DNA from: Carnobacteriaceae bacterium zg-C25
GTDB taxonomy: Bacteria > Bacillota > Bacilli > Lactobacillales > Aerococcaceae
Direction of reading: 5' to 3'
Assembly (NCBI GenBank): GCA_017945845.1
Contig: CP072828.1
Location: forward strand, 62,001 to 126,000
DNA length: 64,000 nucleotides
The notes beneath the pieces are model-generated. The model saw nothing but the letters and a program-made list of their open reading frames with translations. It made no database searches and was not told the origin of the DNA. The translations under genes and the position numbers were made by a program. How positions within the stretch are numbered: the stretch's first letter is position 1; each line of letters opens with the position of its first letter. Below, in pieces: positions 1 through 64,000 of the stretch.

Positions 1-519
1 TATTTATTGTCATCTTACATGGTTCATTTATTTAGTGTGTACATGTTCATTCAAATGTATCGCTACGCAGGCTTTATTTTTTATAACGCTTACGGTCTAT
101 ATTGGGAATCGCGTTACAAACCAATTGCCGAAGCGGTATTAAATCTCGTGTTTTCGTGCTTGTTTTTAATCGTTTTTAAATGGGGCATTGAAGGTGTTTT
201 ATTAGGTACCATCTTGTCCACGTTATTCACAAATACGTGGTTTGAACCGTACATTATTTTTAAATATGGTTTGAAGCGTTCAATAAACGAATATGTATGG
301 GCGACAACGAAGTGCTGGGCAGTGTTCTTTGCCACATTAGGTGTTTTACACATGCTCTCCCCGCAACAATGGTTTTCAAGCAACTTAATAGGGTTAGTGT
401 TGTTTGCGATGGTGTTAGGGTTGTTTTTAATGGGCGTACTTTTAATTGCGTTTTTTGGAAACGAGGAGATGAAGTGGTGGATAGCATTTATATCACAAAA
501 AGTGATGCGAAAACGGTAA
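1..519 (+). CDS. Wzx-type polysaccharide flippase, C-terminal part (5' end outside window)
   Basis: The reading frame is already open at base 1 and ends at a TAA at 517-519, so this is the last ~172 residues of a longer gene. It shows about four hydrophobic membrane segments. A basic stretch around RYKPIAEAVLNL is followed by a segment rich in GI/GVLLGTI, a pattern I associate with the second half of streptococcal oligosaccharide flippases (MOP superfamily), which move lipid-linked repeat units across the membrane. It is a different gene from the complete flippase at 9824, so a second polysaccharide locus, or the front part of a split one, lies to the left. The exact substrate cannot be judged. 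Confidence 0.65.
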   Translation, partial: YLLSSYMVHLFSVYMFIQMYRYAGFIFYNAYGLYWESRYKPIAEAVLNLVFSCLFLIVFKWGIEGVLLGTILSTLFTNTWFEPYIIFKYGLKRSINEYVWATTKCWAVFFATLGVLHMLSPQQWFSSNLIGLVLFAMVLGLFLMGVLLIAFFGNEEMKWWIAFISQKVMRKR

Positions 520-629
520 TAATGGAACGCATTATACACCACACATAAAGTGAAAAATGCACGCACTTAAACAGTGAATCGACTTGGTGGTCTATATCCA
601 TTAGGGAAAGTAAAAAATAGGAGGGTTTT

Positions 630-1055
630 ATGGCGGTTTTAACAAATATGTGTATGATTCAAGACACGCACACGGGAAAGGTGCTTGTTCAAAAACGTGA
701 AAAATCATGGAAAGGTTTGGCGTTTCCGGGTGGGCATATCGAACTTGGTGAAAGTATTCAAGAATCGGTAATTCGTGAAATTAAGGAAGAAACCGGTTTG
801 GACGTTTGGGATATTACGTTGTGCGGTGTGAAAAATTTTGATTACAATAATGACAGATATGTTGTTTTTTGTTACACGACACAAGTTTTTTCTGGAGAAT
901 TACTAGAAAAAACGGCTGAAGGGGAGTTGTCGTGGGTGTATTTAAATGAGTTGGATAAAAGTACGGTATCGCCAACGTTTTTAGATATGTTGCCGTTATT
1001 TTTTGAAGACAAGCAAGAACTGTATTATAAACAGGACGCTCCGTTATATTATTAG
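630..1055 (+). CDS. Nudix hydrolase (MutT/8-oxo-dGTPase-like)
   Basis: A 141-residue single-domain protein. The Nudix box is complete: GGHIELGES followed by REIKEETGL at about residues 30-53, with the REXXEE metal-binding core. Such enzymes hydrolyse nucleoside diphosphate derivatives; small members next to mutL are often sanitising 8-oxo-dGTPases, but the substrate cannot be read from sequence. The start ATG follows an AGGAGG at 618-624 with good spacing. It lies 13 bases before mutL and is probably cotranscribed with it, which fits a DNA-maintenance role (inference). Confidence 0.85.
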   Translation: MAVLTNMCMIQDTHTGKVLVQKREKSWKGLAFPGGHIELGESIQESVIREIKEETGLDVWDITLCGVKNFDYNNDRYVVFCYTTQVFSGELLEKTAEGELSWVYLNELDKSTVSPTFLDMLPLFFEDKQELYYKQDAPLYY

Positions 1056-1068
1056 AAAGAAGTAGACT

Positions 1069-3060
1069 ATGGGAAAAATCATTGAATTACCAGTGCACAT
1101 TTCAAATCAAATTAAGGCTGGAGAAATTGTAGAACGACCCGTGTCGGTCGTGAAAGAATTAGTTGAAAATGCGATTGATGCCAACAGTACCCAAATTGAT
1201 GTGGTCATTGAAGAGGGTGGGTTATCGCGCATTCAAGTGATTGACAATGGTGACGGGATTGATAGTAGTGATGTGTTGATTGCTTTTGAACGGCATGCAA
1301 CGAGTAAATTAACGGCTTTAGTGGAAAAAGAGCATATTTTATCGCCCGATCGTATGCCGATTACAACGTTGGGATTTCGTGGTGAGGCACTACCGAGTAT
1401 CGCATCCGTATCGAAAGTGACTTTAACGACATCAACAGATGGAGTGGACGGAGCACACGTGGTCATTGAAGGTGGGCAAGTCAAAGAGCATAAACAAGCG
1501 ATTGGCCGTAAAGGGACAACGATTGATGTTCGTGATTTGTTTTATAACACACCTGCACGATTGAAATTTATTACGTCGTTACAAGCAGAAGTGTCTAAAA
1601 TTGCCGATTTAATGAATCGTCTTGCGTTAAGTCATGCCGATATTGCGTTTAGTTTAACGGTAGATGGTAATCGTTTATTAAAAACGGCTGGAAACAATCA
1701 ATTACAACAAACAATTGCTGGGGTGTATCATCCAGATGTGGCACGAAAAATGGTGTCCATTCATGCCGAAAACATGCGTTTTTCAGTTGGCGGGTATGCG
1801 TGTTTACCAGAAGTTACCCGCGCGCGAAAAAACTTTATTTCTGTATTTTTAAACGGGCGCTACATTCGTAATTTTCAATTAATTAATGCGGTAGTCGATG
1901 GGTACGGTTCAACGTTAATGGTTGGTCGATTCCCTATTGCTGTGCTTAAAATAGAAGCGGACTTTGAGTTGGTCGATGTTAATGCGCATCCGACAAAAGA
2001 AACAGTTCGCATTAGTCAAGAAGCAGAATTGATTGCCTTAATTAAAGAAGCGATTGAAAGTGCGATGTTAAAAACGACACGCATTCCACAAAGCGTGCCA
2101 AAACGTTTTGAAGATAAGGGTGAACAAACACAACTAGCGTTTGACACACGTGATTTTGCATCAAAAAATCAAGAAACTACCGTCCCTACGCATACGAGTG
2201 TTTCTCGTGATTTACCATTTTTTGATGAACGTCAGTTAGATAACGTACCTTTTGATAATGCTGTCAACGATCAACCATTCGCTTCGGGAACACTACATGA
2301 AACGGATAGTCTTTTTACAACAGAACACGCCAACGATACGCACAGTAAAGCGGGGGATAACGAACAATCGAAGTATGATGTTGAAATCAATGATATACCT
2401 GATGCCTATCGTTTTGGAGAAAGCTATTCGGAACCATCGCAGGTTGAATCGCGGCGTCATGATGAACAAATACAATCAAATGGATTTCCAGAATTACATT
2501 ATTTTGGGCAAATGCATGGCACGTATTTATTCGCTGAAAATGCGAATGGCTTATACATTGTCGATCAACACGCTGCACAAGAACGGATTAAGTATGAGTT
2601 TTATCGTGTGGCGATTGGACAAGTCGGACATGACGTTCAAACACTTCTCGTCCCTATCGTACTCGATTATCCCGTCAATGAGTATTTAGCGATTTCGGAA
2701 AAAATGGACGTGCTGAATGAAATTGGCATTCATTTGGAGCCGTTTGGTCAAAATAGTTACTTGCTCGAAGCACATCCGACGTGGATTAAAGAAGATGTTG
2801 AGTCGACGATTCGTGAGTTGATTGCTATTGCGCTAGAAGATGGGAAAGTATCCGTTGCCAAGTTCAGAGAAAATGTAGCGATTATGATGTCGTGTAAAAA
2901 GTCGATTAAGGCGAATCATCATTTAGATGCGTATCAGGCACGTGCGTTACTCGCGGAGTTGTCGCAATGTGAAAATCCGTATAATTGTCCGCATGGTCGA
3001 CCTGTCCTAGTGCATTTAACCAATCGTGATATGGAAAAATTGTTTAAGCGAATTGTGTAG
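1069..3060 (+). CDS. mutL: DNA mismatch repair endonuclease MutL
   Basis: 663 residues, normal length for Gram-positive MutL. The N-terminal GHKL ATPase is intact: ELVENAIDA with catalytic E33/N34, DNGDGI, RHATSKL and TLGFRGEAL. A charged, low-complexity linker spans about residues 340-470. The C-terminal endonuclease domain carries the metal-binding DQHAAQERIKYE near residue 500 and the terminal CPHGRP motif near 640, so this is the nicking type found in bacteria lacking MutH. It couples MutS recognition to strand incision. mutS is not in the window. The stop codon overlaps the ribosome binding site of the next gene, indicating an operon. Confidence 0.95.
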   Translation: MGKIIELPVHISNQIKAGEIVERPVSVVKELVENAIDANSTQIDVVIEEGGLSRIQVIDNGDGIDSSDVLIAFERHATSKLTALVEKEHILSPDRMPITTLGFRGEALPSIASVSKVTLTTSTDGVDGAHVVIEGGQVKEHKQAIGRKGTTIDVRDLFYNTPARLKFITSLQAEVSKIADLMNRLALSHADIAFSLTVDGNRLLKTAGNNQLQQTIAGVYHPDVARKMVSIHAENMRFSVGGYACLPEVTRARKNFISVFLNGRYIRNFQLINAVVDGYGSTLMVGRFPIAVLKIEADFELVDVNAHPTKETVRISQEAELIALIKEAIESAMLKTTRIPQSVPKRFEDKGEQTQLAFDTRDFASKNQETTVPTHTSVSRDLPFFDERQLDNVPFDNAVNDQPFASGTLHETDSLFTTEHANDTHSKAGDNEQSKYDVEINDIPDAYRFGESYSEPSQVESRRHDEQIQSNGFPELHYFGQMHGTYLFAENANGLYIVDQHAAQERIKYEFYRVAIGQVGHDVQTLLVPIVLDYPVNEYLAISEKMDVLNEIGIHLEPFGQNSYLLEAHPTWIKEDVESTIRELIAIALEDGKVSVAKFRENVAIMMSCKKSIKANHHLDAYQARALLAELSQCENPYNCPHGRPVLVHLTNRDMEKLFKRIV

Positions 3061-3068
3061 GAGGGAAT

Positions 3069-3431
3069 ATGGAAAAGGAAATGACTGTTTACATACACCC
3101 GACCTGTTCGACGTGTAAAAAAATTTTGAAATGGTTGGACGATCAAGGGCATGTCTATGAAACTGTGGATATTCGAAAAACGCCACCGACAAAAGCGTTG
3201 TTACAGACGTGTTTAAAAAATGGCGTGACACGTTCGAGCATGATGAACACATCGGGCGAGTTGTATCGAGAAATGCAGTTGAAAGATAAGCTTTCGGCGA
3301 TGAGTGATGACGATGTTGCTGGGTTACTTTCCAAACACGGTATGCTCATCAAACGTCCTGTCATATGGTATAATGATAGCGTAACTTTCGGTGCGAAAGA
3401 GAAAACGTTAGAAGAAAATTGGAGAAAATGA
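3069..3431 (+). CDS. ArsC/Spx-family thioredoxin-fold protein
   Basis: 120 residues with the ArsC-family thioredoxin fold. A CXXC pair (C13-S-T-C16) follows the first strand, and an RPVI-type cis-proline motif is present at about residues 95-99. Relatives include arsenate reductase-like YusI/YffB proteins and the RNA polymerase-binding regulator Spx. The intact CXXC suits either role, but the short length and lack of the RNA polymerase-contact region I would expect of Spx make a reductase-like protein more likely. The AGGAGGG site overlaps the mutL stop, and the stop codon overlaps the next start (ATGA). Confidence 0.8.
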   Translation: MEKEMTVYIHPTCSTCKKILKWLDDQGHVYETVDIRKTPPTKALLQTCLKNGVTRSSMMNTSGELYREMQLKDKLSAMSDDDVAGLLSKHGMLIKRPVIWYNDSVTFGAKEKTLEENWRK

Positions 3432-3775
3432 TGAAATATAGCGAAAATGGATTTTGGGTAGAACCGATAAACGATGATTTATACCGTATCGGTTTATCTG
3501 ATAAAGGGCAAGATGATTTAGGAGATGTCGCTTTTTTTGAATTTTTGGCAAGCGAAAACGTTACGACGGAAGATTCACTGTTTAGCGTTGAAGCGTCTAA
3601 AGCGACGACGGATTTAGCGTCTCCGTTAAATGGGCGTGTGGTGGAGTGGCATCACGCATTAGAAAAGCAACCCGAGCTATTAAATAGTACGGATAAAGAA
3701 AATACGTGGGTCGCCATTTTAAGTCACGTTGAACGTAGTGAGTACGATGCCTTATTGGATACATCGGGATTATAA
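3431..3775 (+). CDS. gcvH: GcvH-like lipoyl carrier protein
   Basis: 114 residues from the ATG at 3431, chosen because GGAG at 3421-3424 lies six bases upstream; ATG 3428 and TTG 3419 are alternatives. The lipoyl-domain signature VEASKATTDLASPLNGRVV places the probable lipoylated lysine at K57. In full glycine-cleaving organisms this protein shuttles the aminomethyl group between P, T and L proteins. No gcvP, gcvT or lipoate genes are nearby. In Gram-positives GcvH also acts as the lipoyl donor for relay to other complexes, so an orphan copy may serve that job (inference). Confidence 0.85.
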   Translation: MKYSENGFWVEPINDDLYRIGLSDKGQDDLGDVAFFEFLASENVTTEDSLFSVEASKATTDLASPLNGRVVEWHHALEKQPELLNSTDKENTWVAILSHVERSEYDALLDTSGL

Positions 3776-3789
3776 TGAAGTTTATCATA

Positions 3790-3835
3790 AATCGTGTTGG
3801 TGGATGTTGTTTTCGCCAACACGATTTTGTGTTTG
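3790..3835 (+). terminator. Rho-independent terminator after gcvH
   Basis: Eleven-base stem AATCGTGTTGG (3790-3800) pairs perfectly with CCAACACGATT (3816-3826) and is followed by a T-rich tail. It closes the Nudix-mutL-ArsC-gcvH unit. Confidence 0.85.
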
Positions 3836-3873
3836 TCGATTTAGTCTGTCATGTGCCTCAAGGTACGTAAAAA

Positions 3874-3897
3874 TAACCCCCGTTAGATAGGGGGTTA
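3874..3897 (-). terminator. Terminator of the minus-strand CoA-type Nudix gene
   Basis: TAACCCCC (3874-3881) pairs with GGGGGTTA (3890-3897). On the minus strand the stem is followed by TTTTT, just downstream of the stop of the Nudix gene at 3911. Confidence 0.8.
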
Positions 3898-3910
3898 TGA
3901 TGTCTATTGT

Positions 3911-4546
3911 TTAATGGCTGTTGTCAGGAGTATGTGTTAAGTCGCTGGTAATGATGTCGATGAATTGTTTTGTAAAGCGTGCCGTCATGCCCCAAATGGT
4001 GTGTCCGTTATACGTGTCATAAAATGGAATTGTATGCGGAAACGTATGGAACGGATACGCTTTTTCGTTAGGGATACGCTCAAACGGGAATGATTTAGGG
4101 AAAACCAGTTCTGTTTTTATAGGATAGACAATGGGCGGATTGTCTATAAGGTGAGACAGTGGAACGGTAAATAATGTTGCTACCTCTTCGTTTGGTGTGA
4201 TATGTTCAATTGATGGCACGTCAATAACACCTACAAAACAGTGAATGGTACGTGTGCCGTGCACTAAATAGTCGATTTCTCCGATAATGTTGATGGCGTC
4301 TTTTGGAAGCTGTAATTCCTCCATCGTTTCACGAATGGCAGTGTGCATCAACGTTTCATTGGCTTCGGCTTTTCCACCGGGGAAACTAACTTCTCCGGGT
4401 TGTGAAATGTGATGTGCGCGAACTTGATAGAGAATATCGTAAGAATCGTTGTTTTTAATTAGCGGTAATAAAACGGCGTATGCGTGCTGCTGACCTAATG
4501 GTTTGGTGTGATAGTTTGTTAACGCGTGGTGAATAAACGCATGCAT
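3911..4546 (-). CDS. Nudix hydrolase, CoA pyrophosphatase type (NudL/YeaB-like)
   Basis: 211 residues from the ATG at 4546, chosen because AAGGAGAT lies seven bases upstream; an in-frame start further up would add 21 residues with no ribosome site. The UPF0035-type motif QPGEVSFPGGKAEANE runs directly into the Nudix box with RETMEEL. This combined signature marks the coenzyme A diphosphatase subgroup, which cleaves CoA to 3',5'-ADP and phosphopantetheine. It stands alone, convergent with gcvH. Confidence 0.85.
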   Translation of the reverse strand: MHAFIHHALTNYHTKPLGQQHAYAVLLPLIKNNDSYDILYQVRAHHISQPGEVSFPGGKAEANETLMHTAIRETMEELQLPKDAINIIGEIDYLVHGTRTIHCFVGVIDVPSIEHITPNEEVATLFTVPLSHLIDNPPIVYPIKTELVFPKSFPFERIPNEKAYPFHTFPHTIPFYDTYNGHTIWGMTARFTKQFIDIITSDLTHTPDNSH

Positions 4547-4652
4547 AATGATCTCCTTAAAGTGTGATGTTGATAGCGTTAGTATCGCATATGTTGTGGG
4601 TAAACTCAATGATGGAAAGTGTGATATAACAAAGTTAAGGGTTGTAAACTTT

Positions 4653-4713
<61 letters not shown>

Positions 4714-4744
4714 AAATATGATACTAAAAAATAGGATGACTATA

Positions 4745-5203
4745 ATGAAAAATACAAAAATTTGCTTAGTAGGGTCTAGTGGTGGGCATTTAACGCATTT
4801 GACTTTACTTCGTCCCTATTGGGAAAATAAAGATAGATTTTGGGTGACATTTAATAAACCAGATGCTAACGCTGTTTTAAAAGATGAAAAATTATACCAT
4901 TGTTATTATCCAACAAATCGTAATATTTGGAATTTAATACGCAATCTATTTTTAGCGTTTAAAGTGTTGCGTAAAGAAAAACCATCTGTCATCATTTCGA
5001 GTGGTGCAGCGGTGGCGATTCCGTTTTTTTATGTTGGTAAATTGCTGGGTATTAAAACAGTTTTTGTGGAAGTGTTTGATCGTGTGGATAAGGCGACATT
5101 GACAGGTAAATTGGTGTATCCCGTTTCTGATTTATTTTTTGTACAGTGGGAAGAAATGAAAAAAGTATACCCTAAAGCGATTTATATAGGAGGTATATTT
5201 TAA
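4745..5203 (+). CDS. cpsF: Capsule glycosyltransferase helper, CpsF/PssD (Alg14-like)
   Basis: 152 residues from the ATG at 4745 (AGGA at 4733-4736); the in-frame ATG at 4718 lies at or before the predicted transcript start. The N-terminal GSSGGHLTHL motif and one membrane-associated segment are typical of Alg14-like proteins. These anchor and enhance a separate Alg13-like catalytic subunit. The next gene is that partner, overlapping by one base (TAATG). In group B Streptococcus and pneumococcus 14 the CpsF/CpsG pair adds beta-1,4-galactose to lipid-linked glucose, so the same linkage is plausible here. Confidence 0.85.
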   Translation: MKNTKICLVGSSGGHLTHLTLLRPYWENKDRFWVTFNKPDANAVLKDEKLYHCYYPTNRNIWNLIRNLFLAFKVLRKEKPSVIISSGAAVAIPFFYVGKLLGIKTVFVEVFDRVDKATLTGKLVYPVSDLFFVQWEEMKKVYPKAIYIGGIF

Positions 5204-5688
5204 TGATTTTTGTAACTGTTGGCACACACGAGCAACCGTTCGATCGTTTAATTGAATGTGTTGATGAGTCAAAAAGACAAAATAAAATAACGGACGACGT
5301 GTTTATCCAGACAGGCTATTGTACATACGTTCCAAAATATTGTCGATATGAAAAAATGATTTCGTTTGAAGAAATGCATAGCTATATGAAGCAGGCGACA
5401 AAAATTATTACTCATGGTGGGCCGTCTACCTTTATGCAAGCCATTTCCTATGGGAAGGTGCCGATTGTAGTGCCACGACAACATCAATTCAACGAGCACG
5501 TGAATGACCATCAAATGATTTTTTGTAAAAACGCGATTGAAACAGGCTATGACATTGAATTAGTGGATCACATTGAAGAGCTTGAAACGGCGTTGTTAAA
5601 AGAAAATCGATCTGTTAAAAGAACAAGCCATAACGCAGAATTTAATCGCTTGTTTGCTGAACATGTTGATGAATTAATCCAAAAATAG
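5203..5688 (+). CDS. cpsG: Capsule beta-1,4-galactosyltransferase catalytic subunit, CpsG/PssE (Alg13-like)
   Basis: 161 residues. It begins MIFVTVGTHEQPFDRL and contains ITHGGPSTFMQAISYGKVP plus VPRQHQFNEHVNDHQ, the C-terminal nucleotide-sugar-binding half of a GT28/GT-B fold as in Alg13. It needs the preceding CpsF-like protein for membrane attachment. The start overlaps the CpsF stop, and AGGAGG lies 12 bases upstream, so the pair is translated together. The donor is probably UDP-galactose by analogy with streptococcal capsules; this is inference. Confidence 0.85.
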   Translation: MIFVTVGTHEQPFDRLIECVDESKRQNKITDDVFIQTGYCTYVPKYCRYEKMISFEEMHSYMKQATKIITHGGPSTFMQAISYGKVPIVVPRQHQFNEHVNDHQMIFCKNAIETGYDIELVDHIEELETALLKENRSVKRTSHNAEFNRLFAEHVDELIQK

Positions 5689-5697
5689 AGGTGTGCT

Positions 5698-6621
5698 GTG
5701 AAAGTCAGTGTAATTGTACCAGTATATAACGTGGAAGCGTATATCGAAGACTGCATCAACAGTTTATGCCATCAAACGTATACGAATATTGAAGTGATCG
5801 TTGTGGATGACGGTTCACCCGATGACAGCATTCACATCGCTAAAAAATGTGTAGAAAACGATTCTCGATTTGTGTTCGTCTCAAAAGCCAATGGTGGATT
5901 GTCCGATGCTCGCAACTACGGTTTACAAGTTGCTAGTGGAGAGTATGTCACATTTGTAGATTCAGATGATTATGTAACGACTGATTATATCGAAAAAATG
6001 GTAACAACGTTGCAAGCCACTCACGCGGATATGGTAGTTGGCAATGTTGCAATTTTGAAAGACGAACCTGTAACAGTAACTCAAAATGGTGCGACACGTG
6101 TTTTTAATACGCAAGAAGCGATTGATGCCATCTATTCCGGAGAAACGAGTCTTGCCTTTTCAACGGCATGGGGGAAGTTGGCTCCTTTATCATGGTATAA
6201 AGAAATAACATTTCCCGTTGGTAAACTGCACGAAGATGAGTTTACAACGTATAAATTGTATATTAAATCAAATACAGTCGCGTTTATTGATCACTCCTTA
6301 TACGTCTATCGTGTAAGAGATAACAGTATTATGCAAAAACAATATACGCTCAAAAATACGGTTGTGCTGGATGCTCTTTTAGAAAGAGTAGAGGAGATGA
6401 AAAAGCATCATCTAGATGAAACGTTAACCCTCATCGCTATTGTTAGATTGATTGGTTTGATGAAAGTAAAACTAAATAAAAAAGAGTTAAAAGTTATAGA
6501 ATCAACATTAAATAATGTCATAAATCAAGTAATGCGCCAACTTAGCGGTATGTCTTTAGGCATTAAACATAGAATGAAAGTTGTTTTATTTCGATATTTT
6601 TATCGTTTTATATTTAAATAA
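5698..6621 (+). CDS. Family 2 glycosyltransferase (capsule)
   Basis: 307 residues with a GTG start. The GT-A domain shows VSVIVPVYNVEAYIEDCI at the N-terminus, the UDP-sugar-binding DDGSPDD near residue 40, NGGLSDARNYG, and the metal-binding DSDDY near residue 90. The C-terminal third is basic and amphipathic, as in CpsI/CpsJ-type enzymes of streptococcal capsules. It probably adds one repeat-unit sugar at the inner membrane face; donor and linkage are unknown. It sits nine bases after cpsG in the same transcription unit. Confidence 0.85.
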   Translation: MKVSVIVPVYNVEAYIEDCINSLCHQTYTNIEVIVVDDGSPDDSIHIAKKCVENDSRFVFVSKANGGLSDARNYGLQVASGEYVTFVDSDDYVTTDYIEKMVTTLQATHADMVVGNVAILKDEPVTVTQNGATRVFNTQEAIDAIYSGETSLAFSTAWGKLAPLSWYKEITFPVGKLHEDEFTTYKLYIKSNTVAFIDHSLYVYRVRDNSIMQKQYTLKNTVVLDALLERVEEMKKHHLDETLTLIAIVRLIGLMKVKLNKKELKVIESTLNNVINQVMRQLSGMSLGIKHRMKVVLFRYFYRFIFK

Positions 6622-6635
6622 TGTAAAGGAAAAGG

Positions 6636-7817
6636 ATGCGTATGCAAAAAAAATTAACGCTAAATAAAAATAATTTTTCTACAGTATTCATTTTAATATT
6701 ATTTTGCTTATTTTTTGAAAAATTATATTCATGGAACGTCCCATCGGGGCATTATAATAAATTCATTTTAGTTATTTTAGTTGCACTTAGAATATATGAA
6801 TTACAATTATTTGATTTGAAAAAATTAACGCGTTTTTTAGCGCATATTCAATTTGATGTTAAGTTGATTGGCTTATCGCTATTAACAGTTGCGTATATGG
6901 CTTTTCGAAAAATAGATATTTATTCGTATATATTTATCATGACACTTGGTGTCTGTGTACTTTGGAGTAACGTTCGTTTGAAAAAAGCAGAATGGTTATT
7001 AGCGGCCTGTATCATGGTTGGTTTTTTAGTGGCGCTTTTGGAAGTGGTGATTTTTAAAAATCATCGTCCATCTGGGTTATTGAAAAATTCAGCAACTCTT
7101 TTTTCAATGATGATGATACTATGTGCCACTTTTTTTCTATATCGAAAAAAAGATTTGAACCGACTAGATATTTTATTAATCGTGCTTTCTGGAATTTCAA
7201 TTACATTGACTAAAACACGAACAGGACTCATTTTATTTTTAGCGCTTGTCTTACTAAAATACGCACTGATTGCCGTTAAAAAAATCAATTTTGTGGCGAT
7301 TAAAAAGTATATGACGCCAAAAAATATTGTTTTAGGTGTCTGTATTCTTGTTGTAACGTTAGTTGCTCTGTATTTCATTTTATCACCGTTACTAGTCCGT
7401 AGTGACGGAAATGCTAGTACACAAGACCGTACCACGATTTTAAAAGGTAGCATCGCTGCTATTTTTGATAATGTAGGTCAATTAATTGTTGGGCATTTAC
7501 CTGTTCGTTCAGTAGATTTTGTAAAAACGTTGACTAAAGGCTATAGCATCACGTTCATGCATCAAGACATGTTAAGTTTGATTTTCGATTATGGCTTAAT
7601 TGGATTTGGTTTAATTTTCTATATTTTATACAAATTAAAATACCATCCATTAATTATTGTGATTTGGTTGTTTGCTAGTTTCCACAATACGCTTTATTCG
7701 AGTGTTTTTATTGTGTTGCTGAATATTGTAAATGCGGAATTAAAACATTATGCGCCGTACCAGTTTAAAGGTATAAAAAATGTCTTCAATATCAAAACGT
7801 TGAAAAACGGTAAATGA
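6636..7817 (+). CDS. Capsular polysaccharide polymerase (Wzy-like)
   Basis: 393 residues with roughly ten to eleven predicted membrane spans and a longer extracytoplasmic loop holding RTTILKGSIAAIF, a layout typical of Wzy polymerases and O-antigen ligase relatives. Primary sequence is poorly conserved in this group, so the call rests on topology and on its place between glycosyltransferases and a flippase. It would join flipped repeat units outside the membrane. The start ATG 6636 follows AAAGGA; ATG 6642 is possible. Codon use is more AT-rich than in the flanking housekeeping genes, common for capsule-specific genes. Confidence 0.7.
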   Translation: MRMQKKLTLNKNNFSTVFILILFCLFFEKLYSWNVPSGHYNKFILVILVALRIYELQLFDLKKLTRFLAHIQFDVKLIGLSLLTVAYMAFRKIDIYSYIFIMTLGVCVLWSNVRLKKAEWLLAACIMVGFLVALLEVVIFKNHRPSGLLKNSATLFSMMMILCATFFLYRKKDLNRLDILLIVLSGISITLTKTRTGLILFLALVLLKYALIAVKKINFVAIKKYMTPKNIVLGVCILVVTLVALYFILSPLLVRSDGNASTQDRTTILKGSIAAIFDNVGQLIVGHLPVRSVDFVKTLTKGYSITFMHQDMLSLIFDYGLIGFGLIFYILYKLKYHPLIIVIWLFASFHNTLYSSVFIVLLNIVNAELKHYAPYQFKGIKNVFNIKTLKNGK

Positions 7818-7881
7818 TAAAACATTAGAATGGCAGTTTACATTAAATGTTTGTCTTTAGTAGGCGTAATGAAAGGGTAAA

Positions 7882-8856
7882 ATGACAATGCGTACAGTAT
7901 TTGTTTGTAATACAACATATCATTTGTTGATTACATTAGTCATGTTGACAGAAAAAGAGGCACAAAATGGTGTCATCGTCTTAGATTCTAGATTGAAACA
8001 TACAGATGTTTATTATCATCGACTACACGAAATATTTAATATAGACGTTGCTATTTGTGATTATGCACAAATTTATCCAACGAAAGCATCATTCCTTTTG
8101 AACAAAACAAGTATCGATATGTCTCAATTTGTTGTTAAAGGGGATCAAGTGTTTGTGTATAATGATGCCAATAATTTTGGGTATTATTTACATAAAAATA
8201 AAATACCTTATATTTTGAGAGAAGATGGGTATGATTTTTTAAAAAGTCCTAAATTAGAAGATGACACATGGATTGATGACGCTCTTTTCAACATTAAAAG
8301 AATGATAAAAGGTGCGCCAAGAGCAAAGGGTTTTAGTAAATTTTGCAAAGAATTTAACGTCAACTCACTAGATGGTGTTAAGAAAGATTCGCGTTCTAAA
8401 AAAATGACGGAAACGTCGCGTACAGAACTGTTTAATCAGTTGTCCGATGAAAAGAAAGCAAAGTTATTCAAACTGTTCGATGTTGCGCCACTGTCTATCG
8501 AGAACAATGCGGCACTTATTATTACGCAGCCACTGTATACACAAAATATACATGTCAATCAACCCGAACAACAACTTGAATTTTATAAAGAAATTGTTGA
8601 AAAGTTACAAGAACAAAATTATGTCGTCTATATAAAAGTGCATCCAAGAGATGATTTAGATTATACGGTATACCCAAATGTTAAGATTTTACCCGCTCAA
8701 GTACCTTTAGAATTAATTGATTTGATGCTAAATACAGAGTTTGAAATTGGTATAACCCACTCATCAACAGCACTTGCTTTCGTAGGAAAGGTAAAAAGAA
8801 AAATGATTTTGTTGTTAACAGAAGAGTTTAGTAAACATAATCGTATTGTAATTTAA
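7882..8856 (+). CDS. Capsular sialyltransferase (GT52-like, CpsK-like)
   Basis: 324 residues, no membrane span. It opens MRTVFVCNTTYHLLI and contains the bacterial sialyltransferase motifs: an acidic E-D-G (REDGYDF, about residue 113), the HP motif (KVHPRDD, about 254) and a serine-rich HSSTAL (about 293). These match the GT52/GT80-type CMP-sialic acid transferases such as GBS CpsK and Neisseria Lst. It would place terminal sialic acid on the repeat unit using CMP-Neu5Ac made by the downstream neu genes. An alternative start is ATG 7888. A polysialyltransferase cannot be fully excluded. Confidence 0.75.
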   Translation: MTMRTVFVCNTTYHLLITLVMLTEKEAQNGVIVLDSRLKHTDVYYHRLHEIFNIDVAICDYAQIYPTKASFLLNKTSIDMSQFVVKGDQVFVYNDANNFGYYLHKNKIPYILREDGYDFLKSPKLEDDTWIDDALFNIKRMIKGAPRAKGFSKFCKEFNVNSLDGVKKDSRSKKMTETSRTELFNQLSDEKKAKLFKLFDVAPLSIENNAALIITQPLYTQNIHVNQPEQQLEFYKEIVEKLQEQNYVVYIKVHPRDDLDYTVYPNVKILPAQVPLELIDLMLNTEFEIGITHSSTALAFVGKVKRKMILLLTEEFSKHNRIVI

Positions 8857-8873
8857 AATAGGTAGGATAAAGC

Positions 8874-9827
8874 ATGATAACGATAGTCATTCCGGTATTT
8901 AATAGTGAAAAATATCTTGAACAGACATTAGAATCGATTGTGAAACAAACCATATTTTCAGATATTTCGGTTGTTTTAGTGAATGATGGATCGACAGATA
9001 ATAGTTTAGCCATTTGCCAAACGTACGCCGACCGATTTTCTAATATAACAGTCTATACCATCGAAAATTCTGGAGTGTCTGTTGCTCGAAGTTATGGCTT
9101 ATCTAAAGTCAAAACGGCGTATGTTGGCTTTTGTGATGCAGACGATATTATAGAAGCAACAATGTACGAAAAACTGCTACACGATTTACAGACGTACGAT
9201 GTCGATATTGCAACAACGGATATGTTATATATCGATTTAGACGGGAAGGCGATAAAAAAACGACCCGAACAAATTATCCATTTGAAAAATCAAAAAGACT
9301 GTATGGTTTCTTTTTTTACATCGGGTATGATGGACAATTCGCTATGCAATAAATTGTTTAAGACAGAAAAATGTCGAGATATTCACATTACAAATAATCT
9401 GCGTATTGGCGAAGATATGTACTTTTTATTTAAGGTGTTACAAAACAGTCACAGTATGTTATTGAATACAACCTATACGGGGTATCATTATATTTTTCGT
9501 CAAACGTCTGCAATGAAAAGTGGGTTTTCAGATCGCTTTTATGACGCCGTTGTGGTGGCGCAAAAAATGGTTGATGAAGTAGCGCTAGAACACCAACCAT
9601 TAGCACAAGCGAAATTGGTACATGAACAATGTAAATTGGTACATTTGATGTATACGCACCAACAAACACATCAAAAAGAGTACCGTACGTTGTTACAAGC
9701 AATTAAACGGTATCCCATTTTAAAAAACAAGCAACTTTTTGATAAAAACATCTTTTTATCCATTATGTTGATGAAAATTCACCCGTTGCTTTATGCGATG
9801 GTGAAAAAACGAAAAGGATCCTCATGA
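8874..9827 (+). CDS. Family 2 glycosyltransferase (capsule)
   Basis: 317 residues. The GT-A core shows TIVIPVFNSEKYLEQTLES, NDGSTDNS near residue 42, NSGVSVARSYG and the DADD metal motif near residue 87. It is diverged from the enzyme at 5698, consistent with a different donor or linkage. Its stop overlaps the next start (ATGA), tying it translationally to the flippase. It lies between the sialyltransferase and wzx, where GBS places CpsJ/CpsK. Confidence 0.85.
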   Translation: MITIVIPVFNSEKYLEQTLESIVKQTIFSDISVVLVNDGSTDNSLAICQTYADRFSNITVYTIENSGVSVARSYGLSKVKTAYVGFCDADDIIEATMYEKLLHDLQTYDVDIATTDMLYIDLDGKAIKKRPEQIIHLKNQKDCMVSFFTSGMMDNSLCNKLFKTEKCRDIHITNNLRIGEDMYFLFKVLQNSHSMLLNTTYTGYHYIFRQTSAMKSGFSDRFYDAVVVAQKMVDEVALEHQPLAQAKLVHEQCKLVHLMYTHQQTHQKEYRTLLQAIKRYPILKNKQLFDKNIFLSIMLMKIHPLLYAMVKKRKGSS

Positions 9828-11227
9828 AAAAAAGTAATATGTTAAAATCCGGATTTTTGTATACGTTAGGAACGGTATTTATACAAGGTATTTCATTTAT
9901 AACATTACCGATTTATACACGTGTGATTTCTCCGGAAGCCTTTGGGCAATATAGTTTATACGCCGCTTATTTAGCGATGATTGGTTTGGTGATTGGGCTT
10001 CAAACATCTGGTTCATTATCAGCCGCAAAGATTACTTATCAAGAAGATGAATATGATCGATATGCGGTAACGGCACTTAGTGTGTCGTTGCTTTTTGCCA
10101 TCCTATTGACAGTAGTTGGTATCGTTGGACGAAATGTTTTAGCACATTGGTTAAATCTATCTGCTGAATCGGTTGTATTGCTATTCATTCAAAGTACATG
10201 TATATATGTCACAACTTTTTTAGGAACGTATTTCATTCAATTACAAAAAAGTTTGTTGAATTTAGTGTTATCGTTGTTTAGTGCCATTGTCGGTGTCGCC
10301 TTATCCCTAACGTTGATTTATTTGTGGGAAGATCATTTTGCAGCGCGTGTCTACGGTGCTGGTATCCCTACTGTATTGACGGCAGTTTTTGCACTCATTT
10401 ATTTTTACCGTAAAAAAGTGCCTGTACTGACAAAATCGTATGTGCCATTTATTTTAAGCGTCTCTTTACCACTTATTTTTCATCAATTAGGCCATCAGAT
10501 TTTAAATCAAATGGATCGCGTCATGATCGCCAATGCCATGCAAATTTCGGATGTTGCCGTCTATAGTTTTGGGTATTCAATGGGACTCATCATTCAAATT
10601 GTTTTAATGAGTATGAATACGGTGTGGGTACCGTGGTATTTCAAAGAAAAGAAAGCGGCAAATGTCCATTTACAAAAACATTTTAAAAAATATATTTTTT
10701 TAGGGCTGTTTTTAACTTTAGGGTATTTAACCATTTATCCAGAGTTTGCATTGCTTATGGGTGGTGAAAAGTATAGTCAAAGTATTCATTTTATTGCACT
10801 CATTATTTTGAGTTACTTTTTTGTGTTTTTATACACGATTCCGGTCAACGTTCAATTTTATCACGCCAATACAAAAATGATTCCTGTTGGAACGTTGCTT
10901 TCAGGCGGTATTAATATTGTGTTGAATATTGTCATGATTGCAACGATGGGTATCTACGGTGCCGCTTTAGCGACGTTGTTGTCGTATTTTGCCTTGCTCA
11001 TTTTCCACTATATGATTTCAAAAAGAAAATACAATGATACAGAATTTTCGATTCAATTTTATGGTTTACTAGCCGGTATTAGTTTAGGCTATGCAGAATT
11101 GATGAATTTATTTTTAAATCATATAATCGTACGCTATTTAGTCGGTGCGGTTGTGGTTGTTATTTATAGTCTATATTATAAAAATGAATTATTCGCTTTA
11201 ATGAATAAAATAAAAAACAAAAAATAG
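9824..11227 (+). CDS. wzx: Polysaccharide flippase Wzx (CpsL-like)
   Basis: 467 residues with about 12-14 predicted membrane helices. The start, MLKSGFLYTLGTVFIQGISF, and the following LPIYTRVISPEAFGQYSLY are the classic N-terminus of Wzx/RfbX (MOP superfamily) exporters. A second family signature, NQMDRVMIANAM, occurs mid-protein. It transfers undecaprenyl-linked sialylated repeat units across the membrane for Wzy. It directly precedes neuB, exactly as cpsL does in group B Streptococcus. Confidence 0.9.
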   Translation: MKKSNMLKSGFLYTLGTVFIQGISFITLPIYTRVISPEAFGQYSLYAAYLAMIGLVIGLQTSGSLSAAKITYQEDEYDRYAVTALSVSLLFAILLTVVGIVGRNVLAHWLNLSAESVVLLFIQSTCIYVTTFLGTYFIQLQKSLLNLVLSLFSAIVGVALSLTLIYLWEDHFAARVYGAGIPTVLTAVFALIYFYRKKVPVLTKSYVPFILSVSLPLIFHQLGHQILNQMDRVMIANAMQISDVAVYSFGYSMGLIIQIVLMSMNTVWVPWYFKEKKAANVHLQKHFKKYIFLGLFLTLGYLTIYPEFALLMGGEKYSQSIHFIALIILSYFFVFLYTIPVNVQFYHANTKMIPVGTLLSGGINIVLNIVMIATMGIYGAALATLLSYFALLIFHYMISKRKYNDTEFSIQFYGLLAGISLGYAELMNLFLNHIIVRYLVGAVVVVIYSLYYKNELFALMNKIKNKK

Positions 11228-11236
11228 GAGAATCAA

Positions 11237-12256
11237 ATGGTTTATATTATTGCAGAAATAGGATGTAATCATAATGGAGATGCCCAATTAGCTAAAAAAA
11301 TGCTCGATGTCGCCGTATCGTGCGGTGTAGACGCTGTAAAGTTTCAAACATTTAAGGCTGAAAAATTAATTTCGCGTTTTGCGCCAAAAGCAGAATATCA
11401 AAAGAAAACAACAGGAACAAATGACAGTCAACTAGAAATGACGAAACGACTAGAATTAAGTTTTGAAGAATATTTAGAATTAAGAGATTACGGGTTAAGT
11501 AAAGGGGTCGATGTTTTTTCAACACCATTTGATGAAGAATCATTAGATTTTTTAATTAGTACCAATATGCCTGTATATAAAATTCCGTCCGGTGAAATTA
11601 CCAACTTACCCTATTTAGAAAAAATTGGACAACAAAATAAAAAGGTCATTTTATCTACCGGGATGGCAAACATGGCTGAAATTCATCAAGCCGTTAAAAT
11701 TTTACAAGATAATGGTACAAGCGATATTAGTGTGTTGCATTGTACAACAGAGTATCCAACGCCGTACGAATCACTGAATTTAAATGTGATTACTACATTG
11801 AAAAAAGAGTTTCCAGAATTAACCATTGGCTATTCTGATCATAGCATTGGCCATGAAGTGCCGATTGCAGCCGCTGCACTTGGTGCAGAAATTTTAGAAA
11901 AACATTTTACATTGGATACAAATATGCCCGGTCCTGACCATAAAGCAAGTGCTACACCAGATGTACTAGAAGCGTTGGTCAAAGGTGTGCGTTTAATTGA
12001 AAAATCATTAGGAAGTTTTGAAAAAGTTTCTGTTCCTGTAGAAGAAAAAAATAAAATTGTGGCACGTAAATCAATCGTTGCCAATAAAGCAATTAAAAAA
12101 GGCGATATTTTTACGGAAGAGAACATTACGGTTAAACGTCCAGGAAATGGAATTTCGCCAATGCACTGGTATGAGGTGTTAGGTAAAGAAGCACAACATG
12201 ATTTCCAAGAAGATGAATTGATTCGACATGATCAATTTGAATGGGAGCAATCATAA
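11237..12256 (+). CDS. neuB: N-acetylneuraminate synthase NeuB
   Basis: 339 residues. The N-terminal TIM barrel begins YIIAEIGCNHNGD and contains DAVKFQTFKAEKLI, TPFDEESLDFL, IPSGEI and GYSDHSIGHEVP. The C-terminal ~55 residues form a SAF antifreeze-like domain (RKSIVANKAIKKGD) that closes the active site of the partner subunit. It condenses ManNAc with phosphoenolpyruvate to make Neu5Ac. AGGAG precedes the ATG. It is the first gene of the sialic acid block, with neuC, neuD and neuA downstream. Confidence 0.95.
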   Translation: MVYIIAEIGCNHNGDAQLAKKMLDVAVSCGVDAVKFQTFKAEKLISRFAPKAEYQKKTTGTNDSQLEMTKRLELSFEEYLELRDYGLSKGVDVFSTPFDEESLDFLISTNMPVYKIPSGEITNLPYLEKIGQQNKKVILSTGMANMAEIHQAVKILQDNGTSDISVLHCTTEYPTPYESLNLNVITTLKKEFPELTIGYSDHSIGHEVPIAAAALGAEILEKHFTLDTNMPGPDHKASATPDVLEALVKGVRLIEKSLGSFEKVSVPVEEKNKIVARKSIVANKAIKKGDIFTEENITVKRPGNGISPMHWYEVLGKEAQHDFQEDELIRHDQFEWEQS

Positions 12257-12257
12257 A

Positions 12258-13244
12258 ATGAGAAAACATAATGCTAAAATAGATTTTATTAAAGCAATTT
12301 CAATTGTGTTTGTTATTTTATTACACTGTTTCTCTGTTGAAACGAGAAATAAAATCGGTGCACCTTTTCACATGTTACAGGCAGTGCCATTATTCATGTT
12401 AGTGTCTGGTTATAACTTTTCAATGTCGATTAGTTCAAAAAATCAGAAAGTGTTAGAGTATTATCGTTTTAGCAATCTTTGGCGAAAATTATCAAAAATA
12501 GTAATCCCATTTACTGTCGTTTACATCATTCAAATGATTATTTTAGCTAAAGATGGTTATAAGTCTTTGGGTGAGTATATTTTATTATTTATTAATGGGG
12601 GATTTGGACCTGGTGGGTACTATATTGTGATGATGGTGCAAGTTATTATGGTGATGCCAATTCTATACTATAGTATTAAAAAATTTCCTTATCGCACATT
12701 AGTTAGCCTATTTATTGTTAGTGTCGTATTTGAATATTACGCCTATACACTATCCGATTTTTTGTATCGTTTATTATTGTTACGCTATGTATTTGTACTA
12801 GCGCTAGGCGTTTATTATGCACTCCATAAAAAAACGAAAAAAATATATTGGGGGATATTAGCGTTGTTTAGTTTAGTCTATATTACTAAAGTCGAATATA
12901 CTTCTTTTCGGTCATTTACTAATTTATCTTGGAGAAGTCAGAATATATATGCTTATTTTTATCCATTTGTACTATTTATGGGTATGTTAAGTGATCGGTA
13001 TCAGTTATCTCACTTTACACAAAAAGTAACGCAGAAAATCGGGCAAGCCAGCTACTATATTTATGTCATACAAATGATGTATTTCTTTATATTGAACAAT
13101 AAATATAAAAATATGCTAGGTGCATCATCTGGAGCGATGGGAAAACTTTTTTATGCGCTTTTTAGTGTGAGTGTATGCTGTTTATTAGGGCTTTTATGGA
13201 TGAAATTACATCAAAAATGGACAGAGAAACGACTAAACAAATAG
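12258..13244 (+). CDS. Membrane acyltransferase (acyltransferase_3 family), possible sialic acid or capsule O-acetyltransferase
   Basis: 328 residues from ATG 12258 (GGGAG at 12243), one base after the neuB stop. About ten membrane helices. The N-terminal KIDFIKAISIVFVILLHC carries the family's conserved helix-1 arginine/lysine-aspartate start and histidine (H in LLHC). This integral family (OafA/NeuO-unrelated) moves acetyl groups from the cytoplasm to surface sugars. It is inserted between neuB and neuC, a position with no counterpart in the GBS locus, which points to capsule decoration. The acceptor is unproven. Confidence 0.75.
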   Translation: MRKHNAKIDFIKAISIVFVILLHCFSVETRNKIGAPFHMLQAVPLFMLVSGYNFSMSISSKNQKVLEYYRFSNLWRKLSKIVIPFTVVYIIQMIILAKDGYKSLGEYILLFINGGFGPGGYYIVMMVQVIMVMPILYYSIKKFPYRTLVSLFIVSVVFEYYAYTLSDFLYRLLLLRYVFVLALGVYYALHKKTKKIYWGILALFSLVYITKVEYTSFRSFTNLSWRSQNIYAYFYPFVLFMGMLSDRYQLSHFTQKVTQKIGQASYYIYVIQMMYFFILNNKYKNMLGASSGAMGKLFYALFSVSVCCLLGLLWMKLHQKWTEKRLNK

Positions 13245-13274
13245 GTAAATGTGAAAGTAAAAGGAGATGATGAG

Positions 13275-14426
13275 TTGTCTAAAGAAAGCAAAAAGATATG
13301 TCTTGTAACAGGTTCACGTGCAGAATACGGTATTTTAAAGCCGTTGATTGACAGATTATATCACGATTCTGACATTCAATTAGATATTGTTGCAACAGCA
13401 ATGCACATGGAAGAAAAATACGGGTATACGTACCGGACAATTGAACAAGATGGCTATCCTATCGCTAAAAAAATACCGATACAGTTAGTGGATACGACAA
13501 AAGAAACGCTAATTCAAAGTATTGCGACATTGCAAGTGGAATTTGCCAAATGGTGTAGTGCAAACACCTATGACCTGTTGATTATTTTAGGTGATCGCTA
13601 TGAAATGTTAGCCGTAGCGAATGTGGCGTTAATTTATCGCATTCCAGTATGCCATTTACATGGTGGCGAAAAAACGTTGGGTAATTTTGATGAATCCATT
13701 CGTCACGCACTAACAAAAATGAGTCATTTGCATCTCGTATCAGCTAAAGAATATTACGATCGCATTGTTCAAATGGGTGAAAATTCAAAGCATGTTGTGC
13801 ATACCGGTTCTTTAGGTGTTGAAAATGTGTTGACGAGTGAAAAACTAACGTTAGAGCAGTTGCAAGAACAATTGGGTATCACATTGGAGCCGAATTATTT
13901 TGTTGTGTTGTTTCATCCGGTCACATTGGAAACGGATGGGAAACCAATTGATCAAATCAAAGTGTTGACGAGTGCCTTGGAAATGATTGATGCGCAGTAT
14001 ATTTTTATTGGATCTAATTCGGATACGGGTTCAGATGATATTATGAGAGAAGTGAATCGCTTTGTCAGTCAATCTGCCAATAGCCATGTATTTGCCTCTT
14101 TAACAACACAACAGTATCACTCTCTTGTGTTACATTCAAAAGGGTTAATTGGTAACTCCTCTTCAGGCTTAATTGAAGTACCGTCGTTGAAAAAAGGAAC
14201 GGTCAATATTGGCGATCGACAAAAGGGGCGATTACGTGGGGACAGCGTGATTGATGTGCCTGTTGATAAAAATGCTATTATACAAGCTATTAAACAGTTA
14301 GAAACGATTGGTCGTTACGATAACCCGTATGAAAAAGAAAATGCGAGTCAGACAGCTTATCATGCCATCAAAGCGTATTTGAGTGAAGAGCCAACGGCCG
14401 AAAAAGATTTTTTTGATGTCGTATAA
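13275..14426 (+). CDS. neuC: UDP-N-acetylglucosamine 2-epimerase (hydrolysing) NeuC
   Basis: 383 residues from a TTG at 13275, preferred because AAAGGAG at 13260-13266 lies eight bases upstream and the protein then starts MSKESKKICLVTGSRAEYG like other NeuC; a GTG at 13251 would add eight residues. GT-B-like fold with ILGDRYEMLA, CHLHGGE, GNSSSGLIEVP and GDRQKGR motifs. It converts UDP-GlcNAc to ManNAc plus UDP, the first committed step of sialic acid synthesis, feeding NeuB. Confidence 0.93.
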   Translation: MSKESKKICLVTGSRAEYGILKPLIDRLYHDSDIQLDIVATAMHMEEKYGYTYRTIEQDGYPIAKKIPIQLVDTTKETLIQSIATLQVEFAKWCSANTYDLLIILGDRYEMLAVANVALIYRIPVCHLHGGEKTLGNFDESIRHALTKMSHLHLVSAKEYYDRIVQMGENSKHVVHTGSLGVENVLTSEKLTLEQLQEQLGITLEPNYFVVLFHPVTLETDGKPIDQIKVLTSALEMIDAQYIFIGSNSDTGSDDIMREVNRFVSQSANSHVFASLTTQQYHSLVLHSKGLIGNSSSGLIEVPSLKKGTVNIGDRQKGRLRGDSVIDVPVDKNAIIQAIKQLETIGRYDNPYEKENASQTAYHAIKAYLSEEPTAEKDFFDVV

Positions 14427-14453
14427 TGGAATGAGTGTAGGAGAAGAAAGTTC

Positions 14454-15089
14454 ATGAAAAGTAAAGTAGCATTTATTGGAGCTGGGGGGCACGCCGATGC
14501 GGTTTTACCCATATTAGATAAAAACCAATACGAATTTGTTGGATTTTTTGACGATAAAGATATTATTGAACATAGTGGCTACCCTATTTTAGGTAAAATT
14601 AAAGATGTGGAATCTTTTTTAAATGATCAAAAAATAGATGCCGTTTTTATTACCATTGGAGATAATGCGAAACGCAAAGAAATTTTTGATGGTCTTAAAG
14701 AAAAATACTACGATGCACTTATCAATATTATTAGTGAACGTTCATCCGTTTTAACCGCTGAAAGTATTCAAGGACGTGGTATCTTTGTTGGATTTGGTGC
14801 TTTTATCGGATCGAAAGTTAAAATAAACGATAATACAGTTGTCAATACGGGTGCACTCATTGAACATCATACGGAAATTAGTCCGCATTGCAATATTGCA
14901 CCGAATGCGACTATCAACGGAACGTGTCATTTAGGTGAACAGGTGTATGTTGGCAGTGGTAGCATTATTATCCAAGTGAAAAATATTTGTGATCAAGTGA
15001 CGATTGGCGCTGGTGCTGTTGTGGTGAATCACATTACAGAAAAAGGCACGTACGTTGGTGTACCGGCTAAAAAAATAATAAAGGAGTAG
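14454..15089 (+). CDS. neuD: Sialic acid O-acetyltransferase NeuD
   Basis: 211 residues. A PglD/NeuD-type N-terminal Rossmann-like domain (FIGAGGHADAVLPIL, FFDD) is followed by a left-handed beta helix of hexapeptide repeats (IGSKVKINDNTVVNTGAL, VGSGSIII, IGAGAVVV). It acetylates sialic acid using acetyl-CoA. With the esterase domain of NeuA it can set the O-acetylation level, as in GBS. AGGAG precedes the ATG; neuA follows after four bases. Confidence 0.9.
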   Translation: MKSKVAFIGAGGHADAVLPILDKNQYEFVGFFDDKDIIEHSGYPILGKIKDVESFLNDQKIDAVFITIGDNAKRKEIFDGLKEKYYDALINIISERSSVLTAESIQGRGIFVGFGAFIGSKVKINDNTVVNTGALIEHHTEISPHCNIAPNATINGTCHLGEQVYVGSGSIIIQVKNICDQVTIGAGAVVVNHITEKGTYVGVPAKKIIKE

Positions 15090-15093
15090 ACGG

Positions 15094-16335
15094 ATGAAAC
15101 CAATATGTGTGATTCCTATTCGTTCGGGATCTAAAGGATTACCGAATAAAAATATGTTGTTCTTACAAGGAAAGCCAATGGTTTTTCATACGATTGATGC
15201 AGCCATTGAAAGTAATTTGTTTGATTTAAAAAATATTTATATTAGTACCGATTCAAAAGAGTATGCAGACATTTGCCAAACAAAAGGGGTATCGGTTTTG
15301 TTACGTGAAGAAGCGTTAGCCAGTGATACGGCGACGTCGTATGATGTATTAGCTGATTTTTTAAATCGTTTTGATGATGAACAACCCTTTGTATTGTTAC
15401 AAGCTACGTCACCACTAAGAACGGGTGTGCAAATACAGGAAGCCTATTTGTTATTTATGAACAAAGCAGCTGAAAATGTTGTGAGTATTTCAAAAGTTGA
15501 TAAGCACCCCCGCTTATTTACAACATTAGGAACACAAGATGAGTTAGTAGATATTGTTGGTGTGGACAAAAATTACCGTCGCCAAAATGAAAAAAAATTG
15601 TATTATCCAAATGGCGCTATTTTTATATCGACTAAATCAGCCTACTTATCCAATCAAAGTTTCTTTACTGAAAAAACAATTGGGTATCAAATGGATAAAT
15701 CTACCGCAATTGATATTGATGATGCACTGGATTTTAAAAATGCCATTGCTCAACGATTTTTTGATTATGCGTTGCGTGAAGTAAACAATAAAAAGTTGTA
15801 TGCGTTGGGCTATCAACAGTTAAAAAATGAACAAGCAACGCACATTATGTTAGGTGATTCTAGAATGCTGGCAATTTCAATGCCATCATTTGCAAACTAT
15901 GCGCAAGGCGGTGTCACATTACATACGTTATTGTCTAATCTTGACAATCTGCTCACTCCGTGCGTAACCCATGCGTTTATTTCAATTGGTATTAATGATT
16001 TAATTGTTTCTCGAACGGTTGATCAAATTATTGACGATTTTACAAAATTATTCGATTGTTTAGAAGCACGACACATTAAACCGTTTATCACAACGATTCC
16101 ATATACTCTGTTTAGAGAAACAGTAAATAATAGGGACGTTAAACAAATTAATGAATGGTTACGCAATGAAACGACAAAACGCCACTTACCAATACTAGAT
16201 GTCAATACATGGTTGAGTGAAAATAATCATTTAAAATATGGCTACACAACAGATGGTTTGCATTTTACTGATGATGCGACTAAACTATTGGAAGAAGCGT
16301 ATAAAACTTTTTATGAAACGCATGAATTTGTATGA
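15094..16335 (+). CDS. neuA: CMP-N-acetylneuraminate cytidylyltransferase with C-terminal SGNH esterase domain, NeuA
   Basis: 413 residues, two domains. Residues 1-230: CMP-sialic acid synthetase with IRSGSKGLPNKN (9-20), LLQATSPLRTG (101-111) and the DIDD metal site (207-210). Residues about 245-413: SGNH/GDSL hydrolase with GDSR (nucleophile S256), GIND (299-302) and DGLH (D387, H390). This is the GBS NeuA architecture, where the esterase removes O-acetyl groups from sialic acid before activation. It supplies CMP-Neu5Ac to the sialyltransferase at 7882. All catalytic residues of both halves are present. Confidence 0.93.
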   Translation: MKPICVIPIRSGSKGLPNKNMLFLQGKPMVFHTIDAAIESNLFDLKNIYISTDSKEYADICQTKGVSVLLREEALASDTATSYDVLADFLNRFDDEQPFVLLQATSPLRTGVQIQEAYLLFMNKAAENVVSISKVDKHPRLFTTLGTQDELVDIVGVDKNYRRQNEKKLYYPNGAIFISTKSAYLSNQSFFTEKTIGYQMDKSTAIDIDDALDFKNAIAQRFFDYALREVNNKKLYALGYQQLKNEQATHIMLGDSRMLAISMPSFANYAQGGVTLHTLLSNLDNLLTPCVTHAFISIGINDLIVSRTVDQIIDDFTKLFDCLEARHIKPFITTIPYTLFRETVNNRDVKQINEWLRNETTKRHLPILDVNTWLSENNHLKYGYTTDGLHFTDDATKLLEEAYKTFYETHEFV

Positions 16336-16435
16336 TAAATTAGTTGGTCGTTATTCAAATACTATCGATGCAGTTTGATGGTATTGATGACTAAGACTAG
16401 TCAATCATATGAATCAGGTGACAAAAGGAGAGAGT

Positions 16436-17932
16436 ATGAAACCAGAGGTATCAAGAGCACAAAAAAGAAAATACACCAATTCTGAAAGCAAAGGACATCG
16501 TATCGTCAATTGGTTATTATGGGTAATCATGAGTGTCTTATCAGCTGTTATTGTCTATTACGTTGTGACGTATCGTTTGTTTAATTTTAAACACTTAAAT
16601 ACGGCTTTGTATGCCGTAGTTGCCATTAGTTTATTGGGCGTTTTGTGTTTAAATCTATTGAAAAAAGCGAAAAAGACAGTAACGGTTATTTCAATATTAT
16701 ATTGTTTAGTTGCAGGTGCGGGATTATATGCGACACATTCCTTAGTATCGGGCTTTTCACAATTGCAACAAAGTACGCAATACACCGAACAAACGATGAG
16801 TGTAGTCGTGTTAAAAGAAAGTCCCGTAACGACAATTGAACAATTAAATAATAAGACAGTCAGTGCGCCTTTACAACTCGATAAACAAAATGTTGAAACG
16901 TTTGTGTCACATTTAAAAGAGACAAAAAGTGTAGCGGTTAATGTTGAAGATATTGCATCTTACACACAAGCGTATGACGCTTTAATTAAAGGTAATGTAG
17001 AAGCAATCGTTTTAAACAGTAGTTTTGAAGGTATATTAGAGCAAGAAGTTCCCGATTATACGACAAAAATTCGTCGTGTGTATGAATATGTCATTAAAAA
17101 AGAACAAGCAGACAGTCAAATTAAAGGTGTAAAACCGACTGTTGCCGCTGACGGAGCAACCTCATTTAATTTATACATTAGCGGAATTGATACATACGGG
17201 CCAATTTCGTCCGTATCACGTTCTGATGTTAATATTATCATGACGGTAAATACAAAAACCGGAAATATTTTATTAACAACAACGCCACGTGATGCGTATG
17301 TGCGCATTGCCGGGGGCGGTCAAAATCAATACGACAAATTAACGCATGCAGGGATTTACGGTGTGCAATCATCCATTGACACTTTACAAAACTTGTATGG
17401 TACAACAATCAATTATTACGCACGCATTAATTTTACGTCGTTCTTAAAATTAATTGATGTGGTTGGTGGCGTATCTGTTTACAATACGCAATCCTTTACA
17501 TCAGCACATGGCGGATTCTATTTCCCACAAGGAACCGTTGAATTAGATTCTGACAAAGCGTTAGGGTTTGTCCGTGAACGTTATAGTCTAGCTAACGGAG
17601 ATGTCGATCGTGCAGCGAATCAACAAAAAGTTATTGAAGCCATCATTAAAAAATTAGCTTCACCTTCGATGATTACACAAGCAGGATCCATTATGAGTCA
17701 ATTATCCGATTCACTACAAACAAACATGCCATTTGAAGTGATTAGTGATGTGATTAACTATCAAATTAATCATCAAACCAATTTAAACATTGAATCACAA
17801 GCATTGCGTGTAACCGGTCAAATGGGATTACCATCTTATGCAATGCCAGGATATAACTTATATATGGGTGTTGTGAACGAATCCAGCTTATCCGACGTAA
17901 CAAGCAAAATTGAACGTGTATTATCTGAATAA
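16436..17932 (+). CDS. LytR-CpsA-Psr (LCP) family cell-wall polysaccharide ligase, CpsA-like
   Basis: 498 residues from ATG 16436 (AAAGGAG upstream; an upstream in-frame start lacks a site). A basic cytoplasmic N-terminus of ~30 residues precedes three membrane helices, then an accessory domain and the LCP catalytic domain: ISGIDTYG, SDVNIIMTVN, TTTPRDAYVRI, YDKLTHAGIYG, FVRERYSL and D-R-AANQQKVI. The conserved arginines and aspartates for pyrophosphate binding are present. It transfers undecaprenyl-linked capsule to peptidoglycan. GBS carries cpsA first in the operon; here it is last. Confidence 0.9.
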   Translation: MKPEVSRAQKRKYTNSESKGHRIVNWLLWVIMSVLSAVIVYYVVTYRLFNFKHLNTALYAVVAISLLGVLCLNLLKKAKKTVTVISILYCLVAGAGLYATHSLVSGFSQLQQSTQYTEQTMSVVVLKESPVTTIEQLNNKTVSAPLQLDKQNVETFVSHLKETKSVAVNVEDIASYTQAYDALIKGNVEAIVLNSSFEGILEQEVPDYTTKIRRVYEYVIKKEQADSQIKGVKPTVAADGATSFNLYISGIDTYGPISSVSRSDVNIIMTVNTKTGNILLTTTPRDAYVRIAGGGQNQYDKLTHAGIYGVQSSIDTLQNLYGTTINYYARINFTSFLKLIDVVGGVSVYNTQSFTSAHGGFYFPQGTVELDSDKALGFVRERYSLANGDVDRAANQQKVIEAIIKKLASPSMITQAGSIMSQLSDSLQTNMPFEVISDVINYQINHQTNLNIESQALRVTGQMGLPSYAMPGYNLYMGVVNESSLSDVTSKIERVLSE

Positions 17933-17938
17933 TGAAAG

Positions 17939-17971
17939 AGCCGTTTTTTACGACGGCTTTTTCTTTTTTAT
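17939..17971 (+). terminator. Terminator closing the capsule locus
   Basis: AGCCGT (17939-17944) pairs with ACGGCT (17953-17958), followed by TTTTCTTTTTT, a few bases after the LCP stop codon. Confidence 0.8.
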
Positions 17972-17979
17972 GCTATACT
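17971..17979 (+). promoter_or_regulatory. Extended -10 promoter for trmN6-yazA-rsmI
   Basis: TGC-TATACT (17971-17979), an extended -10 element, lies 22 bases before the trmN6 start and directly after the capsule terminator. No clear -35 because the terminator occupies that DNA. Confidence 0.55.
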
Positions 17980-18000
17980 ATCGTTATGTAAGGAGAAGTT

Positions 18001-18747
18001 ATGTTAAAAGACGACGAAAGGCTAGATGTTTTAATTAAAGAAGGCATTCACATTATTCAAAGCCCAACCGTTTTTTCGTTTTCGTTGGATGCGGTGTTAT
18101 TGGCTCATTTTGCAAAATTGCCTAAAAAAGATAGCGCACGCATTGTAGATGCTTGTTCGGGGAATGGTGCGGTAGCGTTTATGTTAAGTGCGAAAACGAA
18201 TGCCAAAATTACGGGAATTGAATACCAAGAACGATTAGTGGATATGGCAAATCGCACCATTGCATTGAACCATTTGGAAGAAAAAGTTGAGATGATACAT
18301 GCAGATTATAACAATGCCCACACTTATATTCGTCCGGATACGGTTGATGTTATTACGTGTAATCCGCCATATTTTATGAGTGATGCGCATGCGTTAAAAA
18401 ATCAGTTGGATACCTTTACGTTGGCGCGACATGAAGTGACCTTAACCATGGAGCAGTGGATTAAACAAAGTGCAAAATTATTGAAATATAAAGGGAAATT
18501 ATTTATTGTGCATCGCCCAGAAAGATTAACGGCACTTATGGCGTGTTTATCTCGCCATAATATCCCGGCTAAACGCATTCAATTTGTGTATCCTAAAGCA
18601 AATAAAAATGCCAATATTGTACTCATCGAAGCGATAAAAAACGGAAGTGGTGAGGGGTTAGAAATCATGCCAGCGATAACCGTTTTTGATGAAGATAATA
18701 ACTATACGGCAGTGATAAAGGATATGTTATATGGCGAATATAAATAA
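18001..18747 (+). CDS. tRNA1(Val) A37 N6-methyltransferase (TrmN6/YabB family)
   Basis: 248 residues. Class I SAM-dependent methyltransferase: VDACSGNGAVAFML is the SAM-binding motif I and NPPYF (N121-Y124) is the amino-group methylation motif IV of N6-adenine enzymes. The gene heads the conserved Firmicutes trio yabB-yazA-rsmI. It modifies A37 of tRNA-Val in Enterobacteria; the Gram-positive orthologue is assumed to do likewise. AAGGAG precedes the ATG and the gene overlaps the next by 17 bases. Confidence 0.88.
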   Translation: MLKDDERLDVLIKEGIHIIQSPTVFSFSLDAVLLAHFAKLPKKDSARIVDACSGNGAVAFMLSAKTNAKITGIEYQERLVDMANRTIALNHLEEKVEMIHADYNNAHTYIRPDTVDVITCNPPYFMSDAHALKNQLDTFTLARHEVTLTMEQWIKQSAKLLKYKGKLFIVHRPERLTALMACLSRHNIPAKRIQFVYPKANKNANIVLIEAIKNGSGEGLEIMPAITVFDEDNNYTAVIKDMLYGEYK

Positions 18748-19015
18748 ACACTATTTTTATGTGTTGCGTTGTGCAGATAATACGTATTATGCAGGCTATA
18801 CAACAGATGTGATACGACGAGAACAAGAACACAATTCCAAAAGTAAGGGTGCAAAATATACCCGATTTCGACAACCGGTAAAAATGATTTATTATGAAGC
18901 GTTTGAAACGCGCGCCCAAGCAACACAAGCTGAAGCAAAATTTAAAAAATTGACCCGACAACAAAAGGAGGTGTATTTAAAGCGTGCAACAACAAAAGAG
19001 TTTCCAACAGCGTAG
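18731..19015 (+). CDS. GIY-YIG domain protein (YazA/UPF0213)
   Basis: 94 residues making up a single GIY-YIG nuclease module: YFYVLRCADNTYYAGYT gives the two-strand GIY/YIG equivalent, and a conserved R and E follow (R29, E76 region). Stand-alone members of this family resemble bacterial SLX1-like proteins; function is unproven. Translation is coupled by overlap to the upstream methyltransferase and the downstream rsmI. Confidence 0.85.
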   Translation: MANINKHYFYVLRCADNTYYAGYTTDVIRREQEHNSKSKGAKYTRFRQPVKMIYYEAFETRAQATQAEAKFKKLTRQQKEVYLKRATTKEFPTA

Positions 19016-19877
19016 TGAGGGTGTGCTATATTTAGTGCCGACACCGATTGGCAATTTAGAAGACATCACTTTTCGTGCGTTGAATACATTAAAGCAAGTG
19101 ACGATCATTGCTTGTGAAGATACACGCCATACACAAAAATTATTGACGCATTTTGACATTCATGTGCCGACCATTAGTTTTCATGAGCACAATATGCAGC
19201 AACGTATTCCACAATTGATTGAACGCTTACAACATGGTGAAAGTATGGCGCAAGTGAGTGATGCGGGCATGCCGTGCATTAGTGATCCAGGTCATGAACT
19301 GGTGAAAGCGTGTATTGAACAAGATATTACCGTTGTTGCACTGCCCGGTGCTAACGCAGCGACAACAGCGCTAATTGCATCAGGTTTAGCGCCTCAACCG
19401 TTTATGTTTTATGGCTTTTTACCCCGTAAAACAAGCACACAAAAAGAAGTGCTTGAATCGTTTGTGACGTTACAAGTGACAACGATTTTTTACGAATCGC
19501 CATATCGTTTAAAAGACACATTGACCAATATGTTGAGTGTATTTAGTCCGGATAGGCAAGTGGTAATTTGTCGCGAACTCACTAAAAAATATGAAGAGTT
19601 TACACGTGGTACATTACAAGAAGTTACGGATTATGTGCAAGCAACGGAAATAAAAGGTGAGATTTGCTTATTATTAGGACCTGCATTACAATGTGAAATA
19701 GAACAACACGCTAAAACCGATATGCCAAAAACATTGCCCGAGCACTTGTCGATAAAAGAGCAAGTAGAATGGGTGATGACCACAACACAACAATCGTCAA
19801 AAGATGCGATTAAAACGGTTGCTAAAGCATTGGGACTAGCAAAAAAAGACGTGTATCATGCGTATCATAAGGAGTAA
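18984..19877 (+). CDS. rsmI: 16S rRNA (cytidine1402-2'-O)-methyltransferase RsmI
   Basis: 297 residues. Tetrapyrrole methylase fold with LVPTPIGNLEDITFRAL, CEDTRHTQKLL, SDAGMPCISDPG and a C-terminal RsmI-specific basic tail. GTG 18984 is the first possible start because TAA at 18978 is in frame; the AAGGAGG at 18965-18971 is 12 bases away. It 2'-O-methylates C1402 in the ribosomal P site. It overlaps yazA and is followed after three bases by the lactonase gene. Confidence 0.93.
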   Translation: MQQQKSFQQRSEGVLYLVPTPIGNLEDITFRALNTLKQVTIIACEDTRHTQKLLTHFDIHVPTISFHEHNMQQRIPQLIERLQHGESMAQVSDAGMPCISDPGHELVKACIEQDITVVALPGANAATTALIASGLAPQPFMFYGFLPRKTSTQKEVLESFVTLQVTTIFYESPYRLKDTLTNMLSVFSPDRQVVICRELTKKYEEFTRGTLQEVTDYVQATEIKGEICLLLGPALQCEIEQHAKTDMPKTLPEHLSIKEQVEWVMTTTQQSSKDAIKTVAKALGLAKKDVYHAYHKE

Positions 19878-19880
19878 ATG

Positions 19881-20894
19881 ATGGAAAAATTATTATTAGG
19901 TGGCTACACACGCCGTGATAACAAAGGGATTTCTTCAGTAGAATTGAACACAGAAACAAAAACGTTAGAAAATGTGACGTTACAAGCGACAGTTGAGTCG
20001 CCAACGTATTTAACAACAATTGGTGATTTCGTATTTTCTATCGCTAAAGAAGATGAATGGGCAGGAATTGCATTATTCGAAAATACGGCTGACGGTTTAC
20101 AAGAAGTGGCAACAGCCATGACACAAGGGGTGAATCCACCATGTTACGTGTCATTTGATACAAAACGCCAGTTAGCTTTCAATGCGAACTATCATCAAGG
20201 CTTTTTCCAAGTCATTAAAATTGATGATGAAGGATTGGACATTGTCAATGATGTGCAACACGAAGGCTCAAGCGTCCATGAAAATCAACAAGGTCCACAC
20301 GTGCATTACGTGCAAATGGACAAAAACAGTGAGTATTTGCTAGTGTGCGACTTAGGAACAGACGGTGTATACGTTTATGATGTTGATGCGGACGGTGGTG
20401 TAGAGTTGCACTCCCGTTATACAACAACAGCAGGATTTGGGCCACGTCATTTAGTAGAGCATCCAACGTTACCTTTAGTATACATCATCGGTGAATTATC
20501 AAATGAGATTGATGTGTGTCGCTATGAAAATGGAGAGTTGACATTTGTAGAGCGTGTATCATTGTTACCAGAAGATTTTACGGGTTGGTCGGGTGCAGCG
20601 GCTATTCGTATCTCAAATGACGGAAAATTTGTTTATGCGTCAAATCGTGGGCATGACAGTATTGTCGTATTTTCTGTTGCAGAAAACGGAACGTTAAAAG
20701 CGATTCAATGGATTGCAACAGAAGGAAAAACACCACGTGATTTTAACTTTAACAAAACACAAGAGTTTATCATTTGTGGTCACCAAGACGACGATGTGTT
20801 ATCACTGTTTGAACGTCATCAAGAAACAGGTTTATTAACATTAGTCGATAAAACAGCCATTGCACACGAATGTGTCTGTGTAACACCTTTATAA
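19881..20894 (+). CDS. 6-phosphogluconolactonase-like beta-propeller (lactonase family)
   Basis: 337 residues, seven-bladed propeller of the YkgB/Pgl family. Blade-like repeats include GPRHLVEHPTLPLVYIIGE, FVYASNRGHDSIVVFSV and the terminal TPRDFNFNKTQEFIIC. Family members hydrolyse 6-phosphogluconolactone in the oxidative pentose phosphate route. AAGGAG at 19869-19874 favours the ATG at 19881 over 19878. Probably cotranscribed with rsmI upstream. Confidence 0.85.
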   Translation: MEKLLLGGYTRRDNKGISSVELNTETKTLENVTLQATVESPTYLTTIGDFVFSIAKEDEWAGIALFENTADGLQEVATAMTQGVNPPCYVSFDTKRQLAFNANYHQGFFQVIKIDDEGLDIVNDVQHEGSSVHENQQGPHVHYVQMDKNSEYLLVCDLGTDGVYVYDVDADGGVELHSRYTTTAGFGPRHLVEHPTLPLVYIIGELSNEIDVCRYENGELTFVERVSLLPEDFTGWSGAAAIRISNDGKFVYASNRGHDSIVVFSVAENGTLKAIQWIATEGKTPRDFNFNKTQEFIICGHQDDDVLSLFERHQETGLLTLVDKTAIAHECVCVTPL

Positions 20895-20915
20895 AATCAG
20901 CAAAGGTAGATAGTT

Positions 20916-21692
20916 ATGGAAAAGACTCTAGAAGAGTTAGTGCTGCAACATTATGAAAAATTAAATGACACCGACAAACAAATTTGGCAAAAAATTTATC
21001 AAAATGCTCCAAATGTCATGTCATCTTCGATTGATGAGGTTGCTGGACTATGTAACGTGTCACGAACAACGTTATCACGTTTTGTGCGTAAAATTGGATT
21101 AGATGGATTTAGCGAATTAAAAGTGCGGTTACGCATGGAGAAAAAAACCATATTGTGTGACGATGCCACAACGATTTATGAAGATGCTTGCGATACCATT
21201 ATTCAATACGTTCAAGAACAGCGTGGCAAAAATTATACGTCGATTTGTGAATTGTTATTCAATGCCCATCGTATTGTTGTGTATGGGTCAGGAGATATTC
21301 AAAATTCTGTCGCCAAGCACATGAAACGTTTGTTTTCATCGGCGCAAGAAATGGTCTATGATATTGGCGGTTCAACATTTGATGGTGCGTTATTAGATGT
21401 TATTGACGATGACGATGTCGTCATTCTAATTTCATTGAGTGGTAATAATGACCAAATGATTTCGGTGGCGAAACAATTGAAATTACGTGGTGTCAAGCTG
21501 ATTTCGTTAACCGAGTTTAAAAACAATGCGTTGTCAGCGTTATGCGAGGAAAGTTTATACATTTCATCTACGAATTTTAATTTGATGAAACGCCACCCAC
21601 ATTATAAAGTCACGATGTTTTATTATGTGTTGATTGAATTGCTATTTATCAATTATTCGTTGTATAAAACTAAGCAGTTAAATCAAAAATAA
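20916..21692 (+). CDS. MurR/RpiR-family transcriptional regulator with SIS domain
   Basis: 258 residues. N-terminal HTH_6 (residues ~5-75, with VAGLCNVSRTTLSRFVRKIG as the recognition region), then a SIS sugar-phosphate-binding domain (~105-235: RIVVYGSGDIQNSVAKHM, VVILISLSGNNDQM). Such proteins sense phosphosugars. It sits just before the alpha-glucoside PTS and 6-phospho-alpha-glucosidase genes, so they are the likely regulon (inference). A strong terminator separates them. Confidence 0.88.
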   Translation: MEKTLEELVLQHYEKLNDTDKQIWQKIYQNAPNVMSSSIDEVAGLCNVSRTTLSRFVRKIGLDGFSELKVRLRMEKKTILCDDATTIYEDACDTIIQYVQEQRGKNYTSICELLFNAHRIVVYGSGDIQNSVAKHMKRLFSSAQEMVYDIGGSTFDGALLDVIDDDDVVILISLSGNNDQMISVAKQLKLRGVKLISLTEFKNNALSALCEESLYISSTNFNLMKRHPHYKVTMFYYVLIELLFINYSLYKTKQLNQK

Positions 21693-21723
21693 ATCATTAA
21701 ATGCAATAGATTGCTCATAAAAG

Positions 21724-21765
21724 AGCCACCCTATTTTTCAATCTTGAAAAATAGGGTGGCTTTTG
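21724..21765 (+). terminator. Strong terminator after the RpiR regulator
   Basis: An 18-base arm at 21724-21741 pairs perfectly with 21744-21761, then TTTT. It isolates the regulator from the PTS operon. Confidence 0.92.
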
Positions 21766-22085
21766 AATTTAAACAGGCTAAATAAAGGATTGAATTGTAA
21801 AAATCGTTTTTGTACGTCATAAAGAATGGTGTATCAAATACAGTGTTATAAGGGGTACAACGTAACGAATACAAAGAAATTGCGACGTTTTTATAAATTG
21901 GTCTTGTTTTGGAAAAATTTCACAACAAACGGGAAAATTACTTTGCTTTAGGAACGTTATACCAACAACGTTGAGAGCGATTGCAAAAGAAAAAGTATCG
22001 TGTAAGATAAGTGTGTAAGGTGCCTAACAGGAATAAGATTTACATTACAATAGGGGAAAATTTTACGGAAGGAGAATTTCACGAT
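21762..22085 (+). promoter_or_regulatory. PTS operon control region with promoter and CcpA cre site
   Basis: A noncoding stretch. TTGCAA (21981-21986), 16 bases, then TAAGAT (22003-22008) form a credible promoter. TGAGAGCGATTGCA (21972-21985) fits the degenerate cre consensus TGWNANCGNTNNCA at every fixed position and overlaps the -35, which would give catabolite repression. GGAAAAATTTCA near 21911 resembles RpiR-type half sites (weak). Confidence 0.7.
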
Positions 22086-23672
22086 ATGATGAAAAAAATT
22101 CAGCGCTTTGGTGGCGCAATGTTTACACCAACCTTGCTATTTGCTTTTGCCGGTATTATGGCAGGTTTATCAATCGTTATGACCAACAAAAATATTTTTG
22201 GTGGTTTGGCTGATCCAAACACACTTTGGTCACAAATTTGGAACATTATTGGTGCAGGGTCTTGGACAGTATTTTTACAATTGCCATTATTATTTGCATT
22301 AGCGCTTCCAATCGCATTAGCTAAAAAACAACAAGCACGCGCTTGTTTAGAAGCTTTAGCAACTTATTTAACATTTAACTACTTTGTCAATGCCATGTTG
22401 ACAACTTGGGGCTCAACATTTGGTGTCGATATGACCAAAGAAGCAAGTACAGGTAGTGGTTTAACAATGATTGCAAGTATTAAAACATTGGATACTGGTA
22501 TGGTAGGGGCACTTGTTGTATCCGGTATTGTTGTTTGGTTACACAATCGCTACTTTGATAAAGAATTACCAGAATTAATGAGTATTTTTAGAGGATCATC
22601 TCTAATTGTCGCAATGGGATTCTTTGCGATGTTACCATTATCTTATGTCACTTGTTTAGTATGGCCACAAGTACAGTTAGGAATGAAAGGGTTACAATCG
22701 TTCTTTATCAATAGCGGTTCAATCGGCATTTGGTTCTACGGTTTCTTACAAAAAATCTTAATTCCAACAGGTTTACATCACTTTATTTATGCACCATTCG
22801 TATACGATAACGTTATCGTACAAGGTGGTACATCTGTTTACTGGGCAACACATTTACAAGAGTTTGCTACAAACGCAGCAACCTTAAAAGATTTATATCC
22901 AATCGGATTTTCTTTATCTGGTTTATCAAAAGTATTCGGTTCAGTGGGTATTTTCGGTGCGTTCTACGTAACATCTAAACCAGAAAAACGTAAAAAATTA
23001 TTAGGGTTATTAGTTCCCGCAGCTTTAACAGCCATTTTAATCGGGGTAACTGAGCCATTAGAATTTACATTCTTATTCGTTGCACCAGTTTTATTTGGTA
23101 TTCACGCTGTATTAGACGCAACAATGCAAGCGTTAGCGTTCTCATTCGGGGTTGTTGGTGACTTTGGTGGTGGTTTAATTAACTGGGTATTTATGAACTG
23201 GCTACCGTTAGGGTTCTATCACTATGCAACTTATATTACGCAAGTGATTATCGGTATTATCTTTGCCGTGATTTACTTCTTCGTGTTTACATTCTTAATT
23301 AAAAAATTGAATTTAAAAACACCGGGTCGTGAAGATGACGAAGAAGTTAAATTCTACTCTAAACAAGAATACAACGAACGTAAAGAAGGTAAAGCAGCAC
23401 AAGAAGTGTCTATGGATAGATCAACAAATACAACAGCGCAACAAGCGGCAGCGTATTTAGATTTATTAGGTGGAAAAGACAATATTGTTGATGTCACAAA
23501 CTGTGCGACACGTTTACGTGTTACTGTAAAAGACGGTGCATTAGTCGCTGCAGATAGCCAATTTAAAGAAGCTGGTGCGGCAGGATTGATGCATAATGAT
23601 ACGGCGGTACAAGTTATTGTTGGATTAAATGTACCTTATGTTCGTGATGAATTTGAAGCATTATTAGATTAA
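22086..23672 (+). CDS. PTS transporter EIICB, alpha-glucoside/maltose type
   Basis: 528 residues from ATG 22086 (AAGGAG at 22069, spacing 11; an in-frame GTG at 22011 lacks a site). Residues ~1-425 are the ten-helix EIIC channel of the glucose superfamily (GLHHFIYAPF, GVTEPLEFTFLFVAP motifs). Residues ~450-528 are EIIB, with the phosphorylated cysteine in NCATRLRV near residue 472. No EIIA domain, so it must borrow EIIA-Glc. The adjoining GH4 enzyme indicates uptake of maltose-like alpha-glucosides as 6-phosphates. Confidence 0.9.
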   Translation: MMKKIQRFGGAMFTPTLLFAFAGIMAGLSIVMTNKNIFGGLADPNTLWSQIWNIIGAGSWTVFLQLPLLFALALPIALAKKQQARACLEALATYLTFNYFVNAMLTTWGSTFGVDMTKEASTGSGLTMIASIKTLDTGMVGALVVSGIVVWLHNRYFDKELPELMSIFRGSSLIVAMGFFAMLPLSYVTCLVWPQVQLGMKGLQSFFINSGSIGIWFYGFLQKILIPTGLHHFIYAPFVYDNVIVQGGTSVYWATHLQEFATNAATLKDLYPIGFSLSGLSKVFGSVGIFGAFYVTSKPEKRKKLLGLLVPAALTAILIGVTEPLEFTFLFVAPVLFGIHAVLDATMQALAFSFGVVGDFGGGLINWVFMNWLPLGFYHYATYITQVIIGIIFAVIYFFVFTFLIKKLNLKTPGREDDEEVKFYSKQEYNERKEGKAAQEVSMDRSTNTTAQQAAAYLDLLGGKDNIVDVTNCATRLRVTVKDGALVAADSQFKEAGAAGLMHNDTAVQVIVGLNVPYVRDEFEALLD

Positions 23673-23687
23673 ATAAATCGGTTTTAA

Positions 23688-25049
<1,362 letters not shown>

Positions 25050-25061
25050 TGACTAGCTAAC

Positions 25062-25086
25062 GAAATAAGGGGATTTCCCCTTTTTC
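25062..25086 (+). terminator. Terminator after the GH4 gene
   Basis: AAGGGG (25067-25072) pairs with CCCCTT (25077-25082), extended by CGAAA/TTTCG outside. Only ~17 bases separate it from the next gene, so some readthrough is likely. Confidence 0.7.
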
Positions 25087-25102
25087 GTGTTTAAGGAACA
25101 AC

Positions 25103-26260
25103 ATGACAATTAGACGAATTCAACAGTATTTTATGGTCATTCAAGCACTTTCTTATTTTGTGTTTGGAATGTATCTTTCTAATTTAACGCCATTTATGGC
25201 AAGTCAAGGCTACTCGATATTGCAACGGGGATATGCACTATCCAGCTATGCCGTTTTAAATATCGTGTTACAACAAACGTTTGGGTATATTGCAGATAAG
25301 ACGCGTTCATTAAAATGGATTGTCCTATTTTCAACATTTGTATTTGGGACAACCAGTTATTTAGTGTTATCCAATACATTGTCGACGTATTGGCTGTTAC
25401 TCGTTGGCGTCGCCATATCCGGAGGGTTGCTCAATTCATTGTGCGGTTTACAAGACGTCTGGTTTATTGGTATCGGGACAGAAATGAAAAATTACTTATC
25501 GCCCATTAAATCATTCGGTTCTGCCGGCTGGGGAATTGGGAGTTTACTATCCGCTGTTATTTTGAGTTTAGTTGGGTACACCGGGATGAGCGTGATCCTA
25601 ATGGTAGTGAGCGTAATCGTCTGTGGTGTGATGTGGTGTGTTCCAGATATTATGAAAAAGCAACATGTCATCGAAAGTGACCACAAAATTGACTACAGAG
25701 CGTTGTTTAGCAATCAATCGTATCTCACATTATTGGGGAGCCTACTATTAATGTATGCGCTCATTGTTGTCAATACCGGTTTAGTCGTCGATAAAATGTT
25801 GGCGTTACAAGCGAGTGCCGTTGACATTTCATTAAAATGGGCAATGGGTTCATTTTTAGAAATTCCTGCGTACGTCCTAGTACCGTTATTTATGAAACGG
25901 GTGCATCCTTTAAAATTGTTAAAAGTGAGCGCTATCGTATTAGGCATTCAATTCATTTTGTTTGGTACCGTGCAATCACCAGCACTCATTATTGGTGTAT
26001 CCATGCTTCAGTTATTCACAACACCAATTGTGATGGTAACATCAAAATTACTCATTATCGACTTAGTGCCTGAACACTTGCAAAACAGTGCCCAGTTGAC
26101 CGCGCTTAGTGTCTTTATGGGCGGTGGCTCATTGATTATGCCGATTTTAGCGGGTACGCTAGCCACTCGTTTTGGTATCGATATGACGTTATACGTATGT
26201 GTTAGTTTTGCTGCAATGGCGTATTACTTATTAAGCAAAATTAAAATGACAATCGAATAA
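25103..26260 (+). CDS. MFS transporter (sugar-symporter-like)
   Basis: 385 residues with twelve hydrophobic segments and a basic central loop, the major facilitator layout. The N-terminus MVIQALSYFVFGMYLSNLTP and the loop YIADKTRSLKWIV (variant of the GX3DRXGRR motif between helices 2 and 3) resemble oligosaccharide:H+ symporters of the LacY/MFS_1-like group. Downstream of the alpha-glucoside genes, so sugar uptake is plausible, but the substrate is not readable. Confidence 0.75.
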   Translation: MTIRRIQQYFMVIQALSYFVFGMYLSNLTPFMASQGYSILQRGYALSSYAVLNIVLQQTFGYIADKTRSLKWIVLFSTFVFGTTSYLVLSNTLSTYWLLLVGVAISGGLLNSLCGLQDVWFIGIGTEMKNYLSPIKSFGSAGWGIGSLLSAVILSLVGYTGMSVILMVVSVIVCGVMWCVPDIMKKQHVIESDHKIDYRALFSNQSYLTLLGSLLLMYALIVVNTGLVVDKMLALQASAVDISLKWAMGSFLEIPAYVLVPLFMKRVHPLKLLKVSAIVLGIQFILFGTVQSPALIIGVSMLQLFTTPIVMVTSKLLIIDLVPEHLQNSAQLTALSVFMGGGSLIMPILAGTLATRFGIDMTLYVCVSFAAMAYYLLSKIKMTIE

Positions 26261-26275
26261 AATCAATTAGACAAT

Positions 26276-26303
26276 TTGCTAAAATAGCAATTTAATGTAT
26301 AAT
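26276..26303 (+). promoter_or_regulatory. Promoter of the ABC importer leader
   Basis: TTGCTA (26276-26281), 16 bases, TATAAT (26298-26303). It would start an untranslated leader of ~130 bases before the permease gene. Confidence 0.75.
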
Positions 26304-26309
26304 TAGCGC

Positions 26310-26440
26310 ATACAAAGTATGGCTTTATGAAGTGCTATTTAAAAAAATTGGTGTTTAAGACCAACATCTGTAATTAAGGTGTCTAGTGCATAAAAGGTTA
26401 GATTTGTAGTCAAATCTAACCTTTTTGAATAGGAGGATAA
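26310..26440 (+). promoter_or_regulatory. Structured leader ending in a terminator-like hairpin (attenuator candidate)
   Basis: Contains a small TTGGT/ACCAA hairpin near 26349-26363 and a 13-base stem (26393-26405 with 26412-26424) followed by TTTTTG, placed just before the AGGAGG of the permease gene. This is how riboswitch or attenuator control is laid out. No T-box sequence or known aptamer core is recognisable to me. Confidence 0.55.
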
Positions 26441-26444
26441 TGTG

Positions 26445-27341
26445 ATGATTAACTTACTACTTTCGGGAACGGCGCAAGGTTTATTATGGGCGATTATGGG
26501 CATTGGTGTTTTTATAACGTTTCGTATATTAGATAGTGCAGATCTTTCAGCGGAAGGAACATTCGCGTTAGGCGGTAGTGTGACGGCATTGGCCATATCA
26601 CAACAGATACATCCCTTATTGGCGACTGTTTTAGGGCTGTGTGCCGGTGCATTAGCTGGCTTAATTACAGGATTATTGCATACGCTAATGAAAATCCCCC
26701 CTTTATTGGCAGGGATTATTACATTAACAGGTTTATATTCCATTAATTTATTCATTCTAGGCAAATCTAACTTATCCATTGTGAAAATGACCACTTTAAT
26801 CTCTTTTTTTCAACAGCTGGGCATGACAAAGACAGAAAGTGTACTCGTCATGGGGAGTATAGCGTTAATCGCGGTCATTTTAAGTTTAGTCGTGTTGTTT
26901 AAAACCGAAATCGGATTGGCACTTTGTGCAACGGGCGATAATCCACATATGAGCCAAGCAAATGGGATTCGCATTAATTGGATGAAATGTTTAGCGTATA
27001 TGCTCTCTAATGGATTAATTGCTTTATCCGGAGCGCTATTTGCGCAAAACAATGGTTATGCCGATGTCAATATGGGTGTAGGAACGATTGTATTTGGCTT
27101 ATCCGCTATTATTTTATCTGAAGTGATGTTTTCGCAATTGTCATTACCAAAACGATTTATGGCCATTTCACTAGGTGCGGTACTGTATCGCTTTATTTTA
27201 ATGATCATTTTACAATTTAACATCGACCCACAAATGATTAAACTGTTCTCGGCAATACTTTTAGCCATTATTTTATACATACCGCAAGTGCGTCAACGTT
27301 TAGGCGTGCGCCACAACACCACATTAAAAGGAGGACGTTAA
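26445..27341 (+). CDS. ABC transporter permease (TrpY/branched-chain-type importer)
   Basis: 298 residues from ATG 26445 (AGGAGG, spacing 8). Eight to nine membrane helices; FRILDSADLSAEGTFALGG and ATGDNPHMSQANGI match the LivH-like permease of the TrpXYZ/ABC_sub_bind systems in Lactobacillales, which import tryptophan or other small ligands. Unusually no substrate-binding lipoprotein gene accompanies it here. Followed after one base by its ATPase. Confidence 0.82.
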   Translation: MINLLLSGTAQGLLWAIMGIGVFITFRILDSADLSAEGTFALGGSVTALAISQQIHPLLATVLGLCAGALAGLITGLLHTLMKIPPLLAGIITLTGLYSINLFILGKSNLSIVKMTTLISFFQQLGMTKTESVLVMGSIALIAVILSLVVLFKTEIGLALCATGDNPHMSQANGIRINWMKCLAYMLSNGLIALSGALFAQNNGYADVNMGVGTIVFGLSAIILSEVMFSQLSLPKRFMAISLGAVLYRFILMIILQFNIDPQMIKLFSAILLAIILYIPQVRQRLGVRHNTTLKGGR

Positions 27342-27342
27342 A

Positions 27343-28143
27343 ATGAGTTTATTGTTGTTACAAAATGTCCATAAGACGTTCGAGCGTGGTAGCGTGAATG
27401 AAAATCACGTGTTACGCGGGGTGGTGTTGGATGTGGCAGAAGGCGATTTTATATCCATCATCGGAGGAAATGGTGCCGGCAAATCGACACTATTAAATGC
27501 CATTGCCGGATCACTAACCATTGATGAGGGCGATATTTTATTAGACGGTGCGTCGATTAAAAAGCAAAGTGTTGAACAACGTGCAAAACGTATTGCGCGT
27601 GTATTTCAAGATACGCGCATGGGAACAGCATCTAATTTAACCATTGAAGAAAATATGGCGGTAGCGCATCGAAGAGGTCAAAAAAGAGGCTTACGTGCGA
27701 GCGTGACAGCGCAAGATAGAGAGTTATTTAAACAAGTGTTATCCACGTTAGATTTAGGTTTAGAAAATCGATTAAAAACGATGACGCAATTTTTATCTGG
27801 TGGGCAACGACAAGCACTCACACTCGCCATGGCAACATTAATTCGCCCTGATGTGTTATTGTTAGATGAACATACGGCAGCGCTTGATCCAAAAACAAGT
27901 GAGATGGTCATGGCGCTAACGAAAAAAATTGTGGAGCAACACCATTTAACAACGTTAATGATTACGCATAATATGGAGCATGCGATTGCGTATGGGAATC
28001 GATTAGTGATGTTGTATCAAGGTAAAATTGTTGTTGATGTTTCCGGTGAAGAAAAGGCGAATTTAACCGTTCCACAACTGCTTGATTTGTTCAAATCAAA
28101 TAGTGGTGAAATGTTTAGCGAGGATAGCGTTATATTGGGATAA
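27343..28143 (+). CDS. ABC transporter ATP-binding protein (partner of 26445)
   Basis: 266 residues. Walker A GGNGAGKST near residue 42, Q-loop FQDTRMG, signature LSGGQRQ near 152, Walker B VLLLDEH near 171 and the H-loop MITHNMEH. It energises the adjacent permease. AAAGGAGG is inside the permease's last codons, so the two are translationally linked. The missing binding protein must be elsewhere or dispensable. Confidence 0.9.
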   Translation: MSLLLLQNVHKTFERGSVNENHVLRGVVLDVAEGDFISIIGGNGAGKSTLLNAIAGSLTIDEGDILLDGASIKKQSVEQRAKRIARVFQDTRMGTASNLTIEENMAVAHRRGQKRGLRASVTAQDRELFKQVLSTLDLGLENRLKTMTQFLSGGQRQALTLAMATLIRPDVLLLDEHTAALDPKTSEMVMALTKKIVEQHHLTTLMITHNMEHAIAYGNRLVMLYQGKIVVDVSGEEKANLTVPQLLDLFKSNSGEMFSEDSVILG

Positions 28144-28213
28144 ATGTTGTTATATCAGTATTTTAAATGAAAGCGTATCACTATTTTTTATGAAAAAATT
28201 GTATGAAAAATGC

Positions 28214-28242
28214 GTGACAAATTATAAAAAGTGTTGTAAACT
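28214..28242 (+). promoter_or_regulatory. Promoter of the C-rich-loop small RNA candidate
   Basis: GTGACA (28214-28219), 17 bases, TAAACT (28237-28242). It predicts a transcript start near 28249, exactly at the first hairpin. Confidence 0.55.
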
Positions 28243-28248
28243 TATCAA

Positions 28249-28467
28249 AGTTCAAACAAAAGGTTTGAACAACTAGGCTAATAGTGTTGTTACCCCCTTT
28301 TCAACCTATTAAACTAGACATTCGCTAACAGGAAAGATGAACTTCATTCCCCCCTTTTTGATGAATCATCTATAAGTACTTTAGCGAACCTCATAAACTA
28401 AATCTTCCCCCTTTTAGATTTAGTTTCCCTAAACGTAACCAACCATTTTGGTTGGTTTTTTGTTTTT
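28249..28467 (+). ncRNA. Candidate small RNA with three C-rich hairpin loops
   Basis: Predicted ~215-base transcript with its own promoter and terminator. In order: 8-bp hairpin GTTCAAAC/GTTTGAAC (28250-28270); hairpin A (28279-28311) with loop UUACCCCCUUUU; hairpin B (28336-28370) with loop UCCCCCCUUUUUG, enclosed by an outer TTCGCTAA/TTAGCGAA helix (28321-28328 with 28381-28388); hairpin C, a perfect 11-bp stem (28395-28405 with 28416-28426) with loop UCCCCCUUUU; and a terminator (28437-28461). Repeated C-rich loops on separate stems recall staphylococcal Rsa RNAs and Listeria LhrC, whose UCCC loops pair with Shine-Dalgarno sequences. I know no named family with this exact layout. Confidence 0.7.
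28437..28467 (+). terminator. Terminator of the small RNA candidate
   Basis: AACCAACC (28437-28444) pairs with GGTTGGTT (28450-28457), then TTTTGTTTTT. A wider CCCTAAA/TTTAGGG helix (28427-28433 with 28465-28471) can also form. Confidence 0.88.
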
Positions 28468-28491
28468 AGGGATTTGGATTTGATAAGATTT

Positions 28492-28540
28492 GGTGTTGGT
28501 CATTTTTGAAAGAAAGTGAGCAACGCCTTTTTGTTTTTTT
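28492..28540 (+). terminator. Second terminator in tandem
   Basis: A 15-base arm (28492-28506) pairs with 28513-28527 with one mismatch and two G-U pairs, followed by TTTTTGTTTTTTT. It backs up the small RNA terminator or ends a second short transcript. Confidence 0.8.
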
Positions 28541-28571
28541 AGGGGATGTGTAAATTAAAAACAGCACTCAA

Positions 28572-28603
28572 AAGCCGATAGAAAACTAGTTTTCCATCGG
28601 CTT
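28572..28603 (-). terminator. Terminator of the minus-strand flavoprotein gene
   Basis: AAGCCGAT/ATCGGCTT outer stem with GAAAA/TTTTC inner stem and CTAG loop; on the minus strand it is followed by TTTGAG. About 145 bases beyond the stop at 28749. Confidence 0.65.
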
Positions 28604-28748
28604 ATTTGGGTATTAGCACCATTTAATCTAAAATGGGAATTTGTTTGTAAAGTCAAACGATTAACAAAAAAATTATAGAAATGACAATGTGTTAAACCTT
28701 TTGACGTATTGCTGATTTTAAAATCACTCAGGATAATTTGTTGTGTGC

Positions 28749-30011
28749 TTATTGTGGGAAATACATTGCTGCACTTCTTCCGGCAATTGTGCCTGTAATA
28801 AATGCGGATGTAATATTATAGCCACCTGTGTAGCCGTGAATATCGAGTAGTTCGCCGCAACAAAATAGACCATCGACATATTTAGACATCATTGTTTGCG
28901 GAGAGATTTCTTTTACGCTAACGCCGCCTCCTGTCACAAAACTTTTTTCAATAGGTAGACTACCGTTTACGGTAAATGTAAAGTGTTTCAGTAGGGTAGC
29001 GATGCGATGAATCGTTTGCTCATCTAATTTAGACAGTGCGGTATTAGCATCTAAATTCAGTTGTTGAGCGTAAAAGAGTGCCAAGCGTTCGGGAATAAAT
29101 GTTTTGAGTACCGTTTTTAATTGTTTGGCACCGTCTGTTTTTTGGATGTGATGGAGTTGTGTAGTTAATTGCTCTTTGGATAAGGTGGTGCAACAGTCTA
29201 ATGATAAAGTGACGTTTTGATGTTGTGTTTTTTGTTGTTGGTGATACACAAAACTCGAACAACGCAAAACAGCAGGTCCGCTTACACCAAAGTGTGTAAA
29301 AATCATATCCATTTCATGTGTGACAATGGCTTTGCCCTTTTCATTAAGCACACTCAATCCAATACCGCGTAAAGATAACCCTTGTAATATTTTTTGCTGA
29401 ATAAATGGCTCATTACTAGTTAAGGGAACTTCTGTTGGGAAAAGGGGTGTAATCGTATGGCTAGCTTTTTTTAACCATGCGTACGCATCTCCTGTTGATC
29501 CTGTTTTGGGTACGGATTTTCCTCCTGTTGCTAAAATCACACAACGTGCAGAAACGTCTTTGCCGTTTGCCAATCGAACCCCTTTAATTGTGCCATCAAC
29601 AATGAGTAATTTCTTCACAGAGCAGTCGTACCATACGTCGATATGTAAATCGGTAATGCGTGCTTGAAATGTCTCTAAAATCGTACGCGCTTTATCAGTT
29701 GTCGGGAACATACGACCGTGATCTTCTTCTTTTAAAGTGACACCGTTTGAAGTGAAAAAAGACATAATGTCGTAATTGTCAAATTGGGAAAAAGCACTAT
29801 ATAAAAACTTACCATTTCCGGGGATGTGAGCAATAATTTCGTTGCTTGGACGATTGTTGGTAACGTTGCATCTACCGCCTCCTGTTAAGAGCAATTTACG
29901 ACCAAGAGATCCATTTTTTTCAATAATTAATACTTTTGCCCCGTATTCAGCAGCTTGAACGGCTGCCATTAAACCACTCGTTCCGCCACCAACTACAATA
30001 ATATCGTACAT
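28749..30011 (-). CDS. HI0933/YhiN-family FAD-dependent oxidoreductase
   Basis: 420 residues from ATG 30011 (AAGGAG eight bases upstream). The FAD-binding dinucleotide fold is at the start (IIVVGGGTSGLMAAVQAAE). GRCNVTNNRP, a second ATGGKSVPKTGSTGDAY region and the C-terminal GGYNITSAFITGTIAGRSAA close the flavoprotein fold. The family (BaiN relatives) is widespread; a physiological substrate is unknown for most members. Monocistronic on the minus strand. Confidence 0.88.
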   Translation of the reverse strand: MYDIIVVGGGTSGLMAAVQAAEYGAKVLIIEKNGSLGRKLLLTGGGRCNVTNNRPSNEIIAHIPGNGKFLYSAFSQFDNYDIMSFFTSNGVTLKEEDHGRMFPTTDKARTILETFQARITDLHIDVWYDCSVKKLLIVDGTIKGVRLANGKDVSARCVILATGGKSVPKTGSTGDAYAWLKKASHTITPLFPTEVPLTSNEPFIQQKILQGLSLRGIGLSVLNEKGKAIVTHEMDMIFTHFGVSGPAVLRCSSFVYHQQQKTQHQNVTLSLDCCTTLSKEQLTTQLHHIQKTDGAKQLKTVLKTFIPERLALFYAQQLNLDANTALSKLDEQTIHRIATLLKHFTFTVNGSLPIEKSFVTGGGVSVKEISPQTMMSKYVDGLFCCGELLDIHGYTGGYNITSAFITGTIAGRSAAMYFPQ

Positions 30012-30138
30012 ACGCACAACTCCTTAATTTTGTCTTATTCAGTATAGCACAAAAGTTTATGCAGGCTATAACATTTAACGCCGTACACACAGTAGTACAA
30101 ATAGATGTACGTAGTGCTGATCAATTAAAAGGAGCAAG

Positions 30139-30195
30139 ATGTTTGGTATTGTAAAAGCGATGCAAACATGGTGTAGCCGTGAAATAAGTAAATGA
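30139..30195 (+). CDS. Small ORF of 18 codons with a strong ribosome site
   Basis: ATG 30139 to TGA 30195 encodes an 18-residue peptide starting MFGIVKAMQTWC. AAAAGGAG at 30127-30134 gives ideal spacing, rare by chance for so short a frame. It could be a peptide gene, a leader, or the left-over start of a decayed gene. No homology is recognised. Confidence 0.3.
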   Translation: MFGIVKAMQTWCSREISK

Positions 30196-30222
30196 GATTT
30201 GGAAAAATAAATAAGTAAGTTA

Positions 30223-30231
30223 TGCTATAAT
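30223..30231 (+). promoter_or_regulatory. Extended -10 promoter for the PBECR-type gene
   Basis: TGC-TATAAT at 30223-30231; the predicted start near 30238 is 10-25 bases before the possible start codons. Confidence 0.6.
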
Positions 30232-30248
30232 TAACTATATTGAAAGGT

Positions 30249-30611
30249 ATGATAATTGAAATGGTTAATCAAAAATTAAAAAGTGATTTTTTAAAAAGTA
30301 TAGGTATTAGTACGCTAATTTTAAATAAAGAAAATCTTGTGAAACATATGATAAAAAGTAATCATGCAAATTGCTTACAGTATGTTGATAAAATTCCAGA
30401 GATTATTTCTACTCCAGATTATATTGGTAGAAATAAAAATATTAATGGTAAGTCGTTAGAAGTCATCAAGATATATTTGGATAATTTGTTACTTGCTATA
30501 AAGTATGATAGTAAAAGAGATTATTACTATATAGCGTCATTGTATGATGTAACACAATCAAAATTAGACCATATGATTAATAATAATCGTGTGCGAAAAT
30601 TGACAAAATAG
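30249..30611 (+). CDS. PBECR-type (Barnase-EndoU-ColicinE5/D-RelE fold) nuclease-like protein
   Basis: About 120 residues; start uncertain (TTG 30240, ATG 30249 or ATG 30261). The segment IPEIISTPDYIGRNKN, then KSLEVIKIYLDN, AIKYD, YYIASLYDVTQSKL and the basic end NNRVRKL match my memory of the PBECR families of phage- and mobile-element-borne RNase-like domains. Cellular targets are not established. Base composition is lower in GC than neighbours, and the gene lies in a gene-poor islet, suggesting acquisition. A small RNA promoter begins at its stop codon. Confidence 0.6.
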   Translation: MIIEMVNQKLKSDFLKSIGISTLILNKENLVKHMIKSNHANCLQYVDKIPEIISTPDYIGRNKNINGKSLEVIKIYLDNLLLAIKYDSKRDYYYIASLYDVTQSKLDHMINNNRVRKLTK

Positions 30612-30628
30612 CGAAAAAAGTATACACT
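30600..30628 (+). promoter_or_regulatory. Promoter of the second small RNA candidate
   Basis: Perfect TTGACA (30600-30605), 17 bases, TACACT (30623-30628); the -35 overlaps the last codons of the PBECR-type gene. Confidence 0.75.
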
Positions 30629-30634
30629 ATGGTT

Positions 30635-30767
30635 AAAGATATTAAGTTTGAGGGCAGAAAGGCACCTGCCGCACCTTTAAAAAGGTATCTGAGATGTTGG
30701 ATACGCCGCCCAACCGAATTTAATGATTATCATACTTGCACCTATCAATTTGATGGGTGCTTTTTTT
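30635..30767 (+). ncRNA. Candidate ~133-base small RNA
   Basis: Bounded by a strong promoter and a strong terminator, with no gene downstream on this strand that the promoter could serve before termination. Possible helices: GGCAG/CTGCC (30653-30670) with an AAAGGCAC loop, ACCTT/AAGGT (30673-30686), GTTGG/CCAAC (30696-30714), then the terminator. The one long frame across it (30629-30826) runs through the terminator and is not coding in appearance. It is richer in GC than its surroundings. I could not match it to a known riboswitch, 6S, SRP or tmRNA core. Confidence 0.6.
30738..30767 (+). terminator. Terminator of the second small RNA candidate
   Basis: GCACCTATCA (30738-30747) pairs with TGATGGGTGC (30751-30760) with one G-U, then seven T. 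Confidence 0.92.
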
Positions 30768-30804
30768 ATTTAAAAATTACAGGATTAGCAAACGCTAGTC
30801 TTTT

Positions 30805-31014
30805 TTGTTTAGAAGGAAAAATCTAAAAAACCTTAGTGAATTAACCGTATATATACTTAGTGTGGTTGGCAACCATGTAGATGATGAGGTGGGTATGTGT
30901 CAATTTAATCATGAGTTTATCATATCAATATTTTGGGATAACGACTTGTGGGAATTGATTGATTATAAAATAAATCAGCAGATAAATGACATTCAACTTA
31001 TCGTCAAGCAATAA
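30805..31014 (+). CDS. Hypothetical 69-codon frame, possibly a degenerate gene
   Basis: A TTG-initiated frame with an acidic C-terminal part (DDEVG, FWDNDLWELI). No good ribosome site and no recognised homologue. It could be the remnant of an accessory gene next to the PBECR-type nuclease, or chance. Confidence 0.2.
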   Translation: MFRRKNLKNLSELTVYILSVVGNHVDDEVGMCQFNHEFIISIFWDNDLWELIDYKINQQINDIQLIVKQ

Positions 31015-31121
31015 GATTAGACGCTGAAATTGTTGCACACTATGTAAAATGATGAAATGGTGTAAATTAGCGTTTTAGTAGTCTTTAGAAACTGACAGAA
31101 AGAGATATTTTTGTCAAAATA

Positions 31122-31130
31122 TGATATAGT
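31122..31130 (+). promoter_or_regulatory. Extended -10 promoter for murE
   Basis: TGA-TATAGT at 31122-31130, 33 bases before the murE start; no good -35. Confidence 0.5.
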
Positions 31131-31162
31131 AGAAGATAACGTAAAGGTAAAAGAGGAAGCGT

Positions 31163-32632
31163 ATGAATATTCAAAATTTATTAAAAGAATGCGGTATACA
31201 ATCGTCTATCGGAAATAGTGATTTATTAACGGTTACCGTTAATGATTTGTGTTACGATGCGCGATTGGCAAAATCGGGGAGTGTATTTTTTGCCATGCCG
31301 GGTAGAAGCGTAGATGGCGTAACGTATATTCCGCAAGCCTATGAAAATGGGGCGCGTATTTTCGTATCACAAAAAGCAGTCGATATACCAGCAGATGCAC
31401 TATTAGTTGTCGTTGAAGATGCCCGTAAAGCATTGAGTTCGGCAAGTCATCACTTTTTTGGACAACCTAGCCATAAATTAAAAGTTGTCGGTATTACAGG
31501 GACAAAAGGAAAAACGACAACAACAACGTTGCTATATAAAATTTTGTCACGTTCGGGTATTAAAGCGGGTGTTATCGGGACAAATGGTGCCTATTTTGCA
31601 GATCGATTTATTCCAACATCAAATACAACACCAGAAAGTTATGACATTCATAAAATTTTTAAAGCAATGATTGATGAAGGTATTGAAGTGTGTTTCATTG
31701 AAGTGTCTTCTCAAGGATTGATGATGCACCGTGTCGATGACGTGCGTTTTGAAATTGGTGTGTTTACGAATATGGCACATGACCACATTAGTCCACTAGA
31801 ACACGCTACTTTCGAAGAGTATTTACATTGGAAAACCCATTTGTTTACATTGGCGAAAACGGCACTTGTGAACGTTGATGACGCTTATGTGGATGCTTTT
31901 ATAACACAGCCCAACTTAACCGTCTACACGTATGGAATTGATAACGCTGCGCAGTTTCGAGCCAGTGATGTGCAGCATGCGTTTGACGGGAATCGTGTCG
32001 GGATGTCGTTTGTCGTGAATGGCGAGACGGTACACATGAACGTTCCGGGGAAATTTAATGTGTATAACGCGTTGGTGGTGTTAGGCGTTGGCGCATTGTT
32101 AGGCGGAGATGTGGAAAAATGCCGAAAATTATTAAATGAGACGAGTGTTCCCGGGCGAATGGAAGTCATTGAAAATGATAAAGGGGTATTGGCGATTTTA
32201 GACTATGCGCACAATGGATTTGCCTTAGAAAATGTATTAACGACATTACAACAATATGAGTACAACCGATTAATCGTATTATTTGGTTCGGTCGGTGATC
32301 GATCGCAAAATCGACGCTTAGAACTTGGACAAGTGGTTGCAAAATATGCTGATGTTGCGATGGTGACGAGTGATAATCCGGGGTGTGAAGACCCTCAACA
32401 AATTATTGATGACATTGTGCAAGCTTTTGAAGGGTACGAAGGGAAATTATTGACGCAAGTGGATCGCAAATTGGCAATAGAGCAGGTAGTGTCGATGGCA
32501 CAAGAAAAAGACATTGTTTTATTTGCTGGCAAAGGGCACGAAACGTATCAATTGATTGGCAAAGAAAAATTGCCGTTTAACGAGAAGCAAATCATTATGA
32601 ATGCGTTTGAAATTTCTGGAAAAAACGCATAA
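31163..32632 (+). CDS. murE: UDP-MurNAc-tripeptide synthetase MurE (probably L-lysine-adding)
   Basis: 489 residues, three Mur-ligase domains. N-terminal uridine-binding domain (SRVDSRL-equivalent DLCYDARLAKSGSVFFA), central ATPase with GITGTKGKTTT near residue 112 and NTTPES, C-terminal domain with GDRSQNRR. The amino-acid-specificity motif is DNPG (404-407), not the DNPR of diaminopimelate enzymes; S. aureus L-Lys MurE has DNPA. Lysine is therefore the likely added residue (inference). It acts in cytoplasmic peptidoglycan precursor synthesis. Confidence 0.88.
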   Translation: MNIQNLLKECGIQSSIGNSDLLTVTVNDLCYDARLAKSGSVFFAMPGRSVDGVTYIPQAYENGARIFVSQKAVDIPADALLVVVEDARKALSSASHHFFGQPSHKLKVVGITGTKGKTTTTTLLYKILSRSGIKAGVIGTNGAYFADRFIPTSNTTPESYDIHKIFKAMIDEGIEVCFIEVSSQGLMMHRVDDVRFEIGVFTNMAHDHISPLEHATFEEYLHWKTHLFTLAKTALVNVDDAYVDAFITQPNLTVYTYGIDNAAQFRASDVQHAFDGNRVGMSFVVNGETVHMNVPGKFNVYNALVVLGVGALLGGDVEKCRKLLNETSVPGRMEVIENDKGVLAILDYAHNGFALENVLTTLQQYEYNRLIVLFGSVGDRSQNRRLELGQVVAKYADVAMVTSDNPGCEDPQQIIDDIVQAFEGYEGKLLTQVDRKLAIEQVVSMAQEKDIVLFAGKGHETYQLIGKEKLPFNEKQIIMNAFEISGKNA

Positions 32633-32678
32633 CATCGGTTAAAATAAAGGTATTAATAGAGGTTTAGGAGGGGTTAAA

Positions 32679-34187
32679 ATGACAAAAGAGTTTGATGAAA
32701 CAGTCGAAAAAACAGTAGACAATCATTCAGATGATGTTGAACAAGATACACAAAATGATGGTGTAGAAACGGTTGAAGATGAGTCTGTTGAAACAGTATC
32801 AAACGATATGGAAACAACACCCAACGTTGCAGAAGATGCATCACCAGAAACTAAAGAGTTGTCAGATGATGTCGAAGCGGTATCTGTTGAATCGGAAGAA
32901 GTATTGGATACGGTTGAAGAAACGGCAACAGAAGCTGATTTGGGTACTGATGAAACTGTTGAATCGATGACGCCGGAAAATGAAGTTGCACAAGACGAAG
33001 CAGTAGTTGTGGCAAGCGAATCGACAGAAACTAGCGAAAAAGAAGCGATATCTACAACAGCAAGTGATGTTGGCGTCAAAGCTAAAGCATTTTTATCAAA
33101 CAAACGTAATGTTGGTATTTTAGCAGCTATTATTGCCGCAATTATTTTATTTTTCACATTAACAGGCGGACCAAAAAGTGTTATGGATAAAGTTGAAGTA
33201 ACATTTGAAGGGTACGATGAACGCGGACGAGTGGAGTATAATTACGCGACAATACAACACGAAATTGATAAAGTGATTTTAAACAAAGTCGGAATTGATA
33301 CTAAAAATACAGACTTATCTAACTGGACTCAATTTTTAAACAATCTTCAATCCAACTTTGACAAATATCAAAAATATGAAAAATATCGCAAAGGTGTGCG
33401 TATCCGATTTGATAAAACAGAAGGTTTGAAAAACGGGGAAGAAGTAACTTTAACGATTTCAGCGGATAAAGATTCACCAATTAAAAGTGAAACGAAAAAA
33501 TTTAAAGTGTCTGGATTAAAAGACATTACAAAAATTACTTTTGAAGACTTACAAAAAAATAAACCAATTCGATTTGTCGGATTTGATGGTAATGGTAGTG
33601 TAAGTTATGATAAATCCGTTTATAGTGTTGACGAATCGCTTGCTAAAACCTTGAAAAACGGTCAAAAAATTAAAGTTAGCATTAGACCGAAATATTTAGA
33701 TACTTTATTAGAATCTGAAGGAAAAACGGTTGAAAACGCCGGACAAACTTTTGAAGTGACGGCATCTGGTTTATCTACAATAAAATCTATTACAAATTTA
33801 AATGAATTATTAAAACAGGTAGAAAATCTAGGGACAGCAACATATGCTAATAAAGAAAATAGTAGTTACAAGTATGAAGTTGAAAAGAAAAATACTTTTA
33901 TCAATGTGGGATATTCTGAGTATTCAAATGATGATAAAGCTTCAATATCTGTTGTAACCGTCTATAAAGTAAAAGAAACGTATACAAACCTTTTCCAAAA
34001 AGAACCGACAGTAAAAGAATATTACACATATGTTGGTTACTCTGATTTAAGTGTCAGTGATAATGTTGTGATTATGTCTAATTTAGAAAATAAAGCCATT
34101 AGATACCCAGATAAATATACCGATGAAACGTCTGTCTACGCTTTCTTAAAATCAAAAATGTATACAGAATACAAACCGGGTAATTAA
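32679..34187 (+). CDS. Membrane-anchored surface protein with acidic N-terminus and two tandem beta-rich domains
   Basis: 502 residues. Residues 1-~135 are very acidic, low-complexity, rich in V/E/T/S. One membrane helix lies at about 147-166 (VGILAAIIAAIILFFTL). The outside part holds two related units, starting VEVTFEGYDERGRVEYN (~171) and IRFVGFDGNGSVSYD (~304), each followed by a K-rich GEEVTLTIS/GQKIKVSIR strand. Orientation should be N-in, C-out. Similar proteins occur in Lactobacillales as uncharacterised proteins; no enzyme motif is visible. AGGAGGGG precedes the ATG. Confidence 0.6.
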   Translation: MTKEFDETVEKTVDNHSDDVEQDTQNDGVETVEDESVETVSNDMETTPNVAEDASPETKELSDDVEAVSVESEEVLDTVEETATEADLGTDETVESMTPENEVAQDEAVVVASESTETSEKEAISTTASDVGVKAKAFLSNKRNVGILAAIIAAIILFFTLTGGPKSVMDKVEVTFEGYDERGRVEYNYATIQHEIDKVILNKVGIDTKNTDLSNWTQFLNNLQSNFDKYQKYEKYRKGVRIRFDKTEGLKNGEEVTLTISADKDSPIKSETKKFKVSGLKDITKITFEDLQKNKPIRFVGFDGNGSVSYDKSVYSVDESLAKTLKNGQKIKVSIRPKYLDTLLESEGKTVENAGQTFEVTASGLSTIKSITNLNELLKQVENLGTATYANKENSSYKYEVEKKNTFINVGYSEYSNDDKASISVVTVYKVKETYTNLFQKEPTVKEYYTYVGYSDLSVSDNVVIMSNLENKAIRYPDKYTDETSVYAFLKSKMYTEYKPGN

Positions 34188-34215
34188 TGCATACGTGTCA
34201 ATTTGAATACGTTTG

Positions 34216-34252
34216 GACTGTTGACCAATTAAAGTGTCAACAGTCTTTGTTT
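34216..34252 (+). terminator. Terminator stem, copy 1 of a repeated element
   Basis: GACTGTTGAC (34216-34225) pairs with GTCAACAGTC (34236-34245), then TTTGTTT. Nearly the same stem, loop and following ~35 bases occur at 50998-51060. Confidence 0.85.
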
Positions 34253-34318
34253 GTATCAGGCGTTAAATGTACGGTTTAACGCGATGTACACGATACATCA
34301 CTCGTTTTCTAGGCGCTA

Positions 34319-34336
34319 TGTCAAATAGGGTTGATG
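34319..34336 (+). repeat. ISL3-like end / palindromic repeat core, copy 1
   Basis: TGTCAAATAGGGTTGATG, the core also found inverted at 36959-36976 and, with one change, at 61165-61182. Confidence 0.7.
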
Positions 34337-34423
34337 ACTCACAAAGTGATGTATGATTCATCAAAATGAGTGTAATGGTTGCCACACGTTGTTTTGGCAC
34401 TTGGTTTTTAATTTTGCCAAAGG

Positions 34424-34463
34424 TTGCATTTGTTTCACTTTTGTTATACAATTTAAAGTATAA
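34424..34463 (+). promoter_or_regulatory. Antitoxin promoter and palindromic operator
   Basis: TTGCAT (34424-34429), 17 bases, TACAAT (34447-34452). The inverted repeat TTATAC-N8-GTATAA (34444-34463) covers the -10, a position suited to autorepression by the RelB-like protein. Confidence 0.75.
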
Positions 34464-34476
34464 GGAGATATGTATT

Positions 34477-34764
34477 ATGGCTAAAACGGCAAACATTAAT
34501 TTAAGAATAGACCCTATAAAAAAACAACAAGCAGAATCTTTATTTTCAAGTTTTGGCATCTCTGTAACAGATGCAATCAATATTTTTTTAAACACTGCTA
34601 TCATGGAAGGTGGTTTTCCGTTTCAAATTAAGCAGCCTCGTTATAACAAAGAAACAGAATTAGCTATGGACGAAGCAAGACAAATTGCTCTAGGTCATAT
34701 TAAGGCAAAATCTTACGTTTCAGCAGAAGCGTTATTTGCAGATTTAAATAGCGAGGAAGAGTAA
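34477..34764 (+). CDS. RelB/DinJ-family antitoxin
   Basis: 95 residues from ATG 34477 (AAGGAG upstream; the frame is open further up but that DNA is the promoter). The N-terminal ribbon-helix-helix (TANINLRIDPIKKQQAESLF, SVTDAINIFLNTAI) binds DNA as a dimer, and the acidic C-terminus should wrap the toxin. One base separates it from the YafQ-like gene. Expected to autorepress through the palindrome overlapping its -10. Confidence 0.9.
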   Translation: MAKTANINLRIDPIKKQQAESLFSSFGISVTDAINIFLNTAIMEGGFPFQIKQPRYNKETELAMDEARQIALGHIKAKSYVSAEALFADLNSEEE

Positions 34765-34765
34765 C

Positions 34766-35038
34766 ATGCTACAGTTGGTCACAACCTCTCAATTTCGTAA
34801 AGACTTAAAACGCATGAAAAAAAGAAATCGTGATTTAAAGAAACTTCAAATTGTTCTTGATAAATTGATGAATGAAGAAGTGCTTGATGCTTTTTATCGT
34901 GATCATACGTTAGTCGGCAATTATATCGGCTTTAGAGAGTGCCATATTGAACCCGACTGGTTATTGATTTACGCCATTAATCAAAATCAATTAATTTTGA
35001 CAGCCTCTCGAACAGGTTCTCATTCCGATTTGTTCTAG
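34766..35038 (+). CDS. YafQ/RelE-family mRNA interferase toxin
   Basis: 90 residues. RelE fold with the YafQ residue pattern intact: H47, H60 and D64 (RECHIEPDWLLIY), H86 and terminal F90 (GSHSDLF). YafQ-type toxins cut mRNA on the ribosome during translation. All catalytic positions present suggests an active toxin held by the upstream antitoxin. Confidence 0.9.
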   Translation: MLQLVTTSQFRKDLKRMKKRNRDLKKLQIVLDKLMNEEVLDAFYRDHTLVGNYIGFRECHIEPDWLLIYAINQNQLILTASRTGSHSDLF

Positions 35039-35094
35039 TATTCATATGAGTGTGGTTTTTTATTCCAGAAATGCTGAGGGTATGGTTAAAAACC

Positions 35095-35123
35095 TTGTCA
35101 TTCCTGTCACTTTCGATTACAAT
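35095..35123 (+). promoter_or_regulatory. Promoter of the proS T-box leader
   Basis: TTGTCA (35095-35100), 17 bases, TACAAT (35118-35123). Confidence 0.8.
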
Positions 35124-35129
35124 AGCACT

Positions 35130-35324
35130 ATAGATTATTAAATGTGCTATGGTTTTAGAGAATGTTTGCTAGGCTGGAACAAACATACCCGCTACACATC
35201 GAACCTACTATGTATAGATGGCTGTAATGGTCGTCGGAGTCCACTCCGTTATCAAGGTAGAGTATAAATTAAGGTGGTACCACGCAATTGCGTCCTTTTC
35301 GAAGGGCGGTTGTGTGGTATTTTT
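35130..35324 (+). promoter_or_regulatory. T-box riboswitch, proline-specific, upstream of proS
   Basis: The conserved T-box AAGGTGGTACCACGC is at 35271-35285. In stem I the specifier-loop context GAA-CCT-A places CCT (Pro) at 35204-35206. The terminator hairpin (35278-35319) is followed by TTTTT and competes with the antiterminator. Uncharged tRNA-Pro should allow readthrough into proS. Confidence 0.93.
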
Positions 35325-35373
35325 GCTTTATAAGATGTAGTGTGCTTTACACCACAGCAAGAAGGAGAAAAAT

Positions 35374-36813
35374 ATGACAAATTTACAACGTGAAGATTTT
35401 TCAAAATGGTATTTGCAAACCATTCAACAAGCGGATTTAATGGATTATTCGCCAGTTCGTGGGTGTATGATTTTTAAACCCGATGGATACGAATTGTGGG
35501 AACACATTCAAAAGGAGTTTGATGCTCGATTCAAAGAAGAAGGTGTGCGTAATGCGTATTTTCCGATGTTAATTCCAGAATCTTTTTTCACAAAAGAAAA
35601 AGACCATATTGAAGGATTTGCACCTGAATTACCATTCGTTACAGAAGCCGCAGGTGAACAATTAGAAGAAAAATTGGCATTACGTCCAACGTCTGAAACA
35701 ATGATAGGGCATGCGTTTAGTAACTGGATTAATTCATATCGTGATTTACCAATGGAAATTAACCAATGGGCAAATGTGTTCCGTTGGGAGAAAAAGACGT
35801 TACCATTTTTACGAACATCCGAATTTCTATGGCAAGAAGGGCATACGGCTCATGTAGATGAAGAAGATGCGCGTCGCCGTACAATGCGTATGTTAAGCGT
35901 TTATAAAGAGGTTGTTGAAGGATTATTAGCCGTACCTGTTTATGACGGCGAAAAAACACCAAGTGAGCGTTTTGCCGGAGCCGTAGCAACGTATTCTATT
36001 GAAGCGATGATGAAAGATGGAAAAGCGGTGCAAGCTGGAACAAGTCACTACATGGGAACCAAATTTGCGCAAGCGTTTGACATCAAATATTTAGATAAAA
36101 ATAATCAACATGTTTTCGCGCACACAACATCATGGGGTGTATCGACACGCTTAATTGGAGCAACGATTATGACACATGGTGATGAAAAAGGATTAGTATT
36201 GCCACCACGTTTAGCACCAACACAAGTAGTGCTCATTCCAGTTGGACCATGGAAAAAAAATCCAAGCATCATGGAAAAATTAGATGAGATTTTTGCGCAA
36301 CTAAAGGCAAAAGGTGTTCGCGTGCTTATTGACGATACGGACAATTCTCCGGGATATAAATTTAATGAGTGGGAATTAAAAGGTGTACCAATGCGCATTG
36401 AATGTGGTCCACGTGATTTAGAAAATGGACAAGTGATGACAAAAATGCGTGATTTAGAAGAAAAAGTTGCCGTACCATTTGAGTCTTTAATTGAAACCGT
36501 TCAAAACGAATTAGAAACAATGCAAACCCGTCTATTAGAAACAGCACGTGCCTATAGAGCGGCTAATGAACATACACATATTAATACGTTAGAAGAATTA
36601 AAAGCACACATTCAAACGAAAAAAGAAGCTGGCGATATTCCGGGTTGGGTATTGATTGGCTGGGATGGTAGCGAAGAAACCGAAAAACGCATTAAAGAAG
36701 AGACAGGTTTCACGACACGTAATATTCCATTTGCGCCACCAGTTCAAAAAGAAACGTGTTTAGTGACGGGTAAACCCGCTAAACATACGGTATGGATTGC
36801 ACGAGCGTATTAA
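35374..36813 (+). CDS. proS: Prolyl-tRNA synthetase, archaeal/eukaryotic-like short type
   Basis: 479 residues. Class II synthetase: motif 2 region FRWEKKTLPFLRTSEF and QEGHTAH, motif 3 near GLVLPPRLAPTQV, and an anticodon-binding domain plus a C-terminal zinc-like/ProRS-C extension ending in Y. The length and the absence of the ~180-residue editing insertion seen in typical bacterial ProRS mark it as the archaeal/eukaryotic-like type. Control is by the proline T-box upstream. AAGGAG precedes the ATG. Confidence 0.92.
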   Translation: MTNLQREDFSKWYLQTIQQADLMDYSPVRGCMIFKPDGYELWEHIQKEFDARFKEEGVRNAYFPMLIPESFFTKEKDHIEGFAPELPFVTEAAGEQLEEKLALRPTSETMIGHAFSNWINSYRDLPMEINQWANVFRWEKKTLPFLRTSEFLWQEGHTAHVDEEDARRRTMRMLSVYKEVVEGLLAVPVYDGEKTPSERFAGAVATYSIEAMMKDGKAVQAGTSHYMGTKFAQAFDIKYLDKNNQHVFAHTTSWGVSTRLIGATIMTHGDEKGLVLPPRLAPTQVVLIPVGPWKKNPSIMEKLDEIFAQLKAKGVRVLIDDTDNSPGYKFNEWELKGVPMRIECGPRDLENGQVMTKMRDLEEKVAVPFESLIETVQNELETMQTRLLETARAYRAANEHTHINTLEELKAHIQTKKEAGDIPGWVLIGWDGSEETEKRIKEETGFTTRNIPFAPPVQKETCLVTGKPAKHTVWIARAY

Positions 36814-36846
36814 AAGTTTGTGAATCATCTGTATTGATAAAGTAAC

Positions 36847-36881
36847 CCCCTGAAACGATAGTGTTCGTTTCAGGGGCTTTT
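36847..36881 (+). terminator. Terminator after proS
   Basis: CCCCTGAAACG (36847-36857) pairs with CGTTTCAGGGG (36866-36876), then CTTTTG. Confidence 0.88.
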
Positions 36882-36939
36882 GTGACTGTTATTTTAGCGG
36901 GAAAACAAACACTGCAAATTATAAAAAGCGCATAATTTT

Positions 36940-36981
36940 AGGGGGTGGTGGCGTATGCCATCAACCCTATTTGATATGACA
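36940..36981. repeat. Palindromic ISL3-like repeat, copy 2
   Basis: Imperfect palindrome at 36940-36968 (right arm ATGCCATCAACCCT) running into TATTTGATATGACA. The right part is the inverse of the core at 34319-34336, and the palindrome is the diverged equivalent of the perfect one at 61091-61120. Confidence 0.7.
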
Positions 36982-36984
36982 TAA

Positions 36985-37953
36985 TTATAAACTAGTGCTA
37001 TGCATTGGTTGAATGCGTTCGTTTGGATTGATAAAGTGCATGGCGTGATTGACGGCAATCGGTGCTTCGCCAAATCCTGTGGCAATCAACTCTACTTTTC
37101 CGTCGTGTACACAACAGTCTCCAATGGCGTAAATGCCCGGAATCGAGGTTTGTTGTGTCATATCGACGTTAATGAGCGAACGGTTTAAATCCAACCCCCA
37201 TGATTTTAAATTGCCGACCGATGAACTAAACCCGTAATTGACAAACAAGTGATCAACTGGGATATCCATCGTTTCTTTGGTTTTCACATGCTCTAAAGTG
37301 ATACGCTCCAACACATCACCAGTTCCGTGTAAGGCAACGGGCACGTAAGGCTTGTATTGCGTAATCGCCGCGTCATTGAGTTGCTCAACACTATGCTCCA
37401 ATGCTCTAAACGTTTCGCGACGATGCACGATGGTGGTGTTGGCACCGATATCGTGAAAGGCGAGTGACCAATCCACAGCAGAGTCGCCACCACCTAGAAT
37501 GACAATGTTTTGATTAGCGTACTGCTGTAAATTAGAAACGTAATAGTGAATGTTGCGGTAAGTATCCATACCGGGTAAATTCAGTGTGCGCGGTTTAAAA
37601 GCACCTGCACCTAGAGCGATGATGACGGTTTTACTAAAATGTTGTGTTTTATTCGTTTGTAATACGAAATAATTATTTTGTTGTTCAATCATTTCGACGG
37701 TTTCATTTAAACAGATGGTTGTTTCAAATCGATTTAATTGTTCGCTCAACTGATCTACTAGCTGTGCGCCCGTAATGTTGGCAAAAGCGGGAATGTCTAA
37801 AATATTTTTTTCTGGATAAAGCATACCGGGTTGACCGCCGACTTGATGCAACGTATCAATCAATTTGACTTTTGCTTGTCGTAAATGTGCGTAAAACGCA
37901 GCGAATAATCCACTAGGTCCCGCACCAATAATTGTAATATCGTATAATTCCAC
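36985..37953 (-). CDS. Ferredoxin/flavodoxin-NADP+ reductase, thioredoxin-reductase-like (YumC type)
   Basis: 322 residues, GTG start after GAGG. FAD motif IIGAGPSGLFAAFYA at the N-terminus, QVGGQPGMLYPEK, the NADPH motif VILGGGDSAVDWSLA, and YAIGDCCVHDGK near the end. The redox CxxC of thioredoxin reductase is absent, which is the hallmark of TrxR-like FNRs. It reduces ferredoxin or flavodoxin with NADPH. It lies nine bases after yuiD in the same minus-strand unit. Confidence 0.9.
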   Translation of the reverse strand: MELYDITIIGAGPSGLFAAFYAHLRQAKVKLIDTLHQVGGQPGMLYPEKNILDIPAFANITGAQLVDQLSEQLNRFETTICLNETVEMIEQQNNYFVLQTNKTQHFSKTVIIALGAGAFKPRTLNLPGMDTYRNIHYYVSNLQQYANQNIVILGGGDSAVDWSLAFHDIGANTTIVHRRETFRALEHSVEQLNDAAITQYKPYVPVALHGTGDVLERITLEHVKTKETMDIPVDHLFVNYGFSSSVGNLKSWGLDLNRSLINVDMTQQTSIPGIYAIGDCCVHDGKVELIATGFGEAPIAVNHAMHFINPNERIQPMHSTSL

Positions 37954-37962
37954 AATAACCTC

Positions 37963-38460
37963 TTATAAGCGTAGTAAAATAAAGTCGAGTAAAATGGCGG
38001 TAAATAAGCCCGTTAGCATACCCGCAAAGACTTCTGTTGGTTTATGCCCTAAATATTTATTGATAATCATATGACGTAAGTCTAAATCTTCGTCATCATC
38101 TGGATCTTTAAAAGTTAACCCTTCGACTAATTTTTTATCTTCTAATTCCGTAATTAATTTTTCTAGTGCAATGCCTTGTTCGCCACTTTGTCGGCGTACA
38201 CCCATCGCATCAAACATAATGATAACACCGAATGTGATGGCGATAGCAGTGTAAGGAGATTGGATGCCATATTGAATCGTGAGTGCGGTAATGAGTGCAC
38301 TCACGGCAGCCGAGTGAGAACTTGGCATACCTCCAGTAGACGTAATTAATTTCACTGACGCACGGTCGCTTTTCATTAAATAGGCAATCGGAATTTTAAC
38401 AATTTGTGCAACGGCTATTGCGAGTAAAGATGCCAATAGCGGAAAATTTGTGACTGGCAC
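37963..38460 (-). CDS. Divergent PAP2-family membrane protein (YuiD/DUF212)
   Basis: 165 residues, GTG start after AAGGAGGG. Four or so membrane helices with the conserved GGMPSSHSAAVSAL and FDAMGVRRQSGEQ motifs of the YuiD group, a divergent acid-phosphatase/VanZ-like superfamily. Function unknown; possibly acts on lipid phosphates. Cotranscribed with the reductase downstream. Confidence 0.88.
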   Translation of the reverse strand: MPVTNFPLLASLLAIAVAQIVKIPIAYLMKSDRASVKLITSTGGMPSSHSAAVSALITALTIQYGIQSPYTAIAITFGVIIMFDAMGVRRQSGEQGIALEKLITELEDKKLVEGLTFKDPDDDEDLDLRHMIINKYLGHKPTEVFAGMLTGLFTAILLDFILLRL

Positions 38461-38540
38461 AATAACCCTCCTTTCAACAGGTAATCATCTACATTTTATC
38501 ATAAAAAAATGTATTTAACAGAAAAAAGTAATTGGAAGCG

Positions 38541-38549
38541 TGCTATAAT
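38541..38549 (+). promoter_or_regulatory. Extended -10 promoter for the GtrB-like gene
   Basis: TGC-TATAAT at 38541-38549, about 45 bases before the start. Confidence 0.6.
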
Positions 38550-38595
38550 AAAGAAGCGAAAAACGATAAAAAATGAGAATAAATAGGAGATAATG

Positions 38596-39525
38596 ATGAA
38601 ATTATCTGTAATTATACCGTGTTTTAACGAACAAAAAGTTATTGAACAAACGTATCAAGTGTTGTCGAATGAGATGAAAAAACTACCGATTGATGCGTAT
38701 GAATTGATTTTTGTCAATGACGGTAGTGGCGATAAAACGTTAGAGAGTATTAAATCATTTGCACAACATGATGCACGTGTTAAATATATTAGCTTTAGTC
38801 GAAATTTTGGAAAAGAAAGTGCCATGCTTGCTGGGTTGAAAGCATGCAGGGGTGATGTTGCTGTTATAATGGACGCTGATTTACAACACCCACCAATGCT
38901 CATTAAAGACATGCTGAAAAAATATGACGAAGGGTATGATCAAGTGATTGCCACGCGGACGCGTACGGGGGATAGTGCGCCAAAGACGTTTTTTTCAAAA
39001 TGGTATTATCGTTTAGTCAATCGTTTAACGGATGTTGAAATGAAAGACGGTGCGGGGGATTTTCGATTGTTGTCGAGTCGTGTGATTCAATCGTTAGTAG
39101 ATTTGCCGGAGTACAATCGTTTTTCAAAAGGTTTGTTTTCATGGGTTGGGTATAATAAATATTATTTACCTTATGAAAATGTGGAACGTGCGGCAGGCGC
39201 TTCTAAATTTTCATTGAAAAGTTTATTAAATTACGGGGTACAAGGCATTCTATCTTTCAACGATAAACCGCTACGCATGTGTGTAAAACTAGGTTTATTC
39301 ATCTTGTCGTTATGTATTGTGTATATTGTTGCGATGGTTGTTGAATTTTTTACAAAAGGCGTATCCTCAAACGGTTATTTCACAACAATGACCGCCATTC
39401 TATTGATTGGTGGTGTTCAACTGCTATCGATTGGTGTGTTAGGGGAATATATCGGAAAAATTTATTATGAAGTTAAAAAGCGTCCGCATTACATTATTGA
39501 AGAAAGTAATGTCGACAAATCTTAA
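38596..39525 (+). CDS. GtrB/YkcC-like polyprenyl-phosphate glycosyltransferase
   Basis: 309 residues from ATG 38596 (AGGAGA, spacing 6; ATG 38593 possible). GT2 domain: SVIIPCFNEQKVIEQTY, FVNDGSGDKT, NFGKESAMLAG and DADLQHPP; then two C-terminal membrane helices (~235-300). This is the layout of dolichol-phosphate-mannose-synthase-like GtrB enzymes, which charge undecaprenyl phosphate with a hexose for extracellular transfer. No GtrA flippase or GtrC-type acceptor gene adjoins. Confidence 0.88.
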   Translation: MKLSVIIPCFNEQKVIEQTYQVLSNEMKKLPIDAYELIFVNDGSGDKTLESIKSFAQHDARVKYISFSRNFGKESAMLAGLKACRGDVAVIMDADLQHPPMLIKDMLKKYDEGYDQVIATRTRTGDSAPKTFFSKWYYRLVNRLTDVEMKDGAGDFRLLSSRVIQSLVDLPEYNRFSKGLFSWVGYNKYYLPYENVERAAGASKFSLKSLLNYGVQGILSFNDKPLRMCVKLGLFILSLCIVYIVAMVVEFFTKGVSSNGYFTTMTAILLIGGVQLLSIGVLGEYIGKIYYEVKKRPHYIIEESNVDKS

Positions 39526-39530
39526 AATTA

Positions 39531-39574
39531 AAAACACTCTCGTATCCCAATGCAACGGGAATGAGAGTGTTTTT
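39531..39574. terminator. Bidirectional terminator
   Basis: AAAACACTCTC (39531-39541) pairs with GAGAGTGTTTT (39563-39573), with inner TCCC/GGGA. T-runs on both strands; ends gtrB and the minus-strand operon. Confidence 0.85.
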
Positions 39575-39580
39575 GCGTTA

Positions 39581-39622
39581 TGACCAATCGGTTGGTGGCA
39601 TCAGCCATCGTTTTATTGGTCA
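39581..39622. repeat. Hairpin related to the palindromic repeats
   Basis: TGACCAAT (39581-39588) pairs with ATTGGTCA (39615-39622) around GGTTGGTGGCATCAGCCATC, whose centre resembles the palindromic core at 61091-61120. Diverged copy or chance. Confidence 0.4.
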
Positions 39623-39642
39623 ACTTGTTTAAGTGTTGCTGA

Positions 39643-39894
39643 TTAGAAATCGGATGCCACTTCACTTTTTACAAGCGCGTATAAATAGCGTGTGCGCATT
39701 TTAGATTGTGCCATACGTTCATCTAATAAATTGGTTAGTGTGGCATAGTCTTTTCGAATGCTTAAATCAAAAATATTGCCACTAAATTCACCAGTTTCTT
39801 TTTCGCCGTTCATGACAGCAGTGAGTTCGTCTAAAATAATATCGCCAAAATTAGCCACATCACTGACTAAAAACATATCAAATAATTCGTTCAT
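39643..39894 (-). CDS. Small acidic protein downstream of the EndoU lipoprotein (candidate immunity protein)
   Basis: 83 residues, ATG after GAGG (spacing six). About 15 acidic against 8 basic residues, helical in appearance, no signal or membrane segment. No family recognised. It starts nine bases after the EndoU-domain gene, the usual place for a cognate immunity gene, and is the last gene of the operon. An acidic partner would suit binding to a basic nuclease, but this is inference. Confidence 0.65.
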   Translation of the reverse strand: MNELFDMFLVSDVANFGDIILDELTAVMNGEKETGEFSGNIFDLSIRKDYATLTNLLDERMAQSKMRTRYLYALVKSEVASDF

Positions 39895-39903
39895 ACATTA
39901 CCT

Positions 39904-40470
39904 CTATCGATTGTACAGCGGAAAGGCTGAAATAATTTTGTTGTCATCTGTTAAATACATTTGTACCGTAATACCACTTTTCGTTGTCCCATTATAAATG
40001 TTTCCCGATTGATGTTGACGATTGTCATACGCTTCGTTAATCGTATCCACGACTTGTTGAATAGGCCACGTATTTGGGAAAAATGATGAAAATGCATTTT
40101 TCTCTTTTCCGTCAATCGTAATTTTTGCACGATACACACCGTTTTTGTCTGTTTTTGAACGGGTGTTTTCAACAATTTTTGCTTTAGATGTATTTAACCC
40201 CTCGTAATGATAGCCAACGGCTTGTCCGTTTCGATTAATTTCGCCTTCAAAAATATGAACAATCGCATTTTTTAAAAAATGCTCGGTATGTTGTAAAGAC
40301 GACAACTTTTGATTGACTAACGGTTGTTTAGTAGTCGTAGTTTCTGTTTTTGTCGTATTTTTAGCATTTGATGGTTGCAAAGTGGTGTTTTCTGCTGTAT
40401 TTGCCGGTTTTGCGCATGCCACTAACATAAAGGACATTAGCGCAATTACCCAAAATTTTATACTTTTCAT
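39904..40470 (-). CDS. Lipoprotein with C-terminal bacterial EndoU nuclease-like domain
   Basis: 188 residues. Signal peptide with lipobox LVAC (lipidated C19), a T/N-rich linker (~20-58), then a domain at ~60-188 matching bacterial EndoU toxins: VHIFEGEIN (H72), GYHYEG (H88), NGVYRAKITIDGK (K116/K122), SSFFPNTWP, INEAY and the terminal MYL...AFPLY. Two histidines plus lysine form the EndoU catalytic set. EndoU RNases are common as effector tips of polymorphic toxins; membrane tethering outside the cell is unusual. Three bases follow thrC, so it is in that operon. AAAGGA precedes the ATG. Confidence 0.75.
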   Translation of the reverse strand: MKSIKFWVIALMSFMLVACAKPANTAENTTLQPSNAKNTTKTETTTTKQPLVNQKLSSLQHTEHFLKNAIVHIFEGEINRNGQAVGYHYEGLNTSKAKIVENTRSKTDKNGVYRAKITIDGKEKNAFSSFFPNTWPIQQVVDTINEAYDNRQHQSGNIYNGTTKSGITVQMYLTDDNKIISAFPLYNR

Positions 40471-40473
40471 ACG

Positions 40474-41955
40474 TTATCCTTTTAAAGTTGATGTAATGAC
40501 ATTTGCCATATCACTTGTGTCAATGGTTTGATTAAAGCGCACCGGTAATTGTTTTAACTCTACCAATGCTTGTGGTAAAGGTAATTGTGTCTGGTGTGAT
40601 AGGGCGTCAATAATATCCCATGGCGTATTGTCGGTGTACTTACTATTTAAAGCGTCTAAAACACTATTGGCAAATTTGAATGGACTAGCCGTTGAAGCAA
40701 TAATCGTTGGCGTCACATCATTGGTAATCGACTCGTAACGCGATACTAATGCGCTTGCTACAGCGGTGTGTGGATCAATCACATAGCCATTGCTTTCAAA
40801 CACATCACGAATGTGTGTCAATGTGTCGGATTGCGAAATGGTATCTGCAATAAAGTCGTTTAAAATGGTATCACTTTCTAAAGTGTATTGACCCGTTTCG
40901 TTTAATTGTGTCATTAATGCTTTTGTTTGTGTCGCATCATTACCCGTTGCATGATAAATTAAGCGTTCCAAATTGCTTGAAACAAGAATATCCATTGATG
41001 GTGAGTTTGTCACGATAAATGGACGATTTTTGTCGTATGTTCCACTTTGGAAAAAGTCAGATAAAACATTGTTTTCGTTTGAGGCACATAACAGTGTGTT
41101 AAACGGTACGCCAAGTGCTTTTGCGTAGTAGGCAGCCAAAATGTTACCAAAATTACCAGTCGGTACAGAAACATTCACACTTTGATTGAATTCAATTTTT
41201 TTGTTTGCGACTAATTGTGTGTACGCATAAACGTAATACACAATTTGTGGAACTAAACGACCAATATTAATCGAATTGGCAGATGAAAATTGATAACCCC
41301 TCTCGGCTAACGTGTTATTTAAAGTAGCATCGTTAAACAAGTGTTTCACTTTTGTTTGTGCGTCATCAAAGTTACCCGTAATACCAAAGACGTGTACGTT
41401 ATCGCCAACTTGACTCACCATTTGGTGTTCTTGAATGGCACTGACACCATTTTTTGGATAAAAGACAAAAATGTGAATCCCTTCAACGTTATGGAACGCT
41501 TCAAGTGCGGCTTTACCTGTATCGCCACTGGTTGCCGTTAAAATGACCAATTCATTTTTCAAAGCATTTTTCTTTGCTGAAATTTGCATCAAATAAGGCA
41601 AAATAGATAATGCCATATCTTTAAACGCTAATGTTTTACCGTGAAACAGTTCTAAATAGTGGTGATGATTAACGGTGTGAAGTGCCACCATATCGTCTGT
41701 ACTAAAGTTTTTCGTGTTGTACGCTGCTTGAATGCAGTAATCAATTTCTTCTGGTGTAAAATCATCTAAAAATAGTGGTAAAACGGCTTTTGCCACCTCT
41801 TGATACGTTGCGCCTACAAGTCGTTCTAACGTATCTGTCGCAAACGTTGGTAATTTATCTAAAACGTATAATCCACCGTCAGATGAAATGCCGTTTAGTA
41901 TCGCTTGGCTTGCCGTTACACGTTGTGTATTATCTCTCGTACTTGTATATGTCAT
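40474..41955 (-). CDS. thrC: Threonine synthase
   Basis: 493 residues from ATG 41955 (GGAGG ten bases upstream), overlapping the ABC-F stop (ATGA). PLP-dependent fold type II: the Schiff-base lysine lies in HGKTLAFKDMALS, the phosphate loop in TSGDTGKAAL, and SVPTGNFGNILAAYYAK is diagnostic for threonine synthase. It converts O-phosphohomoserine to threonine. No other threonine genes are in the window, so its coupling to an ABC-F gene is unexpected. Confidence 0.93.
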   Translation of the reverse strand: MTYTSTRDNTQRVTASQAILNGISSDGGLYVLDKLPTFATDTLERLVGATYQEVAKAVLPLFLDDFTPEEIDYCIQAAYNTKNFSTDDMVALHTVNHHHYLELFHGKTLAFKDMALSILPYLMQISAKKNALKNELVILTATSGDTGKAALEAFHNVEGIHIFVFYPKNGVSAIQEHQMVSQVGDNVHVFGITGNFDDAQTKVKHLFNDATLNNTLAERGYQFSSANSINIGRLVPQIVYYVYAYTQLVANKKIEFNQSVNVSVPTGNFGNILAAYYAKALGVPFNTLLCASNENNVLSDFFQSGTYDKNRPFIVTNSPSMDILVSSNLERLIYHATGNDATQTKALMTQLNETGQYTLESDTILNDFIADTISQSDTLTHIRDVFESNGYVIDPHTAVASALVSRYESITNDVTPTIIASTASPFKFANSVLDALNSKYTDNTPWDIIDALSHQTQLPLPQALVELKQLPVRFNQTIDTSDMANVITSTLKG

Positions 41956-43877
41956 TGTTGTAATTCCTCCAATTGCTGATGTGTGTTTTCCCACTCGGTC
42001 AATAAATCGTCGTACTGATGTGTGTTTTCGTCGATTGTTTGTTGTAGCGCATAGGCTTTTTCATGATTGCTATACATATTAGGATCGGCTAATTGTTCGT
42101 TTAACCGGGCGTTTTCTTCTTCCAATGTCGCCATATCCGCTTCCAATTTTTCAATGGTTCGTGTCAGCTGGCGAACCAGGCGTTGAAAATCTTTTGTTTC
42201 TTGAAAGTTTTGTTTTTGTTGTGTTGTCGTCTGCGTAAGCACTTGTGGCTCTAATGGCATGATTTGTGCTTTTTTAGTTAAATAGTCATCATAATCACCG
42301 TCATATAAAGTGCTACCCATTGGTGATAATTCGATAATGCGTGTTGCTACACGATTGATAAAGTAACGGTCATGCGAAATAAACAAAATGGTACCATCGA
42401 AATTAATTAATGCATTTTCTAAAACTTCTTTACTATCTAGATCTAAATGGTTTGTCGGCTCATCTAAAATCAAAAAATTGTCGTGTTGTAATGCCAATTT
42501 GGATAAGAGGACACGAGCTTTTTCGCCACCGCTTAATAAACCGATTGACTTTTGAACGTCGTCGCCACTAAATAGAAAGCCACCGAGCAATTGTCGAATA
42601 TCTTTTTCATTGATGGTTGGAAAATCGTCCCATACTTCGTGTAGGACATCTTTGTGCGCATTTAATCGGCGTTGCTCTTGATCGTAGTACCCAATTGAAA
42701 CGTTTGTACCGTAATGAATATGCCCGCCTAATGCTGGTAATTGTTGCAATAACGTTTTTAACAAAGTTGTTTTACCAATCCCATTTGGGCCAACCAAGGC
42801 AATGGCGTCTTGTTTACGAATGTCTAAATGAATCGGCGCACTCAACGTCGTATCTTCGTATCCAATGGCTAAATTTTCTGCTTGTAAGACGACATTTCCG
42901 CTTTCTTTTTCACTTTGGAATGAAAAGCGCGCTACCTTTTCATCGCCTGTCGGTTTTTCGATACGGGTTAATTTTTCCAATTGTTTGCGTCGACTTTGTG
43001 CCCGTTTTGTTGTTGAAGCACGCACAATATTTTTAGCAATAAAGTCTTCCATTTTTTTGATGTCGCTTTGTTGTTGCTCGTACGCTTTTTCCCATTGCGC
43101 CATTCGGCGTTCTTTTTCTTCTAAATAGTACGTGTAATTACCTTTATAATGGTGCATTTTATGATGGCTAATTTCGTACACTTCATTAGCGACTTTATCT
43201 AAAAAGTAACGGTCGTGAGATACGATTAATAAAGCCCCGCTGTAATGCGTTAAATAATTTTCTAACCACGATAGTGTGTCAATGTCTAAATGGTTTGTCG
43301 GTTCGTCTAAAATGAGTAAGTCGTGTTTTTCCAACAATAATTTTGCCATAGCCAAACGCGTTTTTTGTCCGCCGGATAATTCGCTAATTGGTCGAGTGTA
43401 ATCCATGTTGGCAAAACCAAACCCGTGTAAAATTGATTTAATATCGGCTTCATAGCGATACCCACCCATTTCTTCGAGTTGGTGTTGCAATGTGTCGTAT
43501 TGCTTTAATGCCAATTCGTAGGCGGTTGTATCATTTAAGACACGATCATCGCTTAATTGTAGCGCAGCTTGTTCAACTTGTTTGTGTAAGGCGATTGTTT
43601 CGGCGTATACACTTAACATTTCATCCCATATGCTATTGGTCGTATCTACGGCAGAATGTTGATCTAAGTAACCAATTTTTAATTGTTTTACTTTTGAAAT
43701 CGTCCCACCCGAAGGTGCTTCAATGTCGGCGAGCATTTTTAATAAAGTTGATTTTCCACTGCCGTTTCGCCCAACTAATGCAATACGTGAAGTGTCTTGT
43801 ATTTGAATATCGAGTTGGTCAAACAATATGTCACTACCAAATAGTCGTGAGAGATTTTGCCCTTGTAAAATAATCAT
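41952..43877 (-). CDS. ABC-F family ATPase (YdiF/Uup-type)
   Basis: 641 residues from ATG 43877. Two ABC domains in one chain with no membrane segments: Walker A GRNGSGKST and GPNGIGKTT, signatures LSGGQKTRLAM and LSGGEKARVLL, and a charged linker between them (KKMEDFIAKNIVRA...). A C-terminal coiled coil of ~90 residues matches YdiF. ABC-F proteins act on ribosomes; YdiF-like members are housekeeping translation factors rather than proven resistance proteins. First gene of the operon with thrC and the EndoU pair. Confidence 0.9.
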   Translation of the reverse strand: MIILQGQNLSRLFGSDILFDQLDIQIQDTSRIALVGRNGSGKSTLLKMLADIEAPSGGTISKVKQLKIGYLDQHSAVDTTNSIWDEMLSVYAETIALHKQVEQAALQLSDDRVLNDTTAYELALKQYDTLQHQLEEMGGYRYEADIKSILHGFGFANMDYTRPISELSGGQKTRLAMAKLLLEKHDLLILDEPTNHLDIDTLSWLENYLTHYSGALLIVSHDRYFLDKVANEVYEISHHKMHHYKGNYTYYLEEKERRMAQWEKAYEQQQSDIKKMEDFIAKNIVRASTTKRAQSRRKQLEKLTRIEKPTGDEKVARFSFQSEKESGNVVLQAENLAIGYEDTTLSAPIHLDIRKQDAIALVGPNGIGKTTLLKTLLQQLPALGGHIHYGTNVSIGYYDQEQRRLNAHKDVLHEVWDDFPTINEKDIRQLLGGFLFSGDDVQKSIGLLSGGEKARVLLSKLALQHDNFLILDEPTNHLDLDSKEVLENALINFDGTILFISHDRYFINRVATRIIELSPMGSTLYDGDYDDYLTKKAQIMPLEPQVLTQTTTQQKQNFQETKDFQRLVRQLTRTIEKLEADMATLEEENARLNEQLADPNMYSNHEKAYALQQTIDENTHQYDDLLTEWENTHQQLEELQQ

Positions 43878-43964
43878 GCGTTTATATTCCTTATATGCTG
43901 TTTTGTCATTGCAGTCTACACCACAACAATCTATCCCTGTAATCATATCATGAAATTAGCAATA

Positions 43965-43973
43965 TGGTATAAT
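43965..43973 (+). promoter_or_regulatory. Extended -10 promoter for the amidase gene
   Basis: TGG-TATAAT at 43965-43973, 43 bases before the start. Confidence 0.6.
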
Positions 43974-44016
43974 CAAAGTGAAAGAGAATGAAAAATCATT
44001 GAAATGAGGGAAAGTT

Positions 44017-45423
44017 ATGCATCAAGATGCATTAGAAATTGCACGACAAATTAAAAAAGGGGAGGTTTCGGCAAAAGAAGTTGTTTTAGAAACCATCAAG
44101 CGCATCGAAGACATGAATGGGACGTATCGTGCACTCGTGTCAGAAAGATTTGAACAAGCGTTGCAAGAATCTCAACAACTCGATTTCAGTAAGGCATTTG
44201 CGGGCGTGCCGATTTTGCTAAAAGATTTAGGGCAACAGTTAAAAGGTGAAAAAAATACATCTGGAGCAAAATTATTTGAGCATTACGTGTCACAACATAC
44301 AGATCATTACACGCAAAAATTACTCGACTTGGGGTTTATTGTTGTCGGACAGACGGCAACGTGTGAGTTTGGTTTTAAAAATTATACGCAATCGCGTCTG
44401 CACGGCACAACGGTTAATGCACACGATTGTTTACGGCATGCGGGAGGCTCTAGTGGTGAAGCGGCAAGTGCCGTTGCAAGTGGAATGGTGAGTGTAGCAG
44501 GAGCAAGTGACGGGGGTGGTTCCATTCGTATTCCGGCTAGTTGGCAAGGTCTTATTGGGTTAAAAACGTCTCGAGGGCGTATACCAAGTGGTCCAAGTAG
44601 TTATCGTGGGTGGCAAGGAGCGTCGGTAAATTTTGTGTTGGCAAATTCGTTAGAAAGTACGCAATCATTGTTTTACCATATGCAAACAGAGCAATTTGAA
44701 TCGCCTTTTACGTTGCCGCTAGCCAAACCATTTGCCAGTCGCCCGTTACGCGTTGCCTTTAGCGTCACCTCGCCTGTTGGAACGGTTGTTAGCGAAGATG
44801 CGAAACGTGTCGTTATCGATACAGTAAAACGATTGAGTGAACTTGGGTGTGAGGTGGTTGAAACTGCTCCACAATTAGATGGCATCGCGTTAATGAAAGG
44901 CTATTATAAGATGAATGGTGCGGAAACCGTAAAAATGATTCAGCATGCTGAAAAATCAATCGGTCGAAAAGTGGAACGTTCTGACATGGAAGATATGTCA
45001 TGGTTAATTTATCAATCCGGCAAACAGATTTTAGCCAGCGAGTATTCACGTGTTTTAGACGAATGGGATCATGCGAATGCAATCATGCAACAATTTCATC
45101 AAACGTATGATGTGTTGATTCAACCAACAAACGCTTTTGAAGCACCGCTAGTATCACAATATGGCGTAATGAATGACGTAGCCACGTGGGCTAGTGAAGT
45201 TGAAAACTGTTCACAAAGTGAAAAAGAGCAATTTGTCTGGGATATGTTTATGCCCGGATTAACACTCACACCATTTACACAACAAGCGAATTTAACAGGA
45301 CAACCAGCTATAACGTTGCCATTAGGCACTAGTGCAAACGGGATGCCGATGGGTGTCCAAGTGACTGCTGCAAAAGGGATGGAAAGTTTGCTATTTGATG
45401 TGGCAAAACGATTGATGCCGTAA
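44017..45423 (+). CDS. Amidase-signature family hydrolase
   Basis: 468 residues. The Ser-cisSer-Lys triad is present: K in PILLKDLGQ near residue 70, and GGSSGEAASAVASGMV plus SDGGGSIRIPAS (cis-Ser and nucleophile Ser) near 147-180. Related to GatA but with no GatB/GatC nearby, so it is likely a stand-alone amidase acting on small amides or peptides; substrate unknown. Monocistronic. Confidence 0.88.
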   Translation: MHQDALEIARQIKKGEVSAKEVVLETIKRIEDMNGTYRALVSERFEQALQESQQLDFSKAFAGVPILLKDLGQQLKGEKNTSGAKLFEHYVSQHTDHYTQKLLDLGFIVVGQTATCEFGFKNYTQSRLHGTTVNAHDCLRHAGGSSGEAASAVASGMVSVAGASDGGGSIRIPASWQGLIGLKTSRGRIPSGPSSYRGWQGASVNFVLANSLESTQSLFYHMQTEQFESPFTLPLAKPFASRPLRVAFSVTSPVGTVVSEDAKRVVIDTVKRLSELGCEVVETAPQLDGIALMKGYYKMNGAETVKMIQHAEKSIGRKVERSDMEDMSWLIYQSGKQILASEYSRVLDEWDHANAIMQQFHQTYDVLIQPTNAFEAPLVSQYGVMNDVATWASEVENCSQSEKEQFVWDMFMPGLTLTPFTQQANLTGQPAITLPLGTSANGMPMGVQVTAAKGMESLLFDVAKRLMP

Positions 45424-45583
45424 TCGCGGGATAAATAGGCAATGCCCTGATGAAAAGCCGGTATTTGCTGACCTTTTGACTTGTTAGTATCGTATCAGAC
45501 GGTTGCTACCAATGAAATGGCTTCGTTCTTGCACTGAATAAGGTTAGTGCAAACAAGCACTATACAACTTAATGGACACTACG

Positions 45584-45627
45584 AAAAACGACTGCTGACA
45601 AGATTATTTGTCAGCAGTCGTTTTTTT
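45584..45627. terminator. Bidirectional terminator between amidase and P-type ATPase
   Basis: A perfect 17-bp stem (45584-45600 with 45609-45625) and T-runs both ways. The core ACTGCTGACA/TGTCAGCAGT resembles the repeated stems at 34216 and 50998. Confidence 0.92.
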
Positions 45628-47473
45628 ATGATTTCGTTTGATAAAACAGTAAACGTAAGCCATTTAAAATGACTAAAATGGTGCTACCTTCATGTCCGAT
45701 TACCCCAATCGGTAAATTAATGATTTGCAAAATATTCGTGATAATCAATAGTGCAATCATACCCAATGAAAAAATAATGTTTTGTGTAATGATGCGTTTT
45801 AGTGCAATTGACAAACCAATTGAAAATGGAATTTGTGATAAATCATCACGAATTAGCACCACATCTGCTGTCTCCATAGCAATGTCGCTACCGCTTCCCA
45901 TCGCAAAACTCACATTCGCTTGCGCCAAAGCAGGTGCATCGTTCACTCCATCACCAACCATAGCGACTTGCTCAAACTCGTTTTGTAACGTTTTAATGAG
46001 ACCGTTTTTGTCTTCTGGCAAGCAATTTGCGTACACGCGTTCAATGCCGAGTTGCTCTGCAACGTACCGCGCCGATTTTTCCTGATCGCCCGTCATCATA
46101 ATCGGCGTAACGTTCAATGCTTTCAATGTGTCGATAACTGAGTTGGTGTGTGGTTTAATCGTATCTTCAATGGCAAAAGCACCCAATGTTTGTGTAGGAC
46201 TGCTCATTAAAATAACGGTTGCCCCTGTAGATTGTAATTGATTGACCATTGTTTTGGCGTTTTCATCACAATGCGCAAATCCAACTTTTCCAATACGATA
46301 GACGTTATCGTCCGTTGCTACCTCAAACCCGTTACCCGTTATTTCGTTAATCGACGAAACGTTAAGCAAGGGGGTATCTTTTAAATGTGCTTGAATGGCT
46401 TTGGCAATTGGGTGGGTAGATTGTTGTTCAGCCAATAACACCATACCATTTACAAAGTCTTCATCTGCAAAATAGTGTGTTGTCGCCACACGCATATGTC
46501 CTGTTGTTAGTGTCCCTGTTTTATCAAAAACAATGGCGCGAATACGGCTAGTGTGGTCTAGTGCCACGCCACCTTTAAATAAAATATTATTTTTTGTGGC
46601 ACGACTAATGGCGGATAATGTCGCCGGTGTGGCACTCGCCACCAATGCACAAGGCGATGCAACGGTTAATAAGACCATGCCACGATAAAATGCGTCGTGT
46701 AAAGATAGTTGAAATACAAGGTGCATCACGATCATGAACAACGGTACGGCAATCAAGACTGCTTTAACGTATGTGTCTTCAATACGTTCAATTAAACTAG
46801 CTGTTTTTGATGGCGTAGATTGTGCTTGTTCAACTAACTTAATAATGCGCGAAAACAGAGTGTTATCATTTGTAACCGTCACACGCATGTTAAAGGCATC
46901 CGATTCATTTAATGTACCGCCATACACCACATCATCAACATTTTTTTCAACGGGAATACTTTCACCAGTAATACTCGATTGATTAAGTAATGCGTAAGGG
47001 GATACCAACTCGCCGTCTATGGGAACGATTTGCCCCTTTGGAACTTGGATAATATCGCCAATCATTAAATCGTCACAAGGCACTTCTTCGATAGTTGTCC
47101 CATTAAGACGTCTTGCCGTATTGGGTGTGAGAGAGAGTAAACTTTCAATCGCATTTTTACTTTTTTGCATTGCCATCGTTTCTAAACTTTCGGCCAATGA
47201 AAAGATAAAAATTAAAAGAGCACCTTCCGCCCAGTTACCAATAAGACACGCACCAATGGCAGCCAAAATCATTAACACATCGACATTTAAATGTTTTTCG
47301 TAAATGAGTTCTTCGGCACCTTCTTTAGCGCTAAAAAATCCACCAACTAAAAAAGAAAAAATAAACCAAAGCGTTCCGTCCGCTCCGTTAAAGGATAAAA
47401 TAAACCCTAAAATCATCAAAAGACCACTAATAATGGTCAATGTCATATCGAGATGAGTAAGCCACTTTTTCAT
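45626..47473 (-). CDS. Heavy-metal P1B-4-type ATPase (Co/Fe/Zn efflux)
   Basis: 615 residues. Full P-type set: TGES (169-172), DKTGT with phosphorylated D317, MTGDQ and GDGVNDAPAL. The metal-site motif is SPC (273-275) rather than CPC, and a late helix carries HEGST (594-598); SPC plus HEG marks subgroup P1B-4 (CoaT, PfeT, ZosA relatives). No N-terminal heavy-metal-associated domain. Fe(II), Co(II) or Zn(II) export is likely. Confidence 0.9.
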   Translation of the reverse strand: MKKWLTHLDMTLTIISGLLMILGFILSFNGADGTLWFIFSFLVGGFFSAKEGAEELIYEKHLNVDVLMILAAIGACLIGNWAEGALLIFIFSLAESLETMAMQKSKNAIESLLSLTPNTARRLNGTTIEEVPCDDLMIGDIIQVPKGQIVPIDGELVSPYALLNQSSITGESIPVEKNVDDVVYGGTLNESDAFNMRVTVTNDNTLFSRIIKLVEQAQSTPSKTASLIERIEDTYVKAVLIAVPLFMIVMHLVFQLSLHDAFYRGMVLLTVASPCALVASATPATLSAISRATKNNILFKGGVALDHTSRIRAIVFDKTGTLTTGHMRVATTHYFADEDFVNGMVLLAEQQSTHPIAKAIQAHLKDTPLLNVSSINEITGNGFEVATDDNVYRIGKVGFAHCDENAKTMVNQLQSTGATVILMSSPTQTLGAFAIEDTIKPHTNSVIDTLKALNVTPIMMTGDQEKSARYVAEQLGIERVYANCLPEDKNGLIKTLQNEFEQVAMVGDGVNDAPALAQANVSFAMGSGSDIAMETADVVLIRDDLSQIPFSIGLSIALKRIITQNIIFSLGMIALLIITNILQIINLPIGVIGHEGSTILVILNGLRLLFYQTKS

Positions 47474-47542
47474 AGGTTAACCTCCTAAAATAAGTGTATC
47501 ATAGTAAGGGGTTGTGTCAAGTTATTTAGAATGATTATAAAT

Positions 47543-47572
47543 AAAAAGAGGCGATTTAATGCGCCTCTTTTT
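47543..47572 (-). terminator. Terminator overlapping the 3' end of the O-antigen-ligase-like gene
   Basis: AAAAAGAGGCG (47543-47553) pairs with CGCCTCTTTTT (47562-47572). The last codons and stop of the minus-strand gene lie inside the hairpin. Confidence 0.8.
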
Positions 47573-48665
47573 TGAGCATATAGATAAATAGAAAACCCAT
47601 AACACTTAACGTATGGACAAATAAAATCGATACATCTAACAAACCGTGTGTCAGTATTAGCGCGATACAACTCATACCGAGCGCAAAAAGCGGTGTGTGA
47701 GTTGATCGTAGTGGCATCATGCGTTTTATCAACCACACCAATACGCAAATGAGTAAAATAACTCCGACAATACCGTAGTTTAACAAACTATCAATATATA
47801 AGTTATGCGCGTGTTGTGTTGGATAACTGCCGTATGTTGTATGTAGCATACGATAAGCAAACGGACCATACCCAAAAAACGCTCTTTTCAAAAAGGCATG
47901 TAAAGAAACTTGCCAAATTTCAAAGCGAATATCCACTAAATGTGCCACAATCGTGCCGTAATCAAATCGCGGTAACAATTGAAACAACGGTGAAATGGCG
48001 AGTGTCCCAATTGCGCCGATACGCAACCACTTACGCTGTGAATGTGGGAGCGCGCAATAATAAAACGTAAAAATAACGATAAAAATGACCGCAAATGCTG
48101 TGCGGGATTGCGTAAACACAACGCCAAGCATATTGATGAGTATTGTCAAATAGTACCGCACTTTCGCTTGGCTTGTTTGGGCTTTATACAGTGCAATTAA
48201 AATGTACACCACACACATAAATGCATAGTAATTCGGATTTAAAAAGACGGAATCCGCCCGACCATCGCGCCAAGAAATCATGGATTCATGCCACGCGTGA
48301 TAATCTGGGCCAAAAAAGATTTTTAAGTGTTGCAATAGAGCGTATCCGGCGTGAAACCAACTGGCGATTAATAAAACAGATGTTGCACCTTCAAATAAGA
48401 AAGACGTCATTTCTTGGCTTAGTGTGATGAAATAAATCCATAATCCAAACAGCAACATAACGACGATTAATCCGGCGGTGTTTTGGCTCAGCAGGCTACC
48501 GATTGTCCCGATACCAAATAACGCCAAAATCATTTTATGGGTGAATAGGTGTTTCAAAATGATACGGAAATATTTAATTAAGCCGTATCCCACGCCGATA
48601 GCTATTGCAATCAGTGGCATTGGAATCGGTAGTAATAGCGACAAAACAACAATAATATGAATCAT
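47556..48665 (-). CDS. O-antigen ligase/Wzy-like membrane protein
   Basis: 369 residues with about ten to eleven membrane helices. The Wzy_C/WaaL signature is visible: FTQSRTAFAVIF, and HAHNLYIDSLLNYGIVG in the large loop. Such proteins polymerise or ligate undecaprenyl-linked glycans. It is not within a glycan cluster; the neighbours are a HAD phosphatase and a metal ATPase. Might act with the GtrB-like enzyme or the teichoic/rhamnan pathway; unproven. Confidence 0.78.
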   Translation of the reverse strand: MIHIIVVLSLLLPIPMPLIAIAIGVGYGLIKYFRIILKHLFTHKMILALFGIGTIGSLLSQNTAGLIVVMLLFGLWIYFITLSQEMTSFLFEGATSVLLIASWFHAGYALLQHLKIFFGPDYHAWHESMISWRDGRADSVFLNPNYYAFMCVVYILIALYKAQTSQAKVRYYLTILINMLGVVFTQSRTAFAVIFIVIFTFYYCALPHSQRKWLRIGAIGTLAISPLFQLLPRFDYGTIVAHLVDIRFEIWQVSLHAFLKRAFFGYGPFAYRMLHTTYGSYPTQHAHNLYIDSLLNYGIVGVILLICVLVWLIKRMMPLRSTHTPLFALGMSCIALILTHGLLDVSILFVHTLSVMGFLFIYMLKKEAH

Positions 48666-48677
48666 GATGAGCGTCCT

Positions 48678-49499
48678 TTAATCAATTGAAAAATAGTTTT
48701 TTAAGAAATGTGCTACACCGTCTTCTTCGTTAGATAAGTCTAAAATAACGTTTGCTACAGATTTGGCATTTTCATTCCCGTTTGCCATCGCTACACCAAT
48801 TGTTGCAAAATCAATCATCGGCACATCGTTATCTGAATCGCCAAAAGCAATCACAGGTGCGTGTGCTAAATCAAGATGTTGTGCAACGTGTTGAATACCA
48901 AATGCTTTATGAACGCCTTTAGGTGTAATGTCTAAACTTGGGTGTTCACCGCCCCACGTACAAACTTCAAGTGGTGTTTCAATTGTTTCAGCAATCAGTT
49001 GTTGAATATAAGGTTGTTGTGCGGGTGTGGACAACCAGTAAAAAGCGATTGGCTGTTCTTTTAACTCGCTTGGTGAATGTAAAAAAGTCGGATTTTTAGC
49101 GTAACTTGCAAAATAAGGACTCTTTAACGCTTCAAAGCTCGTAATGTAAATGTCTTTTAAGGTTTCCATTGCTAAGTAACCCAAGTCTTGTGTTTGTGTC
49201 AATTCAAAAATTTGTTGTGCCAACTCTAGTGAAATCGATTTCACTTGTGTGCCACTCCAATCGGGATGGTTAGGGAAATGGCAGTAAGCACCGTTACTAT
49301 TAATCATCGGTGTTGGAATATTTAATAAGTCATAAATGTGTTGACTACTTGAATAAGTACGACCTGTTGTAATAATGACGGTATGTCCTTGTTCGTGTAC
49401 TTTACGCAGTGTGTCTATCGTAAAAGCAGATGGCAAGTGGTCGTTGCGTAATAATGTGCCATCCAAATCAATGGCAATAATATGTTTTTGCTGTGTCAT
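48678..49499 (-). CDS. Cof-type HAD-IIB phosphatase
   Basis: 273 residues from ATG 49499 (AAGGAG, spacing six). Motif I IIAIDLDGTLLRND (nucleophile Asp), motif II ITTGRTYSS, motif IV AFGDSDNDVPMIDFA, and a C2-type cap. Family members dephosphorylate sugar phosphates or cofactors such as FMN and PLP; the substrate is not predictable. Possibly cotranscribed with the downstream membrane protein, 12 bases apart. Confidence 0.88.
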   Translation of the reverse strand: MTQQKHIIAIDLDGTLLRNDHLPSAFTIDTLRKVHEQGHTVIITTGRTYSSSQHIYDLLNIPTPMINSNGAYCHFPNHPDWSGTQVKSISLELAQQIFELTQTQDLGYLAMETLKDIYITSFEALKSPYFASYAKNPTFLHSPSELKEQPIAFYWLSTPAQQPYIQQLIAETIETPLEVCTWGGEHPSLDITPKGVHKAFGIQHVAQHLDLAHAPVIAFGDSDNDVPMIDFATIGVAMANGNENAKSVANVILDLSNEEDGVAHFLKNYFSID

Positions 49500-49565
49500 A
49501 ATAACTCCTTTTTTCAATGTACTTCACCAGTATACCACTAAACAAATAAAAAACACAGATTCGTA

Positions 49566-49621
49566 TGTAACAAGAGTGTAATATCGTTGTAATTGTAATA
49601 GGTACATAATGGTGTTAAAAT
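49566..49621 (+). promoter_or_regulatory. pcsB promoter with WalR (VicR) box
   Basis: TGTAACAAGAGTGTAAT (49566-49582) fits TGTWAH-N5-TGTWAH exactly. It lies just upstream of TTGTAA (49593-49598), 17 bases, TAAAAT (49616-49621). Activation of a PcsB-type hydrolase by WalRK is well known in streptococci. Confidence 0.85.
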
Positions 49622-49652
49622 ATTTCAAGGACGATAGATTGGAGGTTTTTTT

Positions 49653-50951
49653 ATGAAAAGACGATTAGTCTTGCTATCGAGTATCCTAGTTTTATCTGGA
49701 GCGGTTATTTCTCCTGTTATGGCGTATGCAGAAGATTATGAAGCACAAATCAATCAAAATGCGCAACAAATTGAACAAAATAACCAAACCATTCAAGCGT
49801 TGCAACAAGAGCAACAAGCAACTGCACAACAACTAACAACGTTAGTTAAAGAAATAGAAGATACACAATTACAATTAAATCAATTAGCACAACAAATGTC
49901 TGACACACAAAACCAAATTATTACATTGGAATCGGACATTACAAAGTTAAATGAAGTGATTGAAAAACGTGCTGAAAAAATTGTGGAGCAAGCGCGTTAT
50001 TTGCAAACTGAAAATACAAGTAGCGATTTGTTAAAAGCTATTTTTTCATCAGAATCAATCGTAGAAGCTTTTGAAAAAATTTGGGCGATGACTGAATTAA
50101 CATCTGCTTCAAACGATGTCTTAAAACAACAAAAAGTGGATAAAGAAAAAGTTGAAGCTAAAAAAGTGGAGTTAGACACTAAATTGCAAGAGCAAGGACA
50201 ACGTGCTGCAAATATGCAAACGTTGGCGTCTCAACAAGCAGATCGTCGCGGGAACTTAGAGACAGTATTATCGACGATTGAATCACAAACGGCATCAACA
50301 CAAGCACAAAACGCTGATTTACAAGCGAAAATTGATGAAGCTAAAGAAGCGCAAGCACAATATTTAGCGCAATTAGAAGCCCAACGTCAAGCAGCACAAC
50401 AAAGTGCGTTGGCAGCACGTCTTGCAGAAGAAGAACGTGCACGTGCAGAGTATGTAACCGCTCATGGTGGAACGGTTTCGACGAATGCGTATGAGGCATC
50501 ATCAGTACCATCAAGCACATCGACATCTTCGTCGGTAACATCGTTTGTATCGGGTAGTGGCAATTACCCTGCGCCAAATCCATCTTTTATCGCAAGTTTA
50601 AACGGTGGCTATCCAGGTCAATGTACATGGTACGTATTCAACCGTTTAGCGCAATTAGGTTCACCGATTCGTCATTCCTTAATGGGAAATGGTGGAGAAT
50701 GGGGCTATTACGGACGAGTTAATGGATATTCAGTGTCTAACACACCTAAAGTGGGAACAGCTGTTTCATGGCAAGGTGGAGAAGCGGGAATTAACACACC
50801 GTATGGTCACGTGGCGTTTGTTGAAGCGGTTTATGGTGATGGATCCATTTTAGTTTCAGAAATGAACTATATTGGTGAATTTATCATTTCAACACGTGTA
50901 GTATCTGCCGCACATGCAGCACAAGGGGATTATATTGATTTTGGCTTATAA
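49653..50951 (+). CDS. pcsB: PcsB-like peptidoglycan hydrolase with CHAP domain
   Basis: 432 residues. Signal peptide (cut after about AYA, residue 26), a long alanine/glutamine-rich coiled coil (~28-265), a serine/threonine linker, and a C-terminal CHAP amidase/endopeptidase domain (~305-432) with GQCTWYVFNR (catalytic Cys) and YGHVAFVEAV (catalytic His). PcsB works at the septum through FtsEX. Expression probably depends on WalR. GGAGG precedes the ATG. Confidence 0.92.
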   Translation: MKRRLVLLSSILVLSGAVISPVMAYAEDYEAQINQNAQQIEQNNQTIQALQQEQQATAQQLTTLVKEIEDTQLQLNQLAQQMSDTQNQIITLESDITKLNEVIEKRAEKIVEQARYLQTENTSSDLLKAIFSSESIVEAFEKIWAMTELTSASNDVLKQQKVDKEKVEAKKVELDTKLQEQGQRAANMQTLASQQADRRGNLETVLSTIESQTASTQAQNADLQAKIDEAKEAQAQYLAQLEAQRQAAQQSALAARLAEEERARAEYVTAHGGTVSTNAYEASSVPSSTSTSSSVTSFVSGSGNYPAPNPSFIASLNGGYPGQCTWYVFNRLAQLGSPIRHSLMGNGGEWGYYGRVNGYSVSNTPKVGTAVSWQGGEAGINTPYGHVAFVEAVYGDGSILVSEMNYIGEFIISTRVVSAAHAAQGDYIDFGL

Positions 50952-50997
50952 TCCGGCATAATAAACTGTATAAAAAAGGCGTGAGTATCACGTTATA

Positions 50998-51034
50998 GAC
51001 TGTTGACCAATGAAAGTGTCAACAGTCTTTTTTT
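50998..51034 (+). terminator. pcsB terminator, copy 2 of the repeated stem
   Basis: GACTGTTGAC (50998-51007) pairs with GTCAACAGTC (51018-51027), then seven T. Same stem and near-identical loop as 34216-34245. Confidence 0.9.
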
Positions 51035-51082
51035 GTATCGTCTGCGAAATGGACGGTTTAGTCCTAATGATTTGCAGTTTTG

Positions 51083-51140
51083 TGTTAAATGGTGTGGGTT
51101 CTCAATTAAGGGGTCTATGTCAAATGGTGTGGGCGCTCAA
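51083..51140. repeat. Tandem ISL3-end-like direct repeats
   Basis: TGTTAAATGGTGTGGG (51083) and TGTCAAATGGTGTGGG (51118), each followed by CTCAA-TTAAG, spaced 35 bases; a third TATGTCAAATG occurs near 51210. Resembles terminal repeats of ISL3-family elements such as IS1167, without a transposase. Confidence 0.55.
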
Positions 51141-51351
51141 AAATTAAGCGACTTTATTAGCCGGTAACGAGGAATGTTCTTTGTTATCGGTTTTCTTATT
51201 TTAAGGTTCTATGTCAAATGTGGTAGTAAATAACTGCCAAATGCGACTGCAAGAAAATGAATTGGTGCTTTTTAAAGGTAAGGGTAATTTGAAATGTGCT
51301 ATAAGCGTTAAAAATGTTGGCGATATCATGAAAGTCACCAATACCATCAAC

Positions 51352-51386
51352 AAACAAAGGCACTCGAAGCAAGAGTGCCTTTGTTT
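51352..51386. terminator. Hairpin after fabK (bidirectional)
   Basis: A perfect 14-bp stem (51352-51365 with 51373-51386) lying 35 bases beyond the fabK stop on the minus strand. T-run is weak. Confidence 0.6.
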
Positions 51387-51420
51387 GATTAAATCAATTG
51401 ATTGATAAGGAGAGTTAAAG

Positions 51421-52353
51421 TTAATAAAGAACTTTTGCTTGTGCTAAAACAGCATCTGCCTGTTCAAAAAGTTCTTCGATAAGTTGTTTTGTTGGCTTAA
51501 TCGTTTTGATTAAACCAGCAATTTGTCCCGACATTAATGATCCGTTTTCGACGTCTCCGTCGTATACCGCTTTAGCTAAAGAACCAATAGTGATTTTTTC
51601 CAATTCATCGCGATCGGTACCTGCTTTTTCCAAGGCAATGAATTGTTCTGTCATGGCATTGCGTAAACAACGAACAGGAGCACCTGTTGTTCTACCCGTA
51701 ACAACAGTATCTGTGTCGATGGCATCGAGTATGGCTTGTTTGTATGCAGGGGCAATTGGACACTCTTCAACAGCTAAAAATGCTGTTCCAAGTTGAACAC
51801 CACTAGCACCGAGTGCAAACGCGGCTGCAATACCGCGACCGTCACCAATACCGCCCGCTGCGATAACGGGAATTGTAACAGCATCAACAATTTGTGGAAT
51901 TAAAGACATTGTTGTTGTATTTCCGATATGCCCACCCGCTTCTGTTCCTTCTGCAACAACGGCATCAACGCCTAGTTCTTGCATTTTTAAAGCGTGTTTT
52001 ACACTGGCAACAACAGGAATACATTTAATATTTGCTTCTTTTAAGTAAGGTAAAATATGTTTTGGTGTTCCAGCGCCGGTAGTGACAACAGGCACTTTTT
52101 CTTCAATGATGACCGTTACAATTTCTTTAATATTTGGCATCATCAACATAATGTTGACACCGAACGGTTTATCAGTTAGTTCACGTAATTGACGAATTTC
52201 CTCGCGTAATTGTTCAGGTTGCATCCCCCCTGATGCAATAATACCTAAACCGCCAGCGTTACTGACTGCTGCGGCTAATTCATGGCGTGCAATTTGCGCC
52301 ATAGCACCTTGAAAAATAGGGTATTTAATATTTAACAATTTTGTGATGGACAT
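51421..52353 (-). CDS. fabK: Enoyl-ACP reductase II (FabK-like, FMN-dependent)
   Basis: 310 residues. FMN TIM barrel of the nitronate monooxygenase/FabK family: YPIFQGAMAQIA, AGGLGIIASGG, DKPFGVNIMLMMP, VVAEGTEAGGHIG (with the active-site His) and PVIAAGGIGDGRGIAAA. The GVNIMLM and MSGQIAGLIK segments are closer to FabK than to nitronate monooxygenase. It would reduce enoyl-ACP in fatty acid synthesis. It stands apart from other fab genes, so a separate paralogue is possible. Confidence 0.8.
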   Translation of the reverse strand: MSITKLLNIKYPIFQGAMAQIARHELAAAVSNAGGLGIIASGGMQPEQLREEIRQLRELTDKPFGVNIMLMMPNIKEIVTVIIEEKVPVVTTGAGTPKHILPYLKEANIKCIPVVASVKHALKMQELGVDAVVAEGTEAGGHIGNTTTMSLIPQIVDAVTIPVIAAGGIGDGRGIAAAFALGASGVQLGTAFLAVEECPIAPAYKQAILDAIDTDTVVTGRTTGAPVRCLRNAMTEQFIALEKAGTDRDELEKITIGSLAKAVYDGDVENGSLMSGQIAGLIKTIKPTKQLIEELFEQADAVLAQAKVLY

Positions 52354-52392
52354 CGTATTCCTCCCTTAGTTTGTTATTTTATTCACAATTAA

Positions 52393-52421
52393 ATTGTATG
52401 CGATAACACAATGAAAAACAA
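52393..52421 (-). promoter_or_regulatory. fabK promoter (minus strand)
   Basis: On the minus strand TTGTTT (52421-52416), 17 bases, TACAAT (52398-52393), 40 bases before the fabK start. No FabT palindrome recognised. Confidence 0.55.
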
Positions 52422-52504
52422 TACTGATTCGTATATGAAAAACTAATAGATAGTGTAATTTTTTCTTATTTTAAATTTGTGACGGACAAATGCAAAAAAA
52501 TGAA

Positions 52505-52557
52505 TTGACAAAAAAAACAGATAGGAGTATAGTTTGATTGTAAAGTGGTAGTAACCA
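52505..52557 (+). promoter_or_regulatory. GntR-agaS-lacD promoter and operator
   Basis: TTGACA (52505-52510), 17 bases, TATAGT (52528-52533). TGGTAGTAACCA (52546-52557) is an inverted repeat near +7, like the TGGT-N4-ACCA boxes of NagR/AgaR-type GntR proteins, suggesting autoregulation. Confidence 0.8.
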
Positions 52558-52580
52558 GTTGACAAATAAAAGGAGATGAT

Positions 52581-53306
52581 GTGTTGAATAAAGAGATGCC
52601 GTTGTACGATCAATTGATGAATACGTTAAAACATCAAATTAATACGCAAATGGCACCGCACGATAAAATGTTATCCGAACGCGAATTAGCGACTTTTTAT
52701 AACATGAGTCGAACAACTGTACGTTCAGCGCTCAAACAATTGGAAATCGAAGGGTATATTTACAAACGGCATGGAAAAGGGACGTTTGTATCGGAGTTTA
52801 AAGATAGATTAGCCAATTTATCTAAAATGTATAGTTTTACAGAACAGATGATTACCTTAGGTAAAGTGCCATCTACAAAAGTGCTTCATTTTTCGATTGT
52901 GTCATCCGATGAAACGTTAGCACCACGCTTATCCGTTGATGTAGGAAATAAAGTTTATCGCATCGAACGCTTGCGTCTGGCGGATAATGAGCCGTTTATG
53001 TATGAAGTGAGTTATTTGCCGGTAGAATTATTTCCGAAATTAACGAAAAAAATGATTGAAAAAAAACCGCTCTATTCTGTTTTGAACGAAACCTATCAGC
53101 AAAGTATTCGCTTAGCCAATGAAGAGTTTTTTGCGGGAGTGGTTTCGGGAGATCAGGCAAAAATACTTGAAATCAGTGATTACTCACCGGTATTTACAAT
53201 TGAGCGTACAACGTTTAATCATCATAATGAACTGATTGAATATACGCAGTCCATTGCTCGTGGGGATAAATTCCGTTATCACATTACACATGAGCGAAAA
53301 GTTTAG
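52581..53306 (+). CDS. GntR-family regulator with UTRA domain
   Basis: 241 residues; GTG 52581 after AAGGAG (TTG 52584 possible). N-terminal winged HTH (LSERELATFYNMSRTTVRSA, YKRHGKGTFVS) and C-terminal UTRA effector domain (~85-240). HutC/NagR-type regulators respond to amino-sugar phosphates. It heads the agaS-lacD unit and probably represses it through the TGGT-N4-ACCA site. Confidence 0.9.
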   Translation: MLNKEMPLYDQLMNTLKHQINTQMAPHDKMLSERELATFYNMSRTTVRSALKQLEIEGYIYKRHGKGTFVSEFKDRLANLSKMYSFTEQMITLGKVPSTKVLHFSIVSSDETLAPRLSVDVGNKVYRIERLRLADNEPFMYEVSYLPVELFPKLTKKMIEKKPLYSVLNETYQQSIRLANEEFFAGVVSGDQAKILEISDYSPVFTIERTTFNHHNELIEYTQSIARGDKFRYHITHERKV

Positions 53307-53338
53307 GGTTTAACCATTTAAAAATAAAAGGAGGAAAT

Positions 53339-54508
53339 ATGTTTCAATTATCAAAAGAAGCGTTAGAAGCACGTGGAGCTGAAATTACAACACGTGAAAT
53401 TAAACAGCAACCAGAATTGTGGTTGGAAACATTACAGTTGTATCAATCACGTCAATCAAAAATTGATGCGTTTTTAAATGATATTTTAGCAAAACACGAA
53501 CACGTGAAAGTGATCTTTACGGGTGCGGGGACATCGCAATACGTCGGAGATACAGCGCTACCATATTTAAAACAATTTGGCAATCGTCATCAAATTGAAT
53601 TTTCAAGTGTTGGAACAACTGACATCGTTGCAACACCGTATGAATACTTTTTTAAAGACGAACCAACAATTGTGGTGTCATTTGCAAGAAGTGGTAACTC
53701 ACCAGAAAGTATTGCAACTGTAGACTTAGCCAACCAAAGTATTGATAACGTCTACCACATTTTCATCACTTGCGCACCAGAAGGTAAATTAGCGCAACGT
53801 GCACCGGAAAATGACAATGTATTGTTATTGATGATGCCAGAACGTTCAAACGATGCAGGATTTGCGATGACAGGTAGTTATTCATGCATGTTATTAACGG
53901 CTGTTTTAGTCTTCGATACGACTGATTTGTCAACAAAAGAAGCGCACGTTAAAGTGGCGTCTCAATTAGGGGAATCTGTTATTGAAAGAGAAGCAGATAT
54001 TCAAAAATTAGTTGATTTAGACTTTGAGCGTATCGTTTACTTAGGTTCAGGTAGTTTAGCTGGCTTAACACGTGAAGCACAATTAAAAGTGTTGGAGTTA
54101 ACTGCAGGACGTATGACAACGATTTTCGATTCTTCAATGGGATTCCGTCACGGTCCAAAATCATTTGTAAACCATAAAACGATTGTCTTTACATTTATCA
54201 ATAACCATCCTTATACACGTTTGTATGATCTTGATATTATCAATGAAATTTCAGGAGATCAAATCGCGGTGGACACTGTAGCCATTGGACAAGTAGATAC
54301 ACTTGAAGGCTTTACAGGAACAACCTTTGCGTTTGACACAACACATGTATTACCAGACGCTTACTTGGCGTTACCAGATGTACTATTTGCTCAAACGATT
54401 TCATTGTTAGCGTCTATAAAAGTGGGCAATACACCAGATACACCGTCACCAAGTGGCACAGTTAACCGTGTGGTTAAAGGGGTTATTTTGCATCCGTACG
54501 AACAATAA
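53339..54508 (+). CDS. agaS: AgaS-type galactosamine-6-phosphate deaminase/ketose-aldose isomerase (SIS)
   Basis: 389 residues with two SIS domains: VIFTGAGTSQYVGDTALPYL, SFARSGNSPESIATVDLA and the second YLGSGSLAGLTREAQLK, FRHGPKSFV. AgaS turns galactosamine-6-phosphate into tagatose-6-phosphate plus ammonia. Adjacent lacD and the GH35/PTS genes fit a galactosamine/galacto-N-biose route. GGAGG precedes the ATG. Confidence 0.9.
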   Translation: MFQLSKEALEARGAEITTREIKQQPELWLETLQLYQSRQSKIDAFLNDILAKHEHVKVIFTGAGTSQYVGDTALPYLKQFGNRHQIEFSSVGTTDIVATPYEYFFKDEPTIVVSFARSGNSPESIATVDLANQSIDNVYHIFITCAPEGKLAQRAPENDNVLLLMMPERSNDAGFAMTGSYSCMLLTAVLVFDTTDLSTKEAHVKVASQLGESVIEREADIQKLVDLDFERIVYLGSGSLAGLTREAQLKVLELTAGRMTTIFDSSMGFRHGPKSFVNHKTIVFTFINNHPYTRLYDLDIINEISGDQIAVDTVAIGQVDTLEGFTGTTFAFDTTHVLPDAYLALPDVLFAQTISLLASIKVGNTPDTPSPSGTVNRVVKGVILHPYEQ

Positions 54509-54569
54509 GGGTTCGTTTATACCACCTCGGGAAGTTGTATAAAGAAATTTCAAAATAAAGGAGAATGAT

Positions 54570-55559
54570 ATGTTAGAGTTGACACAAGGAAAAAAAGCTG
54601 CAATGGATCGATTATCGACTGAAAACGGCATTATTAGCGCGTTAGCCATTGACCAGCGTGGAGCATTGAAAAAAATGATTACGGCGTTAGGCGTAGAACC
54701 AACTCAAGAACAAATTGAAGAATTTAAAGTGTTGGTATCTCGTGAATTAACACCGTATGCATCAAGTATTTTATTGGACCCAGAATATGGGTTGCCAGGT
54801 GCAAATGCGCGTGCTGAAAACGCCGGTTTACTATTGGCGTATGAAAAAACAGGGTATGACGCAACAGTTCCAGGACGTTTACCAGATTTATTAAGCATTT
54901 GGTCTGCAAAACGCATTAAAGCAGCCGGTGCAGATGCTGTGAAATTCTTGTTGTACTATGACATTGACGAAGATGCTTCAATTAACGAACAAAAACATGC
55001 GTTTATTGAACGTTTAGGTAGTGAGTGTGTTGCAGAAGATATTCCGTTCTATTTAGAATTAGTATCTTACGACGCAACAAATGCAGACAGCAATTCTGTA
55101 GAATTTGCGAAAGTTAAAGCACATAAAGTTAATGAAATGATGAAAGAATTCTCTAAACCGCAATACCATGTTGATGTATTGAAAGTAGAAGTACCAGTAA
55201 ATATGAAATACGTGGAAGGTTTTGGAACAGATGAAGTCGTTTATACAAAAGCAGAAGCAATGCGTCTATTTAAAGAACAAAGTGAAGCAACACATCTACC
55301 GTTTATTTTCTTAAGTGCAGGTGTATCTGCTGAAATGTTCCAAGATACATTACGTTTTGCTAAAGAAGCGGGTTCAACATTCAACGGTGTGTTATGTGGC
55401 CGTGCAACATGGCAACATGGTGTAAAACCTTTTGTAACGGGCACTCTAGAAGAAACATTGGAGTGGTTGCGTACTGAAGGAAAAGCAAACATTGAAAGCT
55501 TGAATGCTGTCGTAAATGAAACAGCAAGTTCATGGCATACAAAAGCTACTGTAAAATAG
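54570..55559 (+). CDS. lacD: Tagatose-1,6-bisphosphate aldolase LacD
   Basis: 329 residues. Class I aldolase of the LacD type: [36 protein letters not shown], and [10 protein letters not shown] with the Schiff-base lysine. It splits tagatose-1,6-bisphosphate into dihydroxyacetone phosphate and glyceraldehyde-3-phosphate. The kinase step (LacC) is not encoded nearby. A TTATAC/GTATAA hairpin lies in the 61-base gap after agaS. Confidence 0.92.
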
Positions 55560-55568
55560 AAATATAAA

Positions 55569-55590
55569 CGCCACGCCCTAGGGCGTGGCG
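55569..55590. terminator. GC-rich hairpin between lacD and the second GntR gene
   Basis: CGCCACGCCC (55569-55578) pairs with GGGCGTGGCG (55581-55590). T-rich sequence follows only on the minus strand, but it ends both convergent genes. Confidence 0.75.
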
Positions 55591-55600
55591 GATAGATAGA

Positions 55601-56314
55601 TTAACCGTTCGCGTTAGAAACGATTTCTATTTTATAGTAATTCCAATGCTTATAAGACTCGATATATTCTAAGACGGAGTTATCAGAACGAGAAATAGTC
55701 TTTTTAATTTGTAAGATGGCCGGTTCGGTATCTTTTAACTGTAAATGATTTTTAACCTGTTCAGGAACTGGAAAAACAATTTCGTTCGTTTCAATTGAAT
55801 ACTCATCGTTCATATGAATATCAAAGTCTAATCGAAAACGGCGATAGATGGATGCAAAAGCGTCTAAATCGGAAATATCGTGTTTGACATATTTAGGTGC
55901 CAAGTACGTATTTTGATATAAGAAAGGTTCATTGTCTTGGCGACGTAGGCGCTCAACGTGATAATACGACGCGTCTTCGTGAAGTTCTAATTTTTTGACG
56001 TAGTTTGGTTGCTGTTCTTTTGTAATGGCAAGTACCTCAACGGTCTCTTTATTCAATGTGAATTTCTCAATATCAGAAAATTGAACAAGTTTGTTTTTTC
56101 TTGCACGGGATACAAAAGAACCTTTACCTTGATGACGAACGATATAACCGTCTTGCGTTAATTCGTTTAATGCACGAATCGCTGTAATGGAACTAACGGA
56201 ATATTTTTTGATGATTTCCGCTTCGGTATAAAAACGGTCACCGCTTTCGAACTGACCAGATTGGATTTGCTTTTGTAAATCAAATTTGATTTGTAAATAC
56301 TTCGGTATTTTCAT
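55601..56314 (-). CDS. GntR-family regulator with UTRA domain, divergent from the GH35 operon
   Basis: 237 residues; ATG after AAGGAGG. Winged HTH (YTEAEIIKKYSVSSITAIRA, VRHQGKGSFVSR) and UTRA domain with RLRRQDNEPFLYQ. It diverges from the beta-galactosidase/PTS operon. Two similar AT palindromes, TTATATTATAATAA (56343-56356) and TTATATTAATATAA (56397-56410), lie between them and are candidate operators. Confidence 0.88.
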   Translation of the reverse strand: MKIPKYLQIKFDLQKQIQSGQFESGDRFYTEAEIIKKYSVSSITAIRALNELTQDGYIVRHQGKGSFVSRARKNKLVQFSDIEKFTLNKETVEVLAITKEQQPNYVKKLELHEDASYYHVERLRRQDNEPFLYQNTYLAPKYVKHDISDLDAFASIYRRFRLDFDIHMNDEYSIETNEIVFPVPEQVKNHLQLKDTEPAILQIKKTISRSDNSVLEYIESYKHWNYYKIEIVSNANG

Positions 56315-56342
56315 AGGTTACACCTCCTTTTTAAAACTTTAT

Positions 56343-56424
56343 TTATATTATAATAAGTCAAAAAAAAGCTATTGACAAGCAAAAATACATAGGTTATTAT
56401 ATTAATATAAGTTAAGCGCTTTCA
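56343..56424 (+). promoter_or_regulatory. GH35-PTS promoter with two palindromes and a cre-like site
   Basis: TTGACA (56372-56377), 17 bases, TATTAT (56395-56400). The palindrome at 56397-56410 overlaps the -10. On the minus strand TGAAAGCGCTTAAC (56424-56411) has the cre core, giving possible CcpA repression just after the transcript start. Confidence 0.75.
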
Positions 56425-56446
56425 ACGCTTTTACAAGGGGGAGGTT

Positions 56447-58231
56447 ATGGAAGAATTCAGAGTATCTGATCAGTTTTATCTTAATGGCAAACCGTTCAAA
56501 ATTCTTTCTGGAGCCATTCATTATTTCCGCGTGCCAAGTGAGGATTGGTATCATTCGTTATATAACTTAAAAGCACTTGGCTTTAATACGGTTGAAACGT
56601 ATGTGCCGTGGAATTTGCACGAATTTAAAAAGGGGCAGTTCGATTTTTCGGGAATGCTAAATATTGAGGCGTTTTTGGAAACGGCAAAATCATTAGGACT
56701 GTATGCTATTGTTAGACCATCACCATTTATTTGTTCTGAATGGGAATTTGGTGGCTTGCCAGCGTGGTTGCTCAATGAAAAAAACATGCGCATACGCTCA
56801 AGTGATCCAAAATTTTTAAATACTGTCAATCAATATTTTGATGAATTATTGCCACGATTGGTGAAACATCAACTACATGAAGGTGGCAACATACTCATGT
56901 TCCAAGTTGAAAATGAATACGGTTCGTACGGCGAAGATAAAGCGTATTTAAGAGCAATCAAACAGATGATGGAAGAAAAAGGGATAACAATGCCGTTATT
57001 CACATCGGATGGACCGTGGCGTGCAACGTTACGAAGCGGTAGTTTGATTGAAGATGATGTGCTGGTTACGGGAAACTTTGGTTCGCGAGCAAACGACAAT
57101 TTTGACAACATGCAAAAATTCTTTGATGAGCATGGCAAAAAATGGCCACTCATGTGTATGGAATTTTGGGACGGTTGGTTTAATCGCTGGAATGAACCGA
57201 TTATTAAACGTGATGGCGAAGACTTAGCGCAGTCTGTATTGGAGGCTTTGCAACGAGGCAGTGTAAATCTATACATGTTTCATGGGGGAACAAACTTTGG
57301 ATTTATGAACGGCTGTTCGGCAAGAGGACGGTTGGATTTGCACCAAATTACGTCATATGATTACGACGCACTTTTAAATGAGCAAGGTAATCCAACACCA
57401 AAATATTACGCCGTGCAAAAGATGATGAACGAACATTTCCCACAGTATCCGACAATGGAACCGTTGGTGAAAAAAACAATGCGTTCGCAAGCTGAGTTGA
57501 AAAACAGTGTTAATTTATTTGACACGTTACATACGTTAGGGCATCCGGCAAATAGTTTGTATCCGCAAACGATGGAGGCTTTAGGACAAAATATTGGTTA
57601 CACGTTGTATCGCACAAAAGCGGAAAAAGATGCAAATAGGGAAAGATACCGTGTGATTGACGGTAGTGATTATTTACAGTTTTTTGTAAATGGGGAATTG
57701 CTTGCTACTCAATATCAGATGGAAATAGGGGAAGATATATTCGCTGATTTAACACAAGATGTGAATCAAATTGATATTTTAGTGGAAAATATGGGACGTG
57801 TAAATTACGGCCATAAATTATTAGCGAATACACAACATAAAGGGATTAGAACAGGTGTGTGTGCCGATTTACATTTTATGACAAATTGGGAACAATACAC
57901 ATTTGAATGGACAAAATGTCCAACTGTTGATTATACGAAAGTTGCAAAACCAAATCGACCAACGTTTTATCAATATGATTTAACGCTTGATGAAGCAGAA
58001 GATACATTTTTAGATTTATCTACATTTGGCAAAGGGATTACTTTTGTGAATGGTATCAATGTTGGGAGATATTGGAATGTTGGTCCAATTGGATCGTTAT
58101 ATGTGCCAAAAGCATTTTTAAATGTAGGGCACAACGAGATTGTCGTTTTTGACGTTGAAGGTCAAGGTCAAAACACGTTACAAACTCAAAATGAACATGT
58201 TTTAATTGCCGTAACTGGCGAAAATAAATAA
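56447..58231 (+). CDS. bgaC: GH35 beta-galactosidase (BgaC/GnbG-like)
   Basis: 594 residues, the length of pneumococcal BgaC. (beta/alpha)8 domain: SGAIHYFRVP, VETYVPWNLHE, RPSPFICSEWEFGGLPAWL, acid/base Glu in VENEYGSYGEDKAY (~154) and nucleophile Glu in CMEFWDGWF (~237). Beta-sandwich domains follow. No signal peptide, so it acts in the cytoplasm on sugars from the adjoining PTS. BgaC-type enzymes cleave beta-1,3-linked galactose (lacto-N-biose, galacto-N-biose). Ribosome site AAGGGGGA. Confidence 0.92.
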   Translation: MEEFRVSDQFYLNGKPFKILSGAIHYFRVPSEDWYHSLYNLKALGFNTVETYVPWNLHEFKKGQFDFSGMLNIEAFLETAKSLGLYAIVRPSPFICSEWEFGGLPAWLLNEKNMRIRSSDPKFLNTVNQYFDELLPRLVKHQLHEGGNILMFQVENEYGSYGEDKAYLRAIKQMMEEKGITMPLFTSDGPWRATLRSGSLIEDDVLVTGNFGSRANDNFDNMQKFFDEHGKKWPLMCMEFWDGWFNRWNEPIIKRDGEDLAQSVLEALQRGSVNLYMFHGGTNFGFMNGCSARGRLDLHQITSYDYDALLNEQGNPTPKYYAVQKMMNEHFPQYPTMEPLVKKTMRSQAELKNSVNLFDTLHTLGHPANSLYPQTMEALGQNIGYTLYRTKAEKDANRERYRVIDGSDYLQFFVNGELLATQYQMEIGEDIFADLTQDVNQIDILVENMGRVNYGHKLLANTQHKGIRTGVCADLHFMTNWEQYTFEWTKCPTVDYTKVAKPNRPTFYQYDLTLDEAEDTFLDLSTFGKGITFVNGINVGRYWNVGPIGSLYVPKAFLNVGHNEIVVFDVEGQGQNTLQTQNEHVLIAVTGENK

Positions 58232-58247
58232 AAAGGAGAAAAAATCT

Positions 58248-58733
58248 ATGACAATTGTTGGTGCACGTATCGACGGACGTTTAATTCACGGTCAAGTAGC
58301 TAACTTATGGTCTTCAAAATTACAAGTTAGTCGTATCATGGTTATCGATGACAATGTGGCAGAAAACGATGTTGAAAAACAAGGGTTGAAGCTAGCTTGC
58401 CCACCTGGAGTAAAATTAAGCGTACTTCCAGTAGCAAAAGCAGCAGAAAACATTTTAGCAGGTAAATATGACTCTCAACGTTTATTTATTGTAGCGCGCT
58501 ATCCAGATCGTTTCTTACGTTTAGTAGAAGCAGGCGTTCCATTAGAATTATTAAACGTTGGAAATATGTCACAAACATCTGAAACACGTTCTGTGACACG
58601 TTCAATTAATGTAGTTGATGCTGATATTGAAGCGTTTGATGCATTAAACGCTAAAGGTGTTAAATTGACTGCACAAATGGTGCCAAATGACGCACCGAAA
58701 GATTTCTTACAATTGCTTTCAAGTGTAAGATAA
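58248..58733 (+). CDS. PTS EIIB, mannose/sorbose family
   Basis: 161 residues. VGARIDGRLIHGQVANLW carries the phosphorylated histidine H14. Parallel alpha/beta fold with IMVIDD and TAQMVPND. It passes phosphate from EIIA to the imported sugar with the EIIC/EIID channel. Order bgaC-IIB-IIC-IID-IIA equals the pneumococcal bgaC operon and resembles the L. casei gnb genes. Confidence 0.92.
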   Translation: MTIVGARIDGRLIHGQVANLWSSKLQVSRIMVIDDNVAENDVEKQGLKLACPPGVKLSVLPVAKAAENILAGKYDSQRLFIVARYPDRFLRLVEAGVPLELLNVGNMSQTSETRSVTRSINVVDADIEAFDALNAKGVKLTAQMVPNDAPKDFLQLLSSVR

Positions 58734-58788
58734 CATTATTTTTGGTAATTATTTATTATTACAAAATTATTATAGGAGGATCACTATT

Positions 58789-59697
58789 ATGCAATGGTGG
58801 CAAATATTATTATTAACGTTGTACTCATTCTACCAAATTTGTGATGAGTTAACGATTGTTTCATCTGCTGGTTCACCAGTGTTCGCAGGTTTTATCACAG
58901 GTCTTGTGATGGGGGATATGCAAACAGGTCTATACATCGGTGGTAACTTACAATTGGTTGTACTTGGTGTAGGTACATTCGGTGGGGCTTCTCGTATCGA
59001 CGCAACATCAGGTGCGGTTTTAGCAACAGCATTCGCAGTTTCACAAGGATTAAGTGCAGATATTGCAATTTCAACAATTGCGGTACCCGTAGCGGCATTA
59101 TTAGTTTATACAGATATTGCTGGTCGTTTCTCAACAACATTCTTCGCTCACCGTATCGATGCTGCGATTGAACGTTTCGACTATAAAGCAATCGAACGTA
59201 ACTACTTATTAGGTGCAATTCCTTGGGGATTATCTCGTGCTTTACCAGTATTCTTAGCCTTAGCTTTAGGTGGAGAGTTTGTTAAAACAGTTGTAGACGG
59301 TATTGCACAATACCAATGGTTAGCAGACGGTTTAGTATTAGCAGGACGTATGTTACCAGGTCTAGGGTTTGCTATCTTATTACACACATTACCAGTTAAA
59401 CGTAACTTACACTACTTAGCTGCAGGTTTCGGATTAACAGCGATGTTAACTGTATTATATGGGAACGTACAAGCTTTAGGTGGTGCAGTAGGTAAATTAG
59501 TTGGAGTTGTTAATAAAGGTCTTGAAGAAAAAGCTGCAATTGCCTTTACTAATAATTTCCAATCATTATCAATGATTGGTATTGCAATTATCGGTATTTT
59601 ATTAGCGGTATTACATTATCAAAACGCTCGCCGTACAGTTGTGGCAGCACCAGCATCTAACGTAGAAAGCGGGGAAATTGAAGATGATGAATTCTAA
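58789..59697 (+). CDS. PTS EIIC, mannose/sorbose family
   Basis: 302 residues, about seven to eight membrane helices. The family signature GLVMGDMQTGLYIGGNLQLV (residues ~36-55) is clear. It forms the sugar channel with EIID, whose start lies inside its last codons. The C-terminus ends in an acidic cytoplasmic tail. Confidence 0.92.
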   Translation: MQWWQILLLTLYSFYQICDELTIVSSAGSPVFAGFITGLVMGDMQTGLYIGGNLQLVVLGVGTFGGASRIDATSGAVLATAFAVSQGLSADIAISTIAVPVAALLVYTDIAGRFSTTFFAHRIDAAIERFDYKAIERNYLLGAIPWGLSRALPVFLALALGGEFVKTVVDGIAQYQWLADGLVLAGRMLPGLGFAILLHTLPVKRNLHYLAAGFGLTAMLTVLYGNVQALGGAVGKLVGVVNKGLEEKAAIAFTNNFQSLSMIGIAIIGILLAVLHYQNARRTVVAAPASNVESGEIEDDEF

Positions 59698-60502
59698 TTA
59701 CAAATTAACAAAACAAGATTTTAATCAAATTAATAAACGTAGTTTATTCACTTACCAATTAGGTTGGAACTACGAACGTATGCAAGCATCTGGTTACTTA
59801 TACATGATTTTACCGCAATTACGTAAAATGTATGGTGACGGTACACCAGAATTAAAAGAAATGATGGAATTACATACACAATTCTTTAATACATCTCCAT
59901 TCTTCCACACATTAATCACAGGTTTTGACTTGGCGTTAGAAGAAAAAGAAGGTGTAGATTCTAAAGAAGCGGTTAAAGGTATTAAAACAGGTTTAATGGG
60001 ACCATTTGCACCATTAGGGGACACAATCTTTGGTTCTCTTGTACCAGCGATTATGGGTACAGTTGCTGCAACAATGGCCGTTGAATCAAAAGAACCATGG
60101 GGTATTTTCTTATGGATCGCAGTATCAGTAGCTTATAACATTTTCCGTTGGAAACAGTTAGAGTTTGCACATCGTGAAGGGGTTAAATTAATCACAACAA
60201 TGCGTGATACTTTAACAGCTATCATTGATGCAGCATCTGTTCTTGGGGTATTCATGATGGGTGCGTTAATCGCAACATTGATTAACTTCCAAATTTCTTG
60301 GGCACCAAAAATTGGTGAAAAAGAAATCAATATCCAAGAAATCTTTAATACAATTTTCCCACGTTTAGTACCAGCTATCTTTACTGGATTTGTATTCTGG
60401 TTATTAGGCCGTCGCGGTATGAACTCTACAAAAGCTATCGGTATCATTATCTTAATAGCTCTTGGAGCATCTGCATTAGGTAAATTTGTATTAGGTATGT
60501 AA
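59684..60502 (+). CDS. PTS EIID, mannose/sorbose family
   Basis: 272 residues from ATG 59684 (GGGGA at 59671-59675; ATG 59687 and TTG 59678 are alternatives). Amphipathic N-terminus with NYERMQASGYLYMILPQL, GLMGPFAPLGDTIF and a C-terminal hydrophobic segment of the EIID family. Overlaps EIIC by 14 bases, so translation is coupled. Confidence 0.92.
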   Translation: MMNSNYKLTKQDFNQINKRSLFTYQLGWNYERMQASGYLYMILPQLRKMYGDGTPELKEMMELHTQFFNTSPFFHTLITGFDLALEEKEGVDSKEAVKGIKTGLMGPFAPLGDTIFGSLVPAIMGTVAATMAVESKEPWGIFLWIAVSVAYNIFRWKQLEFAHREGVKLITTMRDTLTAIIDAASVLGVFMMGALIATLINFQISWAPKIGEKEINIQEIFNTIFPRLVPAIFTGFVFWLLGRRGMNSTKAIGIIILIALGASALGKFVLGM

Positions 60503-60615
60503 TGATAAATATATCATCGTATTTTATGGTGATACGCAATCATAACAATTAAAAAATAAAGTGTATGAGGTGCTGTGACAATTCATGGCACCTTATGCGT
60601 TAAAGGAGATTTTTC

Positions 60616-61020
60616 ATGTCACAACACGTTGTTTTAATTAGTCATGGTACGTTTTGTCACGAATTAAAAAAATCAACAGAAATGATTATGGGACCGCAAG
60701 ATATTATCCATTCAGTAGCGTTATTACAAGAAGATGGTCCAGAAGAATTTCGTGCCAAATTAGAAGCAGAAATTGCTGAATTAGAAGATTTTGTTGTTTT
60801 AGCAGATTTAATGGGCGGAACACCATGTAACGTGGCATCTCGTCTATTAATGGAAGGTCATCAATTCGATTTATATGCGGGTATGAATATGCCTATGGTC
60901 ATTGCATTTTTAAATAATGCTTGGGTAGGTTCAAATGATAACTTAGCACAAAAAGCTATTGAAAATATTCAACATGTAAATGCGATACTATTTTCTGATG
61001 ACGACGAAGATGATGAATAA
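60616..61020 (+). CDS. PTS EIIA, mannose/sorbose family
   Basis: 134 residues. Phosphorylated histidine H10 in VVLISHGTFCHE, and LADLMGGTPCNVASRLL of the EIIA-Man fold. It takes phosphate from HPr. The 113-base gap before it contains an AGGTGC/GCACCT hairpin (about 60565-60596), perhaps a processing or stability element in the operon mRNA. Confidence 0.9.
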   Translation: MSQHVVLISHGTFCHELKKSTEMIMGPQDIIHSVALLQEDGPEEFRAKLEAEIAELEDFVVLADLMGGTPCNVASRLLMEGHQFDLYAGMNMPMVIAFLNNAWVGSNDNLAQKAIENIQHVNAILFSDDDEDDE

Positions 61021-61034
61021 TTAATATACTGACA

Positions 61035-61077
61035 AAAAAGGCTATTGATTCGTTAAGAATCGATAGCCTTTTTGCGT
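61035..61077 (+). terminator. Terminator of the GH35-PTS operon
   Basis: A 17-base stem with one G-U pair (61035-61051 with 61057-61073) ending in TTTTTG. Confidence 0.9.
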
Positions 61078-61090
61078 TTTCAAATGAAAT

Positions 61091-61182
61091 TAGGGTTGAT
61101 GGCATATGCCATCAACCCTAAAAGTTATACAGCCAAAGTATAGCCCAAATTTATAGAATCGAGGCATCAACCTTATTTGACA
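61091..61182. repeat. Palindromic ISL3-like repeat, copy 3
   Basis: A perfect 30-base palindrome occupies 61091-61120 (arm TAGGGTTGATGGCAT). About 45 bases later CATCAACCTTATTTGACA (61165-61182) is the inverse of the core at 34319. Together they look like a small non-autonomous element with an ISL3-like end. Confidence 0.75.
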
Positions 61183-61200
61183 CAGAGTCAAAAATACGTG

Positions 61201-62877
61201 TTATGGCAGCGCTACAATCATTGGTGTAACGATTGGGCGACGCTCTGTATGTTCGTATAAAAATGGTTGTAAGGTTGTGCTAATCGTATCTTTAATCATT
61301 TTTTCCGTTAATGTATCGGCAGTTTTCAACACATCCAAAATAGCGTCACGAACGATTGTTTGTGCATCGTTGATGAGTTCGCTAGATTCTTTCATGTAGA
61401 CAAAACCGCGTGATAAAATTTCAGGGCCTGCTAATAAGGTGCGATTTCCCATGTCAACTGTAGCAACGGCGATGACTAAACCTTCTTCTGATAAAATACG
61501 GCGTTCACGTAAGACGATGTTGCCGATATCACCGATGCCTTTTCCGTCAACGTAAATATCGTTGGCGATGAATCGTCCTGCTTTACGTGCAGAGTTTGCA
61601 GTAACGGCTAACATTTCTCCATTTTCTAAAATGAAGCTATTTTCGATTGGAATACCCACTTGTTCCGCGGTTTGAGCGTGTAATTTTTGCATACGGAACT
61701 CGCCGTGTACCGGCATAAAGTATTTAGGTTTTAATAGGCGTAACATTAACATCTGTTCTTGTCGACTACCGTGACCAGATGTATGAATGTTATTTAGTTT
61801 ACCGTGGATAACATTGGCTCCTGCTGCGTACAATAAGTTAATTACTTTATTCACGCTTGTTGTATTGCCGGGAATTGGAGAACTTGAAAAGATAACGGTA
61901 TCTCCAGGTTGAATCGCAATTTGGCGATGTGTGCCGTTGGCGATACGACTTAGCGCTGCCATTGGCTCACCTTGCGAACCGGTACACATAATAATCACTT
62001 GATCGGAAGGATACGCATTTAATTCGCGTCCTTCAATAAAGGTATCATCCGGTGCGGTAATGTAGCCTAATTCACGACCCGTTTTAAAAGCAGATTCCAT
62101 ACTACGACCAAATACGGCAATTTTACGATTAGTTTCTAACGCTACTTGAACGGCTTGTTGTAAACGTGAAATGTTTGAGGCGAACGTTGCAAAAATAATA
62201 CGTCCATCAATTTTTTTAATAATATCACGAATCGCATTGCCGACTTCTTTTTCTGATTTTGTAAAACCAGATACTTCTGAGTTAGTGCTGTCGCCGAGTA
62301 ATAAAAGAACACCTTCGCTACCAATTTTCGCCATTTTATGTAGATCAGCTGGTTTTCCGACTGGCGTAAAATCAAACTTGAAATCTCCTGTTGAGACAAT
62401 ATTACCTGACGGTGTTTTAATGATAACACCATACGCTTCTGGTATGGAGTGTGTGGTTAAATAAAAAGTTACCGTTGTTTTACGGAATTTTAACACACTA
62501 TCTTCATTAATTTCATGTAAAACGGCATCGCGTAGTAATCCGTGTTCTTCCAATTTGTTACGAATGAGTGCAAGCGCTAAAGGTCCTGCATAAATTGGAA
62601 TGTTCAATTCGCGTAATAAAAAGGGAATGCTACCGATATGGTCTTCATGTCCGTGTGTAATAACAAGTGCTTTGATTTTGTGTTGATTTTCTACAAGGTA
62701 ACTATAATCTGGAATGACATAGTCAATACCGAGTAGATGTTCTTCGGGGAATTTAACACCGCAATCAATCACGATGATTTCATCTTGAAATTGTACCCCG
62801 TACATATTTTTCCCGATTTCACCAAGCCCGCCTAACGCAAAAACTCCAGTTTCGTTATTTTGTAAATTGACTTTCAT
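61201..62877 (-). CDS. rnjA: Ribonuclease J1
   Basis: 558 residues. Metallo-beta-lactamase plus beta-CASP: HGHEDH (75-80), [23 protein letters not shown], and the C-terminal dimerisation domain ending [11 protein letters not shown]. It is a 5'-3' exoribonuclease and endoribonuclease central to mRNA decay in Gram-positives. It follows rpoY after one base, the standard Firmicutes pairing. Confidence 0.96.
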
Positions 62878-62878
62878 A

Positions 62879-63091
62879 CTAGAACTCCGTTAATGCAAAG
62901 TCAGCACTTTGTTGTTCGTATGCAAGATGCTTTCCTTCTAATTCTTGAATAAATTCAATGTTATACGGTGTGTTTTTTTCGATTTGTTCACGTGCTTCTA
63001 CACGAGATGGTGCTTCGATGTAAAGCGTTTTTGTATTTTCGCGACGTGGCGCTTGTGATTTTGTTTCTTGATAAGTCACTTTAAAAATCAT
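62879..63091 (-). CDS. rpoY: RNA polymerase epsilon subunit RpoY
   Basis: 70 residues, the DUF1447/YkzG family. [19 protein letters not shown] and [17 protein letters not shown] match the epsilon subunit that binds RNA polymerase in Firmicutes. GGAG precedes the ATG. Forms an operon with rnjA. Confidence 0.95.
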
Positions 63092-63242
63092 AAATAATCT
63101 CCTTTATATTTTTATATTTTTTTGAATTTTAAATACATACGTATCATATCCATAGTATCACAAAAAAAGGGTAAAATCTATTTTAAAATTTTTGTTTGCT
63201 TTGAAGACTTTTGGGCTATGTTATAGAAAAGGGGGAAGATGC

Positions 63243-63893
63243 GTGAAGTGGAGAGATGAATCTGGGGCGGTGTTGGTGTTAGAAAGCGGACTGGTCATGC
63301 AGGCGGTCATGCTATGTTTATTGCTGTTCGTATTATCCAGTACGATTATTTTACAAAAAAATCAAATGTATTATCACACCAATCGCGCAATAGATGCGTA
63401 TGCGAAAACGTTTGATAAAAGTGATTATTTGACGGCTGTTTCTCACAATAATCAGATAGATACAACATTAAAAGGCAGTGATTACATTGCGCTTTATCGC
63501 CAACCAAGACCGTACCGCTTTATATTTAGTCAGCCACCACAACCGTATCAAAGCATCAATACCGCAACCACAGGCATCCAAAAGGATGCTATTGGGAAAT
63601 TGAACGCGCTGAATATACACGTGGAAGTATCGACTAAAAAGTTAATACGAAAAATGGTGCGTGCGCAAGTTGATTATGCGTTGAATGTTTGGAATCATGT
63701 GTCGCCAAATGTGCAATTAGATAGCCACTTTGAAGTTACGGCACCGATATTGGCGGTTAATGATTTTGTAAACCAAGTGGATTTAGCGGGTGAAGTTATT
63801 CAAAAGCGGTTTTCTCCGATGAAATCGTTAGATCATGTGAAAGGATTGTTGCAACGATTGAACAGGGTGTTGCGAAAAATTCAGGTGCGTTAA
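63243..63893 (+). CDS. TadE-like pseudopilin/pilus assembly protein
   Basis: 216 residues from GTG 63243 (AAAAGGGGGAA five bases upstream; an earlier TTG has no site). The start DESGAVLVLESGLVMQAVM is the TadE-type N-terminus: charged tip, conserved E, then a single hydrophobic helix. The rest is extracytoplasmic and unlike known domains. With the next gene it suggests a Tad-like or competence-unrelated secretion/pilus cluster extending off the window. Confidence 0.55.
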   Translation: MKWRDESGAVLVLESGLVMQAVMLCLLLFVLSSTIILQKNQMYYHTNRAIDAYAKTFDKSDYLTAVSHNNQIDTTLKGSDYIALYRQPRPYRFIFSQPPQPYQSINTATTGIQKDAIGKLNALNIHVEVSTKKLIRKMVRAQVDYALNVWNHVSPNVQLDSHFEVTAPILAVNDFVNQVDLAGEVIQKRFSPMKSLDHVKGLLQRLNRVLRKIQVR

Positions 63894-64000
63894 ATGAAAA
63901 AGGAAACAGGTTTAGTGAGCGTTATGATGATGTATGTGCTACTGCCGTTGCTTCTGCTAGCGATGGTGTGTGTAGATGGTAGTCGTGTCATTTTTGCTAA
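63894..64000 (+). CDS. Start of a second Tad-like membrane protein (3' end outside window)
   Basis: ATG 63894 overlaps the previous stop (TAAATG). The 35 visible residues, MKKETGLVSVMMMY followed by a leucine-rich helix and VDGSRVIFA, are a charged tip plus one hydrophobic helix, the TadE/TadF/TadG pattern. Cut by the window end. Confidence 0.5.
   Translation, partial: MKKETGLVSVMMMYVLLPLLLLAMVCVDGSRVIFA

Follow-up and report, generated by a model that had tools for sequence, protein, structure and literature searches.

The window analysed here, 64,000 nt from the genome of Carnobacteriaceae bacterium zg-C25 (contig CP072828.1, positions 62,001 to 126,000), carries a small RNA of about 219 nt on its plus strand at 28249–28467. 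Its predicted minimum free energy of −59.3 kcal/mol compares with a shuffle mean of −31.9 (sd 3.95), giving a z-score of −6.94, and was equalled by none of 200 shuffles. The predicted fold comprises five hairpins, counting the 5′ hairpin and the terminator. The 5′ hairpin (GUUCAAAC..GUUUGAAC, 28250–28270) is followed by hairpin A (28273–28317), with the loop UUACCCCCUUUU at 28290–28301, by hairpin B (28321–28388), with the loop CCCCCCUUUUU at 28349–28359, and by hairpin C (28395–28426), with the loop UCCCCCUUUU at 28406–28415. An intrinsic terminator closes the RNA at 28437–28467, formed by a hairpin at 28437–28457 with a UUU loop and a U tail (one such site found against 0.2 expected). An earlier note on this DNA had described three stem-loops with C-rich loops and a terminator after them, and its sequences, coordinates and loops, as well as the terminator, proved accurate. 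A short reading frame within hairpin B (MNFIPPFLMNHL) was dropped for its poor spacing, by eye, to its ribosome site.

The loops themselves form an exceptional cluster. The two strands of the 1,422,407-base (1.42 Mb) genome together hold 20 copies of the motif CCCCCNTTT, and four overlapping matches, corresponding to the three loops, lie within about 120 nt of the sRNA—an arrangement expected about 1e-6 times per genome (Poisson, with the rate taken from the other 16 matches). Across the three homologous RNAs described below, all 12 C-runs of at least three residues are predicted to be mainly unpaired, 11 of them at 0.94 or above and one at 0.82.

Upstream, a promoter-like pair (GTGACA-17-TAAACT, 28214–28242, plus strand) would place the start of transcription near 28249–28250. 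Because it scores 9/12, and because the sRNA region holds three promoter-like sites against 3.4 expected, the pair is not significant alone; it exists as the earlier note had it, but its score is at chance level. Another promoter-like sequence, TTGATA-16-TATAAT (28248–28221, minus strand, 11/12), overlaps the sRNA promoter region and faces the 3′ end of the neighbouring ABC-transporter gene, and an antisense transcript from it is possible. That gene, on the same strand as the sRNA, ends 105 nt before it, with no other terminator-like site found between the two. Downstream, no plus-strand gene follows directly, again as had been observed: the next gene, on the minus strand at 28749–30017, encodes an HI0933 flavoprotein and is convergent with the sRNA. 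A catalogued small RNA, Skipping-rope (RF02924; 72.7 bits, cut-off 36.7), lies 2.2 kb downstream at 30643–30722 (plus strand).

On the evidence of its fold and its homologues, the feature at 28249–28467 is a real, LhrC-like small RNA that is present in all three genomes covered of what appears to be the genus Granulicatella, namely the source genome and two sisters, here called G001 and G002. The genus is taken from G001, whose ABC-gene stretch is contained in a contig of Granulicatella sp. WM01 (NZ_SPPB01000066.1). The G001 homologue, entered through a 31-nt blastn match, lies at positions 1443–1578 of locus L003 (fold z −8.87) and has a 5′ hairpin, a hairpin with the loop CUCCCUUUU that is the counterpart of hairpin B, hairpin C with an identical stem core and the loop CUCCCUUA, and a terminator; UUCCCU and AUCCCU stretches are predicted to be single-stranded, and hairpin A has no counterpart. 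The G002 homologue, at 1503–1750 of locus L241 on the minus strand (z −10.98), was found with R1, a one-sequence covariance model spanning hairpin C to the terminator. Its loops are UUCCCCCUUUUU (hairpin A), UCUCCCCUUUU (hairpin B) and UCCCCU. Both homologues retain the 5′ hairpin, the C-rich loops, the hairpin C stem core and the terminator.

Since a MAFFT alignment of the full-length sequences puts the 5′ hairpin and the terminator out of register, the stems were compared in loop-anchored form, and the rows for the 5′ hairpin, hairpin C and the terminator, with their register shifts, were left out as evidence. Between the window and G002, two-sided changes affect three of the nine stem A pairs, with no one-sided ones, and five of the nine stem B pairs; between the window and G001, stem B shows three of nine pairs changed on both sides and one on a single side. 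The stem C core (CUAAAUC/GAUUUAG) is identical in the three species and is therefore uninformative on covariation. Two-sided changes thus leave pairing intact in stem B across three species and in stem A across two, as expected of a structured RNA. The earlier note had made its proposal depend on homologous regions that conserve the C-rich loops and compensatory stem changes, and the two regions found here keep the loops while their stems change on both sides.

The sister loci also bear on whether the element acts independently. With the ABC-transporter gene ending 105 nt away on the same strand, no terminator-like site in between and a weak promoter, the element could belong to the ABC-transporter operon before it as a 3′ untranslated end, its hairpins terminating or protecting that mRNA without any function in trans. 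We regard this as quite improbable, since the same-strand genes that precede the homologues are unrelated, an amidase gene in G001 (181 nt upstream) and an NlpC/P60 gene in G002 (604 nt), so that the upstream neighbourhood of the RNA changes among the three species; terminator function would also leave the three C-rich loops unexplained, and an sRNA derived from a 3′ untranslated region could act likewise. By eye, no such RNA was seen in the 1.5 kb below the sisters' ABC gene, and the homologues are located elsewhere. In G001, the sRNA sits between the amidase gene and mscL. The convergent HI0933 gene is common to the window and G002 loci, and G002 has AAGACA-17-TATAAT in the position corresponding to the window's promoter pair; aligning the two upstream regions gave a score that 26 of 1000 mononucleotide shuffles also reached. 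Control by CcpA was considered and set aside: the half-site TGAAAGCG at 28168 is cre-like by eye, but its second half misfits, and none was seen upstream in G002.

Searches for more distant relatives used R2, a covariance model built from the three Granulicatella sequences, together with RF00616 (LhrC) and R1; the large covariance searches were run with stricter filters, at which some weak matches are lost. The earlier note had called for a covariance search across Lactobacillales, and among 395 genomes of the order R2 returned strong matches in the source genome, G001 and G002 (77–95 bits), but none outside the genus scored comparably. Five others reached E 0.01 (33–36 bits); by eye, four of these are plain terminators, and the fifth, in G106, is an LhrC copy, listed by RF00616 as well. 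In the source genome, RF00616, R1 and R2 each gave a single match (E ≤ 1, 1 and 0.01, respectively). Over 60 genomes, the blastn matches listed included, besides the source copy, only short ones of 15–48 nt; six of these loci (L016, L020, L023, L026, L002 and L019) were rejected as coding-like by eye, and L003 is the G001 homologue. Five other R1 matches in the family (L239, L242, L243, L245 and L246) showed no C-rich loop layout by eye. A triple-loop pattern matched five of the 395 genomes, the source sRNA itself and G061, G327, G357 and G373, and the letters of the last four look like repeats; the pattern misses the sister species because their loops differ.

The earlier note had also called for a genome-wide search for ribosome sites complementary to the loops. 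The source genome holds 39 copies of AAGGGGG, three of them antisense to the sRNA, and 17 of the 36 others qualify as ribosome-binding sites under one fixed rule, which requires a plausible gene to start 3–9 nt after the site. With in-frame upstream starts allowed, and applied alike in the three genomes, the rule accepts 37 of 147 sister sites (a stricter first version accepted 24 of 147); these censuses leave out the sRNAs' own antisense sites, three in the source and one each in G001 and G002. Pfam assigned 14 of the 17 genes to GH35, GH84 NAGidase, GH101, GH20, galactokinase, PTS EIIA, T2SSF (below cut-off), Flp1-like, YbjQ, ABC ATPase, 4HBT thioesterase, DUF6088 and GntR families and to a thioredoxin-fold protein with a lipoprotein-like start. 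It gave no match for the other three: the TadE-like protein, a secreted surface-like protein and L231. Matching ribosome sites are in excess at glycan-catabolism and surface genes.

Two of the sites lie within the window, exactly where they had been placed. The first, AAGGGGGA at 56435–56442 (plus strand), is the ribosome site of a gene for a GH35 beta-galactosidase (bgaC-like; ATG at 56447), and the second, AAAAGGGGGA at 63227–63236 (plus strand), is that of the TadE-like gene (GTG at 63243 by the rule, with other starts possible). The complementarity claimed between the latter and loop C is real, but it extends over 14 nt, including the loop C stem, and not ten. The name TadE-like likewise needs qualification, as Pfam gives the protein no family, but the protein does head a locus with T2SSE, T2SSF and Flp1-like genes. 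This Tad/Flp-like locus (T2SSE, T2SSF, Flp1-like and DUF5702; L479, C1:125229–131981) begins at the window's right edge, and 6.7 kb of it contain three AAGGGGG sites (p 0.0007, with the interval picked post hoc). With flanks included, the longest exact complementarity to loop C is that 14 nt for the TadE-like gene and 12 nt for T2SSF; GH84 reaches 13 nt with loop B, and GalK 10 nt with loop A. Outside the ribosome-site class, a GH31 gene with a signal-peptide-like start (L481, C1:1309000–1311600) carries AAAAGGGGG some 110 nt ahead of its start, adjoined by a cre-like sequence (by eye).

As a control, we used AAAGGAGG, for which 40 of 52 sites are ribosome sites; with transposase copies collapsed, these belong to 36 distinct genes, many of them housekeeping. 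One transposase gene occurs in five copies (L437, L438, L453, L456 and L471) with the identical ribosome site AAAGGAGG. The 36 control genes include no glycosidase and three or four sugar genes, a BPD_transp_2 permease not being counted among the latter. Glycosidases thus make up 4/17 AAGGGGG genes versus 0/36 control genes (p 0.008), and sugar genes 6/17 versus 3/36 (p 0.023) or 4/36 (p 0.045), in categories that were picked after the list had been seen. The site AAAGGGGG serves as a ribosome site at 9 of 13 non-sRNA positions in the source, 5 of 18 in G001 and 3 of 11 in G002 (source 9/13 versus sisters 8/29; Fisher 0.014).

These figures have to be weighed against another account, in which the sRNA is real, the AAGGGGG sites are ordinary Shine-Dalgarno variants, and the true targets lie elsewhere and are bound through shorter UCCC–GGGA pairing, a mode used by other Gram-positive sRNAs. 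We hold this to be quite possible, although not our favoured account. AAGGGGG pairs with the anti-Shine-Dalgarno sequence at −11.3 kcal/mol, almost equal to the −12.2 kcal/mol of AAGGAGG, and therefore needs no sRNA as its explanation; moreover, the predicted energies of duplexes with the sRNA overlap between candidate and control sites: the 17 average −19.6 (−24.0 to −16.6), and the 52 AAAGGAGG sites average −14.0, with −24.0 as their best. The excess of glycosidases and of Tad-locus sites, however, speaks against it, as does the extended pairing of 12–14 nt at two Tad-locus genes (loop C) and 13 nt at GH84 (loop B).

The sister genomes add to the case for ordinary sites, since few candidates recur there. 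The comparison covered 147 of 149 AAAGGGRG stretches, the two left out being the sRNAs' own. Only two of the 17 candidates recur at the site, and both do so in G002: GH84, with AAAGGGAGG, and the YbjQ-like gene, with AAAGGGGG and 34% identity. Sister stretches were matched by several ABC ATPases too, as expected of a large family. The galK sites (AAGGAGGGG in G002, AAAGGGG in G001) fit the loops of those species imperfectly. In G002, a bgaC homologue of 68% identity near AAAGGGGG was rejected, as the site lies inside the gene and is not a ribosome site.

The GH84 gene permits the closest comparison, being 94% identical in nucleotides between the source and G002 over 1,194 bases, with upstream DNA that is alike too. 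Its ribosome site reads AAAGGGGGG in the source genome versus AAAGGGAGG in G002. For source loop B, the predicted pairing energy is −22.3 kcal/mol at the source site and −15.4 at the G002 one; for the best G002 loop, it is −15.8 at the G002 site and −18.4 at the source site. By these duplex energies, the source site fits the source RNA, and the G002 site does not fit the G002 RNA. The GH84 copies (L224 and L384) are about 94–95% identical between species whose ABC gene is 67% identical, and the gene has therefore probably been transferred recently.

Taking the evidence together, we favour the reading that the RNA is a single-copy, trans-acting sRNA whose redundant C-rich loops block G-rich Shine-Dalgarno sites and lower translation, to which we assign a probability of roughly two in three. 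In this mechanism, the sRNA would be transcribed as a unit of about 219 nt that presents several redundant C-rich loops, CCCCCUUUU here and CUCCCU or UCCCC types in the sisters; a loop would base-pair in the cell with a G-rich Shine-Dalgarno sequence of the AAAAGGGGG type near a start codon, and the paired site would block ribosome entry, so that translation falls. The putative regulon would take in GH35, GH101, GH84, GH20, GalK, PTS EIIA and the Tad/Flp locus. Of these candidate targets, GH101, GH35, GH20, GH84 and GalK could strip host O-glycans and use them, with a pilus locus alongside. Because the C-rich loops match unusual G-rich ribosome sites, many of them at sugar-degrading and surface genes, the sRNA probably represses translation in the manner of the Listeria LhrC RNAs. 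For a multi-target repressor, the ribosome-site census gives indirect support only, and our confidence in the link to the candidate targets is moderate, since G-rich sequences are legitimate Shine-Dalgarno sites in their own right and the sisters repeat few of the candidates.

Repeated, near-identical loops are also the layout of sponge RNAs such as RsmY and RsmZ, and the RNA might instead sequester a protein that binds C-rich loops rather than act as an antisense RNA. This appears extremely improbable: the loops vary between species yet keep their resemblance to an anti-Shine-Dalgarno sequence (C5U4, CUCCCU, UCCCCU), and we know of no C-rich-loop-binding protein in these bacteria.

Beyond repression as such, we offer a more elaborate proposal as a speculation that is itself unlikely. 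An LhrC-like RNA outside Listeria may have loops that diverged by target class, with loop C directed at the Tad/Flp pilus, loop B at the GGGGGG sites of GH84, GH20 and PTS EIIA, and loop A at galactokinase, loops and sites changing between species. If this were true, one RNA would shift a commensal between attachment by pili and foraging on host glycans.

Small RNAs whose C-rich loops block ribosome sites form separate families in Listeria, Staphylococcus and Streptococcus. The window RNA differs from the Cia-dependent csRNAs of Streptococcus (RF02379), which carry a CiaR direct repeat in their promoters: no match to TTTAAG-N5-TTTAAG with up to three mismatches starts between 27198 and 28537, so none lies near its promoter. 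It gave no csRNA covariance match up to E 10, and the G001 homologue gave a weak one (23.9 bits, E 0.32). Both that CiaR repeat and repression by base pairing are reported for csRNAs (PMC8186281). UCCC motifs are described as serving mRNA binding in RsaE/RoxS, FsrA, RNAIII and SprD of Staphylococcus and Bacillus (PMC4132741). Up to E 10, the window RNA matched none of RsaE (RF01820), RoxS, FsrA, RNAIII and SprD in Rfam, and the G001 homologue scored only 16.3 bits with RsaE. Among the titles listed in a literature search, none is on a small RNA of Granulicatella; in the collection of papers searched, none joins LhrC with Granulicatella, or LhrC with Enterococcus, Lactobacillales and sRNA, and searches on sRNA control of sugar or glycosidase genes found nothing useful.

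The earlier note had proposed a new family, and no Rfam family indeed reaches its threshold for the window RNA, but the three-species model recovers LhrC copies, which makes LhrC the closest relative or analogue. R1 matches an LhrC copy at 32.4 bits, and R2 yields 70 matches (E ≤ 0.05) over 30 RF00616-derived loci (86,664 bases) versus none over 29 control loci of the source genome (87,232 bases); over 24 other loci plus the window, it matched the window RNA alone. The loop regions are alike as well, UCUUCCCCCUUUUAGA versus UCUUUCCCCUUUUAGA in LhrC, followed by UCCCUAAAC versus UCCCAAAC. True distant membership of the LhrC family, with an ancestor shared with the Listeria RNAs, nevertheless seems to us on the unlikely side. 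RF00616 scores the window RNA at 31.6 bits, short of its gathering cut-off of 110, with a genome-wide E of 0.023, and 82 of 246 genomes show some match at E ≤ 1. LhrC exceeds the Rfam cut-off in 27 of the 246, all in one other family, f7 (Listeria, as used of LhrC here, is the name of the Rfam family). For the G001 and G002 homologues, LhrC was absent from the matches up to E 5 and E 3, respectively, and short C-rich hairpin loops can converge.

The comparison of layouts shows both sides of this relationship. LhrC has a two-stem layout with a C-rich terminator loop and several near-identical copies per genome, whereas the window RNA has five hairpins and a UUU terminator loop, is present in one copy and is twice as long. 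For the LisRK-dependent promoter of LhrC, no LisR consensus was known according to one source (PMC4132741). In Listeria, most LhrC sites are reported to overlap the ribosome site, with tcsA bound upstream and degraded (PMC13350326); the GH31 leader site described above could act like tcsA. The three CU-rich target-binding sites of LhrC have their counterpart in three C5-6/U4-5 loops that are predicted to be unpaired. The sites are redundant and C-rich in both RNAs, and the principal one of LhrC1-5 sits in a hairpin loop that is almost the same as loop C. Hairpin C of the window RNA resembles LhrC stem-loop A, a UCCC stretch precedes the terminator as in LhrC, and targets are expected at G-rich ribosome sites. 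An LhrC-like RNA in another genus suggests either a wider and older group or strong convergence.
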